Assembly: GCA_903848955.1 (NCBI GenBank)
Contig: CAINHS010000005.1
Location: forward strand, 1 to 50,154
Length of the DNA stretch: 50,154 nt
Source of the DNA: an uncultured beta proteobacterium
Lineage (GTDB): Bacteria; Pseudomonadota; Gammaproteobacteria; Burkholderiales; Rhodocyclaceae
Direction of reading: 5' to 3'
The notes below the pieces were generated by a model, which saw only the letters and a list, made by a program, of their open reading frames with translations, ran no database searches and was not told where the DNA came from. This document shows, one piece after another, positions 1-50,154 of this stretch. The position numbers and the translations under genes are program-made. Positions within the stretch are counted from its first letter, which is position 1. Each line of letters begins with the position of its first letter.

Positions 1-543
1 CATGTTGCACAGGCGGTGTATGACGTAGCGCACGGTATTGCCGGCGGAATCGAGGCCATTGGCATCGGTATCGGGGCCGAGGGCGAGGGTCGAGGTGTTG
101 TCGTTCCAGGTATAGGCCAGCGGATCGAAGGTCTGCATCGTGCCGCCGACCACCCTCAGGCGGCAGCTGGAGTTGAGGTCGGTGCGGGTGGGCACACCGG
201 TACCCCAGGGGTCGCTGGCGGTGTAGCAGGAGGCGGCGTAATAGCCCTTGATGCCTGATACCGTATCCCCTTGCAGTACCGCAATCGAGGCCAGGTTGGG
301 GTTGATGAGCCAGGCGCGGGCCTGTTCCACGCCGCGGTCGGCCGCGCTGGTGGCGCCCTGCTTGAACGCCAGATTGCCGATGATGACCGCACCCAGACCG
401 ACCTGGCGGAACAGGGCGAGGCCGGCGAAGGTGATGGTGATCATCATCACCAGGGCGATGATGAGGACCACCCCGCGCTGGCCGCGTGGCGACGCCGGTC
501 TTGAGGCGGCAGAAAAGGCCGGGGCTTTCTGTGCAATGGCCAT
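1..543 (-). CDS. pilX: PilX-type minor pilin assembly protein (C-terminus outside window)
   Basis: The frame is open from ATG at 543 to the window edge, giving 181 codons; the 3' end is missing. Residues 1-24 are short and basic (PRGQRG just before the membrane segment) and residues 25-45 are a hydrophobic helix (VVLIIALVMMITITF). This matches the PilX N-terminal family, which lacks the usual Glu5 of type IV pilins. The start overlaps the pilW stop as TGATG, so translation is probably coupled. In this family PilX sits with PilV, PilW and PilE in the pilus-priming minor pilin complex and works with PilY1; pilY1 would be expected next, outside the window. Identity rests on the N-terminal signature and the position after pilW. 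The soluble part was not matched to anything. Confidence 0.85.
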   Translation of the reverse strand, partial: MAIAQKAPAFSAASRPASPRGQRGVVLIIALVMMITITFAGLALFRQVGLGAVIIGNLAFKQGATSAADRGVEQARAWLINPNLASIAVLQGDTVSGIKGYYAASCYTASDPWGTGVPTRTDLNSSCRLRVVGGTMQTFDPLAYTWNDNTSTLALGPDTDANGLDSAGNTVRYVIHRLCNM

Positions 544-1919
544 CAGCGTGAGCCCCACATGACGTTCTTCAGCGGAACGATGGACTCAAGCACCCGGTAG
601 CGGTAATGCCGCCAGTCTTTCGGATCCTTGGACTGGGTGGCGAGTGTGGTGGTGGTAAAGCAGTCCCGCGCGGGGGTGCAGTCGCTGCTGCTGACGCTGC
701 CGTCGGCATTGAGGACGGTATTCAGGTTGCTCATGCCGAAGCTGCCGCCCGACCAGCGCGGCGCGACGGCAAAGCCGGTGGCGTCGACCGGCACGCCCCA
801 GGTCTTTTCGAACTGGTCGCTGCGCGCCAGCAGAGCGATACGCACCGCCCAGACGGAGCCCTGGCAAGCCGCCGAAGGTGTGTCCGTGCGCCAGGTGGCG
901 CTGGCGGTGCAGGCAGCCGGCGCAGTACTCGAGAAAACGTACTGTGCCTGGAGGTTGATTATGTTGTCGGCGACATCGGTGAACTCATTGACGGCTTCCG
1001 CCGTGACGACGCCGGCGCTGGAAACGGTGTAGGTCGGCAGGTCATTGGCAAACGCCAGGGTGCGGCCGTTGCGGATCTGCCAGACGCGGCGCTGAGGGCG
1101 GGGCCCCAGCACATAGATGCGACCGGTGGGGGTGGGACCGGCGAAGCCCGGGTTGTTGAAGCGGGGGGTCGTGTTGGTGCTCAGGTTGGTATTCGGCAGC
1201 GCGCAGGGGGGGGTATGGGTGTCGGTGTAGAAATGGCAATAATCGCCCTGGGTGCTGTCCTTGTGTTCGAAGATGCGGCCGCCGGCAAGGCCGTTGTTGG
1301 TCACCTCCATCAGGTCGCAGAGATAGGGCGTGGTTTCCTGGGCCATGATGACCAGATCGCCTTGCTGAATGTTGCCGAGGGCGCCGACGTCCATCTGGGT
1401 GCTGGTGGTCGTGGCGTCGGTGTAGGGCTGCGCGCCTGCGGCCGCAGTGGCGGCGAAGCGGGTGGCCTGGCTGGCTTCGGAGCTGCCGTACAGCGTAGCG
1501 ATCTGCTGCGGCGAGCCGGCCGCGGCGGTGCCGCCGTAAATCTGGAACGGCACCAACGGGAAGGAAAACGCATGGGTCGAGGTGGCTGAAACCGCGCCGG
1601 ATGAGGATGCGGCCTCATTCGCCCGCGTCGCATCGTAGGCGTTGACCGTGCAGCCGAGTTCGACGGCATTGCCGAAACCAAAACCGGCAAGGCGCAGGTC
1701 GCGCTCGAGTCTGAACAGGGCCAGCGCCCCGGTGACGGCGGCGCCGCCGCCGGCGGAGGTGGACCGCCGGTTCTTGTCCCAGCTGTCGAACATCTGGAAC
1801 ATGATCAGGAAGGTGACCATCGACAGCAGCGTGCCGATGAGGACTTCGACCAGGGAAAAGCCTGCTGCAGACTTGCGGCGGCCCCGGCAGTGCCTGACAG
1901 ATGCAGCGCGCTCAGTCAA
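543..1919 (-). CDS. pilW: PilW-type minor pilin
   Basis: A prepilin-like N-terminus (AAGFSLVEVLIGTLLSMVTF) has the cleavage Gly, then Phe and Glu at +5. A long cysteine-containing periplasmic domain follows, giving about 458 aa, which fits PilW. I chose TTG at 1919 because it overlaps the pilV stop, lies 22 codons before the prepilin motif, and no ATG or GTG lies nearer in this frame; the frame stays open further upstream, so the start is uncertain. The stop overlaps the pilX start. The protein is expected to be an inner-membrane/periplasmic minor pilin cleaved by PilD and needed to prime pilus assembly. A run of eight C in the coding strand (1206-1213) is a possible slippage site. Confidence 0.85.
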   Translation of the reverse strand: MTERAASVRHCRGRRKSAAGFSLVEVLIGTLLSMVTFLIMFQMFDSWDKNRRSTSAGGGAAVTGALALFRLERDLRLAGFGFGNAVELGCTVNAYDATRANEAASSSGAVSATSTHAFSFPLVPFQIYGGTAAAGSPQQIATLYGSSEASQATRFAATAAAGAQPYTDATTTSTQMDVGALGNIQQGDLVIMAQETTPYLCDLMEVTNNGLAGGRIFEHKDSTQGDYCHFYTDTHTPPCALPNTNLSTNTTPRFNNPGFAGPTPTGRIYVLGPRPQRRVWQIRNGRTLAFANDLPTYTVSSAGVVTAEAVNEFTDVADNIINLQAQYVFSSTAPAACTASATWRTDTPSAACQGSVWAVRIALLARSDQFEKTWGVPVDATGFAVAPRWSGGSFGMSNLNTVLNADGSVSSSDCTPARDCFTTTTLATQSKDPKDWRHYRYRVLESIVPLKNVMWGSR

Positions 1920-2433
1920 TGTAGGCCACCACGGAGTGGCGGTGCGCCGCCTTGTCATTCGCCCCTTGCCAGCAGAGGGTGATGCGCACCTGGTTGATGC
2001 CGGCGGTCGAATTGTCGGCGAGTATCTGTATCCGCGCATCGGTGACGCCCGGCAGGCCCTTGCCGGCAAGCGCAGTGCCGCCGCTGTCCAGTCCGCGCAC
2101 GGTGTTGATCCAGCTGGTGACGACGGCGCTGGCCGACGCCGGGAGCGAGTAGTTGCAGGTGGTCCCCGTGGGGCGGTGGGCGAAGGCGGCGAAGCTGGCG
2201 GCATCGACGTTGCCGGTGTTGCTGTCATGGGTGACGCCGATGCGGATCTGGGCGATGAGGTCATCGATCAGGTGTTCCGCCTCGACGCGGTACTGCGAGT
2301 CGTTCTGCGCTGCTATCGTGACCGCCTGCATCGAGATCATGGCCAGAATGCCGATGGCGAAAATGACCACGGCGATCAGCACCTCGAGCAGAAAGATGCC
2401 GCGCTGGGCGCGCAGTATCCGGCGATGTTTCAT
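1912..2433 (-). CDS. pilV: PilV-type minor pilin
   Basis: This 173-aa protein starts at ATG 2433, which overlaps the fimT stop codon (ATGA). The leader ends in RAQRG and is followed by IFLLEVLIAVVIFAIGILAM, a class III prepilin signal with Glu at +5 and a long hydrophobic helix. The frame remains open upstream of 2433, but that stretch is Arg/Pro-rich shadow of fimT and the overlap favours 2433. Length and position between fimT and pilW fit PilV. It is expected to be processed by the PilD prepilin peptidase and to join the minor-pilin tip complex with PilW, PilX and PilE. Little in the soluble domain is diagnostic. Confidence 0.85.
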   Translation of the reverse strand: MKHRRILRAQRGIFLLEVLIAVVIFAIGILAMISMQAVTIAAQNDSQYRVEAEHLIDDLIAQIRIGVTHDSNTGNVDAASFAAFAHRPTGTTCNYSLPASASAVVTSWINTVRGLDSGGTALAGKGLPGVTDARIQILADNSTAGINQVRITLCWQGANDKAAHRHSVVAYID

Positions 2434-3008
2434 ATGCCGCAGCTCCGCGTATCGGTGACGGCAACGGCCGGGTCGCACATACGGGCCTGGCCGCCGCGAC
2501 TGAGGCGCACCTCGAGGCAGTGGATCGGGCCGCCGCCGCCGCCCGCCGTGGCGCACTCGCCGGCCGTCGGGTTGGAAAACGTGAAGGTGGCGACCGCGGC
2601 GAGCCCGATCGGCATGCCGAAGCCGTCGAAAACCACGTTGGAAATACTGCCGGTGACGCTGATGGGCGTGCCGCCGCCTTCCGTGCCCGATTTGCCTTCG
2701 ATGAAGCTGTTGCCCGCCGCCGCCAGGGCACGCACCATCCAGTTGCTGCCTGTGGTGCTGGTCGTGGCGGTGTCCACGCTGGCTGCGGTCGGCGCGTCGC
2801 TGGTAAGGACGAACTCGACCCGCTGGTTGAGCTTGACCGCCTCGGCCCGCGCCATCTGCAGGCCCATCATGAAAAGCTCGGCGTTGGAGCGAACCTTCTG
2901 GTTGGCCATGTAGGCGCGGTAGCTGCTCAGGCCGAGCCCGAGCAGGACGGTGGCGATGACCAGAGCCACGACCATTTCGATCAGGCTGAACCCGCGCTCG
3001 CGCCTCAT
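2430..3008 (-). CDS. fimT: FimT/GspH-family pseudopilin
   Basis: The start is ATG at 3008, two bases after the pilE stop. The product is 192 aa. It opens with MRRERGFSLIEMVVALVIAT, a prepilin leader with Glu at +5, followed by a helix and the family pattern NAELFMMGLQMARAEAVKLN, typical of GspH/FimT proteins. A beta-rich C-terminal half contains a Gly-rich loop and ends in Cys pairs. Pseudopilins of this family are cleaved by PilD and assemble with type IV pili; some FimT proteins bind DNA during natural transformation. Whether this one does cannot be judged here. The stop overlaps pilV, so the two are co-translated. Confidence 0.85.
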   Translation of the reverse strand: MRRERGFSLIEMVVALVIATVLLGLGLSSYRAYMANQKVRSNAELFMMGLQMARAEAVKLNQRVEFVLTSDAPTAASVDTATTSTTGSNWMVRALAAAGNSFIEGKSGTEGGGTPISVTGSISNVVFDGFGMPIGLAAVATFTFSNPTAGECATAGGGGGPIHCLEVRLSRGGQARMCDPAVAVTDTRSCGI

Positions 3009-3010
3009 GC

Positions 3011-3487
3011 TCAGCAGCTCCCCTTGCTGGTCACCCAGGTGCTCGGACAGCTGATGGTCCAGCCGGAAACGCCGGTGATGGTGGTGGCGCGCGTGTTGGC
3101 CTGATCGACCGTGTAGACGAAGCCGGTCATCTTCGACTTGCCGGTAGCCGTCACCGTATAGGTGGTGGCGGCCAGGTTGCTGCAGGCAAAGTCGAAATAC
3201 TTGGTGTTGGCGGGCAACTCGGTCACGGTATTCGCCACGCAGGTGCCGACATAGGTGCGATTGTCCTGGTAGAACTGCTCCATCTTGACCCGCAGGTCGG
3301 ACAAGCCCGCGACCGCTTCGTTGATGCTGGCGCGGGTGACGTAGTCGCCGTACATCGGCACGGCAATCGCCATCAGCACCCCGATGATGGCGACGACGAT
3401 CATCAGTTCGATCAGCGTGAATCCGCGCGCGAGTTTGCGGGGCAGGCAGCGGTTGCCGGATTGCTTGGATGGCAGTGAATGTGACAT
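3011..3487 (-). CDS. pilE: PilE-type pilin, first gene of the minor-pilin operon
   Basis: The start at ATG 3487 has a strong ribosome site (GAGGAG, 8 bases upstream). The product is 158 aa. The leader ends ARG and is followed by FTLIELMIVVAIIGVLMAIA, then the segment GLSDLRVKMEQFYQDNRTY, both characteristic of PilE/PilA pilins. Four cysteines lie in the mature protein; the last two (SCPSTW...KGSC) could form the C-terminal disulphide loop. It is expected to be inserted in the inner membrane, cleaved by PilD and incorporated into the pilus fibre or tip. Its place ahead of fimT-pilV-pilW-pilX suggests a minor rather than major pilin, but that is inference. A long upstream extension of the frame is not supported. 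Confidence 0.88.
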   Translation of the reverse strand: MSHSLPSKQSGNRCLPRKLARGFTLIELMIVVAIIGVLMAIAVPMYGDYVTRASINEAVAGLSDLRVKMEQFYQDNRTYVGTCVANTVTELPANTKYFDFACSNLAATTYTVTATGKSKMTGFVYTVDQANTRATTITGVSGWTISCPSTWVTSKGSC

Positions 3488-3734
3488 CAGGGTTCTCCTC
3501 AGAGTGAAGACTGGCATTATGCGGCCGGCAATGCCAGCGTATGCCGACCGGCGGCGGAAAACGGGTGACAAGCGTTGCCAGAGGCGGCGCCGGACTCCTG
3601 CCGTCAGCCCTGCCACACGGCGGCTGCGGGCTGCGGCGCCTGTCCGGCGTCCGAATTGCAGCGGCGCGCTTGAATTGCGGCAAGTCGCCATTACATAATG
3701 ATAGTTTATCCCACCACCATCTGAGGAGTTCCCC
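3488..3734. promoter_or_regulatory. Divergent promoter region of pilE and the peroxiredoxin gene
   Basis: This 247-base gap separates two divergent genes and must hold both promoters. For the peroxiredoxin, TTGAAT at 3670-3675 and CATAAT at 3694-3699 are 18 bases apart and read toward the gene, a plausible sigma-70 pair. On the pilE side I see CATAAT about 30 bases before the start but no convincing -35 and no proper sigma-54 (GG-N10-GC) motif. The rest is GC-rich and unremarkable. Confidence 0.4.
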
Positions 3735-4331
3735 ATGGCCGTACTCGTTGGCAAACCCGCCCCCGACTTCACTGCAAATGCTGTTTTCGGCAACAATGAA
3801 ATCAAGGAATTCAAGCTGTCCTCGCTCAAGGGCAAGCACGTCGTGCTGTTCTTCTACCCGCTCGACTTCACCTTTGTCTGTCCCTCGGAACTGATTGCCT
3901 TCGACCATCGCCTGGACGAATTCAAGAAGCGCGGCGTCGAAGTCGTCGGCTGCTCGATCGATTCCCAATTCACCCACCTGGCCTGGAAAAATACCCCTAT
4001 CAACAATGGCGGCATCGGTCAGGTGGGCTACCCCCTGGTGGCCGACATCAACCACGCCATCTGCCAGGCCTATGACGTCGAGGCTGCCGGCGGCGTGGCT
4101 TTCCGCGGTTCGTTCCTGATCGACAAGGCCGGCGTGGTGCAGCACCAGGTGGTGAATAACCTGCCGTTGGGCCGCGACATCGACGAAATGCTGCGCATGG
4201 TCGATGCCCTGCAATTCACCGAAGAACACGGCGAGGTTTGTCCCGCCGGCTGGCAGAAGGGCAAGAAGGGCATGAACGCCTCGACTGCCGGCGTCGCCAA
4301 ATACCTGGCCGAGAACGCCGCCGCGCTCTAA
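3735..4331 (+). CDS. Typical 2-Cys peroxiredoxin (AhpC/Prx1 class)
   Basis: The 198-aa product follows a GAGGAG ribosome site and an ATG. The peroxidatic Cys49 lies in [13 protein letters not shown] and the resolving Cys169 in EVCPAGW; together they mark a typical 2-Cys peroxiredoxin that reduces hydrogen peroxide and organic peroxides in the cytoplasm. A GGIG element is present around residues 92-95, but the C-terminus ends [10 protein letters not shown] without the YF motif that goes with sensitivity to over-oxidation, so a robust enzyme is expected. No ahpF lies beside it, so the reductant (thioredoxin or another AhpF/AhpD) is encoded elsewhere. It is monocistronic, with a strong terminator immediately downstream. 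Confidence 0.95.
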
Positions 4332-4350
4332 GCGGCGCCGCCCCGGCCGA

Positions 4351-4383
4351 AAGCCGCCCGCCCTCCGCGCGGCGGCTTTTTTT
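4351..4383 (+). terminator. Intrinsic terminator of the peroxiredoxin gene
   Basis: The arms AAGCCGCC and GGCGGCTT (4351-4358 and 4371-4378) flank a GC-rich loop and are followed by a T run to 4383. It starts 20 bases after the stop codon. Confidence 0.9.
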
Positions 4384-4385
4384 CG

Positions 4386-4486
4386 CCTGCCCGCGAAGCG
4401 GCGTCCCAGGCGGGCAGAGCCCTGCCTGCCCGCGAAGCGGCGTCCCAGGCGGTCAACGCCCTGCCTGCCCGATTCGGGCGGGTCGG
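4386..4486. repeat. Palindromic direct-repeat array
   Basis: A 28-base unit beginning CCTGCCCGCGAAGCGGCGTC occurs at 4386-4413 and again, identical, at 4425-4452, a 39-base period. A partial third copy follows (CCTGCCCGATTCGGGCGGG, about 4463-4481). Each unit carries short inverted repeats (CTGCCCG/CGGGCAG, CCCGATTCGGG), so it can fold. The remaining bases up to the cyclase-like gene at 4596 hold no gene I can support. The array resembles REP-type extragenic palindromes but I cannot assign it to a named family. Confidence 0.6.
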
Positions 4487-4595
4487 TATCCAGGGATATG
4501 TCCATCCGCCGTTATGCCTTTTCGATGCCGGAGTGATGACGAGCGCGCCCTCGACCGGCGCCGACACCGCGCCTGCCGCATGACATAATCAACCC

Positions 4596-6371
4596 ATGTT
4601 TCGCATCTCACGCGATCTTCTGATCGGCTTCCTGCTGGTGTGCGTCGCGGCCTGGGGGCTGATGTCCACCCGCACGCTGCGCTTCGCCGACCAGTCGCTC
4701 TACGATGCCCAGGCGCGCTGGCTGCGCGCCAACGCGCCGACGCCGCTGGCCCAGGATGTCGTCGTCATCGGCATCGATGAGGCTGCCTACGAATCCATCC
4801 CCGAGCCGACCGAACTCTGGCACATGCATCTTGGCGCGCTGCTGGCCGGCCTCTCCTCCGCCCAGCCGGCCGTGGTCGGGCTGGCGCTGCCGCTGCCGCT
4901 GCGCTCCTACGACTTTCTCGTCAAGGACATCGATTCCGCGCTGCTCTCCGGCATCTACCGGCTGCGCGGCGCGGCGCCTCTGGTGGTGGGCCAGCCGCCC
5001 GGCATCGGCGGCCGGCTGCGCCCCGTCTCGCCGGAACTGCTGGCCGCCATCGGCGAGGGGGCCGTGGCTTCGCTGGCCATCTGCGAGGATAGCGACGGTA
5101 CCGTGCGCCGCATCAACCAGACGCGCTGCCGCTCCGAAGACAAACAGGAACCGCTGGCCCTGGCGATGGCACGAAAGCTGGGGCGCCAGGGCTCGCCGAC
5201 CGGCATGATCGATTACAGCGTCGGCAGTGCCATCGAATACACCCCCGTCGGCACGGTGCTGGATTGGGTTCGCAAGGGCGACGAGGCGAAGCTGCGCGCT
5301 CTGGTCCAGGGCCGTGCGGTGGTGGTGGCCAACCTGCTGCCGACCGAAACCCGCCATCGCCTGCCGGTGCCGCTGGCCGCGTGGGAACCCGCCAGCCGCA
5401 CCGAGCCGGGCGCGGTGGCGCACATCCAGGCGCTGCGCTCGCTGCTCGGCCGCGGCCTGATCGAGCGCGTGCCGGAGAGCCTCTCGCTGTTCCTCGCCGG
5501 GCTGGCCGCCTTGCTCTGGTTCGGCCGCGGCGGCTGGATCAAGGTCATGGTGCTGGCCGCCGTCATCGGCGGGTTCGTCGCCGGCTCCACCTTCGCGCTC
5601 TGGCATGGCAACTATCTGCCGGTGGCGAACATCGTCATCGTTTCGCTGTTGGCCTTCGCCGCGCGCCAGGCATGGGACTTTATCCGCCGCTTTCACGAAA
5701 AGCAGACCTTGCGCACCATGTTCGCCGGCCACGTCAGCCCGCAGGTGATGCGCGCCCTGCTCGGCGGCGAACTGCAAGTCGAGCAGAACGGCCGGCGCCA
5801 GAGCGTGACGCTGCTTTTCGCCGGCATCCGCGGCTTCGCCGCGCGCAACGCGCAGTCCTCGCCCGAAGCCATGATCAGCCTGCTCAACCGTTTCCACGCC
5901 GCAGCCAGCGTGGCCGTGCAGAGCAACGGCGGCGCCGTGGAAAAATACGTCGGCGACGGCCTGATGGCGACTTTCGGCCTGCCGCAGCCCCTGCCCGCGC
6001 CGCAGCGCAGTGCGCTGGAAGCCGCCCAGGACTTGCTGCTGCGCATCGACGGGCTTAATGCCGCACTCGTGGCGGAGGGCATCGAAGCGCTGCAGGTCGG
6101 CATCGGCATTCACTGCGGCGAGGTACTCGCCGGCTACATCGGTTCGAGCCGGCGCCGCGAGTTTTCGGTGATAGGCGACGTTGTCGGCATCGCCAGCCGC
6201 CTCGAGGCCATGACCAAGGAATACGGCCGGCCGGTGATCTGCTCCGAGGAGGTGGCCGCCGCCGTGGGCTTCGCCGGCGGCATGGTCGATCTCGGCAGCG
6301 TGGCGGCCGGCATGCCCCGTATCTGGGGCTGGACCCCGCCGCTGACGGCGCCGCGCGGGGACGTCAGGTGA
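4596..6371 (+). CDS. CHASE2-domain protein with a degenerate class III nucleotide cyclase domain
   Basis: This 591-aa membrane protein has a helix at residues 7-25, an extracytoplasmic CHASE2-type sensor domain at about 30-290, two or three transmembrane helices at about 296-357, and a cytoplasmic class III cyclase domain at about 370-580. In the cyclase domain the second metal Asp is present (KYVGDGLMATFG, Asp454), as are Lys450 and Arg535. However, the first metal Asp of the FADIRGF motif is Gly410 (FAGIRGF), and the transition-state Asn of the GDTVNLAAR motif is Gly531 (GDVVGIASR). Catalysis is therefore doubtful and a regulatory or pseudo-cyclase role is possible. The stop overlaps the next gene (permease), so the protein belongs to the lipid-transport operon. 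ATG 4596 lacks a clear ribosome site. Confidence 0.85.
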   Translation: MFRISRDLLIGFLLVCVAAWGLMSTRTLRFADQSLYDAQARWLRANAPTPLAQDVVVIGIDEAAYESIPEPTELWHMHLGALLAGLSSAQPAVVGLALPLPLRSYDFLVKDIDSALLSGIYRLRGAAPLVVGQPPGIGGRLRPVSPELLAAIGEGAVASLAICEDSDGTVRRINQTRCRSEDKQEPLALAMARKLGRQGSPTGMIDYSVGSAIEYTPVGTVLDWVRKGDEAKLRALVQGRAVVVANLLPTETRHRLPVPLAAWEPASRTEPGAVAHIQALRSLLGRGLIERVPESLSLFLAGLAALLWFGRGGWIKVMVLAAVIGGFVAGSTFALWHGNYLPVANIVIVSLLAFAARQAWDFIRRFHEKQTLRTMFAGHVSPQVMRALLGGELQVEQNGRRQSVTLLFAGIRGFAARNAQSSPEAMISLLNRFHAAASVAVQSNGGAVEKYVGDGLMATFGLPQPLPAPQRSALEAAQDLLLRIDGLNAALVAEGIEALQVGIGIHCGEVLAGYIGSSRRREFSVIGDVVGIASRLEAMTKEYGRPVICSEEVAAAVGFAGGMVDLGSVAAGMPRIWGWTPPLTAPRGDVR

Positions 6372-7117
6372 GAGCTGCAGCCGGCAGCCGCATCGGCGCC
6401 TATCTCCATCTGGCCTGGTTCGCCGGCAGCCGTCATCGCCAACTGCGGCGACCGTTGCTGCGCGACCAGCTGCAGCGCCAGATCTACGGGGCCGGGGTCA
6501 CCGCGCTGCCGGTAATCGGCATACTGGCGCTGCTGACCGGCGCCGCAGTGACCACCCAGCTCTCGGCACTGACCGGCGCCGACAGCGATCTGACGCAGCG
6601 CATGATTTTTCTCGGCCTCTTTTTCGAACTGGCGCCGCTGCTGTCGGCGCTGGTGGTGGTGGCCCGCAGCAGCGCCGGCATTGCCTCCGAACTCGCGGTG
6701 ATGAACCTGCATGACGAATTCGTCACCCTGCGCCGGCTTGGAGTGCCCGCCGCGGACTTCCTGCTGCTGCCGCGCATCTTCGGTTTGATCATCGCCCTGC
6801 CGGCGGTGACCATCTGCTTTCAGGCCTTCGCCGTCGGCAGCGGCTGGCTGGCCACGGCCTTGTTCGAGGGCCGTCCGCTGGCCGAGACGGCGGCACGCTT
6901 CCTCGATTTCGCCGATCCCGGGCTGGCCTTGCTGAGCCTGGCCAAGAGCGCACTGACCGGTGCTGCGGTCGGCATCATCGCCTGTCACCACGGCAGCAGC
7001 GGCAAAGGTTCGACGCAGGCGATTTCCGGCGCCGCGATTCAGGCCGTGGGTACCGGGCTGATCGCCGTCTTCATGGTGGACGTCGCCTTTGCCGTGTTGC
7101 TCTACGCCCTCGGATGA
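6368..7117 (+). CDS. MlaE-type ABC permease of an MCE lipid transporter
   Basis: The 249-aa product starts with GTG at 6368, overlapping the preceding stop. It has an amphipathic N-terminus and about five hydrophobic segments. The family signature is visible: SSAGIASELAVMNLHDEF (about residues 98-115) corresponds to the MlaE cytoplasmic coupling helix, followed by LRRLGVPAADFLLLPRIFG. MlaE proteins form the membrane part of ABC systems that move phospholipids or other hydrophobic molecules across the envelope, with MlaF (ATPase) and MlaD (MCE ring). Here the next two genes are the MlaF- and MlaD-like partners. No STAS/MlaB gene or outer-membrane MlaA is nearby. The substrate is unknown. Confidence 0.88.
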   Translation: MRAAAGSRIGAYLHLAWFAGSRHRQLRRPLLRDQLQRQIYGAGVTALPVIGILALLTGAAVTTQLSALTGADSDLTQRMIFLGLFFELAPLLSALVVVARSSAGIASELAVMNLHDEFVTLRRLGVPAADFLLLPRIFGLIIALPAVTICFQAFAVGSGWLATALFEGRPLAETAARFLDFADPGLALLSLAKSALTGAAVGIIACHHGSSGKGSTQAISGAAIQAVGTGLIAVFMVDVAFAVLLYALG

Positions 7118-7743
7118 AGACCGCTGAAGCCCTGCAGGCCAGTGTCGCGGAGCGCCGGCTCTCGCTGTCCGCCGGCGGCTGTTTGCGCCTGATGCTGCCC
7201 CTCGACGAGGGCGGCCGCCATCGCCTGGTTGCCGGCGACGCCGCCGCAGCGCAGCGCGTGGTCGCGGCGCTGGAATGCTGCCCCGGCGTCGGCGTGCTGG
7301 CCGGCAGCGGCGGCCTCCTCGGTGCCATGACGGTGGCCGAGAATTTCGCGCTGGCGCTGCGTTATGACGCCGATGCCGATGATGTGCGCGACTGGGACCG
7401 CGAACTGGAGGCGGCCCTGCAGCTGTGCGGCCTGGCGCCTGAACGCATCGCCGCGCTGGGCCGCGAACGACCGATGAACATAGAACGCACCGAGCGCTGG
7501 ACGATAGGCTTTGTCCGCTGCCTGCTGCGCCCGCCCGAACTGCTGGTGATCGACCGCCTGTTCGCCGGCCTGCCGCGGCGTCAGGCCGATGCGCTGATCG
7601 CCGTGGAAGCCATCTACCACCGGCGCCATCCTTTCCGGCCGGTGCTGTTCGTCGACCTCGATAGCCATGAACTGCCGGCGCTGCCCGATTGTCGAACCCT
7701 GACCCGACTCGCCGAACCTGCGGAGACGCCATGCCACTGCTGA
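7114..7743 (+). CDS. Degenerate ABC-ATPase-like protein in MlaF position (no Walker A)
   Basis: The start ATG overlaps the permease stop (ATGA). The 209-aa product has the length and order of an MlaF ATPase but not its catalytic motifs. Where Walker A is expected there is LVAGDAAAAQRVVAALE, without the GK[ST] core. The region before LLRPPELLVIDRLFAGL has no LSGGQ. In the Walker B equivalent the Asp stays but the catalytic Glu is Arg, the D-loop Asp is gone (AGLPRR), and the H-loop reads FVDLD without His. The fold is still recognisable from LLGAMTVAENFALAL (Q-loop side) and the Walker B strand. Other frames hold no intact P-loop, so a simple frameshift does not explain this. ATP hydrolysis is unlikely; a structural role, or use of another ATPase, is inferred. 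Confidence 0.75.
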   Translation: MKTAEALQASVAERRLSLSAGGCLRLMLPLDEGGRHRLVAGDAAAAQRVVAALECCPGVGVLAGSGGLLGAMTVAENFALALRYDADADDVRDWDRELEAALQLCGLAPERIAALGRERPMNIERTERWTIGFVRCLLRPPELLVIDRLFAGLPRRQADALIAVEAIYHRRHPFRPVLFVDLDSHELPALPDCRTLTRLAEPAETPCHC

Positions 7744-8669
7744 CCGAACATGACGGCGATGCCGCCGCGCTGCGCCGCGGCAGTCGTCGCTTCCTTGTCT
7801 TTGCCGCGCTGGTGACGCTGGTCCTGCTCGCCGCCATCGTCGTGCGCCAGGGCCTGTTCCGCCAGACCACCAGCTACAGCTTCGTCGCCGATAGTGCCCA
7901 GGACATCGCCAAGGGCCAGGCCGTGCGCATCGCCGGTTTTCGCGTCGGCGCGGTGGCCGAAGTCAGGCTCAAGGACGACGGCCAGGTGGAGGTCAGCATG
8001 GAGATCGACGCCGACCAGATGCGCTTCGTCACCCATGACGCCCGGGTCGAACTGCGCAAGGAGGGCCTGGTCGGTTCGCCGACGCTGGAAATCGTACCCG
8101 GGCCGGACAAGACCCGGCTCGCCGCCGCCCAGGCCCGCTTGCAGTTCTCCCGCGCCGACGGCCTGACCGCGCTGGCCAACCAGGTGCGCGACGAATTCGT
8201 CCCCATCCTGAAGGACATCAAGGCCATCACCGGGGTACTGGCCGACCCGCAGCAAGGCGTGCCCGCCACGCTGGCCCGGATCCGGGAAAGTTCCGAGGCG
8301 CTGAAAATCCTGCTGGCCAACGGCAACCGCCAGGCCGACGCAATCGGCGCCGGCGCCGTCCGCGTGCTGGGCAAGGCGGAGGTCGATCTGGGTCACCTCG
8401 GCCAGACGCTGGAGAGCGCCAACAAGCGCCTGCCCGGCATGCTCGATCGCACGCAGCAGATGCTCGATCACGTCGAAAAAATCGCCGCCGAGGCCGAACT
8501 CAGCGTGCCGCCGGCCCTGCGCGACGGTAGCGCCGTCACCTCCGATGTGCGCGAGATTGTCAGCGGTGCGAAACAGGCCTGGCCGATCCGCAGCCTGATC
8601 GAGGCGCCGGCACCGGCGACGCTGAAGGCGGACAGCGACCTGCACGGGGAGGCCGGCCGTGGGCGCTAG
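7731..8669 (+). CDS. MCE-domain protein (MlaD type)
   Basis: ATG 7731 is preceded by GGAGA and overlaps the previous gene by 13 bases; a TTG start at 7689 is possible but less likely. The 312-aa product has one transmembrane helix at about residues 22-42, then an MCE domain at about 48-130 with the typical GQAVRIAGFRVGAVAEV strand pair, and a long helical C-terminal part (about 150-290) rich in Ala and Leu. MCE proteins form hexameric periplasmic rings or tubes anchored in the inner membrane that carry lipids between the membranes. The permease and ATPase-like partner are directly upstream and a lipoprotein directly downstream, so one envelope lipid-transport complex is likely. Confidence 0.88.
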   Translation: MPLLTEHDGDAAALRRGSRRFLVFAALVTLVLLAAIVVRQGLFRQTTSYSFVADSAQDIAKGQAVRIAGFRVGAVAEVRLKDDGQVEVSMEIDADQMRFVTHDARVELRKEGLVGSPTLEIVPGPDKTRLAAAQARLQFSRADGLTALANQVRDEFVPILKDIKAITGVLADPQQGVPATLARIRESSEALKILLANGNRQADAIGAGAVRVLGKAEVDLGHLGQTLESANKRLPGMLDRTQQMLDHVEKIAAEAELSVPPALRDGSAVTSDVREIVSGAKQAWPIRSLIEAPAPATLKADSDLHGEAGRGR

Positions 8670-9519
8670 GCTTCTGCTGATCGCGGCCCTGCTTCTCGCC
8701 GGCTGCAGTTCGGCGCCAAAAACTGCCGATCCGCCGCGTGTCAAGGCGGCGCTGGAAGCCGAAAGCGACGGCGCCAGGCGCTACGCCCGCGGCGATTACG
8801 CCGTGGCGGCGCGCCGCTTCGACGAGGCGGCGCGGATCTGCGCCAGCATCGATGACGCGCCGGGAGTCGGCCGCAACCGGCTGCATCTGGCCCGTGCCGA
8901 ACTGGCACAGGGTCGCGCCGAGGCCGCGCTGGCGGTTCTGGCTGCGGCCGCCGGCGACGGTGAAGGTCCCAGCCCCGGCATCCTGCTGACCATCGCCCAG
9001 GCGCAACTGGCGCTGGGTCGCGACGTCGCCGCGCAACAAAGCCTGGCGGCGGCCTCCGCCGGGTGCGGCAGTGCCTGCCCGCAGCTGCCAGGTCTGCGCC
9101 TGTTGCAGGCACGCGCCGCGCTCGCCGCGCAGCGTGCGCCGGAGGCACTGGCGCATGCCGAAGCCGCCCTGAAACTGTTGCAGGACATGGACGAGGCGGC
9201 CGAGACCGGCAACGCCTGGAGGATCATCGCCGCCGCGCGACTCGCCGCCGGCGACACCGCCGGCGCGTTGCCGGCCGCCGGCGCCGCGCTCGACATCGAC
9301 CGCCGGCTGGCACTGCCGGAAAAAATTGCCCGTGACTGGCTGCTGATCGGCGATATCCGGCGTCGCGCCGCTCCCGGCGACGCCCTGCGGCAGGATTCCG
9401 CGGCGGCTGCCTACCGGCGCGCACTGGACGTGGCGAACGCCGCCGGCCTGGCCGCTATCGCGACCACCGCGACGCAGGCGCTTGCCGATACCGGCGGTGC
9501 CGCAGAGGCGGCCAGATAG
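8659..9519 (+). CDS. Lipoprotein with TPR-like helical repeats, MCE operon
   Basis: GTG 8659, preceded by GGGGAGG, overlaps the MCE gene by 11 bases. The 286-aa product begins with a lipoprotein signal peptide and lipobox LLLAGC, with Cys16 as the expected lipidation site. There is no Asp at +2 (CSS), so sorting to the outer membrane is expected. The rest is Ala-rich amphipathic helices in a TPR-like pattern (for example ARRYARGDYAVAARRFDEAA and ARAELAQGRAEAALAVLAAA). MCE operons often end in a PqiC/ABC-auxiliary lipoprotein; this protein takes that place but I see no PqiC signature. A role as an outer-membrane or partner-binding component of the lipid transporter is inferred from the operon only. 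Confidence 0.8.
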   Translation: MGARLLLIAALLLAGCSSAPKTADPPRVKAALEAESDGARRYARGDYAVAARRFDEAARICASIDDAPGVGRNRLHLARAELAQGRAEAALAVLAAAAGDGEGPSPGILLTIAQAQLALGRDVAAQQSLAAASAGCGSACPQLPGLRLLQARAALAAQRAPEALAHAEAALKLLQDMDEAAETGNAWRIIAAARLAAGDTAGALPAAGAALDIDRRLALPEKIARDWLLIGDIRRRAAPGDALRQDSAAAAYRRALDVANAAGLAAIATTATQALADTGGAAEAAR

Positions 9520-9649
9520 CTCTGCGCTTTCTTGCCGGCGACCCCGCCGCAAGCGCCGGAGCTGCGGACGCGATATCATGACAATGTCGGCGGCGTAGCG
9601 GCTACCGTCGCGGCCACCGTGGCGCAACCCTGACCCGACTCCAATCATC

Positions 9650-11542
9650 ATGCTCGAACAAGCCCATTTCATCGAACTCAAGGCCAGTGGCAACCTGCCG
9701 TCACCCAAGGGCCCGGCGCTCCGGGTGATTGAACTATGCCAGAGCGATAACGTAACCCTGCCCGAAATCATCCAGGTATTGCAGGTCGATCCGGCGACGG
9801 TCGGCCGCATCCTCAAGCTGGCCAATTCCGTTGCTTTCGGCCGACCGCGGCCGACGGTGGCGCTCACGCCCGACGTCCTGATGTCGATAGGAATCCAGTC
9901 CGTGCGTCAGGTGGTGCTGGCGTTTTCGCTGGTGTCAGGCAATCGGCGCGGACGCTGTCCCGGTTTCGACTACGAGTTTTTCTGGTCGCACTCCGCGGCC
10001 ACCGGTGTCGCCAATCAACTCCTCGGCGCGGCAACCCGGGCGGCGCCACCCGCCGAATTGTTTACCATCGGCCTGCTGGCCAATGTCGGGCGGCTGGCGC
10101 TGGCGGCGCTCTACCCGGAGCGTTACGGCGAGCTGCTGGCAAAAGCCGGCGGGCAGTTCGCTGCCGCGCTCACCGAGTTGGAAAAGGGGGAATTCGGCTA
10201 CAGCCACCTCGACGTTGCCGCCGCCATGATGCGCGACTGGGGCCTGCCCAAGCTGTTTACCGATGCCGTGCTGTTCCATGAAACGCCGGATCTCGCCGAT
10301 TCCGGCCCGGACTCGCGCAGCACGCGGCTGGTCAATTGCCTGCACCTGGGGGAGGGCATGGCGGACCTCTGTTTCGTGCCGCAGGCTGAGCGCGGCGATG
10401 CATTCAAGAAGCTCCTGCCGCTGGCGCAGAAACTCGGTGTTGGCGACAGCAGCCTCGCCGCGCTGGGCGATCAGATGTTGCGCGAATGGTCGGAATGGAG
10501 TGCGCTGCTGCAAATCACCGTGCATCAGGTGGCGCCCTTTTCCTCGCTCGATGTCATTGCCGAGAATGCCCTCGCTGCAGCCGGCGTGGACTTGAAACAG
10601 TTGTCGATCCTGGTCGTCGTTGGCGATCCTGGCGCGCGCCGCATGCTGCAGGAACTTCTCAGTGCTGCCGGCCATGCGGTGCATGTCGCGCGCGACGGTC
10701 ATGAGGGGCTGGCGCAGGCCCTGCAACTTCAACCGCAACTGGTCATTACCGATCTGCTGATGCCGCGTCAGGACAGCCTGCAACTCATCAAGAGCCTGCG
10801 CCAGACGGAGTTTGGCCGCTCGATTTACATCATCGTACTGGTCAATGCCGACGATGACGAAATACTGACCGAAGCCTTCGATCTCGGCGCCGACGACTAC
10901 ATCACCCGGCCGGTGGATGGCAAGGTGCTCCAGGCGCGCCTCAAGGCCAGCAAGCGCATCATCAACGAGCAGCAGTTGCTGCGGCAGGAACAGGAGGAGT
11001 TGCGGCGCGCCTTGCTGCAACTTTCCATTGCCAACCAGCGCGCCCAGGAGGCGGCGCTCACCGACGTCCTGACCGGCCTCTACAACCGCCGTCATGCCAT
11101 GGAACGGCTGGCGCAGGAGTGGGCCGAAGCCGAGCGCGGCCATCGGCCGCTGTCAATCCTGTCGCTGGATGTCGACCACTTCAAGGAGGTCAATGACAAC
11201 CACGGCCACGATGTCGGCGATGCCGCGTTGTGCCAGTTCGCCGCCATACTGCGCGCCTTCTCGCGCGCGCCTGACGTGCCGTGCCGCTTCGGCGGCGAGG
11301 AGTTTCTGATGATCGCCCCGGATACCTCGCTGAGTGGCGCAATGCTGTTGGCCGAGCGGATCCGTTCGGCGGTTCAGCACACGGTTCTCATTGGCAACGA
11401 TGCCTCCCTGCATCTGACGGTGAGCATCGGTGTCGCGGAAAAGTCGTCGAAGCATGCCAGCCTGGATCAGCTCATCAAATCCGCTGACGAGGCGCTTTAC
11501 CGGGCCAAGCAGAACGGCCGCAACCGGGTCGAGAAAAGCTAG
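9650..11542 (+). CDS. HDOD-REC-GGDEF signalling protein (diguanylate cyclase)
   Basis: This 630-aa soluble protein has an N-terminal HDOD domain (about residues 13-215), a receiver domain (about 318-438), a helical linker and a GGDEF domain (about 466-628). The active site reads GGEEF at 548-552, a functional variant, and an RxxD inhibitory site (RAPD, 539-542) lies five residues upstream, so c-di-GMP synthesis with product feedback is expected. The receiver keeps the phospho-acceptor Asp368 (LVITDLLMP) but has GD in place of the acidic pair, Asn at the usual Thr, and Arg420 in place of the conserved Lys (YITRP), so normal phosphorylation switching is uncertain. It stands alone after the MCE operon with a 130-base gap. 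Confidence 0.92.
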   Translation: MLEQAHFIELKASGNLPSPKGPALRVIELCQSDNVTLPEIIQVLQVDPATVGRILKLANSVAFGRPRPTVALTPDVLMSIGIQSVRQVVLAFSLVSGNRRGRCPGFDYEFFWSHSAATGVANQLLGAATRAAPPAELFTIGLLANVGRLALAALYPERYGELLAKAGGQFAAALTELEKGEFGYSHLDVAAAMMRDWGLPKLFTDAVLFHETPDLADSGPDSRSTRLVNCLHLGEGMADLCFVPQAERGDAFKKLLPLAQKLGVGDSSLAALGDQMLREWSEWSALLQITVHQVAPFSSLDVIAENALAAAGVDLKQLSILVVVGDPGARRMLQELLSAAGHAVHVARDGHEGLAQALQLQPQLVITDLLMPRQDSLQLIKSLRQTEFGRSIYIIVLVNADDDEILTEAFDLGADDYITRPVDGKVLQARLKASKRIINEQQLLRQEQEELRRALLQLSIANQRAQEAALTDVLTGLYNRRHAMERLAQEWAEAERGHRPLSILSLDVDHFKEVNDNHGHDVGDAALCQFAAILRAFSRAPDVPCRFGGEEFLMIAPDTSLSGAMLLAERIRSAVQHTVLIGNDASLHLTVSIGVAEKSSKHASLDQLIKSADEALYRAKQNGRNRVEKS

Positions 11543-11577
11543 CTCCGGAGCCGGCTGCCGCCCGCCGCCGGCAGAAC

Positions 11578-12104
11578 TCATGCGTCGCCCGGCCAGTCGT
11601 CTGCCAGGACCATTGCCTTGATGACGGCCAGATAGGCTGCAGCATCCGGCGAATTCTCGGCCGGCGCCCAGGGCGCGCGTTCGGCTGCGGTGAAGGGCAG
11701 ATAGGGTCCGGCCTTGGCTTCGAGAAAGACGGTGTCCGGCTCCAGCGCCACGGCGGTGTGCCAGGTGCCATGGGGAATATCCACTCCGATCGCCGTTGCC
11801 TGCCCGCGCCGCGGATTTCCGGCCAGGCCGTGCGCAGCCGTGCCGATTCTGACGCTGCGCGCCACGCCGCCGGCATCATCGAACAGCACCAGACCGAGCA
11901 GTCCGCGCAGGACGACGAAGGTTTCATCCTTGTCCGGATCGAGATGCCGGTGCGGCGGAATGTAGGAATCCGGCTGCATGGCATTGAGCAGGCGGTGTCC
12001 GGGCGAATCGTCGCGCGGATGGAAATTGCGGTTCTTGCGCCGCCGCGGACTGGCCGCCGCTTCCGCGCAAACCTGGTCCAGCAACGCCTGGTCGATGAGC
12101 GTGA

Positions 12105-12108
<4 letters not shown>
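11578..12108 (-). CDS. wbuC: WbuC-family cupin metalloprotein
   Basis: The 176-aa product starts with GTG at 12108, overlapping the dnaE stop as GTGA. The N-terminal half matches WbuC (RRRKNRNFH, then RLLNAMQPDSYIPPHRH). The cupin metal site is visible as HRH plus Glu in DKDETFVVLRG, and the second cupin motif as PHGTWHTAVAL. WbuC proteins are small cupins of unclear biochemical role, often encoded in O-antigen clusters. Here the gene is translationally coupled to dnaE instead, with no polysaccharide genes nearby, so the usual context gives no help. It ends 35 bases from the convergent GGDEF gene. Confidence 0.85.
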
Positions 12109-15560
<3,452 letters not shown>

Positions 15561-15695
15561 GGCGCGGCAATTTTACTCCCCGCGGCGCGTGGCGGCTCTC
15601 TTGACGCGGGGAGCGCGGAAATGCGGCGGAAGCCGGCAAGGGTGTGGCCGCAGCAACACCGGGCTGCCTGCCTGGCGGGCGTTCAAGTATCCGTA

Positions 15696-16325
15696 TCAGA
15701 CAGGCCGCTGCACCCAGTCCAACAGCGGCTGCCACTGCTCGATGTCCTTCTCCACGCGGCTCGCCGGCAGTTCGAAAATGCTCAGGCCGTGCGCAGCCGC
15801 CTGCACGTAATTCTGGGTGTCGCGCAGGTGGGCCACCACCGGCAGGCCGACGCCGTCGAGGAAGCGCTCCAGTTCCGCTGCGGCCCGGGTGCGGGCATCG
15901 ACCCGCATGGCGACGATGGCGACAAAGGCCTCGTGCTTGCGGATTTCCTTCTCCTCGAACAGCCGGTCGAGAAAATCGCGTGTGGCGAGGATGTCGAAAA
16001 TCGAGGGTTGCAAGGGTACGATCACGCGCCTGACCAGCTTCAGCACCTGCCCCAGTTTCTTGCCGTGCAACCCGGCCGGTGTGTCGAGTATCACGTGGCT
16101 GGTGTCTTTCGGCGGCCGTGCCGGCTGATCGGGCTCGATGGTCCAGGTGGCGATGCGCGGCAGCGCCGGCGAGCGCAGCTTGAGCCATTCGCGCGAGGAC
16201 TGCTGACGGTCGATGTCGCCGAGCATGACGCGCCGGCCCTGCCGGGCAAAGTAACCCGCCAGATTGGTCGCCAGCGTCGTCTTGCCGACGCCGCCCTTGG
16301 GATTGGCGATCAGGAAGGATTCCAT
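15696..16325 (-). CDS. Orphan ParA/MinD-family ATPase
   Basis: The 209-aa product begins with a deviant Walker A (NPKGGVGKTT, residues 8-17), has the switch region GDIDRQQSSREW and Walker B VILDTPAG. It is short and lacks any N-terminal DNA-binding extension. ParA-family ATPases cycle between monomer and ATP dimer to position DNA or protein cargo. No parB, chemotaxis or flagellar gene is beside it, so its cargo is unknown. It lies between dnaE and the quinone oxidoreductase gene on the same strand, and its promoter must lie in the 120-base gap that also contains an inverted repeat. It is separate from the second ParA at 19838. Confidence 0.88.
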   Translation of the reverse strand: MESFLIANPKGGVGKTTLATNLAGYFARQGRRVMLGDIDRQQSSREWLKLRSPALPRIATWTIEPDQPARPPKDTSHVILDTPAGLHGKKLGQVLKLVRRVIVPLQPSIFDILATRDFLDRLFEEKEIRKHEAFVAIVAMRVDARTRAAAELERFLDGVGLPVVAHLRDTQNYVQAAAHGLSIFELPASRVEKDIEQWQPLLDWVQRPV

Positions 16326-16346
16326 CTAGCCGGGCCGGAAAAAACT

Positions 16347-16423
16347 CACCACGGCGGGCACGGCGACACGGCGCAAGGCAATGGCTTGAACCTTATCCAT
16401 GATCTTCGCCGTGTCGCCGTGGT
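16347..16423. repeat. Inverted repeat of CACGGCG units (copy 1)
   Basis: The left arm at 16347-16373 is three 8-9 base units of the form (AC)CACGGCG. The right arm at 16407-16423 is the reverse complement of ACCACGGCGACACGGCG, that is, the left arm minus its middle unit. A 33-base loop separates them. It lies between the oxidoreductase stop and the ParA start. A second copy of the same family is at 24802-24871. Confidence 0.75.
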
Positions 16424-16445
16424 CAAAGACGTGAGTCGCAAAGAA

Positions 16446-17420
16446 CTACGGCAGCAGCACCGTCGAGCCGGTGGTCTTGCGCGCCACCAGATCGGCTTGC
16501 GCCAGCGCCGCATCCTTCAGCGCATAGGTCTGGTTGACCTCGATCTTGACTTTGCCCGATGTGACGGCATCGAACAGGTCGCCGGAGATCGCCAACAGGT
16601 CGCTGCGCAGCGCCGTGTAGGAAAACAGCGTCGGCCGGGTGAGGAACAGCGAGCCGCGCTTGGACAACTCTGAGGTATCGACCGGCGGCACCGGCCCGGA
16701 GGAATTGCCGAAGGTGACCATCATGCCCAGCGGCCGCAGGCAATCGAGCGAACCGATGAATGTGTCCTTGCCGATCGAGTCATACACCACGCGAACGCCC
16801 TTGCCGCCGGTCAGATCCTTGACCCGCTCGACGAAATTCTCGCGCGTGTAGATGATGGTGTGATCGCAGCCGTGGGCCTTTGCCAGTACCGCCTTGTCGT
16901 CGGAACCGACGGTGCCGATCACCGTCACGCCCATCGCCTTCGCCCACTGGCAGACGATGAGGCCGACGCCGCCGGCAGCGGCATGGATCAGGATGGTGTC
17001 GCCGGGCTGCACCGGGCAGGTACGGTGCAGCAGGTATTGCGCCGTCATGCCCTGCAGCATCATCGCCGCGCCGGTCTTGAAGTCGATGGCATCCGGCAGT
17101 TTGACCAGGCGGTCGGCGGGCATGTTGCGCAGTTCGGCATAGGCGCCGAGCGGTCCGCCGGCATAGGCGACGCGATCGCCCGCCTTCAGATCGCTCACTG
17201 CGCTGCCCACCGCTTCGACCACGCCCGCGGCTTCGAGGCCGATGCCTGACGGCAGCGGCGCCGGATACAGTCCGGTGCGGTGATAGATGTCGATGAAGTT
17301 GAGGCCGACGGCGTGATGCCTGACGCGCGCCTCATTGGGTGCCACATCGGCGACGGCGACTTCCTCCCAGCGCAGCACTTCGGGCCCGCCGGTGGCGTGG
17401 AAACGGATGGCGTGTGTCAT
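16446..17420 (-). CDS. Zinc-independent NADPH:quinone oxidoreductase
   Basis: The 324-aa protein belongs to the QOR branch of the medium-chain dehydrogenase family. Residues about 1-120 form the GroES-like domain (VGLNFIDIYHRTGLYP, then GIGLEAAGVVEAVG), and a Rossmann fold follows with the NADPH-binding AAAGGVG motif. The zinc ligands of alcohol dehydrogenases are absent. It should reduce quinones with NADPH in the cytosol. It starts 3 bases after the maeB stop, so it is probably co-transcribed with the NADPH-producing malic enzyme; a shared NADPH economy is an appealing but unproven reading. Confidence 0.92.
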   Translation of the reverse strand: MTHAIRFHATGGPEVLRWEEVAVADVAPNEARVRHHAVGLNFIDIYHRTGLYPAPLPSGIGLEAAGVVEAVGSAVSDLKAGDRVAYAGGPLGAYAELRNMPADRLVKLPDAIDFKTGAAMMLQGMTAQYLLHRTCPVQPGDTILIHAAAGGVGLIVCQWAKAMGVTVIGTVGSDDKAVLAKAHGCDHTIIYTRENFVERVKDLTGGKGVRVVYDSIGKDTFIGSLDCLRPLGMMVTFGNSSGPVPPVDTSELSKRGSLFLTRPTLFSYTALRSDLLAISGDLFDAVTSGKVKIEVNQTYALKDAALAQADLVARKTTGSTVLLP

Positions 17421-17423
17421 GGT

Positions 17424-19709
17424 TCAGCCTTTCAGGTGGTTGGCGTCGACGACGGACAAAGCAGTCATATTGACCAGACGTCGCACTGTAGCAGTGGGGG
17501 TCAGGATATGCACCGGTTGCGCGGCGCCGAGCAGCACCGGACCGACGGTGATGCCGTCGCCGGAAGTGGCCTTGATCAGGTTGAAGGAGATATTGGCGGC
17601 ATCGACATTGGGCATGATCAGCAGGTTGGCTTCGCCCTTGAGGCGGCAATCCGGATACAGGCGCTCGCGGATTTCCTGCGACAGGGCGGCGTCGCCGTGC
17701 ATTTCGCCGTCGATTTCCAGATCCGGCGCGCGGGCCTCGATCAGGCTTCGCGCCGCAGCCATCTTCAGCGCCGACTCGGAACGCAGACTGCCGAAATTGG
17801 AATGCGACAACAGCGCCACCTTGGGTTCGAGACCGAAGCGGCGCACTTCCTCGGCGGCCATCAGCGCGATGTCGGCAATTTGCTCTGACGATGGATTTTC
17901 ATTGACGTAGGTGTCGCAGACGAACAGCGTGTGCCTGGCCAGCAGGAGCATGTTCATCGCCGCGAAGCAATGCGCGCCGGGTTCCAGGCCGATGACGTCG
18001 CTGACGTGCTTCAGGTGCTGGGCGTGGAGACCGGTCAAACCGCAGAGCATGGCATCGACGTGGCCGCGCCGCAGCAGCATGGCGCCGATCAGCGTGGTGT
18101 CGGAACGCAGTACCTGCTTGGCGATGCCCGGGGTGACGCCCTGCCGTCCCATGATGTCGTGATAGCCCTGCCACAACTCCTTGTAGCGCGGATCCGACTC
18201 CGGATTCACCACCTCGAAGTCGCGTCCCGCCACCAGCCGCAGGCCGGCCTTTTCGATGCGCTTGTCGATGACCTCGGGACGGCCGATCACCACCGGCTGC
18301 GCCATGCCCTCGTCGAGCACTGCCTGCACCGCGCGCAGCACGCGGTCGTCCTCGCCTTCGCAATAGACGACGCGGCGCGGTGCCTTCTTCGCCGCGCTGA
18401 ACACCGGCTTCATGACAAAGCCGGAGTGGTAGACGAAGCTGTTGAGCTTGTCGCGGTAGGCATCGAAATCGGCGATGGGCCGCGTCGCCACGCCCGACTC
18501 CGCCGCGGCTTTTGCCACCGCGGGCGCGATCTTGACGATCAGCCTTGGATCGAAGGGCCGCGGGATCAGGTATTCGCGGCCGAAGGACAGGTTCTCGCCG
18601 CCGTAGGCCATCGCCACCACATCGGAAGCCTCGGCCCGCGCCAGTTCGGCGATGGCGCGCACGGCAGCCAGCTTCATCTGCTCGGTAATGGTCGTCGCCC
18701 CGGCATCCAGCGCGCCGCGGAAAATGAAGGGGAAGCACAGCACGTTGTTCACCTGGTTCGGGTAGTCCGAACGGCCGGTGGCGATGATGGCGTCCGAACG
18801 CACGCTCTTGACTTCCTCCGGCGTGATTTCCGGCGTCGGGTTGGCCAGCGCCAGGATCAACGGGTTCGCCGCCATCTTCGCCACCATTTCCGGTTTCACC
18901 ACGCCGCCTGCCGAAAGGCCGAGGAAGACGTCGGCATCGGCCATGATGTCGGTCAGCTTGCGCGCTTCGGTCTTCTTGGCGTAGCGGTCCTTGATCGGGT
19001 CCATCAGCTTGGTGCGCCCTTCATACACCACGCCTTCGATGTCGCTGACCCAGACGTTTTCAACACGCACGCCGAGATTCACCAGCAGGTCGAGGCAGGC
19101 CAGCGCCGCGGCACCGGCGCCCGAGGTCACCAGCTTGACCTCCTCGATCTTTTTGCCGACCAGCTTCAGGCCGTTGAGGATGAAGGCGCCGACGACGATG
19201 GCGGTGCCGTGCTGGTCGTCGTGAAACACCGGGATCTTCATCCGCTCGCGCAGCTTGGCCTCGATGTAGAAGCACTCCGGCGCCTTGATGTCTTCCAGGT
19301 TGATGCCGCCGAAGGTCGGCTCCATGGCCGCGATCATGTCGATCAGCTTGTCGGCGTCGGGTTCCAGCAATTCGATGTCGAAGACGTCGATGCCGGCGAA
19401 CTTCTTGAACAGCACGCCCTTGCCTTCCATCACCGGCTTGGCCGCCAACGGCCCGATGTTGCCGAGGCCCAGCACCGCCGTGCCGTTGGTCACCACGCCC
19501 ACCAGGTTGGCGCGCGAGGTGAGCCGGCTGGCCATGTTCGGATCATCGACGATGGCATTGCAGGCGGCGGCCACCCCCGGCGAATAGGCCAGCGCCAGGT
19601 CGCGCTGGTTGGTGAGGCCCTTGGTCGGCACCACCGCGATCTTTCCCGGGGTGGGCCATTCGTGGTATTCAAGGGCGGCGGCAGAGAGATTTTCTTGTTC
19701 GGTTGACAT
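17424..19709 (-). CDS. maeB: NADP-dependent malic enzyme, MaeB type
   Basis: Starting at ATG 19709 (MSTEQEN) the product is 761 aa. Residues about 15-430 are the malic enzyme half ([14 protein letters not shown], substrate and metal site [15 protein letters not shown], dinucleotide fold [11 protein letters not shown]). Residues about 435-761 resemble phosphotransacetylase, which in MaeB proteins is regulatory. It converts malate to pyruvate and CO2 while reducing NADP+. The frame extends 25 codons upstream of 19709, but that stretch is not family-like. The gene heads a two-gene unit with the quinone oxidoreductase and is divergent from the ParA gene at 19838. Confidence 0.95.
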
Positions 19710-19837
19710 CGCGGATACCCGGCTGGCGGAAGAATCGGGGAATGATAGCCCTCTCGGGCCGGCAGCACCATTACGGAAATCCACGAGCGGCCCTGGTCCT
19801 TGTTAGAATTTCGGCAATTCATTCATAAAGGCGGATC

Positions 19838-20644
19838 ATGAAGCGCGTTGTATTCAACCAGAAGGGCGGTGTCGGCAAGAGCACCATCACCTGCAATCTC
19901 GCCGCCATCGCCGCCGCGCGCGGCGCCCGTACCCTGGTGATCGATCTCGATCCGCAGGCCAATTCGACGCAGTACCTGCTGGGTGCGGGGGCCGGGGAGC
20001 TGGAACTCACTGCCAACGAGTTCTTCGACCAGATGCTGAGCTTCAAGCTGCGGCCGCTGCCGACCGAGGATTTCATTACCGCGACGCCCTTCGAAAACCT
20101 GTCCATCCTGCCCTCGGGGCCGGCGCTGGAGGAACTCCAGGCCAAGCTCGAGTCGCGCTACAAGATCTACAAGCTGCGCGAAGCCCTCGACGCCCTCGAA
20201 GGCTACGACGAAATCTGGATCGACACGCCGCCGGCGCTGCACTTCTACACCCGCTCGGCGCTGATCGCCGCCGACGCCTGCCTGATCCCCTTCGACTGCG
20301 ACGAATTCGCCCGCCGCGCGCTCTACAACCTGCTCGACAACGTCGGCGAAATCCGCGCCGACCACAATCCCGGGCTGGAGGTCGAGGGCATCATCATCAA
20401 CCAGTTCCAGGCCCGCGCCAGCCTGCCGCAGCAGATCATCAGCGAGTTGCGCGAAGAAGGCCTGCCGGTGCTGGCGTCCTTCCTCTCCTCCTCGGTCCGC
20501 ATCAAGGAATCGCACCAGCAGGCCAAGCCGATGATCCACCTCGACCGCAGCCACAAGCTGGCGCTGGAATTCGGCGCGCTGTTCGACGAGCTGGAAGCGG
20601 CGAAGAAGGTCCGCGCCAAGGCGGCGGCGAAGAAACGGGCGTGA
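19838..20644 (+). CDS. ParA-family ATPase paired with a glycine-rich protein
   Basis: The 268-aa product follows AAAGGCGG and ATG. It has the deviant Walker A (NQKGGVGKSTITCNL, starting near residue 7), LVIDLDPQANSTQYLLG, and Walker B EIWIDTPPALHFYTRSAL. The C-terminus is a basic, Ala/Lys-rich tail. It resembles chromosome- or plasmid-type ParA/Soj ATPases, yet no parB or parS-like site is visible. The downstream gene overlaps as GTGA and is a membrane-anchored glycine-rich protein, which suggests a shared function. It is divergent from maeB. Confidence 0.88.
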   Translation: MKRVVFNQKGGVGKSTITCNLAAIAAARGARTLVIDLDPQANSTQYLLGAGAGELELTANEFFDQMLSFKLRPLPTEDFITATPFENLSILPSGPALEELQAKLESRYKIYKLREALDALEGYDEIWIDTPPALHFYTRSALIAADACLIPFDCDEFARRALYNLLDNVGEIRADHNPGLEVEGIIINQFQARASLPQQIISELREEGLPVLASFLSSSVRIKESHQQAKPMIHLDRSHKLALEFGALFDELEAAKKVRAKAAAKKRA

Positions 20645-21318
20645 TTCCGGCGCTCGCGCTGGGTGCCGTCCTGACCATCGTGCTGATGGTGGTCAGGTCG
20701 CGTTACCTGCGCCTCAAGCGCGACCGCTACATACGCGACTTCCAGCTACCCCGGGGGCTCTACGAGCGGCTGAAGAAGCGCCGCCCCGAACTGGACATGA
20801 AGGACTGCGCGCTGGTCGGGCGCGGCCTGCGGCAGTTCTTCCTCGCCTACCAGCATTCGGGAAGGAAATTCGTCTCCATGCCCTCGCAGGTGGTCGACGA
20901 CCTTTGGCATGAGTTCATCCTCTACACCAAGGCCTACGACGCTTTCTGCCGCCAGGCCTTCGGCAGCTTCCTGCACCACACGCCGGCCGTGGTGCTCGGC
21001 CCCGGGAAGCGCGACAACGAAGGCCTGCGCCGCGTCTGGTGGCATGTCTGCAAGGAGGAGAACATCGACCCGGCCAAGGCGCTGCGACTGCCGCTCCTGT
21101 TCGCGCTCGATTCGAAGCTCGGCATCGGCGACGGCTTCGTCTATGTACCTGACTGCAAGTCGCTGCAACGCGATGGAGCGGGGAACATCCACTGCGGCTC
21201 GGATTTCGGCGACAGTTCGGTGGATGGCTGCACCGATGGTTTCGGCGACAGCGATGGCGGCGGGGATGGTGGTGATGGAGGCGACGGGGGTGGCGGCTGC
21301 GGGGGTGGCGGCGACTGA
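20641..21318 (+). CDS. Membrane-anchored glycine-rich domain protein
   Basis: GTG 20641 overlaps the ParA stop. The 225-aa product starts with one hydrophobic helix (residues 2-18) and a basic stretch. Its middle contains the pattern MPSQVVDDLWHEFILYTKAY followed by FCRQAFGSFLHH, known from bacterial glycine-rich domain-containing proteins of unknown function. The last 40 residues are almost only Gly, Asp, Ser and Cys, ending GGGGCGGGGD. I cannot name a function. Coupling to a ParA ATPase is the main clue, and the His/Trp/Cys content of the middle domain could bind a metal. Confidence 0.75.
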   Translation: MIPALALGAVLTIVLMVVRSRYLRLKRDRYIRDFQLPRGLYERLKKRRPELDMKDCALVGRGLRQFFLAYQHSGRKFVSMPSQVVDDLWHEFILYTKAYDAFCRQAFGSFLHHTPAVVLGPGKRDNEGLRRVWWHVCKEENIDPAKALRLPLLFALDSKLGIGDGFVYVPDCKSLQRDGAGNIHCGSDFGDSSVDGCTDGFGDSDGGGDGGDGGDGGGGCGGGGD

Positions 21319-21367
21319 GCGGTGCATCGCGCGCACCGGCCTCCAGTAATCCGCTATCCTTTCACCC

Positions 21368-22210
21368 ATGCAAGTCGTCCTCATCAGCGGTCTTTCCGGT
21401 TCCGGCAAATCCATCGCCCTCAACGTGCTGGAGGATGCCGGCTACTACTGCGTCGATAATCTGCCGGCGCCGCTGCTGTCCGACCTGGTCGGGCAGTTGC
21501 GGCTGGAAGGCCATGATCTGGTGGCGGTCGCCGTGGATATGCGCGGCGGGTCGAGCATTGCGGCGCTGCCACTGCAATTGCGCAACCTGGAAGCGGAGGG
21601 CATCACGCTGCGCTTCGTGTTTCTCGACGCGCGCGACGATGTGCTGATCCAGCGTTTTTCGGAAACGCGGCGCCGCCATCCGCTGGCCGGCGACGACGTG
21701 ACGCTGGGAGAAGCCATTTCCCGCGAACGCGAGGCGCTGGAGACGCTGGCTTCGCTCGGTCACCACATCGACACCAGCAACCTGCGGCCCAACGCGCTGC
21801 GCGCCAGCATCAAGGAGTTTGCGGCGCTGGACGAGCGCAGCGGGCTGACGCTGCTGTTCGAATCCTTCGGTTTCAAGAACGGCATTCCGCTCGATGCCGA
21901 TCTGGTGTTCGACGTGCGCTGCCTGCCCAATCCGCATTACGACCCGTTGCTGCGCCCGCTCACCGGGCGCGATGTCGAGGTGATCCGCTTCCTCGAAGCG
22001 GAGCCCGAAGTTTCGCGCATGGAGGCCGACCTGCGCCGCTTCATCGGCGACTGGCTGCCGGCTTACATCCGCGACAACCGGTCCTACCTGACGGTGGGCA
22101 TCGGCTGCACCGGGGGCCAGCACCGCTCGGTGTATCTTGCCGAAAGGCTCGCTGCACATTTTCGCGAATCAGCCAGAGTGCTGGTGCGGCATCGCAGCCT
22201 GATCGAATGA
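21368..22210 (+). CDS. rapZ: RNase adapter protein RapZ
   Basis: The 280-aa product is full length for RapZ/YvcJ. Walker A is at residues 8-15 (GLSGSGKS) and the N-terminal kinase-like fold continues with [14 protein letters not shown]. The C-terminal RNA- and metabolite-binding domain shows [30 protein letters not shown] and [19 protein letters not shown]. In enterobacteria RapZ senses glucosamine-6-phosphate and recruits RNase E to the sRNA GlmZ; in betaproteobacteria the RNA target is less clear. It opens a four-gene overlapping operon. The usual rpoN-ptsN-hprK neighbours are absent from the window. Confidence 0.95.
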
Positions 22211-22653
22211 AGGACCGTGTTCCCGATGGCTTGCGTGAGCTGCTGGCGCAGGCCGCGGGCGCGGGCCAGGCGGCCTGGCATACGCTGCTGAAGCCCGGCG
22301 ACCGGGCGCTGCTGCTGGCTGCCGTGATGCTCGTCGCGGCGTCCTATCCGCTGCTGTGGCGCGGCGGAGTGGCAGATCGCGCCATCGTCAAGCGCGACGG
22401 CCAGCTGGTCACCGAACTGGCGCTGAACGCATCGCGCAAGTACGAGGTCACCGGCGCCATCGGCACCACGGTGATCGAAGTGCAACCCGGCCGCGCCCGC
22501 GTGGTTTCCGATCCCGGACCGCGCCAGTACTGCGTGCAGCAGGGCTGGCTGACGCGCGCCAATGCGGTTGCCATCTGCGCGCCGAATCACGTCACGCTGC
22601 AGCTTGCCGGAGGCAGCGGCCGGAATGGCGGTTATGACACCCTCAACTATTGA
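22207..22653 (+). CDS. NusG-domain-II-like membrane protein
   Basis: ATG 22207 overlaps the rapZ stop (ATGA). The 148-aa product has a membrane helix at about residues 37-53 and then a small beta domain with [34 protein letters not shown] and [20 protein letters not shown]. This is the pattern of NusG domain II (DUF1312-like) proteins, which face the periplasm and are commonly encoded beside Gx-type transporter genes, as here. The biochemical function is not established. Confidence 0.82.
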
Positions 22654-23167
22654 ACTGCCGGTCACCGCCGACGACTACCGCATCGCGCGCTATGCGGCGG
22701 CGGCGATCGCGCTGACCGTGGCCGAGGCGGCGCTGCCGAGCCCTTTGCCCGGCATCAAGCCGGGCCTGGCCAACATCATCGTGCTGGTGGTGCTGGCGCG
22801 CTACGGCTGGCGCGATGCGGCCTGGGTCAGCCTGCTGCGCGTGGTGGCGGGAAGCCTGGTGATCGGCCAGTTCCTGGCGCCCGGATTTTTCCTGGCGCTG
22901 GCCGGGGCGCTCGCCAGCCTGGCCGTGCTGGCGCTGGCGCAGCATCTGCCGCCGCGTTTCTTCGGCCCGGTTTCGGCCAGCGTGCTGGCGGCTTTCGCCC
23001 ACATCGGCGGGCAGATCGCATTGGCCCGGGCCTGGCTGGTGCCGCATGACGGCGTGTTTTATCTGCTGCCGCTGTTCGCCACGGCGGCGCTGGTTTTCGG
23101 CACCATCAACGGCCTGGTCGCGGCGCGCCTTCTGGCCGCGCCGGCGGGGTTGAAGGCCGGGTCATGA
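22634..23167 (+). CDS. Gx transporter family membrane protein (Hpre_diP_synt_I)
   Basis: ATG 22634 overlaps the preceding gene by 20 bases; ATG 22625 is an equally possible start. The product is about 177 aa with five or six hydrophobic segments. The diagnostic part is SPLPGIKPGLANIIVLVVLA followed by ARYGWRDAAWVSLLRVV, the core of proteins once annotated as heptaprenyl diphosphate synthase component I. They look like substrate-binding (S) components of ECF-type importers, but the substrate is unknown. The pairing with a NusG-domain-II protein is a recurrent one. Confidence 0.85.
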   Translation: MTPSTIELPVTADDYRIARYAAAAIALTVAEAALPSPLPGIKPGLANIIVLVVLARYGWRDAAWVSLLRVVAGSLVIGQFLAPGFFLALAGALASLAVLALAQHLPPRFFGPVSASVLAAFAHIGGQIALARAWLVPHDGVFYLLPLFATAALVFGTINGLVAARLLAAPAGLKAGS

Positions 23168-23778
23168 TCATTCCGCTGTTCCCGCTGCAGTCGGTGCTGT
23201 TCCCCGGCGGCAGGCTGCCGCTGAGGATTTTCGAGCAGCGCTACATGGACATGGCCAAGGTCTGCCTCAAGGAATCGGGCTCCTTCGGCGTCTGCCTGAT
23301 TGCGAGCGGCGAGGAGGTTCTCGAAGGCACGCCGCGCGCCGCGCGCAAGCCCGCCGAGCCGAATGCCGTCGGCACGCTGGCACACATCGCCGATTGGGAC
23401 ATGCAGCAACTGGGTGTGCTCGAGATCGTCGCTCAGGGCGGCGAGCGTTTTCGCTTGCTGCGTCACTGGAGCGAGGAATCCGGGCTGTTGCGCGGCGAGA
23501 TCGAACTGATCGCCGCTCCCGCCGCGCTGCCGGTGCCCGGCCCCTATGTGCGGCTGGTGCCGTTGTTGCGCGCCATCATCGATGAGATGGGCGCTGCCCG
23601 TGCGCCCGCCACGCCACACCGTTTCTTCGACGCCGGCTGGGTGGGCATGCGTTATGCCGAAGTGTTGCCGATACCGGTTGTCGCCCGACAGAAGCTGCTG
23701 GAGATCGAAGACAGCATCGACCGCCTCGAAATCATCTACCGCTTCCTCGAAAGCAAGGGCTTGCTGCCCGACGCCTGA
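23164..23778 (+). CDS. Lon N-terminal (substrate-binding) domain protein
   Basis: ATG 23164 overlaps the previous stop (ATGA). The 204-aa product carries only the Lon N-terminal domain: IPLFPLQSVLFPGGRLPLRIFEQRYMDM style opening (residues 2-30), GSFGVCLIASGEEV, GTLAHIADWDM and GERFRLL, with a helical C-terminus ending IYRFLESKGLLPDA. No AAA+ or protease domain follows, which is normal for this stand-alone bacterial family of unknown function. It is the last gene of the rapZ operon and its 3' end overlaps mutY on the opposite strand by 43 bases. Confidence 0.9.
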   Translation: MIIPLFPLQSVLFPGGRLPLRIFEQRYMDMAKVCLKESGSFGVCLIASGEEVLEGTPRAARKPAEPNAVGTLAHIADWDMQQLGVLEIVAQGGERFRLLRHWSEESGLLRGEIELIAAPAALPVPGPYVRLVPLLRAIIDEMGAARAPATPHRFFDAGWVGMRYAEVLPIPVVARQKLLEIEDSIDRLEIIYRFLESKGLLPDA

Positions 23779-24815
23779 ACCTGCTCGAGGATGCGCCGGA
23801 CCGGCGCGGGCAGCGCTGCCGCGGCTGTGGCGTCGAGGTCCAGCCATTGCCATCGCGGTTCCATGGCCGCATGACCAGGCGTCACGTCCAATACGATGGG
23901 CGAGATGTGCAGGCGAAAATGGCTGAAGGCATGCACCACAACCGGTGCCGCGGAAGCTTCGCCGACACGGCAGCCGAAGCTGCGCGCGGCCCATTCCTGC
24001 GCATCGGCCTCTTCGGGCAGTTCCGGCAGCGACAGCAGTCCGCCCCAGATGCCGCTCGGCGGCCGGGTTTCGAGCAGCACGCGCTTGCCGTCGCGCAGCA
24101 CCAGCAGCGTTGCCTTGCGCTCGGGAATGACGCGGCGCGGCCTGGCCTCGGGCAACCCGGCGGTGCGGCCGGTGGCGCGGGCGACGCAGGGCCCGGTGAG
24201 CGGGCAATCCCCGCAACGCGGCCTGCTGCGAGTGCACAGCATGGCGCCGAGATCCATCTGCGCCTGGTTGTAGATTGCACCCTGACGCTTTGGCATCAGT
24301 TCCTCCGCCAATGACCAGAGACGTTTTTCCACCGCGCCGCTGCCGGGAACGCCCCCGATGCCGAAGGTGCGGCAGAGTACCCGCTTGACGTTGCCGTCGA
24401 GAATCGGGGCGTGTGCGCCGAAGCAGAAGGTGGCGATGGAATTGGCGGTGGAGCGGCCGATGCCGGGCAGTTGCGCGATCATTTCCGGGTCGCGCGGGAA
24501 TTTTCCGGCGTGTTGTTCGATCACGCCGCGCGCCGCGGCATGCAGGTTGCGCGCCCTGGCGTAGTAGCCGAGCCCGCTCCACAGTGCCATGACGTCTTCG
24601 ACCGGCGCCGCGGCGAGGTCGGCCAGCAGCGGAAAGCGCTCGAGGAAGCGCAGGTAGTAGGGAATCACCGTCGCCACCTGAGTCTGCTGCAACATGATTT
24701 CCGACAGCCAGACGCGGTAGGGATCGCGGGTGTTCTGCCACGGCAGATCGTGGCGGCCGTGGCGCTTGTGCCAGCGGATCAGGCGGGAGGCGAAATCGCT
24801 TACCACGGCGGGCAC
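23736..24815 (-). CDS. mutY: Adenine DNA glycosylase MutY
   Basis: The product is about 359 aa. It has the catalytic Glu in LSEIMLQQTQV, the helix-hairpin-helix LPGIGRSTANSI, the catalytic Asp in ILDGNVKRV and the 4Fe-4S ligands C-x6-C-x2-C-x5-C in CTRSRPRCGDCPLTGPC. A C-terminal NUDIX-like domain (FSHFRLHISP) reads 8-oxoG. It removes adenine mispaired with 8-oxoguanine. The start is GTG, at either 24815 or 24806; both lie inside an inverted-repeat element, so the repeat supplies the initiation codon and the first few residues. The 3' end overlaps the convergent Lon-domain gene. Confidence 0.95.
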   Translation of the reverse strand: MPAVVSDFASRLIRWHKRHGRHDLPWQNTRDPYRVWLSEIMLQQTQVATVIPYYLRFLERFPLLADLAAAPVEDVMALWSGLGYYARARNLHAAARGVIEQHAGKFPRDPEMIAQLPGIGRSTANSIATFCFGAHAPILDGNVKRVLCRTFGIGGVPGSGAVEKRLWSLAEELMPKRQGAIYNQAQMDLGAMLCTRSRPRCGDCPLTGPCVARATGRTAGLPEARPRRVIPERKATLLVLRDGKRVLLETRPPSGIWGGLLSLPELPEEADAQEWAARSFGCRVGEASAAPVVVHAFSHFRLHISPIVLDVTPGHAAMEPRWQWLDLDATAAAALPAPVRRILEQVQASGSKPLLSRKR

Positions 24816-24871
24816 GGCGTCACGGCGAGAGACAAGAACATGAATCGGTTTTCCGCCGTGCCCGCCGTGGT
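24802..24871. repeat. Inverted repeat of CACGGCG units (copy 2)
   Basis: The arms 24802-24819 (ACCACGGCGGGCACGGCG) and 24854-24871 are perfect 18-base reverse complements around a 34-base loop; a third unit TCACGGCG extends the left arm. The element reaches exactly from the mutY start codon region to the purT stop codon. Unit sequence and layout match the copy at 16347-16423. Confidence 0.85.
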
Positions 24872-26085
24872 TAATCGCATTTGACCGGTTTTACCCGGCT
24901 TGCGGCAAGCCTGGCGCGTGCCCTCGCCTCGTCGGTGGTGTCGGCGTTGGCCACCGCCACACCCATGCGCCGCTTGAGAAAACTCTCCGGCTTGCCGAAC
25001 AGCCGCAGGTCGGATTCCGGCACTTGCAATGCCTCGGCGACACCCTCGAAGGCGATGCCTTTTTCCGCCAGGCCGCCGTAGATGACCGCCGATGCGCCCG
25101 GGCGGCGCAGCGAAGTATCGACCGGCAGGCCGAGGATGGCGCGGGCATGCAGTTCGAATTCCGACAGGCGCTGCGTCGCCAGCGTCACCAGACCCGTGTC
25201 GTGCGGCCGCGGGCTGACTTCGGAGAACCATACCTGGTCGCCCCTGACGAACAGTTCGACGCCGAAAATGCCGCGTCCGCCGAGCTTGCCGGTGACCGCA
25301 CGGGCGATGTCGCGCGACTTCTGCAGCGCGACCGGCGTCATCGCCATCGGCTGCCAGGATTCGACGTAGTCGCCATTCACCTGGACATGGCCGATCGGCT
25401 CGCAGAAGAAGGTTTCCACTTCGCCCGAGGCGCCCACGGCGCGAACGGTGAGTTGGGTGATCTCGTAGTCGAAGTCGATGAAGCCCTCGACGATAACTTT
25501 CCCGGCACCGACCCTGCCGCCGGCCTGGGCGTAGTCCCACGCCTTCTGCACATCGGCCTGCGATTTCAGCAGCGACTGGCCCTTGCCTGAGGATGACATG
25601 ACCGGTTTGACGATGCAGGGGAAGCCTATGCTGTCATCAATGGCCGCCTGCAGTTCGGCCAGTGTGTCGGCGAACTTGTAGGCTGAGGTCGCCAGGCCGA
25701 GTTCCTCGGCGGCCAGGCGCCGTATCCCTTCGCGGTTCATGGTCAGTTGCGCGGCGCGTGCGGTCGGGATGATTTCTGCCAAGCCCTCCTGCTCGATCTC
25801 GACCAGCGTTGCCGTGGCGATGGCCTCGATCTCCGGCACCACCAGATGCGGCTTCTCCTTTTCAATCAACGCGCGCAGGGCGGCGCCGTCGGTCATGGCG
25901 ACGACGTGGCTGCGGTGCGCCACCTGCATGCCGGGGGCATCGGCATAGCGATCGACGCCGATCACTTCGCAACCCAGACGCTGCAATGCGATAATTACTT
26001 CCTTGCCCAGTTCGCCGCAGCCCAGCAGCATGACGCGCGTGGCGGACGGCGACAGCGGGGTGCCGATTCGTTTCATGATGCCCAT
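24871..26085 (-). CDS. purT: Formate-dependent GAR transformylase PurT
   Basis: ATG 26085 follows a GGGAG ribosome site and gives 404 aa. The protein is an ATP-grasp enzyme: an N-terminal Rossmann-like part ([20 protein letters not shown]), the ATP-binding core ([16 protein letters not shown]), and the metal/active-site stretch ([20 protein letters not shown]). It makes formyl-GAR from GAR, formate and ATP in purine synthesis. Its stop codon lies in the right arm of the inverted repeat shared with mutY. The promoter must lie in the 56-base gap to the divergent flavin reductase gene. Confidence 0.95.
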
Positions 26086-26141
26086 CAGGTGCTCCCGGTA
26101 AGATTCGCCACACATTCTAGAACCACTTGACCTCAGCCCCG

Positions 26142-26633
26142 ATGAGCAATCCATCTCAGCAAAGTTTCGACACGCGCAGCCTGCGTGACGCCCTCGGCAG
26201 CTTCGCCACCGGCATCACCGTCGTCACTGCGCGCGCCGCGGACGGCCAGCCGGTGGGCGTCACCGTCAATTCCTTTGCCTCGGTCTCGCTTGATCCGCCG
26301 CTGGTGTTGTGGAGTCTGGGCATGGCGTCGCCGTCGTTGCCCGCCTTCGAGTCCTGCAGTCATTTCGCGGTCAACGTGCTGGCTGCCGACCAGGCTGAAT
26401 TCTCGCAGCGGTTTGCGCAGTCGCAGGGCGACCGTTTCGCCACCGTCGACTGGCAAACCGGTGCCGGCGGAACGCCGCTGCTGCCCGGCTGCTGCGCCTG
26501 GTTCGAGTGCCGCAACGAGATGCGCTACCCCGGCGGCGACCACCTTATCCTGGTCGGTTGCGTCGAGAACTTCCGTCGTGAAGATAAGCCGCCCTTGATT
26601 TTTCACGGCGGGCGTTATCGCACCCTGCCTTGA
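26142..26633 (+). CDS. Flavin reductase family protein
   Basis: Starting at ATG 26142 the product is 163 aa; a TTG at 26127 is possible. It has the HpaC/DIM6 flavin-reductase-like pattern: [50 protein letters not shown] and [11 protein letters not shown], with the closing FHGGRYRTL. These proteins bind FMN or FAD and reduce it with NAD(P)H, often for a two-component monooxygenase. No monooxygenase is nearby. It may be transcribed with the EamA gene 16 bases downstream. Confidence 0.9.
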
Positions 26634-26649
26634 CCGGACGCCGCTTCCC

Positions 26650-27576
26650 TTGACCGGCCCCGACCGGCGCAGCACGTTTCCGGACACCCCGGGCGCACCG
26701 CTTGCCGCGCGCGCCGGCTGGCTCGCGATTGCAGCCACGATCTGCATCTGGACCGGCTTCATTCTGGTGTCGCGCGCCGGCGGCAAGGGCGTGCTCACGG
26801 GTTGGGACGTCGCCGCGCTGCGCTTCGGCGTCGGCGCCCTGGTCGCCTTGTTCTTCCTTTCGCGCGTGCGTCTGCCGCCGCTCAGGGTGATTGCCCTGTT
26901 TTCGCTGTTCGGCGGCATCGGCTACGCCGTCACCGTCTATTCCGCCTTCCGCATGGCACCGGCGGCGCATGCCGCGGTGCTGATGCCGGGCGCACTGCCT
27001 TTCGAGACGGCAGTAATAGCCTGGCTGTGGCTCGGACAAGCGCCCTCGCGGATGCAGCGCATCGGGCTCGGGCTGATATTTGCCGGCATCGTGCTGACCG
27101 CCGCCGATACGTTTTCACACGGCGCGCAACTGACCGGCATGCAGATGACGGGCGATGCCTTGTTTCTCTGCGGTTCGTCGGCATGGGCGACCTTCACCCT
27201 GTTGTTGCGGCGTTATCCGATGCAACCGCTGGCGGCGACCGTCGCCATAACGCTTGGCAGTGCAATCATCTATCTGCCGGTCTGGTGGCTGTTTCTGCCG
27301 ACGACCCTGGGGCAGGCCCCCGCCGCCGAAATACTCGTGCAGGCCTTATATCAGGGCGTGCTGGTGGTGTTTGTGGCCATGCTGTTGTACGCACTGGCCG
27401 TCCGCCATCTCGGCGCACAAACCGTGGCCCTGCTGATGGCGGTGGTGCCCGGCCTTTCCGCACTGGCGGCGGTGCCGCTGCTGGATGAACCGCTGTCGGC
27501 GCTGGCCTTGGCCGGGCTGGCGGCGGTAACTGCGGGAGCGGTCGTCGGGACGCGACGGAGTCCCGAAAAGAACTGA
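26650..27576 (+). CDS. EamA/DMT-family membrane transporter
   Basis: The 308-aa product (TTG start at 26650) has about ten hydrophobic segments arranged as two EamA repeats. Typical marks are WTGFILVSRAGGKGVLTGWD in the first repeat and the QGVLVVFVAMLLYALAVRHL and SALAAVPLLDEPLSALAL stretches in the second. Such proteins are drug/metabolite exporters of the inner membrane; the substrate cannot be read from sequence. No ATG occurs near the expected N-terminus, so the start is a guess. Confidence 0.85.
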   Translation: MTGPDRRSTFPDTPGAPLAARAGWLAIAATICIWTGFILVSRAGGKGVLTGWDVAALRFGVGALVALFFLSRVRLPPLRVIALFSLFGGIGYAVTVYSAFRMAPAAHAAVLMPGALPFETAVIAWLWLGQAPSRMQRIGLGLIFAGIVLTAADTFSHGAQLTGMQMTGDALFLCGSSAWATFTLLLRRYPMQPLAATVAITLGSAIIYLPVWWLFLPTTLGQAPAAEILVQALYQGVLVVFVAMLLYALAVRHLGAQTVALLMAVVPGLSALAAVPLLDEPLSALALAGLAAVTAGAVVGTRRSPEKN

Positions 27577-27665
27577 TCGACTGCGGCCGGATATTCTGCC
27601 GTGCCGAGGTTAGTGGCTGCGCAAAGCCCGCAGATTCCCTCTGCACCGGCCGCGCAACAGGCTGT

Positions 27666-27908
27666 TCAGGCGGCCGGCCGGGCGAGGCCCCCGCTGCGCG
27701 CCGGCAAGGCCGAGGCCGCCCGGGGATTCCAGGCAAACAGCGGACGCAGGATTTCACCGAGGCTCAGCAGGGCGTGCGCGGCAGTGGCGAGCAGCAGCCG
27801 GCCATACAGGTACAAGCGCGCGGAGATGAGGCCGTTGATCCGCTGCATTTCTTCGGCACGCAACTGCCGGGCTTGTTGTTCGATGGCTGTAATGTCGAGG
27901 GGGAGCAT
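27666..27908 (-). CDS. Small helical protein, divergent from a LysR gene
   Basis: ATG 27908 has a good ribosome site (AAGGAA, 7 bases upstream) and gives 80 aa. The N-terminal part, ITAIEQQARQLRAEEMQRI, resembles the short conserved stretch of small RSP_7527/DUF1127-like proteins, followed by an amphipathic helix (RLYLYGRLLLATAAHALLSL) and an Ala/Pro/Gly-rich tail. I do not know its function. A frame extension to 27980 exists but lacks a ribosome site. Divergence from the LysR regulator suggests it is that regulator's target. Family assignment is weak. Confidence 0.55.
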   Translation of the reverse strand: MLPLDITAIEQQARQLRAEEMQRINGLISARLYLYGRLLLATAAHALLSLGEILRPLFAWNPRAASALPARSGGLARPAA

Positions 27909-28028
27909 GATTATTTCCTTATTATGTTGCGGCGCAACACCGCATGACTCCAATGTAATTACATATTGATTGAATAACAATAAGTACTAATGGAACAATT
28001 TCGATGAATATTCGTCCATAATGAAGCC
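27909..28028. promoter_or_regulatory. AT-rich divergent control region with two palindromes
   Basis: This 120-base gap between the small gene and the LysR gene is far richer in A and T than its surroundings. It contains GTTGCGGCGCAAC (27926-27938, 6-base arms) and the perfect palindrome ATGTAATTACAT (27953-27964). Either could be a LysR-type operator; the region must hold both divergent promoters. Confidence 0.5.
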
Positions 28029-28937
28029 ATGGATCGCGCTGCAGAGATGGCTGCATTCGTTCGCGCCGTGGAAACCGGAGGGTTCTCTGCTGCGGCGCGG
28101 GATATCGGCCTGACGCCTTCCGCCCTTTCCAAGCTGGTGACCCGCCTGGAGGATCGGCTGGGCGCCCGGCTCCTGCACCGGACCACGCGCCGCCTGCAAC
28201 TGACGGCCGAAGGCGAGGCTTTTTATGCCCGTGCCCGCCCCATCCTGACTGCCATGGACGAGGCCGAGGCGGAGGTCGCCCAGGCCGGCACCAGTCCGCG
28301 TGGCCTGCTGCGGCTGCACTGCGGTTCGGCCTTCGGCATGCACCAGCTGGCTCCTGCCATCCCGCGCTTCCAGGCACTGCATCCCGAGGTCGAGATGGAC
28401 ATCACCATCAGCGATCAACCGCTGGGCCCGATGGAGGAAGGCGTCGATCTGGCAATCCGCATCGGTCCGCTCGACGAATCATCGATGGTGGCGCGGCGCA
28501 TCTGCAATCTGGAGCGTGTGATTTGCGCTTCGCCCGGCTACCTGGAGCATCGCGGCACGCCGCAGACGCCGGATGACCTGCAGCAGCACAACTGTCTGTG
28601 GATCACCAGCCTGCCCGCCCTGCGCCGCTGGCCTTTCGACACCGACGACGGCATCCGCGTGGTGCACGTCGGCGGCAATGTCGCCGCCAACAACGCCGAA
28701 ACCGTCCTGCAACTGGCTGTCGCCGGGGTCGGCATTACGCGCTTGACCGACGTCATCGTCGGCGATGCCATTCGCCGCGGCGACCTTGTGCCCATTCTCA
28801 CCGACTGGCATCACGTCGAGCCGGTGCCCCTGTTTGCCACCTATCCCAGCGGCCGCAACCTGTCTCCCAAGGTGAGGGCGATGGTGGATTTTCTGGTCGC
28901 CGGGTTCGGCAATGCGCCGTGGCGCCAGGCTCGCTGA
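28029..28937 (+). CDS. LysR-family transcriptional regulator
   Basis: The 302-aa product has the N-terminal winged helix-turn-helix (MAAFVRAVETGGFSAAARDI, then LTPSALSKLVTRLEDRLGARL) and a periplasmic-binding-like effector domain from about residue 90 to 300. It closely resembles the large group of LysR regulators that repress or activate a divergent gene, such as the 80-codon gene here. The inducer cannot be told. The last residues (NAPWRQAR) and the context are ordinary. Confidence 0.93.
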   Translation: MDRAAEMAAFVRAVETGGFSAAARDIGLTPSALSKLVTRLEDRLGARLLHRTTRRLQLTAEGEAFYARARPILTAMDEAEAEVAQAGTSPRGLLRLHCGSAFGMHQLAPAIPRFQALHPEVEMDITISDQPLGPMEEGVDLAIRIGPLDESSMVARRICNLERVICASPGYLEHRGTPQTPDDLQQHNCLWITSLPALRRWPFDTDDGIRVVHVGGNVAANNAETVLQLAVAGVGITRLTDVIVGDAIRRGDLVPILTDWHHVEPVPLFATYPSGRNLSPKVRAMVDFLVAGFGNAPWRQAR

Positions 28938-29030
28938 GGTGGTCAGGCGAGGCCTCCGGCAGCAGCGCCGGCAAGGCACGTTGCAAAACCGGCGTGACGC
29001 AAGCCTTGTCCGCCCTGTAGCATCCTGTCC

Positions 29031-30221
29031 ATGGCTACCCTGATTCTGCATCCCGGCAAGGAAAAGTCGGTCCTGCGCCGGCATCCCTGGCTGTTCTCCG
29101 GCGCGATTGCGCAACTCGAGGGCCGGGCGCGGCCGGGCGACACGGTCGATGTCGTTTCCCATGAGGGCCGGCCCCTGGCGCGGGCGGCGTGGAGCCCGGC
29201 GTCGCAGATCCGCGCCCGGGTCTGGAGCTTCAATGCCGAAGAGACCGTCGATCACGCCTTCTTCAAGCGCCGTGTGGCGGCGGCGGTGGCGCGCCGCGCC
29301 GGCTTGCCGGAGTTGGCCGGGCAGGAGGGCTTGCGCCTGATTCACGCCGAATCCGACGGTTTGCCCGGCGTGATTGCGGATCGCTATGGCGATACCGTGG
29401 TGGTGCAGCTGAGCACGGCGGGGGCCGACAAGTGGCGTACCGCCATCGCCGATTCCTTGCAAAAGGCCACCGGCTGCCGGCGCATTTACGAACGCTCGGA
29501 CGTCGAGGTGCGCGGCCTCGAAGGTCTCGAAGCCGTCACCGGCTGGCTGTACGGCGCGGCATCCGATGAACAGCTGGTGATCGAGGAAAACGATGTGCGC
29601 ATGGCGGTGGATATTTTTGCCGGGCACAAGACCGGCTTCTACCTTGATCAGCGCGACAACCGGCGGCGCGTGGCCGCGCTGGCGCAGGGCCGTCGCGTGC
29701 TCAACTGTTTTTGCTACACGGCGGGATTCTCGCTGCAGGCACTGGCCGGCGGTGCGCGCGAGGTGATGTCTATCGACAGTTCCGGCCCGGCGCTGGCAAC
29801 TGCGCGAGGCAATCTCGCGCTCAATCCGCAACTCGATGCGGCGCGCGCGACATGGCTCGAAGCCGACGTGTTTGCCGCGTTGCGCGACTTGCGCAGCAGC
29901 GGCGACCGCTACGACCTGATCGTGCTCGATCCGCCCAAGTTCGCCCATACCGCTGCCCATGCCGAGCGCGCGGCGCGGGCGTACAAGGACATCAACCTGA
30001 CGGCCCTGCGCCTGCTGGCGCCGGGCGGCCTGTTGATGAGCTACTCGTGTTCCGGCGGGGTCAGCGCCGAGTTGTTCCAGAAGATCGTCGCCGGCGCCGC
30101 GCTGGATGCCGGACGCACCGCGCGCATCGTGCAGCGCCTGCAAGGGGCCGCGGACCATCCGGTCGATCTGGCTTTTCCTGAGGGCGACTACCTGAAGGGC
30201 CTGCTGCTGCAGGTTGATTGA
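29031..30221 (+). CDS. rlmI: Class I SAM-dependent rRNA methyltransferase, RlmI type
   Basis: The 396-aa product starts with a PUA domain (residues 1-75: LHPGKEKSVLRRHPWLFSGA), has a central EEHEH-type part (GLPGVIADRYGD), and ends in a Rossmann methyltransferase domain: FAGHKTGFYLDQRDNR, VLNCFCYTAGFSLQAL for SAM binding and LIVLDPPKFA at the catalytic site. This is the arrangement of RlmI/RlmK-L-like 23S rRNA 5-methylcytosine methyltransferases. The exact rRNA position is inferred from the family and is not shown by the sequence. Confidence 0.9.
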   Translation: MATLILHPGKEKSVLRRHPWLFSGAIAQLEGRARPGDTVDVVSHEGRPLARAAWSPASQIRARVWSFNAEETVDHAFFKRRVAAAVARRAGLPELAGQEGLRLIHAESDGLPGVIADRYGDTVVVQLSTAGADKWRTAIADSLQKATGCRRIYERSDVEVRGLEGLEAVTGWLYGAASDEQLVIEENDVRMAVDIFAGHKTGFYLDQRDNRRRVAALAQGRRVLNCFCYTAGFSLQALAGGAREVMSIDSSGPALATARGNLALNPQLDAARATWLEADVFAALRDLRSSGDRYDLIVLDPPKFAHTAAHAERAARAYKDINLTALRLLAPGGLLMSYSCSGGVSAELFQKIVAGAALDAGRTARIVQRLQGAADHPVDLAFPEGDYLKGLLLQVD

Positions 30222-30306
30222 CGTCCCGCGCCGGGCTGATTCGCACCGGTCACGGCGAGTTATACTGCACCACCCAAAGCCAACGGAATATCGTTCCAGA
30301 TCAGTA

Positions 30307-31428
30307 GTGGCAGACGACAACGACGATCTGATGTCCCTCGATTTCACGGTGCCCGGTGCGTTCGACACGCAGCCGGACGAGCCTGCTGCGCCTGAAATTC
30401 CTGCTCCGGCGCCGGCGCTGCCCTTGCCTCAGCGGACGCCTCTGCCGGCGGCGCTGGCAGAGGCCGCAACGATGTACGCCGCGGGCCGCGAACTGGACGC
30501 CATGCGGCGGTTGGAGTCGGCGATCAAGACCGGCGAGGACCTCGGCGATGCAGCGGTGCGTGCCTGGGGCGGGTTGTTCGAACTGTTGCAGGTTCTGGGC
30601 CGCCGCCCCGCCTTCGATGCCCTGGCTTTGACCTTCGCGCGTCGTTTCGAGAAGTCGCCCCCGGCCTGGAGTCCAGTGGTCGATGGTCCGCACATGGCCA
30701 GCGAAAGCAGCGGCGGACGGGCTCATGTTTCCTTGACCGGGGTGCTGGATTCCGGCATCGGCGAGGTCCTGAAACAGACCATGAAGTTGGCGGCCACCAA
30801 TACCATGGTGCGCCTTGACCTGGCCAAACTGGTCGATGCCGACAACGACGGCGCCACGTTGTTGATGCGCGCAATGGCGGCTTTAAAGCGTGCGAAGAAG
30901 GAAATCGTGTTCGGCAGCCCCGAGCATCTGGCGCAGATTCTGGCGGCGAAAGTGGTGCCGGGGGAGCGCAGGAACGAGGCGATGTGGCTGCTGTTGCTTG
31001 AACTGTATCAGCAGGCATTCCGCCAGGAGGCTTTCGAGGAGGCCGCGGTGAACTACGCTGTCACCTTCGAGGTATCGCCGCCTTCATGGGAGCCGCTTCC
31101 GGTACGCAGCAGCGCGCCGTCGAAGGCATCGTCCGCGCCCGAGTCGAAGACGGAGGGGTTCGCGCTGTGCGGCCAGATGCTGGGCGCGAGTGCCGCCGAC
31201 TTTGCGCCGCTGCGAGCGCTACTTGCCGGCAGCGACGCATTCGATATTGATGCGCGCAATCTGGTGCGTATCGACGCCGGCAGTGCCGGACAGCTGCTGG
31301 ACGTGCTCGCTGCCGTCAAGGCGGCGGGGACGAAGTTGCGGATCGTGGGCTTGAGCACGCTGGTGGCGGCCTATCTGGAGACGCTCGGGTTTGCCGATGT
31401 CGCAGAACTGCGTGCCCGCGTCATTTGA
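30307..31428 (+). CDS. Two-STAS-domain protein upstream of hslVU
   Basis: From GTG 30307 the product is 373 aa; ATG 30331 is an alternative start. After a Pro-rich linker (residues about 20-45) and a TPR-like helical stretch, the chain repeats one module twice. Each module is a helical segment ending in a Ser-Pro-Pro-x-Trp motif (FARRFEKSPPAW near 116 and YAVTFEVSPPSW near 257) followed by a STAS-like beta/alpha domain (HVSLTGVLDSG, 140-215; FALCGQMLGAS, 285-373). STAS domains are usually protein-interaction or anti-sigma-antagonist-like modules; the conserved phosphorylatable Ser is not obvious. Position ahead of hslV suggests, but does not prove, a link with the HslUV protease. Confidence 0.75.
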   Translation: MADDNDDLMSLDFTVPGAFDTQPDEPAAPEIPAPAPALPLPQRTPLPAALAEAATMYAAGRELDAMRRLESAIKTGEDLGDAAVRAWGGLFELLQVLGRRPAFDALALTFARRFEKSPPAWSPVVDGPHMASESSGGRAHVSLTGVLDSGIGEVLKQTMKLAATNTMVRLDLAKLVDADNDGATLLMRAMAALKRAKKEIVFGSPEHLAQILAAKVVPGERRNEAMWLLLLELYQQAFRQEAFEEAAVNYAVTFEVSPPSWEPLPVRSSAPSKASSAPESKTEGFALCGQMLGASAADFAPLRALLAGSDAFDIDARNLVRIDAGSAGQLLDVLAAVKAAGTKLRIVGLSTLVAAYLETLGFADVAELRARVI

Positions 31429-31512
31429 GCCTGACGCTTCCGGCACTTGTTTTCGTGACAACGCGGCCCATCTCATTCTCCGCTTTGGTTTAATTTTCCA
31501 GCAAGGATTCTC

Positions 31513-32049
31513 ATGGAGCAGTATCACGGCACCACCATCCTCTCCGTGCGTCGCGGCAGCAGCGTTGCCCTTGGCGGCGACGGCCAGGTCACGCTGGGCA
31601 ACATCGTGGTCAAGGCTACCGCGCGCAAGGTGCGGCGGCTCTACCACGAGCAGATTCTGGCCGGCTTTGCCGGCGGCACGGCGGATGCCTTCACCCTGTT
31701 CGAGCGCTTCGAGGCCAAGCTGGAACAGTATCAGGGCAACCTGCTGCGCGCGGCCGTCGAACTGGCCAAGGACTGGCGCACCGACCGCATGCTGCGCCGG
31801 CTGGAGGCCATGCTCTCGGTCGCCGACCGCGAGCATTCGCTGATCATCACCGGCAACGGCGACGTACTCGAGCCGGAGTACGGCCTGGTAGCCATCGGCA
31901 GCGGCGGCGCCTATGCGCAGTCGGCGGCGCGCGCGCTGCTGGAGAACACCGGATTCACCCCGGCGGAAATCGTCAAGAAGTCGCTGGAAATCGCCGGCGA
32001 TCTTTGCATCTATACCAACCAGAACCACATCATCGAGGTGCTGGAATGA
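31513..32049 (+). CDS. hslV: ATP-dependent protease subunit HslV
   Basis: The 178-aa product is the proteasome-related peptidase of HslUV. Removal of a short propeptide (MEQYHG) exposes the nucleophile Thr7 of TTILSVRRG. Other family stretches are [33 protein letters not shown] and ILAGFAGG, with the closing ICIYTNQNH-like end ([15 protein letters not shown]) that contacts HslU. A GCAAGGA ribosome site precedes ATG. The stop overlaps hslU (ATGA). Confidence 0.97.
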
Positions 32050-33377
32050 CTGCGATGACGCCTGCGGAAATCGTTTCCGAACTCGACAAGCATATCGTCG
32101 GCCAGTCCCGCGCCAAGCGCGCCGTGGCGATCGCGCTGCGCAACCGCTGGCGCCGCATCCAGGTCGCCGAGCCGCTGCGCACCGAGATCACGCCGAAGAA
32201 CATCCTGATGATCGGCCCCACCGGGGTGGGCAAGACCGAAATTGCGCGACGTCTGGCGCGACTCGCCCATGCGCCCTTCATCAAGATCGAGGCGACCAAG
32301 TTCACCGAGGTCGGTTACGTCGGCCGCGATGTCGATACCATCATTCGCGACCTGGCCGAGACGGCGATCAAGAATGGGCGCGAAGAGGCCATGCGCATCG
32401 TCCGCGACCGCGCCATGGATGCCGCCGAAGACCGCGTGCTGGATGTCCTGCTGCCGCCTGCGCGGACCGGCGGCAGCGAAACGGCGGAGGAAGGCGGCAC
32501 GCGGCAGAAATTCCGCAAGAAGCTGCGCCAGGGCGAACTGGACGACAAGGAAATCGAAATCGAGGTCGCCGCACCCCAGGCCAGCATGGAAATCTTCGCC
32601 CCGCCCGGCATGGAAGACCTGACGCAGCAGTTGCAGGGCATGTTTCAGAACATGGGCGGCGGCAAGCGCCGCATGCGCAAGATGCAGATTCAGGACGCCC
32701 TGAAGTCGCTGGCCGACGAAGAGGCCGCGCGCATGATCAACGACGAGGAAGTGAAGACCGAGGCGCTGAAGAATGTCGAGCAGAACGGCATCGTCTTTCT
32801 CGACGAGATCGACAAGATCGCGTCGCGTTCCGAGTCGCAGGGTGCCGAGGTCTCACGCCAGGGCGTGCAGCGTGACCTGCTGCCGCTGGTCGAGGGCACC
32901 ACGGTGTCGACCAAGTACGGCATGATCAAGACCGACCACATCCTGTTTATCGCCAGCGGCGCCTTCCATCTGGCGAAGCCCTCGGACCTGATACCGGAAC
33001 TGCAGGGCCGCTTCCCGATCCGCGTCGAGCTCGATTCGCTTTCGGTGGACGATTTCCAGTGCATCCTGACCCAGACCGACGCCTGCCTCACCAGGCAGTA
33101 TCAGGCGCTGCTGGCGACCGAAGACGTGACTCTGGAGTTTGCCGCAGACGGCATCAGGCGGCTGGCCGAGATAGCTTTTCAGGTGAACGAAAAGACCGAA
33201 AACATAGGCGCCCGCCGGCTCTATACCGTGATGGAAAAGCTGCTCGAGGAAATCTCCTTCGAGGCCGGCAAAGCCGGCAAGCGCAGTGGCGAGCGACTCC
33301 TCATTGATGGCGCTTATGTAGACGCGAAACTGGGCGAACTGGCGCAGAACGAAGACTTGTCGCGCTACGTGCTTTGA
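32046..33377 (+). CDS. hslU: ATP-dependent protease ATPase subunit HslU
   Basis: ATG 32046 gives 443 aa, the normal HslU length. Walker A is GPTGVGKTE (about residues 57-65), followed by the substrate pore motif region [11 protein letters not shown]. The intermediate I-domain lies at about 110-230 (charged, [14 protein letters not shown]), then Walker [13 protein letters not shown], and the C-terminus ends with the conserved LSRYVL that docks into HslV. It unfolds substrates and feeds them to HslV. The longer frame starting inside hslV is not family-like. Confidence 0.97.
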
Positions 33378-33443
33378 CCCGGACGCCGGAGCCAATTGCC
33401 GGCGCTGTCTTCGCGATGTGCAGTTCTGCGCCTCGTCTGATGA

Positions 33444-33483
33444 CCGCGGGGGAAGGCCTCCATCCGGATGCCTTCCCCCGCGG
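33444..33483. terminator. Strong hairpin between hslU and the convergent lipoprotein gene
   Basis: Two perfect 14-base arms (33444-33457, CCGCGGGGGAAGGC, and 33470-33483) flank a 12-base loop. There is no T run on either side, so it may act as a bidirectional or mRNA-stabilising structure rather than a classic intrinsic terminator. Confidence 0.65.
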
Positions 33484-33499
33484 CGACTGAATCGGGCGA

Positions 33500-34723
33500 T
33501 CAGTAGGCTGTCAGGTTGGTTCCGGACGCGCCAACGGCGGAGTAGCCCATGGTGGTGAGATTGCGCGCCACGGCCTTCAGATTATTGGTCGTGCCCGAGG
33601 ATTGCGCCTGCCATGACGTCCCGTCGGTGCTGGTGTATATGATGCCTGCATCACCCGCCAGTACGAACTGGCTGCCGTAGATCAGGCTGTTGATGCCGGT
33701 GACAGGCAGGGAACTGCTGCTGGTCCAGGTGACGCCATCCAGGCTGGTGAGCAGTGCCCCGTTTGCGCCACCGGCGACGAACAGAAACGTGGCCGTTGTT
33801 GCGTTGATGCCATATGCCACGGCTTTCAGATTGGCAGTGGTGCTCGACGCTACCGGTGTCCAGGTGACGGCGTCGGTGCTCGTCAGCAGCGTGCCGGCGG
33901 CGCCCACGGCGACGAATCTGCCGTTGCCGTAAGTCACAGCCAGCAGGTCGTTGGCGGTAGCGGGAGCAGCCACGGACCAGGTCGTGCCATTGCCATAGAC
34001 GATGGTACCCCGGGCGCCGACGCCGACGAAAGTGCTGGCGCCGTTGCTGGTCATGCTGTAGATGGGATTGGTCGTGCCGCTGGTCTGGGCGGCCCAGGTG
34101 AGTCCGTCGGCGCTGTAGAGAATGACTCCGCCGGCACCCGCGGCGACGTAGCTGGCGCCGCCGAAAACGACGGAATTGAGGTCTGCCGCGGAAGCCGCAT
34201 TGGTCTGGGTGGTCCAGGTGATACCGTCCGGGCTCGAGACGATCTTGCCGCCGGCGCCGACGGCAAGGAGGATGTTGCCGCCAAGCGTGCCGTAGGTGAC
34301 CGCATTCAGGTCGGATGCGCCGAGGGAACTGCCGAGCTTCCAAGTGCCGCCGGCCAGTCGCGGGATTGCCGCCACCGAAGGCGTTCCGGTACCGCCGGGA
34401 CCGCCATGGGTGCGGCCGTTTACGGTGAAGGCGTAGGTCGTGCCGTTGCTCAGTCCGGTGATGACCAGCGGCGATATGACATTGATGCGATTTATGTGGC
34501 CCGTGGTGCTGGTCGGGTTGTCCGACGAGATCGACGGTCCCGCCACGAAAAACGCCCAGTATTCGACGTTGGAATCCATGGCCCAGCTAAGGGTCACCTG
34601 CCCGTCGCCAGCCACGACAGTAAGGCCTGCGCTCGGGGGATTCGCCGAACTGCCTGTGGAGCCACATCCGGAAAGCATCCAGAGAGTGACAAGGAAGACT
34701 GCGCAACGAGCATGCCAATTCAA
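33500..34723 (-). CDS. Lipoprotein with fibronectin-III and Asp-box repeat propeller
   Basis: The 407-aa product has a lipoprotein signal with lipobox MLSGC (Cys20), a fibronectin type III-like domain (about residues 32-115: GDGQVTLSWAMDSN, ITGLSNGTTYAFTV), and then about 270 residues of repeats each 35-45 long. Five carry an Asp-box-like turn (SPDGITW, SADGLTW, STDAVTW, SLDGVTW, STDGTSW) and one a variant (GNGTTW), as in BNR or Ycf48-like beta-propellers. It is probably a surface or periplasmic binding protein. No catalytic residues can be assigned. Base use is Thr/Ser/Gly-rich like the Ig-like gene at 47800 but unlike housekeeping neighbours. Confidence 0.8.
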   Translation of the reverse strand: MNWHARCAVFLVTLWMLSGCGSTGSSANPPSAGLTVVAGDGQVTLSWAMDSNVEYWAFFVAGPSISSDNPTSTTGHINRINVISPLVITGLSNGTTYAFTVNGRTHGGPGGTGTPSVAAIPRLAGGTWKLGSSLGASDLNAVTYGTLGGNILLAVGAGGKIVSSPDGITWTTQTNAASAADLNSVVFGGASYVAAGAGGVILYSADGLTWAAQTSGTTNPIYSMTSNGASTFVGVGARGTIVYGNGTTWSVAAPATANDLLAVTYGNGRFVAVGAAGTLLTSTDAVTWTPVASSTTANLKAVAYGINATTATFLFVAGGANGALLTSLDGVTWTSSSSLPVTGINSLIYGSQFVLAGDAGIIYTSTDGTSWQAQSSGTTNNLKAVARNLTTMGYSAVGASGTNLTAY

Positions 34724-34958
34724 TTTAAATCACTCCCACTTTGTGTTGTCGCGCGGCTCTGTGCCGGTGCGGTCCGGAATCGTCTTCTGCACTTCAGGCA
34801 GGAACGGCGCAACCGTCCGCCGCCAACTGTACCTGAATATGAAAATGTTAACACTGGAAACGATTGTCGTCCCGATGATATTTGTTTCGTCATGTAATCG
34901 GCTGCAAGGCTGCCGCAGCCGGCAAGCGGCAGAGGGCCATTGACCGGGCTCCGTCGCT
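34724..34958. other. Gene-free gap upstream of the Asp-box lipoprotein gene
   Basis: This 235-base gap lies between the RND permease stop and the lipoprotein start. It should contain the lipoprotein promoter. A weak hairpin (CGGCTGC at 34899-34905 with GCAGCCG at 34915-34921) lies 40 bases beyond the permease stop and has no T run. I see no 3' fragment of lysA and no other gene. Confidence 0.5.
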
Positions 34959-37900
34959 TCAGGCGGACTGTTCGCGGCTGCCGATGCGGTCGAGATAGAG
35001 ATACACCACCGGCGTCAGGTACAGGGTCAGAAACTGCGACAGCAGCAGGCCGCCGACCACGGCCAGACCCAGCGGACGCCTTACCTCGGCCCCGGCGCCC
35101 CAGCCTACCGCGATGGGCAGTGTTCCCACCAGTGCAGCCATGGTGGTCATCATGATCGGCCGGAAGCGCACCATGCAGGCTTCGAAGATCGCCTGCGCCG
35201 GGGCCATGCCGTCCTTGCGCTGCCTTTCCAGGGCGAAGTCGATCATCATGATGGCGTTCTTCTTGACGATGCCGACCAGCATGATGATGCCGACGAAGGC
35301 ATAGAGACTCAGGTCGACGCGGAAGATCAGCAGCGTGACCAGTGCGCCGAGGCCGGCGGCGGGGAGGCCGGAGAGAATCGTCAGCGGGTGCACGAAGCTC
35401 TCGTAGAGGATGCCGAGCACGATATAGACCACCAGGATGGCGACCAGCAGCAGTACGCCGAGCCCCTGCAACGAGGCCTCGAAGGCCTGCGCTGCGCCCT
35501 GCAGGCTGGTGGTGAGCGAAGCCGGCATGTTCATCTCGCGCTCCATGCGGCGGATGCGATCGACGGCATCGCCCAGCGAGACGCCGGGCAGCAGATTGAA
35601 GGAGAGCGTTACCGAGGGCAACTGGCCCTGGTGGTTCACGGTCAGGGCCTGGGTGCTGCGGCTGATGCGGGCCACGGTATCGACCGGCACCAGTTTGCCG
35701 TTGCCGGAGCGGACATGGATTTTCGCCAGGGTAGCCGGATCGGCCTGCAGTTCCGGCGCGACTTCGAGGATCACCTGGTACTGGTTGGTGGCGGCGTAGA
35801 TGGTGGATATCTGGCGCGAACTGAAGGCACTTTGCAGCGCGTCTTCGATCTGGCCGACACTGATGCCCAACCCTGCGAGTTTTTCGCGGTCGATGTCGAG
35901 GGCGATGACCGGGCTCTGGTTTTTCAGGTTGGTGTTGACGTCTACGAAGCCGGGCAACTGGCGCAGGCGGTCGAGCAGGGTGTCGTTCCAGCGATAGAGC
36001 TCGGCCAGGTCGGTGTCCTGCAGGGTGTATTGGAACTGGGCATTGGTGACCTGGCCGCCGATGCGGATGGGCGGCGGGTTCTGCATGAAGACGCGGATGC
36101 CCGGCACGGCGGCCAGCTTGGGCCGCAGACGGGCGATGATTTCGTCGGGCGTCTCCTTGCGCTCGGTGTGCGGCTTGAGGTTGAGCACCAGCGTGCCGGT
36201 GTTGGAAGTCGGACGCGCACCGCTGGCGCCGACGAAGGAGCCCAGGGTGCTGACACTCGGGTCCTGGGCAAGAATCGCGGCCACGGTGCGCTGCCGCTGC
36301 ATCATCGCCGGGAATGAAATGTCCTGCGGACCTTCGGTGGAGGCGATGATCTGTCCCGTATCGCCGCTGGGCAGGAAATCCTTGGGCACGGCGCCGAACA
36401 GCAGGACGGTGACGATCAGGGTGAGGACGAAGGAGAGCACGACCCAGTGTGGCCGTGCCATGCACCAGCCGAGCGAGCTGCGGTAGGCCGCCAGCAGCCC
36501 GTCGAACACGCGCTCGAATGCCATGAATAGCCGGCCGTGCTGTTCCGGTTCGGCGTGCTTCAGGTAGCGGCTGCAGAGCATGGGGGTGAGCGTCAGCGAA
36601 ACGAAGCCGGAAACCAGGATCGCGGCGCAGATGGTGACGGCGAATTCGTGCAGCAGGCGGCCGACAATGCCGCTCATGAACAGTACCGGAATGAATACCG
36701 CAATCAGCGAGATCGTCATCGACAGGATGGTGAAGCCGATTTCGCGCGAACCGCGGATCGCCGCTGCGAACGGTTCCTCGCCGTTCTCGATGTGGCGGAT
36801 GATGTTCTCCAGCATGACGATGGCGTCGTCGACGACGAAGCCGACCGACAGCGTCAGGGCCAGCAGGGACAGATTGTCGAGGCTGTAACCCAGCGCGTAC
36901 ATGATGGCGAAGGTGCCGATCACAGAGATCGGCAGCGCCAGCGCCGGAATGATCGTGGCCGAAAGGTTGCGCAGGAACATCAGGATCACCAGGATCACCA
37001 GGAAACCGGCAAGCACCAGCGTGAACTGCACGTCGCCGATGGCTTCGCGAATCGAGATGCTGCGGTCGTAGTGCACCTGCAGCTCGATCGAAGCCGGCAG
37101 GTTGGCCTGGAACGCCGGCAGTACCTGCCTGATCGCGGCCACGGTTTCGATGGTGTTCGACCCCGGCTGGCGCAGCACCGCGAGCATGACGGTGCGGCGG
37201 TCATTGAACCAGGCGGCGACCTTGGCGTTTTCGACGCTGTCGATGACATTCGCCAGTTCTTCCAGTTTCACCGGCGCGCCGTTGCGCCAGGCCACGGTCA
37301 GGGGCCGGTAGGCGGCGGCATTCAGCAGCTGGCCGTTGGCCTGCAGGGCGAAGCTCTGCCGCGTGCCGTCGACCGTCCCCAGCGGCTGATTGACGTTGGC
37401 ATTCTTCACCGCCGCCAGCAGTTCGTCGATGCCGATGCCGCGCGAGCTGAGCTGGGCCGGATCGGTCTGGATGCGCACGGCGTACTTCTGCGAGCCGAAG
37501 ACATTGACCTGGGCGATGCCGGGCAAGGTCGACAGGCGCTGTGCCAGCTGGGTTTCGGCATACTCGTTGACCACCCAGGTGGGCAGCGTCGTCGAGTTCA
37601 TGGCGATATAGAAAATCGGCGACTCGGCCGGGTTCACCTTGCGGAAGGACGGCGCCGTCGGCATGTCCGGCGGCAGCTTGCGCTGAGCCGCGGCAATGGC
37701 CGACTGCACGTCCTGCGCTGCGGCATCGATATTGCGATCGAGGGCAAACTGGAGGGTGATGGTCGAGGTGCCCTGGGCGCTCGTCGAGGTCATCGAGTCG
37801 AGGCCGGAAATAGTCGAGAACTGGCCTTCGAGCGGCGTCGCGACGGCGGCGGCCATGGTTTCCGGCGAGGCCCCGGGCAACTGGGCGGTGACCGAGATGG

Positions 37901-38030
37901 TAGGGAAATCGATGCTCGGCAATTCGGATACCGGCAGCGCGCGATAGGCGATGACGCCGAAGATGAGCAGCGCCGCCATCAGCAGCGTGGTCATCACCGG
38001 CCGGCGGATGCACAACTCGGACAACTGCAT
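34959..38030 (-). CDS. RND efflux permease (MdtB/MdtC-like)
   Basis: The 1023-aa product is a full-length HAE1-type resistance-nodulation-division pump. It has the N-terminal helix, two large periplasmic loops and twelve membrane segments. The proton-relay pair is in helix 4 (VGFVVDDAIVMLENIIRH). Start sequence MQLSELCIRRPVMTTLLMAA is typical of MdtB/MdtC/MuxB proteins. It should form a trimer in the inner membrane exporting toxic compounds with an adaptor and an outer-membrane channel. The adaptor gene ends 9 bases upstream; no channel gene is present. A single permease suggests a homotrimer unless a partner is encoded elsewhere. Confidence 0.95.
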   Translation of the reverse strand: MQLSELCIRRPVMTTLLMAALLIFGVIAYRALPVSELPSIDFPTISVTAQLPGASPETMAAAVATPLEGQFSTISGLDSMTSTSAQGTSTITLQFALDRNIDAAAQDVQSAIAAAQRKLPPDMPTAPSFRKVNPAESPIFYIAMNSTTLPTWVVNEYAETQLAQRLSTLPGIAQVNVFGSQKYAVRIQTDPAQLSSRGIGIDELLAAVKNANVNQPLGTVDGTRQSFALQANGQLLNAAAYRPLTVAWRNGAPVKLEELANVIDSVENAKVAAWFNDRRTVMLAVLRQPGSNTIETVAAIRQVLPAFQANLPASIELQVHYDRSISIREAIGDVQFTLVLAGFLVILVILMFLRNLSATIIPALALPISVIGTFAIMYALGYSLDNLSLLALTLSVGFVVDDAIVMLENIIRHIENGEEPFAAAIRGSREIGFTILSMTISLIAVFIPVLFMSGIVGRLLHEFAVTICAAILVSGFVSLTLTPMLCSRYLKHAEPEQHGRLFMAFERVFDGLLAAYRSSLGWCMARPHWVVLSFVLTLIVTVLLFGAVPKDFLPSGDTGQIIASTEGPQDISFPAMMQRQRTVAAILAQDPSVSTLGSFVGASGARPTSNTGTLVLNLKPHTERKETPDEIIARLRPKLAAVPGIRVFMQNPPPIRIGGQVTNAQFQYTLQDTDLAELYRWNDTLLDRLRQLPGFVDVNTNLKNQSPVIALDIDREKLAGLGISVGQIEDALQSAFSSRQISTIYAATNQYQVILEVAPELQADPATLAKIHVRSGNGKLVPVDTVARISRSTQALTVNHQGQLPSVTLSFNLLPGVSLGDAVDRIRRMEREMNMPASLTTSLQGAAQAFEASLQGLGVLLLVAILVVYIVLGILYESFVHPLTILSGLPAAGLGALVTLLIFRVDLSLYAFVGIIMLVGIVKKNAIMMIDFALERQRKDGMAPAQAIFEACMVRFRPIMMTTMAALVGTLPIAVGWGAGAEVRRPLGLAVVGGLLLSQFLTLYLTPVVYLYLDRIGSREQSA

Positions 38031-38039
38031 CGCGGCTGC

Positions 38040-39200
38040 CTAGTCGGGCTTGCCGGCTTTGGCCGGTGCGCCGTCGCTCGCCGCATCCGCCGCCTTGACG
38101 CGGGCGCCGGCCGTCAGCCTCAGCTGACCTTCGGTGACGACGGTCTCGCCGCCGGCAAGGCCTTCGGCGACGATGGCGATCCGCTGCTGGGTCGAGGCGA
38201 CGCGGATCTTGCGTATGCTGACGCTGCCGTCTTCTTTCGCCACAAACAGGAAGCTGCCTTCGGCGCCCTGTTGCACCGCCTCGGCAGGAATCACCACGGC
38301 GTCCTTGACCGTGTCGAGCACCAGACTGACGGTGACGAACTGACCGGCGGCGAGTTTTTCATCATTGTTGGGGATCACCGCCTTGAGCTGGATGGTGCCG
38401 GTCGCGACATCGACGCCGTTGTCGAGAAAGTGCACCTCACCTTCCCACGCGGTGCCGCCGCCGGGCAGCGAAATGCCCGCCTTCATTGACTTTGCGGCGG
38501 AGCGCATGCCCGCCTGCAGCAGCGGCAGATACTTTTCCGGGACGGCAAAGCCGACATAGAGCGGACGCACGCGATTGACCACGGCCAGCGCGGTGTCGTT
38601 GGCCTTGACGGCCGTGCCGGGGAACACCAGCCTGGCGCCGACTACGCCGGCGAACGGCGCCTTGATCGTCGCGTAGGAAAGCTGCAGGCGCGCCAGTTCG
38701 GCAGCGGCGGCATCGGCTCCGACCGTCGATTCGGCCGCCGCTGCCGCGGTGCGCATCTCGCCGACCTTTTCTTCCGAAACAAAGCCCTTGGCGCGCAGTG
38801 CGATGTAGCGCTCGACGTCGGCGCCGGCCTTGGCCCGCTGCGCCTGGCTTTTCGCCAGATTGGCGGCGGCCTGGCTGAGCCTGGCCTGAAAGTCGGCGGG
38901 GTCGAGGCGCAGCAGGACATCGCCTTGCCGCACATGCTGCCCTTCGGTGAAGCTGACGCCCAACACCTGCCCGTCGACGCGGGCCTTGAGGGTGACCGTT
39001 TCGTAGGCCTCGGTGCGACCGGTGATTTCCAGTCGCAGCGGCATGTCGCGGACGACGGCCTTGGCCAGCTTGACGGGAACTACCGGCGGGACCTGGGTCT
39101 TCTTGCCGGCAGGCGTCTCGGCTCTGGTGTAGTACCACGCGGTGCCGCCGCCCGCAGCAAGCACGGCGACAAGGAGCAGGATGGTGCGTGTCTTGGTCAT
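38040..39200 (-). CDS. RND efflux periplasmic adaptor (membrane fusion protein)
   Basis: ATG 39200 gives 386 aa. An N-terminal membrane anchor or signal (TRTILLLVAVLAAGGGTAW) leads into the barrel-sandwich half (LKARVDGQVLGVSFTEGQHV), an alpha-hairpin coiled coil (about residues 105-165, Ala/Lys-rich), the second lipoyl half (YATIKAPFAGVVGARL) and the beta-barrel and membrane-proximal domains. It links the RND permease to an outer-membrane channel. A longer frame to 39296 overlaps the truncated lysA and is not family-like. The gene has no clear ribosome site and may be transcribed from the lptM promoter. Confidence 0.92.
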   Translation of the reverse strand: MTKTRTILLLVAVLAAGGGTAWYYTRAETPAGKKTQVPPVVPVKLAKAVVRDMPLRLEITGRTEAYETVTLKARVDGQVLGVSFTEGQHVRQGDVLLRLDPADFQARLSQAAANLAKSQAQRAKAGADVERYIALRAKGFVSEEKVGEMRTAAAAAESTVGADAAAAELARLQLSYATIKAPFAGVVGARLVFPGTAVKANDTALAVVNRVRPLYVGFAVPEKYLPLLQAGMRSAAKSMKAGISLPGGGTAWEGEVHFLDNGVDVATGTIQLKAVIPNNDEKLAAGQFVTVSLVLDTVKDAVVIPAEAVQQGAEGSFLFVAKEDGSVSIRKIRVASTQQRIAIVAEGLAGGETVVTEGQLRLTAGARVKAADAASDGAPAKAGKPD

Positions 39201-39379
39201 GGGCGGACGGGCTTTTTCAGAGAACGATCGACTCCGGAGCGACGGGTTGGGCGGCTTCCCCGCGGCGACGGGGCGGCGCGTGAATAGACGCAGCACGGTG
39301 CGCCGGAACGCGCGGCGATGCCGCCTGGCGCGAGACCTTCGACGTGCAGCCCGTCTTCATGCATGAGCGCCAGGCTCAT
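39197..39379 (-). pseudogene. lysA: Truncated diaminopimelate decarboxylase fragment (lysA 5' end)
   Basis: The 60-codon frame starts at ATG 39379, overlapping the lptM stop as ATGA, which is the usual lptM-lysA junction. Residues about 8-37 (DGLHVEGLAPGGIAARSGAP, then CVYSRA) match the conserved N-terminus of LysA. After residue 37 (about base 39268) the similarity stops: the chain becomes Arg/Pro-rich and ends at 39197, next to the RND adaptor start. The barrel, the PLP lysine and the C-terminal domain are missing, and no other frame continues LysA. A complete lysA would have to lie elsewhere. The match is from memory of the family, not an alignment. Confidence 0.7.
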
Positions 39380-39552
39380 CGGCGGGGCTCGGCGGCGGCT
39401 TTGTTGGTACTATCCGTTGTCGCGACGGGTGTCTGCGGCACTGCAATCGCCGGTTGTGCCGGGGGCGGCAGCGCGAGCGGGGTCTTGGTGCCGCAGCCGG
39501 CGAGGGCCGCCAGGGCGATCAGGGCGGCGGGGAATGTAGGAAGCGGAGGCAT
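39376..39552 (-). CDS. lptM: LptM-like small lipoprotein
   Basis: ATG 39552 gives 58 aa. The signal peptide ends in lipobox LAALAGC (Cys20), followed by GTKTPLALPPP, the hallmark of LptM/YifL lipoproteins, and a Pro/Ala-rich tail. LptM assists maturation of the LptD/E LPS translocon in the outer membrane. The neighbours agree: divergent cyaY on one side and the start of lysA on the other, an arrangement common in proteobacteria. Confidence 0.85.
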   Translation of the reverse strand: MPPLPTFPAALIALAALAGCGTKTPLALPPPAQPAIAVPQTPVATTDSTNKAAAEPRR

Positions 39553-39595
39553 GGCGGATAGGTGTGTCTCGACAGGCGAAGGATGGTAACACGCG

Positions 39596-39922
39596 ATGGA
39601 TGAACGGGAATTCATGGCCGCAGCCGACGCCGAACTGGCGCGCATCGAAACGGCGCTTGAGGTGGCGAGCGAAAGCGGCGTCGCCGATTTTGATTTCGAA
39701 ATCAGACCTGGCGGCGTGATCGAGATCGAGGTCGCCGGCGGCTCGAAGATCATTCTGAACCGGCATGGCGCCGCGCGCGAGATATGGCTGGCGGCGAAGT
39801 CGGGCGGCTATCACTTCCGCGCCGAGGCCGGCAGGTGGCTGGACACGCGCAACGGCGAGGAGTTGCTGGCGGCCGTGTCGCGCACGCTTTCCGAACAGGC
39901 CGGGGTCCGGGTCAGCCTCTAG
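39596..39922 (+). CDS. cyaY: Iron donor protein CyaY (frataxin)
   Basis: The 108-aa product has the frataxin pattern: an acidic first helix (DEREFMAAADAELARIETAL), the beta sheet with FDFEIRPGGVIEIEV, and the hydrophobic core WLAAKSGGYHFRAEAGRWLD with the closing helix. Bacterial frataxin binds iron through its acidic ridge and modulates Fe-S cluster assembly on IscS. It is divergent from lptM with a 43-base gap and its stop overlaps that of the convergent mrcA. Confidence 0.93.
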   Translation: MDEREFMAAADAELARIETALEVASESGVADFDFEIRPGGVIEIEVAGGSKIILNRHGAAREIWLAAKSGGYHFRAEAGRWLDTRNGEELLAAVSRTLSEQAGVRVSL

Positions 39923-42306
39923 TTTTTCTTTTCGGCGGGCTTTGGCGGCACGGACTTTTCGGCAACGGGCTTTTCGACCGCCTTCGGTTTCGCATCCTGC
40001 ACCGGTGCGGGCGCCGGCCGGACTTCTTCCTTTTCCTCGTCCGCCGCCACGGCAGGCAGCAGTTCCTTGTACACGAACTCCCTGCTGCTCTTGCCTGACG
40101 GATCGTTGGCGATGATCGGCAGCAGACCCTCCGGCATTTCCTGCCAGCTCTCGGGCACGCCCTTGAGTGCCGTCTCCATGAAGCCGATCCAGATCGGCAG
40201 CGCCGCGGCGCCGCCGGTTTCACCGTTGCCCATGCGCCTGGGCTGATCGAAGCCGATCCAGGCGACACCGACTACGGTAGGCTGGTAGCCGCAGAACCAG
40301 GCATCAATGTAGTCGTTGGTGGTGCCGGTCTTGCCTGCCAGGTCGGCGCGCTTGAGCACTATGCCGGCGCGGGTGGCGGTGCCGCGCCGCACCACGTCGT
40401 GCATCATGCTGTCCATCAGCCAGGCGTTGCGGGCATCGATCGCCCGCAGCGACTCGTCGCCGGCCAGTGCGGGCTGAGTGGCGGCGAGGACGGTGCCCTT
40501 GTCGTCGAGAATCTGGCGCACGATGAAGGGTTCGATGCGGTAGCCGCCGTTGGCAAATATCGAATACGCCGCCAGTTGCTGCCACGGCGTCACGGCGCCG
40601 GCACCGAGGGCGAGCGTCAGGTAGGGCGGGTGTTTGTCGGCATCAAAGCCGAAGCGCGTCACATAGTCCTGTGCGTAATGGGTGCCGATGGAGCGCAGCA
40701 GGCGGATCGAGACCATGTTCTTGGATTTCGCCAGCGCCGTGCGCAGGCTCATCGGCCCCTCGTACTTGCCGTCGTAGTTTTTCGGCTCCCAGGCCTGGGA
40801 GCCGGTTTCTTCGGCCGAGATCGAGACCGGCTCGTCGGGGATCACCGATGCCGGGGTGTAGCCCTTTTCCAGGCCGGCGGAGTAGATGAAGGGCTTGAAA
40901 CTGGAGCCGGGCTGGCGCCAGGCCTGGGTGACGTGGTTGAACTTGCTGCGATTGAAATCGAAACCGCCGACCAGCGCCCGGATCGCGCCATCGACCGGGC
41001 TGGCGGCGACGAATGCCGCTTCGACATCGGGCAGTTGCACGACTTGCCAGCCCTTGTCCGACTTCTGCACGCGGATCAGGGCGCCGCGGCGCAGCCGCTT
41101 GTTGGGCGGCGACTTGTCGTCGAGCATGCGCGCCGCAAACTTAAGGCCCTCGTCGCCTATCCTGAGCACCTCGCCGCCGCGCAGGTAGGCGCGCACCAGC
41201 CTCGGTGAGGCCTCGAGGACAATGGCCGGCAGCAGGTCGTCGCTGTCGTCATAGTCGGCCAGCAGGTCTTCCAGTTCCTCGTCCTGATCGGAAGTGATGT
41301 CTTTCACGTCAACGTAGGCTTCGGCGCCGCGATAGCCGTGACGCCGGTCAAAATCCATGACGCCGCGACGCAGCGCAAGGTAGGCGGCCTGCTGTTCGCC
41401 GCGGTGGATGGTGGTGATGACGCGCAGGCCGCGACTGTATACATCTTCCGGGAAGCGCTCGACGGCTATCTGGCGGGCCATTTCGGCGACGTAGTCGGCG
41501 CGCACGCCGAAGTCGTTGACATCGCGCTTGATATGCAGCGCCTCGGTCTGCGCCGACTTCCATTGCGCTTCGTCGATGAAGTTGAGTTCGTGCATGCGGC
41601 GCAGGACATAGCGTTGGCGCAGCTGAGCCCGTTTCGGATTGGCCACCGGGTTGTAGGTTGAAGGCGCCTTGGGCAGGCCGGCGAGCATGGCCGCCTCGGC
41701 CACGCTGACGTCCTTCAGCGCCTTGCCGAGATAGATCTGCGCCGCAGCCGAAAAGCCGTAGGCGCGCTGCCCGAGGTATATCTGATTGACGTAGATCTCG
41801 AGAATCTGATCCTTGCCCAGGTTGTTTTCTATCTTGAACGCCAGCAACATCTCGTAGAGCTTCCGCGTCAGGGTCTTTTCGCTGGACAGGAAGAAGTTGC
41901 GGGCCACCTGCATGGTGATGGTCGATGCCCCCTGGCGCTTGCCGCCACCGATGAAATTGGAATACGCCGCGCGCAGCACGCCCAGAGTGTCGATACCCGG
42001 ATGCTGGTAGAAGCGCTCGTCCTCGGCCGCCAGAATGGCCTGCTTCATCACGGCGGGGACGTCCTTGATATGCGCGAAGTTGCGCCGCTCCTCGCCGAAC
42101 TCGCCGATCAGATCGCCCTCGCTGGAGTAGATGCGCAGGGGGATTTTCGGCTGATAGTCGGTCAGGACTTCCAGCGAGGGAAGCTGCGGGTAGACGAGAA
42201 TCAGCGCAATGCCCGCAAGTGCGACAACACTGAGCACAGCGCCGCCGATCAGGAGCAGGAAGTACAGCGCCCAGCGGGCGGCAGCGGGCAGAGCAGGAAT
42301 GGGCAC
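39919..42306 (-). CDS. mrcA: Penicillin-binding protein 1A
   Basis: The 795-aa product is a bifunctional class A PBP. After an N-terminal membrane helix (about residues 13-38) the transglycosylase domain has the catalytic Glu95 in AAEDERFYQHPGID and the GASTITMQVARN motif. An OB-like insert lies at about 310-425. The transpeptidase domain has the SxxK serine in QPGSSFKPF, then AKSKN and KTGTTND. A Lys/Pro/Ala-rich tail closes the protein. It polymerises and cross-links peptidoglycan in the periplasm. GTG 42306 is the likely start. A TATAAT (-10) reads toward it at 42342-42337. Confidence 0.95.
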   Translation of the reverse strand: MPIPALPAAARWALYFLLLIGGAVLSVVALAGIALILVYPQLPSLEVLTDYQPKIPLRIYSSEGDLIGEFGEERRNFAHIKDVPAVMKQAILAAEDERFYQHPGIDTLGVLRAAYSNFIGGGKRQGASTITMQVARNFFLSSEKTLTRKLYEMLLAFKIENNLGKDQILEIYVNQIYLGQRAYGFSAAAQIYLGKALKDVSVAEAAMLAGLPKAPSTYNPVANPKRAQLRQRYVLRRMHELNFIDEAQWKSAQTEALHIKRDVNDFGVRADYVAEMARQIAVERFPEDVYSRGLRVITTIHRGEQQAAYLALRRGVMDFDRRHGYRGAEAYVDVKDITSDQDEELEDLLADYDDSDDLLPAIVLEASPRLVRAYLRGGEVLRIGDEGLKFAARMLDDKSPPNKRLRRGALIRVQKSDKGWQVVQLPDVEAAFVAASPVDGAIRALVGGFDFNRSKFNHVTQAWRQPGSSFKPFIYSAGLEKGYTPASVIPDEPVSISAEETGSQAWEPKNYDGKYEGPMSLRTALAKSKNMVSIRLLRSIGTHYAQDYVTRFGFDADKHPPYLTLALGAGAVTPWQQLAAYSIFANGGYRIEPFIVRQILDDKGTVLAATQPALAGDESLRAIDARNAWLMDSMMHDVVRRGTATRAGIVLKRADLAGKTGTTNDYIDAWFCGYQPTVVGVAWIGFDQPRRMGNGETGGAAALPIWIGFMETALKGVPESWQEMPEGLLPIIANDPSGKSSREFVYKELLPAVAADEEKEEVRPAPAPVQDAKPKAVEKPVAEKSVPPKPAEKKN

Positions 42307-42336
42307 GAATGGACCGGGCAGAAGGAAGCGGCTGCG

Positions 42337-42475
42337 ATTATAGCTGTGGCGCCGGGGACACGCGGCGGCAGTTAATCCTTAACAATTGTTCTTTACAGCC
42401 GATATAGTTGCTGCTAGCATCTGAAGTAAATTATCTGTATGTCTTATAACGCAATATTTATAAAGGAAAAATTCT
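42337..42475. promoter_or_regulatory. Divergent mrcA-pilM promoter region
   Basis: A perfect TATAAT on the minus strand at 42342-42337 lies 31 bases before the mrcA start. Toward pilM the region is AT-rich with candidate -10 sequences TATAAC (42445-42450) and TTATCT (42431-42436, 17 bases after TTGCTG). The palindrome AACAATTGTT (42381-42390) sits between and could bind a regulator. The assignments are by eye. Confidence 0.5.
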
Positions 42476-43567
42476 TTGCGGATCGATGTCTCGGCCATCA
42501 AGTCGATCTTTAACCCGAAGCTGCGCCCGCTGATCGGTGTGGACATCAGTTCGACTGCCGTCAAGATGGTCGAACTGGTCGATGCCGGCAAGGGGGCGCC
42601 GCGGGTCGAGCGCTATGCGATAGAGTATTTGTCGAAAGACGCCGTGCTGGACGGCAATTTTTCCTCGCTCGAGTCGGTGGCCGATACCATTCAGCGCTGC
42701 TGGAAGCGGCTCGGCACGTCCACGCGCTTCGTTGCGCTGGCCCTGCCGACTTCCGCCGTAATCACCAAGAAAATTACCTTGCCCGCCAATCTGCGCGAGC
42801 AGGACATGGAATTTCAGGTCGAATCGGAAGCCAACCAGTACATACCGTTCGCGCTGGAGGAGGTCAATCTTGACTTTCAGGTCATCGGCCCCGCGCCGGG
42901 CAGTTCCGATGACGTCGAGGTACTGCTGGCGGCTTCCCGCAAGGAGAAGGTCGAAGACCGCGTCGCTGCCGCGGAGCTGGCGGAACTGAAGCCGGTGGTG
43001 ATGGATGTCGAGGCCTATGCCATCCATGCCGCGTACGAGCTGGTGACCAAGCAGTTGCCGCAAGAGGGAGCGGGTCAGATCGTGGCGCTGGTGGACGTCG
43101 GCAGTTCGGCCATGAAGATCACCATCATGAAGGACGACCAGCAGCTGTATGCGCGCGAGCAGGCTTTCGGTGGCACCCAACTCACCGAGGAGATCATGCG
43201 CGCCTACGGCGTCGGCCCGGAAGAAGCCGAGAGCCTGAAGCGTTCGGGTACGCCGCCGGACAACTACGAAGCGGAGATACTGCATCCCTTCATCGAGAAT
43301 CTGGCGCAGGAAGTGGCCCGGGCGCTGCAGTTCTTCTTCACCTCGACGCCGCACAATGAAGTGCATCACATCATTCTTGCCGGCGGCTCGGTGCTGATCG
43401 CGGGTGTCGCCGAACTGGTTGCACAGCGCACCAACGTCAATACCCTGCTGGCCGATCCCTTCGCCGGGATGGCCATTTCGCCGCGCATCCGCGCCAAGCA
43501 GCTTGCCGCCGACGCGCCCTGCCTGATGGTGGCTTGCGGGTTGGCCCTGCGGAAGTTCGATCAATGA
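42476..43567 (+). CDS. pilM: Type IV pilus inner-membrane accessory protein PilM
   Basis: TTG 42476, preceded by AAAGGAA, gives 363 aa. PilM is an actin-like (FtsA-fold) cytoplasmic ATP-binding protein; the phosphate-1 motif is at residues about 22-32 (GVDISSTAVKM) and phosphate-2 at about 204-215 (VALVDVGSSAMK). The N-terminal pattern FNPKLRPLIGVDISS is typical. It binds the N-terminal peptide of PilN and links the pilus motor to the alignment complex. It heads the overlapping pilMNOPQ operon, divergent from mrcA as in many beta- and gammaproteobacteria. Confidence 0.97.
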   Translation: MRIDVSAIKSIFNPKLRPLIGVDISSTAVKMVELVDAGKGAPRVERYAIEYLSKDAVLDGNFSSLESVADTIQRCWKRLGTSTRFVALALPTSAVITKKITLPANLREQDMEFQVESEANQYIPFALEEVNLDFQVIGPAPGSSDDVEVLLAASRKEKVEDRVAAAELAELKPVVMDVEAYAIHAAYELVTKQLPQEGAGQIVALVDVGSSAMKITIMKDDQQLYAREQAFGGTQLTEEIMRAYGVGPEEAESLKRSGTPPDNYEAEILHPFIENLAQEVARALQFFFTSTPHNEVHHIILAGGSVLIAGVAELVAQRTNVNTLLADPFAGMAISPRIRAKQLAADAPCLMVACGLALRKFDQ

Positions 43568-44160
43568 TCCGGATCAATCTTCTTCCGCATCGCGAGGCGA
43601 AGCGCAAGGCACGGCGCCAGCAGTTCTATGTCCTGCTGGGTCTGGTGTCGGTGCTGGCCGGGTTGATCTGGTTCCTTGGCTTCTCGATCGTCAATGGCCA
43701 GACCAAGGCGCAGGACGAGAAGAATGATTTTCTCAAGCGCGAAATCGCCAGTCTGGACAAGGAGATCGACGAGATCAAGAAGATCCAGGAGCAGACCAAC
43801 GCTCTGCTGGCCCGCAAGCGGGTGATCGAAGCGCTGCAGGCCAATCGCACGGAAACAGTGCACCTGTTCAACGAGTTGGCCAAGCAGGTTCCGGAAGGCA
43901 TCTATCTGCGGCTGCTGGCGCAAACCGGGCAGAAGATCGCCATTTCCGGCTACGCGCAGTCGAATGCGCGGATCACCACCTTGATGAACAATCTCGACGA
44001 TTCGCCTCTGCTTGAGCGTTCGACCCTGGTCGAGACCAAGGCCGAGGTGGTGGCCAACCGGCGCTTGAATGCTTTCAGCATCACCACCCTGATTACGCGG
44101 CAGACCACGACGGTGGCGAAGCCTGCGGCGGCGCCGGCACCGGCGCAGGGGAAGAAATGA
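43564..44160 (+). CDS. pilN: Type IV pilus assembly protein PilN
   Basis: ATG 43564 overlaps the pilM stop. The 198-aa product starts MIRINLLPHREAKRK, where INLLP is the PilM-binding peptide, then a membrane helix (about residues 22-43), a coiled coil (44-95) and a ferredoxin-like periplasmic domain (LLAQTGQKIAISGYAQSNAR). PilN and PilO form the inner-membrane heterodimer of the alignment complex. The tail is Ala/Pro-rich. Confidence 0.96.
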   Translation: MIRINLLPHREAKRKARRQQFYVLLGLVSVLAGLIWFLGFSIVNGQTKAQDEKNDFLKREIASLDKEIDEIKKIQEQTNALLARKRVIEALQANRTETVHLFNELAKQVPEGIYLRLLAQTGQKIAISGYAQSNARITTLMNNLDDSPLLERSTLVETKAEVVANRRLNAFSITTLITRQTTTVAKPAAAPAPAQGKK

Positions 44161-44909
44161 TGAAGCTGCCTTCCCTGTTCAAGCGCAAGTCGGCCGCTGA
44201 ACGCATGGCGGACAAGCAGGCGGTCAATGCCGAGCCGGCAGCGCCCAAGGCACCTCTGATCGATTTCCAGCAGCTCGCCATGGATTTCAGGACGCTGGAT
44301 CCCAAGGATCCCGGGCTCTGGCCGCTGGCTCCGCGCATCGTCATCCTGGTGAGTCTCTTCGTTGCCTTGATCGCTACCTCATGGGGTTTCGGCGCGATCG
44401 GCTGGAGCGTCCAGCTGGATGAGCTTGAAGCCAAGAAACTGCAGGAGGCCAAGCTCAAGGAAGACTGGTTGGCGAAGAAGCGGCAGGCAGTCAATCTTGA
44501 CGAATACCGTCGCCAGTTGGCCGAGATCGATCGCTCCTTCGGCGCCTTGCTCAAGCAGTTGCCGAACAAGGCCGAGATGGGGGACATGCTGGTCGATATC
44601 AACAAGGCGGCTCAGGCCCGCGGCTTGTCGGTGGAACTCTTCAAGCCGGGCGGCGAGGCTCCCAAGGACTTCTACACCGAGGTCCCGATCACCTTGACGC
44701 TCATCGGCAGTTACCATGACATCGGGGCGTTCTCCGGCGATCTTGCCAGGCTGCCGCGCATCGTTACGCTGAACGACATCAATTTGAACGCGAACCCGAA
44801 CGGCACGCTGACACTGCGAACAACCGCCAAGACCTTCCGTTATCTTGACGACGCAGAACTGGCCGCCCAGAAGAAGGCCCAGCAAGTGGCCAAGGCGGCC
44901 AAGAAATGA
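44157..44909 (+). CDS. pilO: Type IV pilus assembly protein PilO
   Basis: The start at ATG 44157 (or the next ATG, 44160) overlaps the pilN stop. The 250-aa product has a cytoplasmic N-terminus of about 60 residues, a membrane helix (about 63-85), a coiled coil (about 88-135, rich in Glu and Lys) and a periplasmic core with AEMGDMLVDINKAAQARGLS and VPITLTLIGSYHDIGAFSGD, the PilO signature. It pairs with PilN in the inner membrane. Confidence 0.96.
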   Translation: MMKLPSLFKRKSAAERMADKQAVNAEPAAPKAPLIDFQQLAMDFRTLDPKDPGLWPLAPRIVILVSLFVALIATSWGFGAIGWSVQLDELEAKKLQEAKLKEDWLAKKRQAVNLDEYRRQLAEIDRSFGALLKQLPNKAEMGDMLVDINKAAQARGLSVELFKPGGEAPKDFYTEVPITLTLIGSYHDIGAFSGDLARLPRIVTLNDINLNANPNGTLTLRTTAKTFRYLDDAELAAQKKAQQVAKAAKK

Positions 44910-45427
44910 GGCAGTACGGACTTCTTCTGCTGTGTTTCCTGTGCCTGTCGGGTTGCGCCGGCGAAGAGCACCAGGATCTGCGCAAGTGGATGCTGGAAGA
45001 GGCCAAGGGCCTGCGGGGGAAAGTGGCTCCCCTGCCGGAGATAACCGCATTTCCGGTGGTCGCTTATGAAACCGAGACGCTGACTTCGCCCTTTGCTCCC
45101 GGCAAGATCGTGACGCTCGAGGCGGCTGTGGACAAGACCACGCCGGATCGCATGCGACCGCCTCAACCGCTGGAGATTTTCCCGATCGAAGATCTCAAGG
45201 TGGTCGGCATCATCATGGCGGGTCCCGTGCCTTATGCCCTGATTCAGACACCGCCGCCGAACAAGCCGAAGCACGTGCGTGTGGGCGAGTACATGGGCCG
45301 CAGTTTCGGCAAGATCACAGCGATCAGCAGACAGGGTGTCACGGTGCTCGAAACCGTCAAGGATGTAAACGGCACGTGGGTGGAGCAGGAGAAGGTGCTC
45401 ATGGTGCCGAAAGAGGGAGGACGTTGA
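44906..45427 (+). CDS. pilP: Type IV pilus lipoprotein PilP
   Basis: ATG 44906 overlaps the pilO stop. The 173-aa product has lipobox LCLSGC (Cys17), an extended linker with PPQPLEIFPIEDLKVVGIIM and a beta-sandwich HR domain (KHVRVGEYMGRSFGKITAIS). PilP links the inner-membrane PilN/PilO pair to the PilQ secretin. The stop overlaps the pilQ start (TGATG). Confidence 0.96.
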   Translation: MRQYGLLLLCFLCLSGCAGEEHQDLRKWMLEEAKGLRGKVAPLPEITAFPVVAYETETLTSPFAPGKIVTLEAAVDKTTPDRMRPPQPLEIFPIEDLKVVGIIMAGPVPYALIQTPPPNKPKHVRVGEYMGRSFGKITAISRQGVTVLETVKDVNGTWVEQEKVLMVPKEGGR

Positions 45428-47700
45428 TGAAGAACTTTTGCGTAGTCGCTGTAGCCTTGGCGGGCTGCTTGTTCGGACTGTCCGGCGCATCTGCCGCGGC
45501 CGATAACTCCATCAAGCAAATTCAGGTAAGGCGCGACGGCGACCAGGTCCTGCTCAAGGTGCAGATGGCCGCCCCGCTCAAGACGCTGCCGGGAAACTGG
45601 AGCGTGGTCGAGCCGCCGCGGGTGGTGATCGACTTCGCCGAGACCGACAATCAGTCGGGTCAGACCGCGCAGCAGGTGGCTACGGGTGATCTCAAGAGCC
45701 TGAATCTGGTTCAGACCGAAAAGCTGACACGACTGGTGTTGAATCTCTACCGGCCGACGAAGTTCTCGACCGAAATTGCCGGTGACGTGCTGTTCATCAA
45801 ATTGCAGGCGCAGAGTGTTCAGGCCAGCCAGGAGCCGGCGCCGAGCGTCTATCAGCCGACCTCACCTGCCGTTCCGGCCGGCACTCCGGTTGTTGCTGCG
45901 GCAGAAATGGCCACCATTCGCGACATCGTGTTCCGTCGCGGTGAAGACGGCCAGGCCTCGATTCTTCTGGATCTGACAGACGGCACCGTACCAATCGACA
46001 TCCGCCGCACCGGTACCGGGCTTACCGTCGAATTGCGCGACGTGGACATGCCCGAGCGCCTGCAGAACCGGCGCGACGTCAATGATTTCGCTACCCCGGT
46101 AACGACTATTGCCGCGCGTGTGGTGGGCAACCTGAGCCGCCTCGACATTGCCGCCCGCGGCCTCTGGTTTCATCAGGCGCATCTGGCAAACAACCAGCTG
46201 ACCATTGAGGTCAAGCCGATACCGATCGATGACGTCAACAAGCTGGTTCAGACCGGACAACAGGGGCAGCGCGTGTCGATCAACTTCTTCGGCGCCGATG
46301 CCGTGATGGTCTTGCGCACCCTTGCCGACATTTCGGGCAAGAACGTGCTGGTCGATCCTTCCTTGAACGGCAGGACGGTCAGCATCAATCTCGACAACCT
46401 GCCCTATGACCAGGCGCTCGACATCATCATGGCGCAAGTCAACGCCGGCATGCGGGTCCGCAATGACGTGGTCCTGTTCGGTGATCGCGTCGTGCTGCAG
46501 AAACGTGACCAGGAGACCGCCGATGAACAGACGCGGGCGAGCGATGTGGCGCCGCTGGTGGCGGAATCCTTCAAGCTCAACTATGTCAAGGGCGCCGACA
46601 TTCTTTCCCTGATCAACAGCAGTTTCTCTTCCAATGCCGCGACAGGAACCGCTACGGGCGCCGCCGCTGCGGCGGGTGGTGCCACCCCGGGGACGGCCAC
46701 GGCCGCTCCTGCAGGCGCCGCTGCTCCCGCCGCCGGTGGCACCAGCAAGGGCATGCTCACGGCCCGCGGCGGAATCTCGGTCCATGACGCCACCAACCAG
46801 ATATTCGTGCGCGACACGGCCGCCGTGATCGAGGCCATTCGCGAAGTCCTGCGCAACATCGATATCCCGCCCAAGCAGGTCATGATCGAAGCCCGCATCG
46901 TCGAAGCATCGACCACATTCAACAGTTCGCTGGGTGTGCGCCTGGGGCTTTCCGATTCCTCCGCCCTGGGCAACGGCGGTCACCGGGTGCCTGGCTTTAC
47001 CAACACCAATGCGGCCCTCGGCACCACGCCCGGCTTTACCAACGTCGACACCTTCGGCGCGCCGACCACGCCGGCGCTGACGCGCAATACCACGGGCAGC
47101 AATGTCTTCCAGCCCGGCTACAACCTGTCGGCGCCCAACATCGGCCTGATGCTGTTCAACAACGCCGGGACCCGGTTGCTTACCCTGGAGTTGCAGGCGG
47201 CGGAAAACGATGCGCGCACCAAGACCATCGCCTCGCCGCGGGTCGTCACGCTCAACCGCAAGGCCGCGACCATCAACAATACGCAGAACGTGGCCTTCAT
47301 TTCCGGCACCAATACGGCCAACGGCCAGCCGATCTACACGACGCTTTCGGCGCCCCTCACTCTGACGGTGACACCCTCGGTCAATCCGGACAACCGCATC
47401 AGCCTCGACCTCAACATCACCAAGGGCACCATGACGATTTCGGGGGATCCCGGAGCGCAGACCGGCAGCACGGACAACAATACCGTGACCACCAACGTGA
47501 TTGTGGAAAACGGCGGCACGGTAGTCATCGGTGGCTTTGCCAGGGAATCCGACAACCAGGGTGAGACGCGTGTTCCCGTGCTCGGCGATCTGCCCTACGT
47601 CGGCAATCTGTTCAAGACCAAGTCGAAGATACTGAGTCGCAGCGAACTCCTGATATTCATTACGCCGCGCATCGTCAGCGACGCGCTGACGCAACGCTAA
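45427..47700 (+). CDS. pilQ: Type IV pilus secretin PilQ
   Basis: ATG 45427, preceded by GGGAGGACG, gives 757 aa with a Sec signal peptide (cleavage near ASAAA, residue 25). Two AMIN domains (about 30-125 and 155-260) bind peptidoglycan, an STN/N0 domain follows (VSINFFGADAVMVLRTLADI, about 280-350), then N1 and the secretin domain (about 500-755: SNVIVENGG-like TTNVIVENGGTVVIGGFARE and VPVLGDLPYVGNLFKTKS). Between N1 strands is a 40-residue Ala/Gly/Thr/Pro-rich linker (about 405-445). It forms the outer-membrane channel for the pilus. Confidence 0.97.
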   Translation: MKNFCVVAVALAGCLFGLSGASAAADNSIKQIQVRRDGDQVLLKVQMAAPLKTLPGNWSVVEPPRVVIDFAETDNQSGQTAQQVATGDLKSLNLVQTEKLTRLVLNLYRPTKFSTEIAGDVLFIKLQAQSVQASQEPAPSVYQPTSPAVPAGTPVVAAAEMATIRDIVFRRGEDGQASILLDLTDGTVPIDIRRTGTGLTVELRDVDMPERLQNRRDVNDFATPVTTIAARVVGNLSRLDIAARGLWFHQAHLANNQLTIEVKPIPIDDVNKLVQTGQQGQRVSINFFGADAVMVLRTLADISGKNVLVDPSLNGRTVSINLDNLPYDQALDIIMAQVNAGMRVRNDVVLFGDRVVLQKRDQETADEQTRASDVAPLVAESFKLNYVKGADILSLINSSFSSNAATGTATGAAAAAGGATPGTATAAPAGAAAPAAGGTSKGMLTARGGISVHDATNQIFVRDTAAVIEAIREVLRNIDIPPKQVMIEARIVEASTTFNSSLGVRLGLSDSSALGNGGHRVPGFTNTNAALGTTPGFTNVDTFGAPTTPALTRNTTGSNVFQPGYNLSAPNIGLMLFNNAGTRLLTLELQAAENDARTKTIASPRVVTLNRKAATINNTQNVAFISGTNTANGQPIYTTLSAPLTLTVTPSVNPDNRISLDLNITKGTMTISGDPGAQTGSTDNNTVTTNVIVENGGTVVIGGFARESDNQGETRVPVLGDLPYVGNLFKTKSKILSRSELLIFITPRIVSDALTQR

Positions 47701-47799
47701 GCCGGCATCACATCGGGATTTTGCGACCGTGGCATGGGACGGATGTTTCAGGATGGTCATTTAATTGAATTGCGCGGACAGCGTGAATTGGGGGTTTAA

Positions 47800-49857
47800 G
47801 TGTTAATTCATTTCATAAATAACAAGATAGCTGGATTCTCAACATCGCTCCTGATGGCAGCGTCGATCGCCCTGCTTGCAGGCTGTGGTGGGGGGGGGAG
47901 TACGGCACCCACGGCCACGACGACCGGAACGGGCAGCGGAACTGGTACCGGCACCGGTACTACTACGGCAGCGGTGAGCAGCTTGTCCTTGGGCACATCC
48001 GCGATCTCGATCAAGACGGACAACTCGACCACTGCGACCCTGACGGCTACACCATTGGATGCTTCCAACGCAGCAATTGCGGACGTAACCGTCACCTTCG
48101 CGACCACCAGCGGCGTGCTCAGCGCGTCGACCCAAAAGTCGGGTGCCACCGGTGTTGCCAGCGTCACCCTGTCCAGCGGTTCGATAGACTCGAGCAACCG
48201 CACCGCTACCGTGACCGTGACTGCGGGAGGAAAAACAACGAGCATTCCGGTTCTCATTACCGGATCGACGCTGACACTCACCCCCAGCGCGGGTTCCGTG
48301 CAGGTAGGGGCGGGTACGATCACCCTGGCGGCTGCGGCCAAGGACGCGGCGGGGACTGGCAAGAATGGCCAGACCATCCGCTTCACGATCGCCGCTGCCA
48401 GTACCGGCGCGGCAACACTCTCTTCGGCTACGCTGACCACCGGAGTCACCGGTTCGACCAGCAATGTCACCCTCACCCCGACTTCGGCCGGTACAGTGGT
48501 AGTTGCAGCCGAGTGGCTGGATTCGAGTGGCGCGGTATCCGTGTCGACAACACAGAGCATTACCGTGACTGCGGCTGCAGGCATTCCGTTTGCCATCAGC
48601 ACGCCAAGCACTGATTCCGTTAATTTGGACACGGCGGCTACGCAGGCGTTGGCTGTTTCCATCCCTGCGACGATCAACGGCAAACCCGTAGCCGCGGTCC
48701 GCATCAGTTCGACCGCCGGAACCTGGACCGGGCTAAGCCCCGCCGATGGCCCGAAAGCAACGATCATCCAGACCCCGGTTAACAATGCGGTTGCCGCTAC
48801 TTTCACGGCACCCGGTACTTCTGGTGTAGTTCAGGTGCAGGTTGATGCGCTGGATGGGGTGCTTCCCAGTAGCGCGTCGCTAAGCAACCTGACGCGCCGT
48901 TTTGTGGTTTCCGCACCGGTGCCGTCCGCTACTAAGCTGAGCCTGCAGTCTTCTGTTTCGGTAATCGCCCCCAGTTCTGGTACGAATCTGACTACCGCCA
49001 CGCTAACGGCAACGGTCCGGGATGCCACCAACAACTCCGTCGGCAACGCGCCGGTGCTGTTCGAGTTGCTGGGCACCACGGGTAGCGGTGAAAGCGTTGC
49101 GCCGACCGTGGCATGGACCGACGGCAATGGAAAAGCAACCGCAACATTCACGGCGGGCAGTTCTTCTTCCCTAGGGCAGGTCTTCGTCCGCGCCAGGCTT
49201 GCAGACACGACTTGTAGTGCTCCGGCAACAGCTCCCACTGTTGGCGAAACCAACGCCTTGTGCAACGCGATTCCAATTAATGTAGCGCTGCAGGCGACCA
49301 GCATCACGGTCGGTGTCGGCACGACAGCCGCTTCCGTGTCGAATGACACTCAGTACTCGATGAATGGAAGCGTATTGGTCGTGGATACCAATAACAGTCC
49401 GGTCACGAATGCCCTCGTAACGCTGTCGGTGTTTCCCTATTTGTACACCCAAGGAAAAATTGTGGTCGCCCCCGGAGGGGGCTGTGCAACGAGCCCCAGC
49501 CCATTGATCTACATTGCCAACGAGGACACCAACCGTAACGGGATCCTCGACCCCAGCCCACCCGAAGATTCGGACGGTAATGGAAGAATCACCCCCCCCC
49601 AGGCGGCGGTCGGCGCGGTGGCCTCAACGGTGTCGACCGACGCCCCTGGTACAGTAAAAACCAATTCAAACGGGGTTGCGACTTTCACCATCATTTATCC
49701 CAAGAATAGCGCATGGCTAATCAAGGATGAAGTTACGGCTAAAGTCACCGTTTCGGGCACGGAGCAATCGGCCAAGACGACATTCTTGCTTCTCATGACC
49801 GACACCGACGCTTCATTGCCTGGTTGTCCGCTGGCCCAACCCAACCCGTTCTTCTAA
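47800..49857 (+). CDS. Lipoprotein with Ig-like (Big_1/invasin-type) repeats
   Basis: GTG 47800 gives 685 aa; ATG 47854 is an alternative start. Lipobox LLAGC (Cys29) is followed by a poly-Gly and Thr/Gly linker and then at least four Ig-like beta-sandwich repeats of 90-110 residues with the recurring pattern ATLTATPLDASNAAIADVTV...GVASVTL. Near the C-terminus is a loop DTNRNGILDP...EDSDGNGRI, like a calcium-binding dockerin/thrombospondin-3 motif. It is probably outer-membrane anchored and surface exposed, perhaps an adhesin. A G9 run (47890-47898) and a C9 run (49592-49600) lie inside the coding sequence. It lies 99 bases after pilQ and ahead of the terminator. Confidence 0.8.
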   Translation: MLIHFINNKIAGFSTSLLMAASIALLAGCGGGGSTAPTATTTGTGSGTGTGTGTTTAAVSSLSLGTSAISIKTDNSTTATLTATPLDASNAAIADVTVTFATTSGVLSASTQKSGATGVASVTLSSGSIDSSNRTATVTVTAGGKTTSIPVLITGSTLTLTPSAGSVQVGAGTITLAAAAKDAAGTGKNGQTIRFTIAAASTGAATLSSATLTTGVTGSTSNVTLTPTSAGTVVVAAEWLDSSGAVSVSTTQSITVTAAAGIPFAISTPSTDSVNLDTAATQALAVSIPATINGKPVAAVRISSTAGTWTGLSPADGPKATIIQTPVNNAVAATFTAPGTSGVVQVQVDALDGVLPSSASLSNLTRRFVVSAPVPSATKLSLQSSVSVIAPSSGTNLTTATLTATVRDATNNSVGNAPVLFELLGTTGSGESVAPTVAWTDGNGKATATFTAGSSSSLGQVFVRARLADTTCSAPATAPTVGETNALCNAIPINVALQATSITVGVGTTAASVSNDTQYSMNGSVLVVDTNNSPVTNALVTLSVFPYLYTQGKIVVAPGGGCATSPSPLIYIANEDTNRNGILDPSPPEDSDGNGRITPPQAAVGAVASTVSTDAPGTVKTNSNGVATFTIIYPKNSAWLIKDEVTAKVTVSGTEQSAKTTFLLLMTDTDASLPGCPLAQPNPFF

Positions 49858-49882
49858 CGCCACTTCTGTAGATCGTCCAGCC

Positions 49883-49913
49883 AATCAGCCGCCTGCGGGC
49901 GGCTGATTTTTTT
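49883..49913 (+). terminator. Intrinsic terminator before aroK
   Basis: The 11-base arms AATCAGCCGCC (49883-49893) and GGCGGCTGATT (49898-49908) enclose a four-base loop, and T residues run to 49913. It ends the pilQ/Ig-like transcript 26 bases after the stop codon. Confidence 0.93.
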
Positions 49914-49932
49914 CTTGTCTTACAATGTAGCC

Positions 49933-50154
49933 ATGATGAGTTCCGCACGCCTCTTCTTTGTCGGCATGCCCGGCGCGGGAAAGACCACGGTGGGCCGCCA
50001 GTTGGCGCGCAAGCTGAAGCTGCGCTTTGTCGATGCCGACCACGAGATCGAGGCGCGCACCGGCGTCAGGATTCCCCTGATCTTCGACATCGAGGGCGAG
50101 CAGGGGTTTCGCGATCGCGAGTCACGGGTGATCGCCGATCTCGCCAATGAAGCC
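49933..50154 (+). CDS. aroK: Shikimate kinase (C-terminus outside window)
   Basis: The frame runs from ATG 49933 to the window end (74 codons). Walker A reads [15 protein letters not shown] (residues 11-25), with the shikimate-binding Asp in FVDADHEIE and Arg/Glu in [10 protein letters not shown]. It phosphorylates shikimate in aromatic amino acid synthesis. ATG 49936 is an alternative start. TACAAT (49921-49926) could be its -10 element immediately after the terminator. Conserved position behind pilQ supports the call. Confidence 0.95.

Follow-up and report, generated by a model that had tools for sequence, protein, structure and literature searches.

The window analysed here, a stretch of 50,154 nucleotides of DNA, carries an operon for an MCE-type envelope system in which a structural pseudo-ATPase appears to have taken the place of the ATPase, at an early date and across a whole clade, leaving a putative lipid conduit; we regard this reading as about evenly poised between right and wrong. 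The host of the operon is a relative of Sulfuritalea. An earlier note on this DNA had described five overlapping reading frames at positions 4596-9519, and their coordinates and overlaps were confirmed, as were their identities (Pfam, NCBIfam and Foldseek, with the TPR matches below curated cut-offs):

4596..6371, + strand: CHASE2 and class III cyclase domain protein, 591 aa (PF05226, 1e-16; PF00211, 1.3e-20)
6368..7117, + strand: MlaE-type permease, 249 aa (PF02405, 6.4e-37, 127.6 bits against a cut-off of 22.5)
7114..7743, + strand: ABC-like protein, a predicted ABC-derived pseudo-ATPase, 209 aa (motif comparison, AlphaFold model, Foldseek)
7731..8669, + strand: MCE protein with one MCE domain, 312 aa (PF02470, 3.6e-15, 56.4 bits against a cut-off of 25.1)
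8659..9519, + strand: TPR-type lipoprotein, 286 aa (TPR_19, 3.1e-05, just below cut-off)

Operon layout and selection

The same five-gene order was present in all 16 related loci found (16/16), genes being missing only where a contig ends, whereas in a distant family (f24) the core genes are arranged in other orders. The recurrence of the order thus holds near the window and not in the distant family. The core consists of permease, pseudo-ATPase, MCE protein and TPR lipoprotein, and the CHASE2-cyclase is accessory. The operon genes are under purifying selection, with dN/dS ranging from 0.06 to 0.34; the pseudo-ATPase (0.06-0.32 in nine close pairs) is similar to its neighbours.

A single promoter-like match was found between positions 4250 and 9800:

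4581..4589, + strand: extended -10 box TGaCATAAT, 6 nt before the cyclase ATG

The pattern TGnCATAAT with 6 nt to the cyclase ATG recurs in 14/14 cases (the window plus the 13 named loci holding that start), and the transcript is predicted to start at the A of this ATG and to be leaderless.

A pseudo-ATPase conserved in two families

The window ATPase lacks Walker A, the signature motif, the Walker B Glu and the H-loop His, in agreement with the earlier note, and motif comparison placed the losses as follows:

7225..7263, + strand: former Walker A region (about residues 38-50), with no P-loop
7471..7500, + strand: former signature region PMNIERTERW, with no LSGG
7552..7557, + strand: Walker B, with Asp147 kept and Arg148 at the position of Glu
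7645..7668, + strand: former H-loop region, the switch His not being at its place

Pfam gave no match for the 209-aa protein, so that annotation by domains would probably overlook the pseudo-ATPase; its best NCBIfam match was FtsE (4.9e-05; 23 bits, cut-off 265). An AlphaFold model of moderate quality (pLDDT 74, pTM 0.74) gave 606 Foldseek matches at E <= 0.001, and the 50 listed are, by title, ABC ATPases or complexes containing them. Since MlaF is among the matches listed (7d06_B of MlaFEDB, E 1.4e-06, TMq 0.55, from this moderate model), the designation ABC-derived holds: the fold is that of an ABC nucleotide-binding domain as far as the moderate model goes, without its motifs for ATP binding and hydrolysis.

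None of 58 copies carries Walker A, the signature or the Walker B Glu at their places (0/26 in the window's family, 0/32 in f24), so that these losses recur in every copy examined of the two families (58/58). Comparison ATPases, which were the next-best permease matches plus five already in the set and not a random draw, have Walker A in 25/25, the signature in 25/25 and the Walker B Glu in 24/25. Judged from these sequences, the ABC-like protein is a conserved pseudo-ATPase under purifying selection.

A permease search of 274 genomes of the class, with the best 30 permeases examined, extended this picture. The ten best-scoring permeases adjoin no ATPase with the full motif set (0/10), whereas Walker A and signature are present in the neighbour of all the next 20 (20/20). 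Loss is graded among the class neighbours: in L176 the signature alone is missing (LSQHQ by eye), while a P-loop is retained in L167, the Walker B Glu in L161 and L163, and remnants in L177 and L180; some copies in the wider class may therefore still bind or hydrolyse ATP. Among 24 class loci matched at E about 1e-12 to 1e-11 (L106-L129), 11 have an MlaE neighbour, and 10 of these carry all patterns while L112 lacks those of the signature and H-loop. Some pattern matches were discounted by eye as chance: in L131, STHS close to the N-terminus; in L178, LSGG ahead of the Walker A position; in L267, LSGG in the lead-in preceding the protein; and in L271, DE four residues past the Walker B Asp. 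Because the losses are shared by two families and follow this pattern in the class, the loss of the ATPase marks an old clade and not decay in one strain.

Permease, MCE protein and lipoprotein

The permease retains the segment at which an ATPase would be expected to dock:

6695..6775, + strand: E..L..LG(V/I) motif segment, likely at the coupling helix (placement inferred)

In PMC7790496, the MlaE coupling helix is placed between TM2 and TM3. In a permease tree with midpoint root, and with a warning of long-branch attraction that concerns L062 and L160/L162 among other branches, the 36 rows from both families group in a single clade (96/98) and the 25 permeases with intact ATPases in another (95/88).

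The two remaining core proteins showed the following features:

7866..8102, + strand: MCE domain (domain search)
8695..8706, + strand: lipobox LAGC with Ser at +2, Cys16 being invariant in 15 aligned rows

The roughly 180 residues after the MCE domain are perhaps mostly helical, although the AlphaFold model of the MCE protein (pLDDT 39) is too poor for use and gives no support to a needle. The lipobox pattern is also present in 20/23 further frames, and Ser at +2 presumably directs the lipoprotein to the outer membrane (the +2 rule).

The CHASE2-cyclase is accessory

As in CHASE2 class III cyclases, the first protein joins a CHASE2 sensor to a cyclase domain; it differs from them in that its gene is welded to an MCE operon and in two residues of the window copy (residue comparison):

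5823..5825, + strand: position of the first metal Asp, occupied by Gly410
6186..6188, + strand: position of the Asn, occupied by Gly531

The sensor thus lacks one metal Asp and the transition-state Asn, as first noticed. The second metal Asp and the Arg are retained, but an active class III cyclase would have two metal Asp, Asn and Arg, and the window copy is predicted to be catalytically dead. Most operon-linked cyclases lack some catalytic residues; all six residues checked are intact in 2/24, namely in L098, of the same genus as the window, and in L155, of another family. Hence the proposal of an operon built on two pseudoenzymes stands for the ATPase and fails for the cyclase, and two pseudoenzymes were rejected as the definition of the system; intact motifs in close relatives, which the earlier note had named as evidence against itself, were found for the cyclase (L098) and not for the ATPase. 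Moreover, although CHASE2 proteins are part of the unit in both families, the CHASE2-cyclase is missing next to the core in several relatives and lies elsewhere in the gene order in others, and the idea of the sensor as a fixed part of the unit had to be given up. A CHASE2 search of the window's own genome found at least three places, an undercount since the window's own copy was not among them. PADLOC matched only a cyclase (PycC) in the case of the first gene of the operon, and a caspase for a relative's protein, and a defence system is not claimed.

Alternative explanations

An MlaF-type ATPase from elsewhere in the genome might drive the permease, with the pseudo-ATPase as regulator or as one half of a mixed dimer, and MceG of mycobacteria is a precedent for an ATPase so supplied. 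We consider this unlikely, but it keeps some plausibility because MlaF-like ATPases beside another MlaE occur in every carrier genome searched (10/10); nine of the ten also have an MlaF paralogue that does not adjoin an MlaE gene and that in each case has Tyr at the place of the H-loop His, and the coupling motif of our permease is retained. However, the canonical MlaF adjoins its own MlaE in the ten genomes, and a search of the genome to which the window belongs did not find the Tyr-type paralogue. It occurs in 6/10 carriers of the window's family and, in f24, in 16/32 carriers as against 15/48 non-carriers (Fisher p = 0.11), and the carriers without it include genomes of 99-100% completeness. 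Co-occurrence therefore does not support this orphan paralogue as a dedicated motor.

Alternatively, the complex of MlaE, pseudo-ATPase and MCE protein may be a sensor and not a transporter, reporting envelope lipid through the CHASE2-cyclase or, in relatives, through caspase/CHAT-type proteases. The joining of CHASE2 proteins to the unit in both families and the intact cyclases of L098 and L155 would fit this, as would caspase-domain genes inside the unit in L093, L094, L098 and L155. A caspase gene anywhere in the fetched stretch was counted in 9/38 loci, a number that comes without a background rate for comparison and from a profile built on the same loci in which it was then counted (all but L157); in the phmmer search with the long L098 frame, which begins inside the permease gene, permease/ABC-region rows of other loci were removed. 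In contrast, a caspase gene is lacking in 29/38 loci and a CHASE2-cyclase next to the core in many relatives, and the catalytic losses in most cyclases also count against this reading, which we consider unlikely.

The lost catalytic residues, and the many metagenome assemblies among the genomes, might suggest pseudogenes decaying in a single strain or a fault of assembly. Both are very improbable and were rejected, given open frames, gene order and losses repeated across many independent genomes, with the losses in 58/58 copies, and dN/dS well under 1.

Comparison with known systems and proposed mechanism

The reading we prefer, a conduit with a structural pseudo-ATPase, sets the operon apart from known MCE systems. 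With Mla and Mpc-type systems (MlaFEDB; Brucella MpcEFDA), as described in PMC12436622, it shares an MlaE permease with its coupling motif, an ABC-like subunit and a single-domain MCE protein; it differs in that the ABC subunit, only about 209 aa long, lacks the ATP motifs (Walker A, signature, Walker B Glu, H-loop), that a TPR lipoprotein stands where those have MlaC/MlaB or a DUF330 lipoprotein, and that a CHASE2-cyclase lies in the operon. No Pfam domain of MlaB/STAS, MlaC or the DUF330 lipoprotein was found in the five proteins at E <= 0.1.

According to PMC12436622 and PMC5561183, Pqi and Let have no ATPase domain, and they resemble our system as predicted here in that an MCE protein is paired with a partner in the inner membrane and a working ATPase of its own is absent. 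PqiA and LetA, however, belong to another membrane family, whereas the partner here is MlaE with a retained pseudo-ATPase, and a single MCE domain (Pfam) replaces the 3 or 7 of Pqi/Let. In Actinobacterial Mce systems with MceG in trans, the permease operon likewise encodes no active ATPase of its own; there the ATPase is simply absent from the operon, while here a conserved dead one fills its place. The system is likely a lipid conduit working without ATP hydrolysis, comparable to Pqi/Let yet built on an MlaE permease. Judged on titles and abstracts, the open-licence papers searched included none on an MCE operon with a dead ATPase, nor on CHASE2 together with MlaE and adenylate cyclase or with caspase.

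Since evolution has retained a motor-like subunit that lacks the recognised motifs, the transporter probably has another source of power or another form of control. Two pseudo-ATPase subunits would dock on the coupling segment of an MlaE dimer in the manner of MlaF and only hold or gate the permease, while the periplasm would be spanned by the MCE ring and its tail together with the TPR lipoprotein of the outer membrane. Lipid might then pass without ATP hydrolysis at this transporter, either following a gradient or by a driving force from another source, as in Pqi/Let. The CHASE2-cyclase protein may sense the periplasm and govern gating or assembly, its cyclase domain perhaps still signalling in some relatives and acting in most as a nucleotide-binding or dimerising module. 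A broader version, in which ATP hydrolysis was lost early in an MCE clade and an envelope-spanning conduit or sensor is gated by CHASE2 cyclases and sometimes by caspase/CHAT proteases, is one that we put forward only tentatively.

If this broader version is true, MCE systems would have three energetic classes, this one joining the ATP-driven Mla and the never-ATPase Pqi/Let. At stake are the means by which MCE proteins transport lipid, the direction of that transport and its source of energy, and a natural MlaE/MCE machine with a long-kept dead motor would offer a test of whether ATP hydrolysis serves lipid movement itself or gating only.

The five-gene unit and its close relatives

Reading the ORFs in the window sequence bore out the five overlapping genes proposed earlier, with their coordinates and overlaps, and Pfam assigned domains to all of the products except the 209-aa protein, an ABC-derived protein referred to here as the pseudo-ATPase.

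Features of the unit in the window
4581-4598, extended -10 box to ATG, conserved in 14/14 sequences
4596-6371, CHASE2 and class III cyclase protein (Pfam)
6368-7117, MlaE permease (Pfam)
7114-7743, 209-aa protein (no Pfam assignment)
7731-8669, MCE protein (Pfam)
8659-9519, TPR protein (weak Pfam TPR matches)

An AhpC/TSA-family peroxiredoxin gene lies 5' of the operon (3735-4331), and immediately 3' of it is a gene for a protein with HDOD, response-regulator and GGDEF domains (9650-11542). At C7 and C20 the same genome encodes two further MlaE permeases accompanied by MCE genes, and the ATPases adjoining these permeases keep their motifs.

Scanned by pattern for the 209-aa protein, the collection of species genomes yielded 16 loci at 65-82% identity, which are deposited under the names Rhodocyclales, Rhodocyclaceae, Sulfuritalea, Sulfurisoma, Burkholderiaceae or betaproteobacterial MAGs. 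The gene order was identical in all 16, the cyclase being absent only in L006, L008 and L009, each where the contig begins. L007 and L011 (the latter deposited as Sulfuritalea sp.) have the same pseudo-ATPase sequences as genomes G399 and G506, both of the window's genus. From 7 to 9 chosen close pairs per gene, dN/dS was 0.06-0.32 for the pseudo-ATPase, 0.08-0.25 for the permease, 0.09-0.24 for the MCE gene, 0.13-0.26 for the cyclase and 0.18-0.34 for the TPR gene, values which indicate purifying selection on all five genes.

In the window and the 13 named loci holding the cyclase start, TGnCATAAT stands exactly six bases ahead of the cyclase ATG (14/14), the upstream DNA being otherwise diverged, and this extended -10 box is the sole promoter-like match in window 4250-9800. 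With this spacing, transcription would begin at the first base of the start codon, and the cyclase-first transcript of the unit would be leaderless.

Motif loss and fold of the pseudo-ATPase

Walker A, the signature and the Walker B Glu were each found in 0/26 copies of the window's family and 0/27 of f24, a second family of the same order (two of these 53 copies duplicate others), and the five remaining f24 carriers have none of the three at its place. Ten wider-class copies had Walker A in two, the signature in one (by chance) and the Walker B Glu in three; the 25 MlaE-partnered comparison ATPases had them in 25, 25 and 24, respectively. The earlier reading of this protein as an inactive ATPase was thus strengthened and widened to copies of both families. 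Its AlphaFold model (17 sequences; pLDDT 74, pTM 0.74) gave as first six Foldseek matches chains of LolCDE, FtsEX-EnvC, the maltose transporter, MlaFEDB (7d06_B), MetNI and Mce1 (8fed_H), at TMq 0.55-0.63 and rmsd 5-7, in agreement with the ABC ATPases matched in a profile search of PDB sequences (CmpD, 6.6e-10; Pseudomonas MlaF, 2e-07).

Distribution and origin

The pseudo-ATPase occurs in 10/150 genomes of the window's family (E <= 8.5e-30; next match an intact ATPase, L095, 6.9e-9) and in 32/80 of f24 (E <= 5.2e-29; next match an intact ATPase, L159, 7.8e-15). When 399 genomes were drawn evenly from the order, five f24 carriers were confirmed besides the window's own genome, and the draw included twelve more genomes of the window's family, which gave no match.

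Among 369 genomes of the class, the pseudo-ATPase query found its own copy and four others at <= 5.6e-15 (G580, G837, G720 and G768), all lacking the P-loop, with the Walker B Glu retained in G837 and G768. The protein of G746 (7e-13) has kept the P-loop GEHGAGKS and lost the signature, Walker B Glu and His. When a permease profile was searched against 274 class genomes, none of the ten best loci, which include the window's own, had the full motif set beside the permease: six had a neighbour in which every pattern is missing from its place, G746 retained the P-loop, G577 (L176) lacked the signature alone, the LSGG of G661 is a chance match, and the ATPase gene of G768 lies outside the flank, on another contig. 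Walker A and the signature were present at the next 20 loci. Some distant members of the class have lost the motifs only in part. The class MlaE permeases of L176-L180 and L112 have ABC neighbours that differ in how far motif loss has gone.

In a midpoint-rooted tree of 71 permeases with several long branches, the 36 rows of the window's family and f24 formed one clade (96/98) and 25 intact-ATPase permeases another (95/88), the G746 permease standing weakly beside the latter (55/16). A single loss of the ATPase motifs would be compatible with these data.

A possible motor in trans

The pseudo-system permeases retain a motif of the E..L..LG(V/I) type, which varies somewhat in class members and probably lies at the coupling helix; in MlaE this helix is reported to bind MlaF (PMC7790496). 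It is possible that a canonical MlaF encoded elsewhere serves the pseudo-ATPase system as motor in trans. An MlaF paralogue located away from any MlaE was found in 9/10 chosen carriers, with Walker A, signature and Walker B intact and Tyr replacing the H-loop His, a position invariantly Tyr in the nine genomes concerned (L214-L222). Its distribution indicates that it is not an obligate partner: a search of the window's genome found no Tyr-type paralogue, and in f24 it occurs in 16/32 carriers vs 15/48 non-carriers (p = 0.11).

The cyclase, accessory genes and the core of the system

We checked six cyclase positions, which we take to be the class III motif positions. Of 24 operon-linked cyclases, seven keep the first metal Asp, three the Asn, and two all six residues (L155 and L098, the latter from G460 of the window's genus). 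The window's genome has a CHASE2 cyclase with all six (L053/L169) and another without the full set (L055/L170). Since the residues are kept in some relatives and lost in others, the ancestral cyclase was probably active, its activity being lost more than once while the domain was kept. Of the two pseudoenzymes proposed in the earlier note, the ATPase stands, whereas the cyclase is reduced to an accessory gene in which particular lineages have repeatedly lost catalytic residues.

Other genes also accompany the unit. A CHASE2 protein without cyclase match and a caspase/DUF4384 protein adjoin the pseudo-ATPase in L093, where they separate it from the permease, and in L094; L098 has both together with the CHASE2-cyclase. 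In G950, caspase/FGE, DUF4384, two CHAT/TPR and two more caspase-domain genes occupy the stretch from permease to pseudo-ATPase; at L168 and L155 (G950), a large cluster of caspase, CHAT/TPR, FGE-sulfatase and DUF4384 genes surrounds a pseudo-ATPase MCE core. A caspase-domain gene occurs in the fetched stretch of 9/38 loci, a count favoured by a profile built from eight of those nine and L168, and inside the unit in four; none was found in the window. Downstream of the TPR gene, at a distance of about 1-2 kb, L011, L014, L017, L018 and L098 have convergent caspase-domain genes.

Within the fetched stretches, no permease was found in L157 and no TPR gene in L167; a TPR gene precedes the permease in L160-L162. 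The f24 orders include ABC-MCE-TPR-cyclase-permease (L057, L058, L059, L165, L166), ABC-MCE-TPR-permease (L056, L156) and permease-ABC-MCE-TPR without cyclase (L060, L150-L154, L158, L164), ABC denoting the pseudo-ATPase. As the cyclase is absent or the order changed in f24 loci, the gene orders indicate that the core of the system consists of permease, pseudo-ATPase, MCE protein and TPR lipoprotein.
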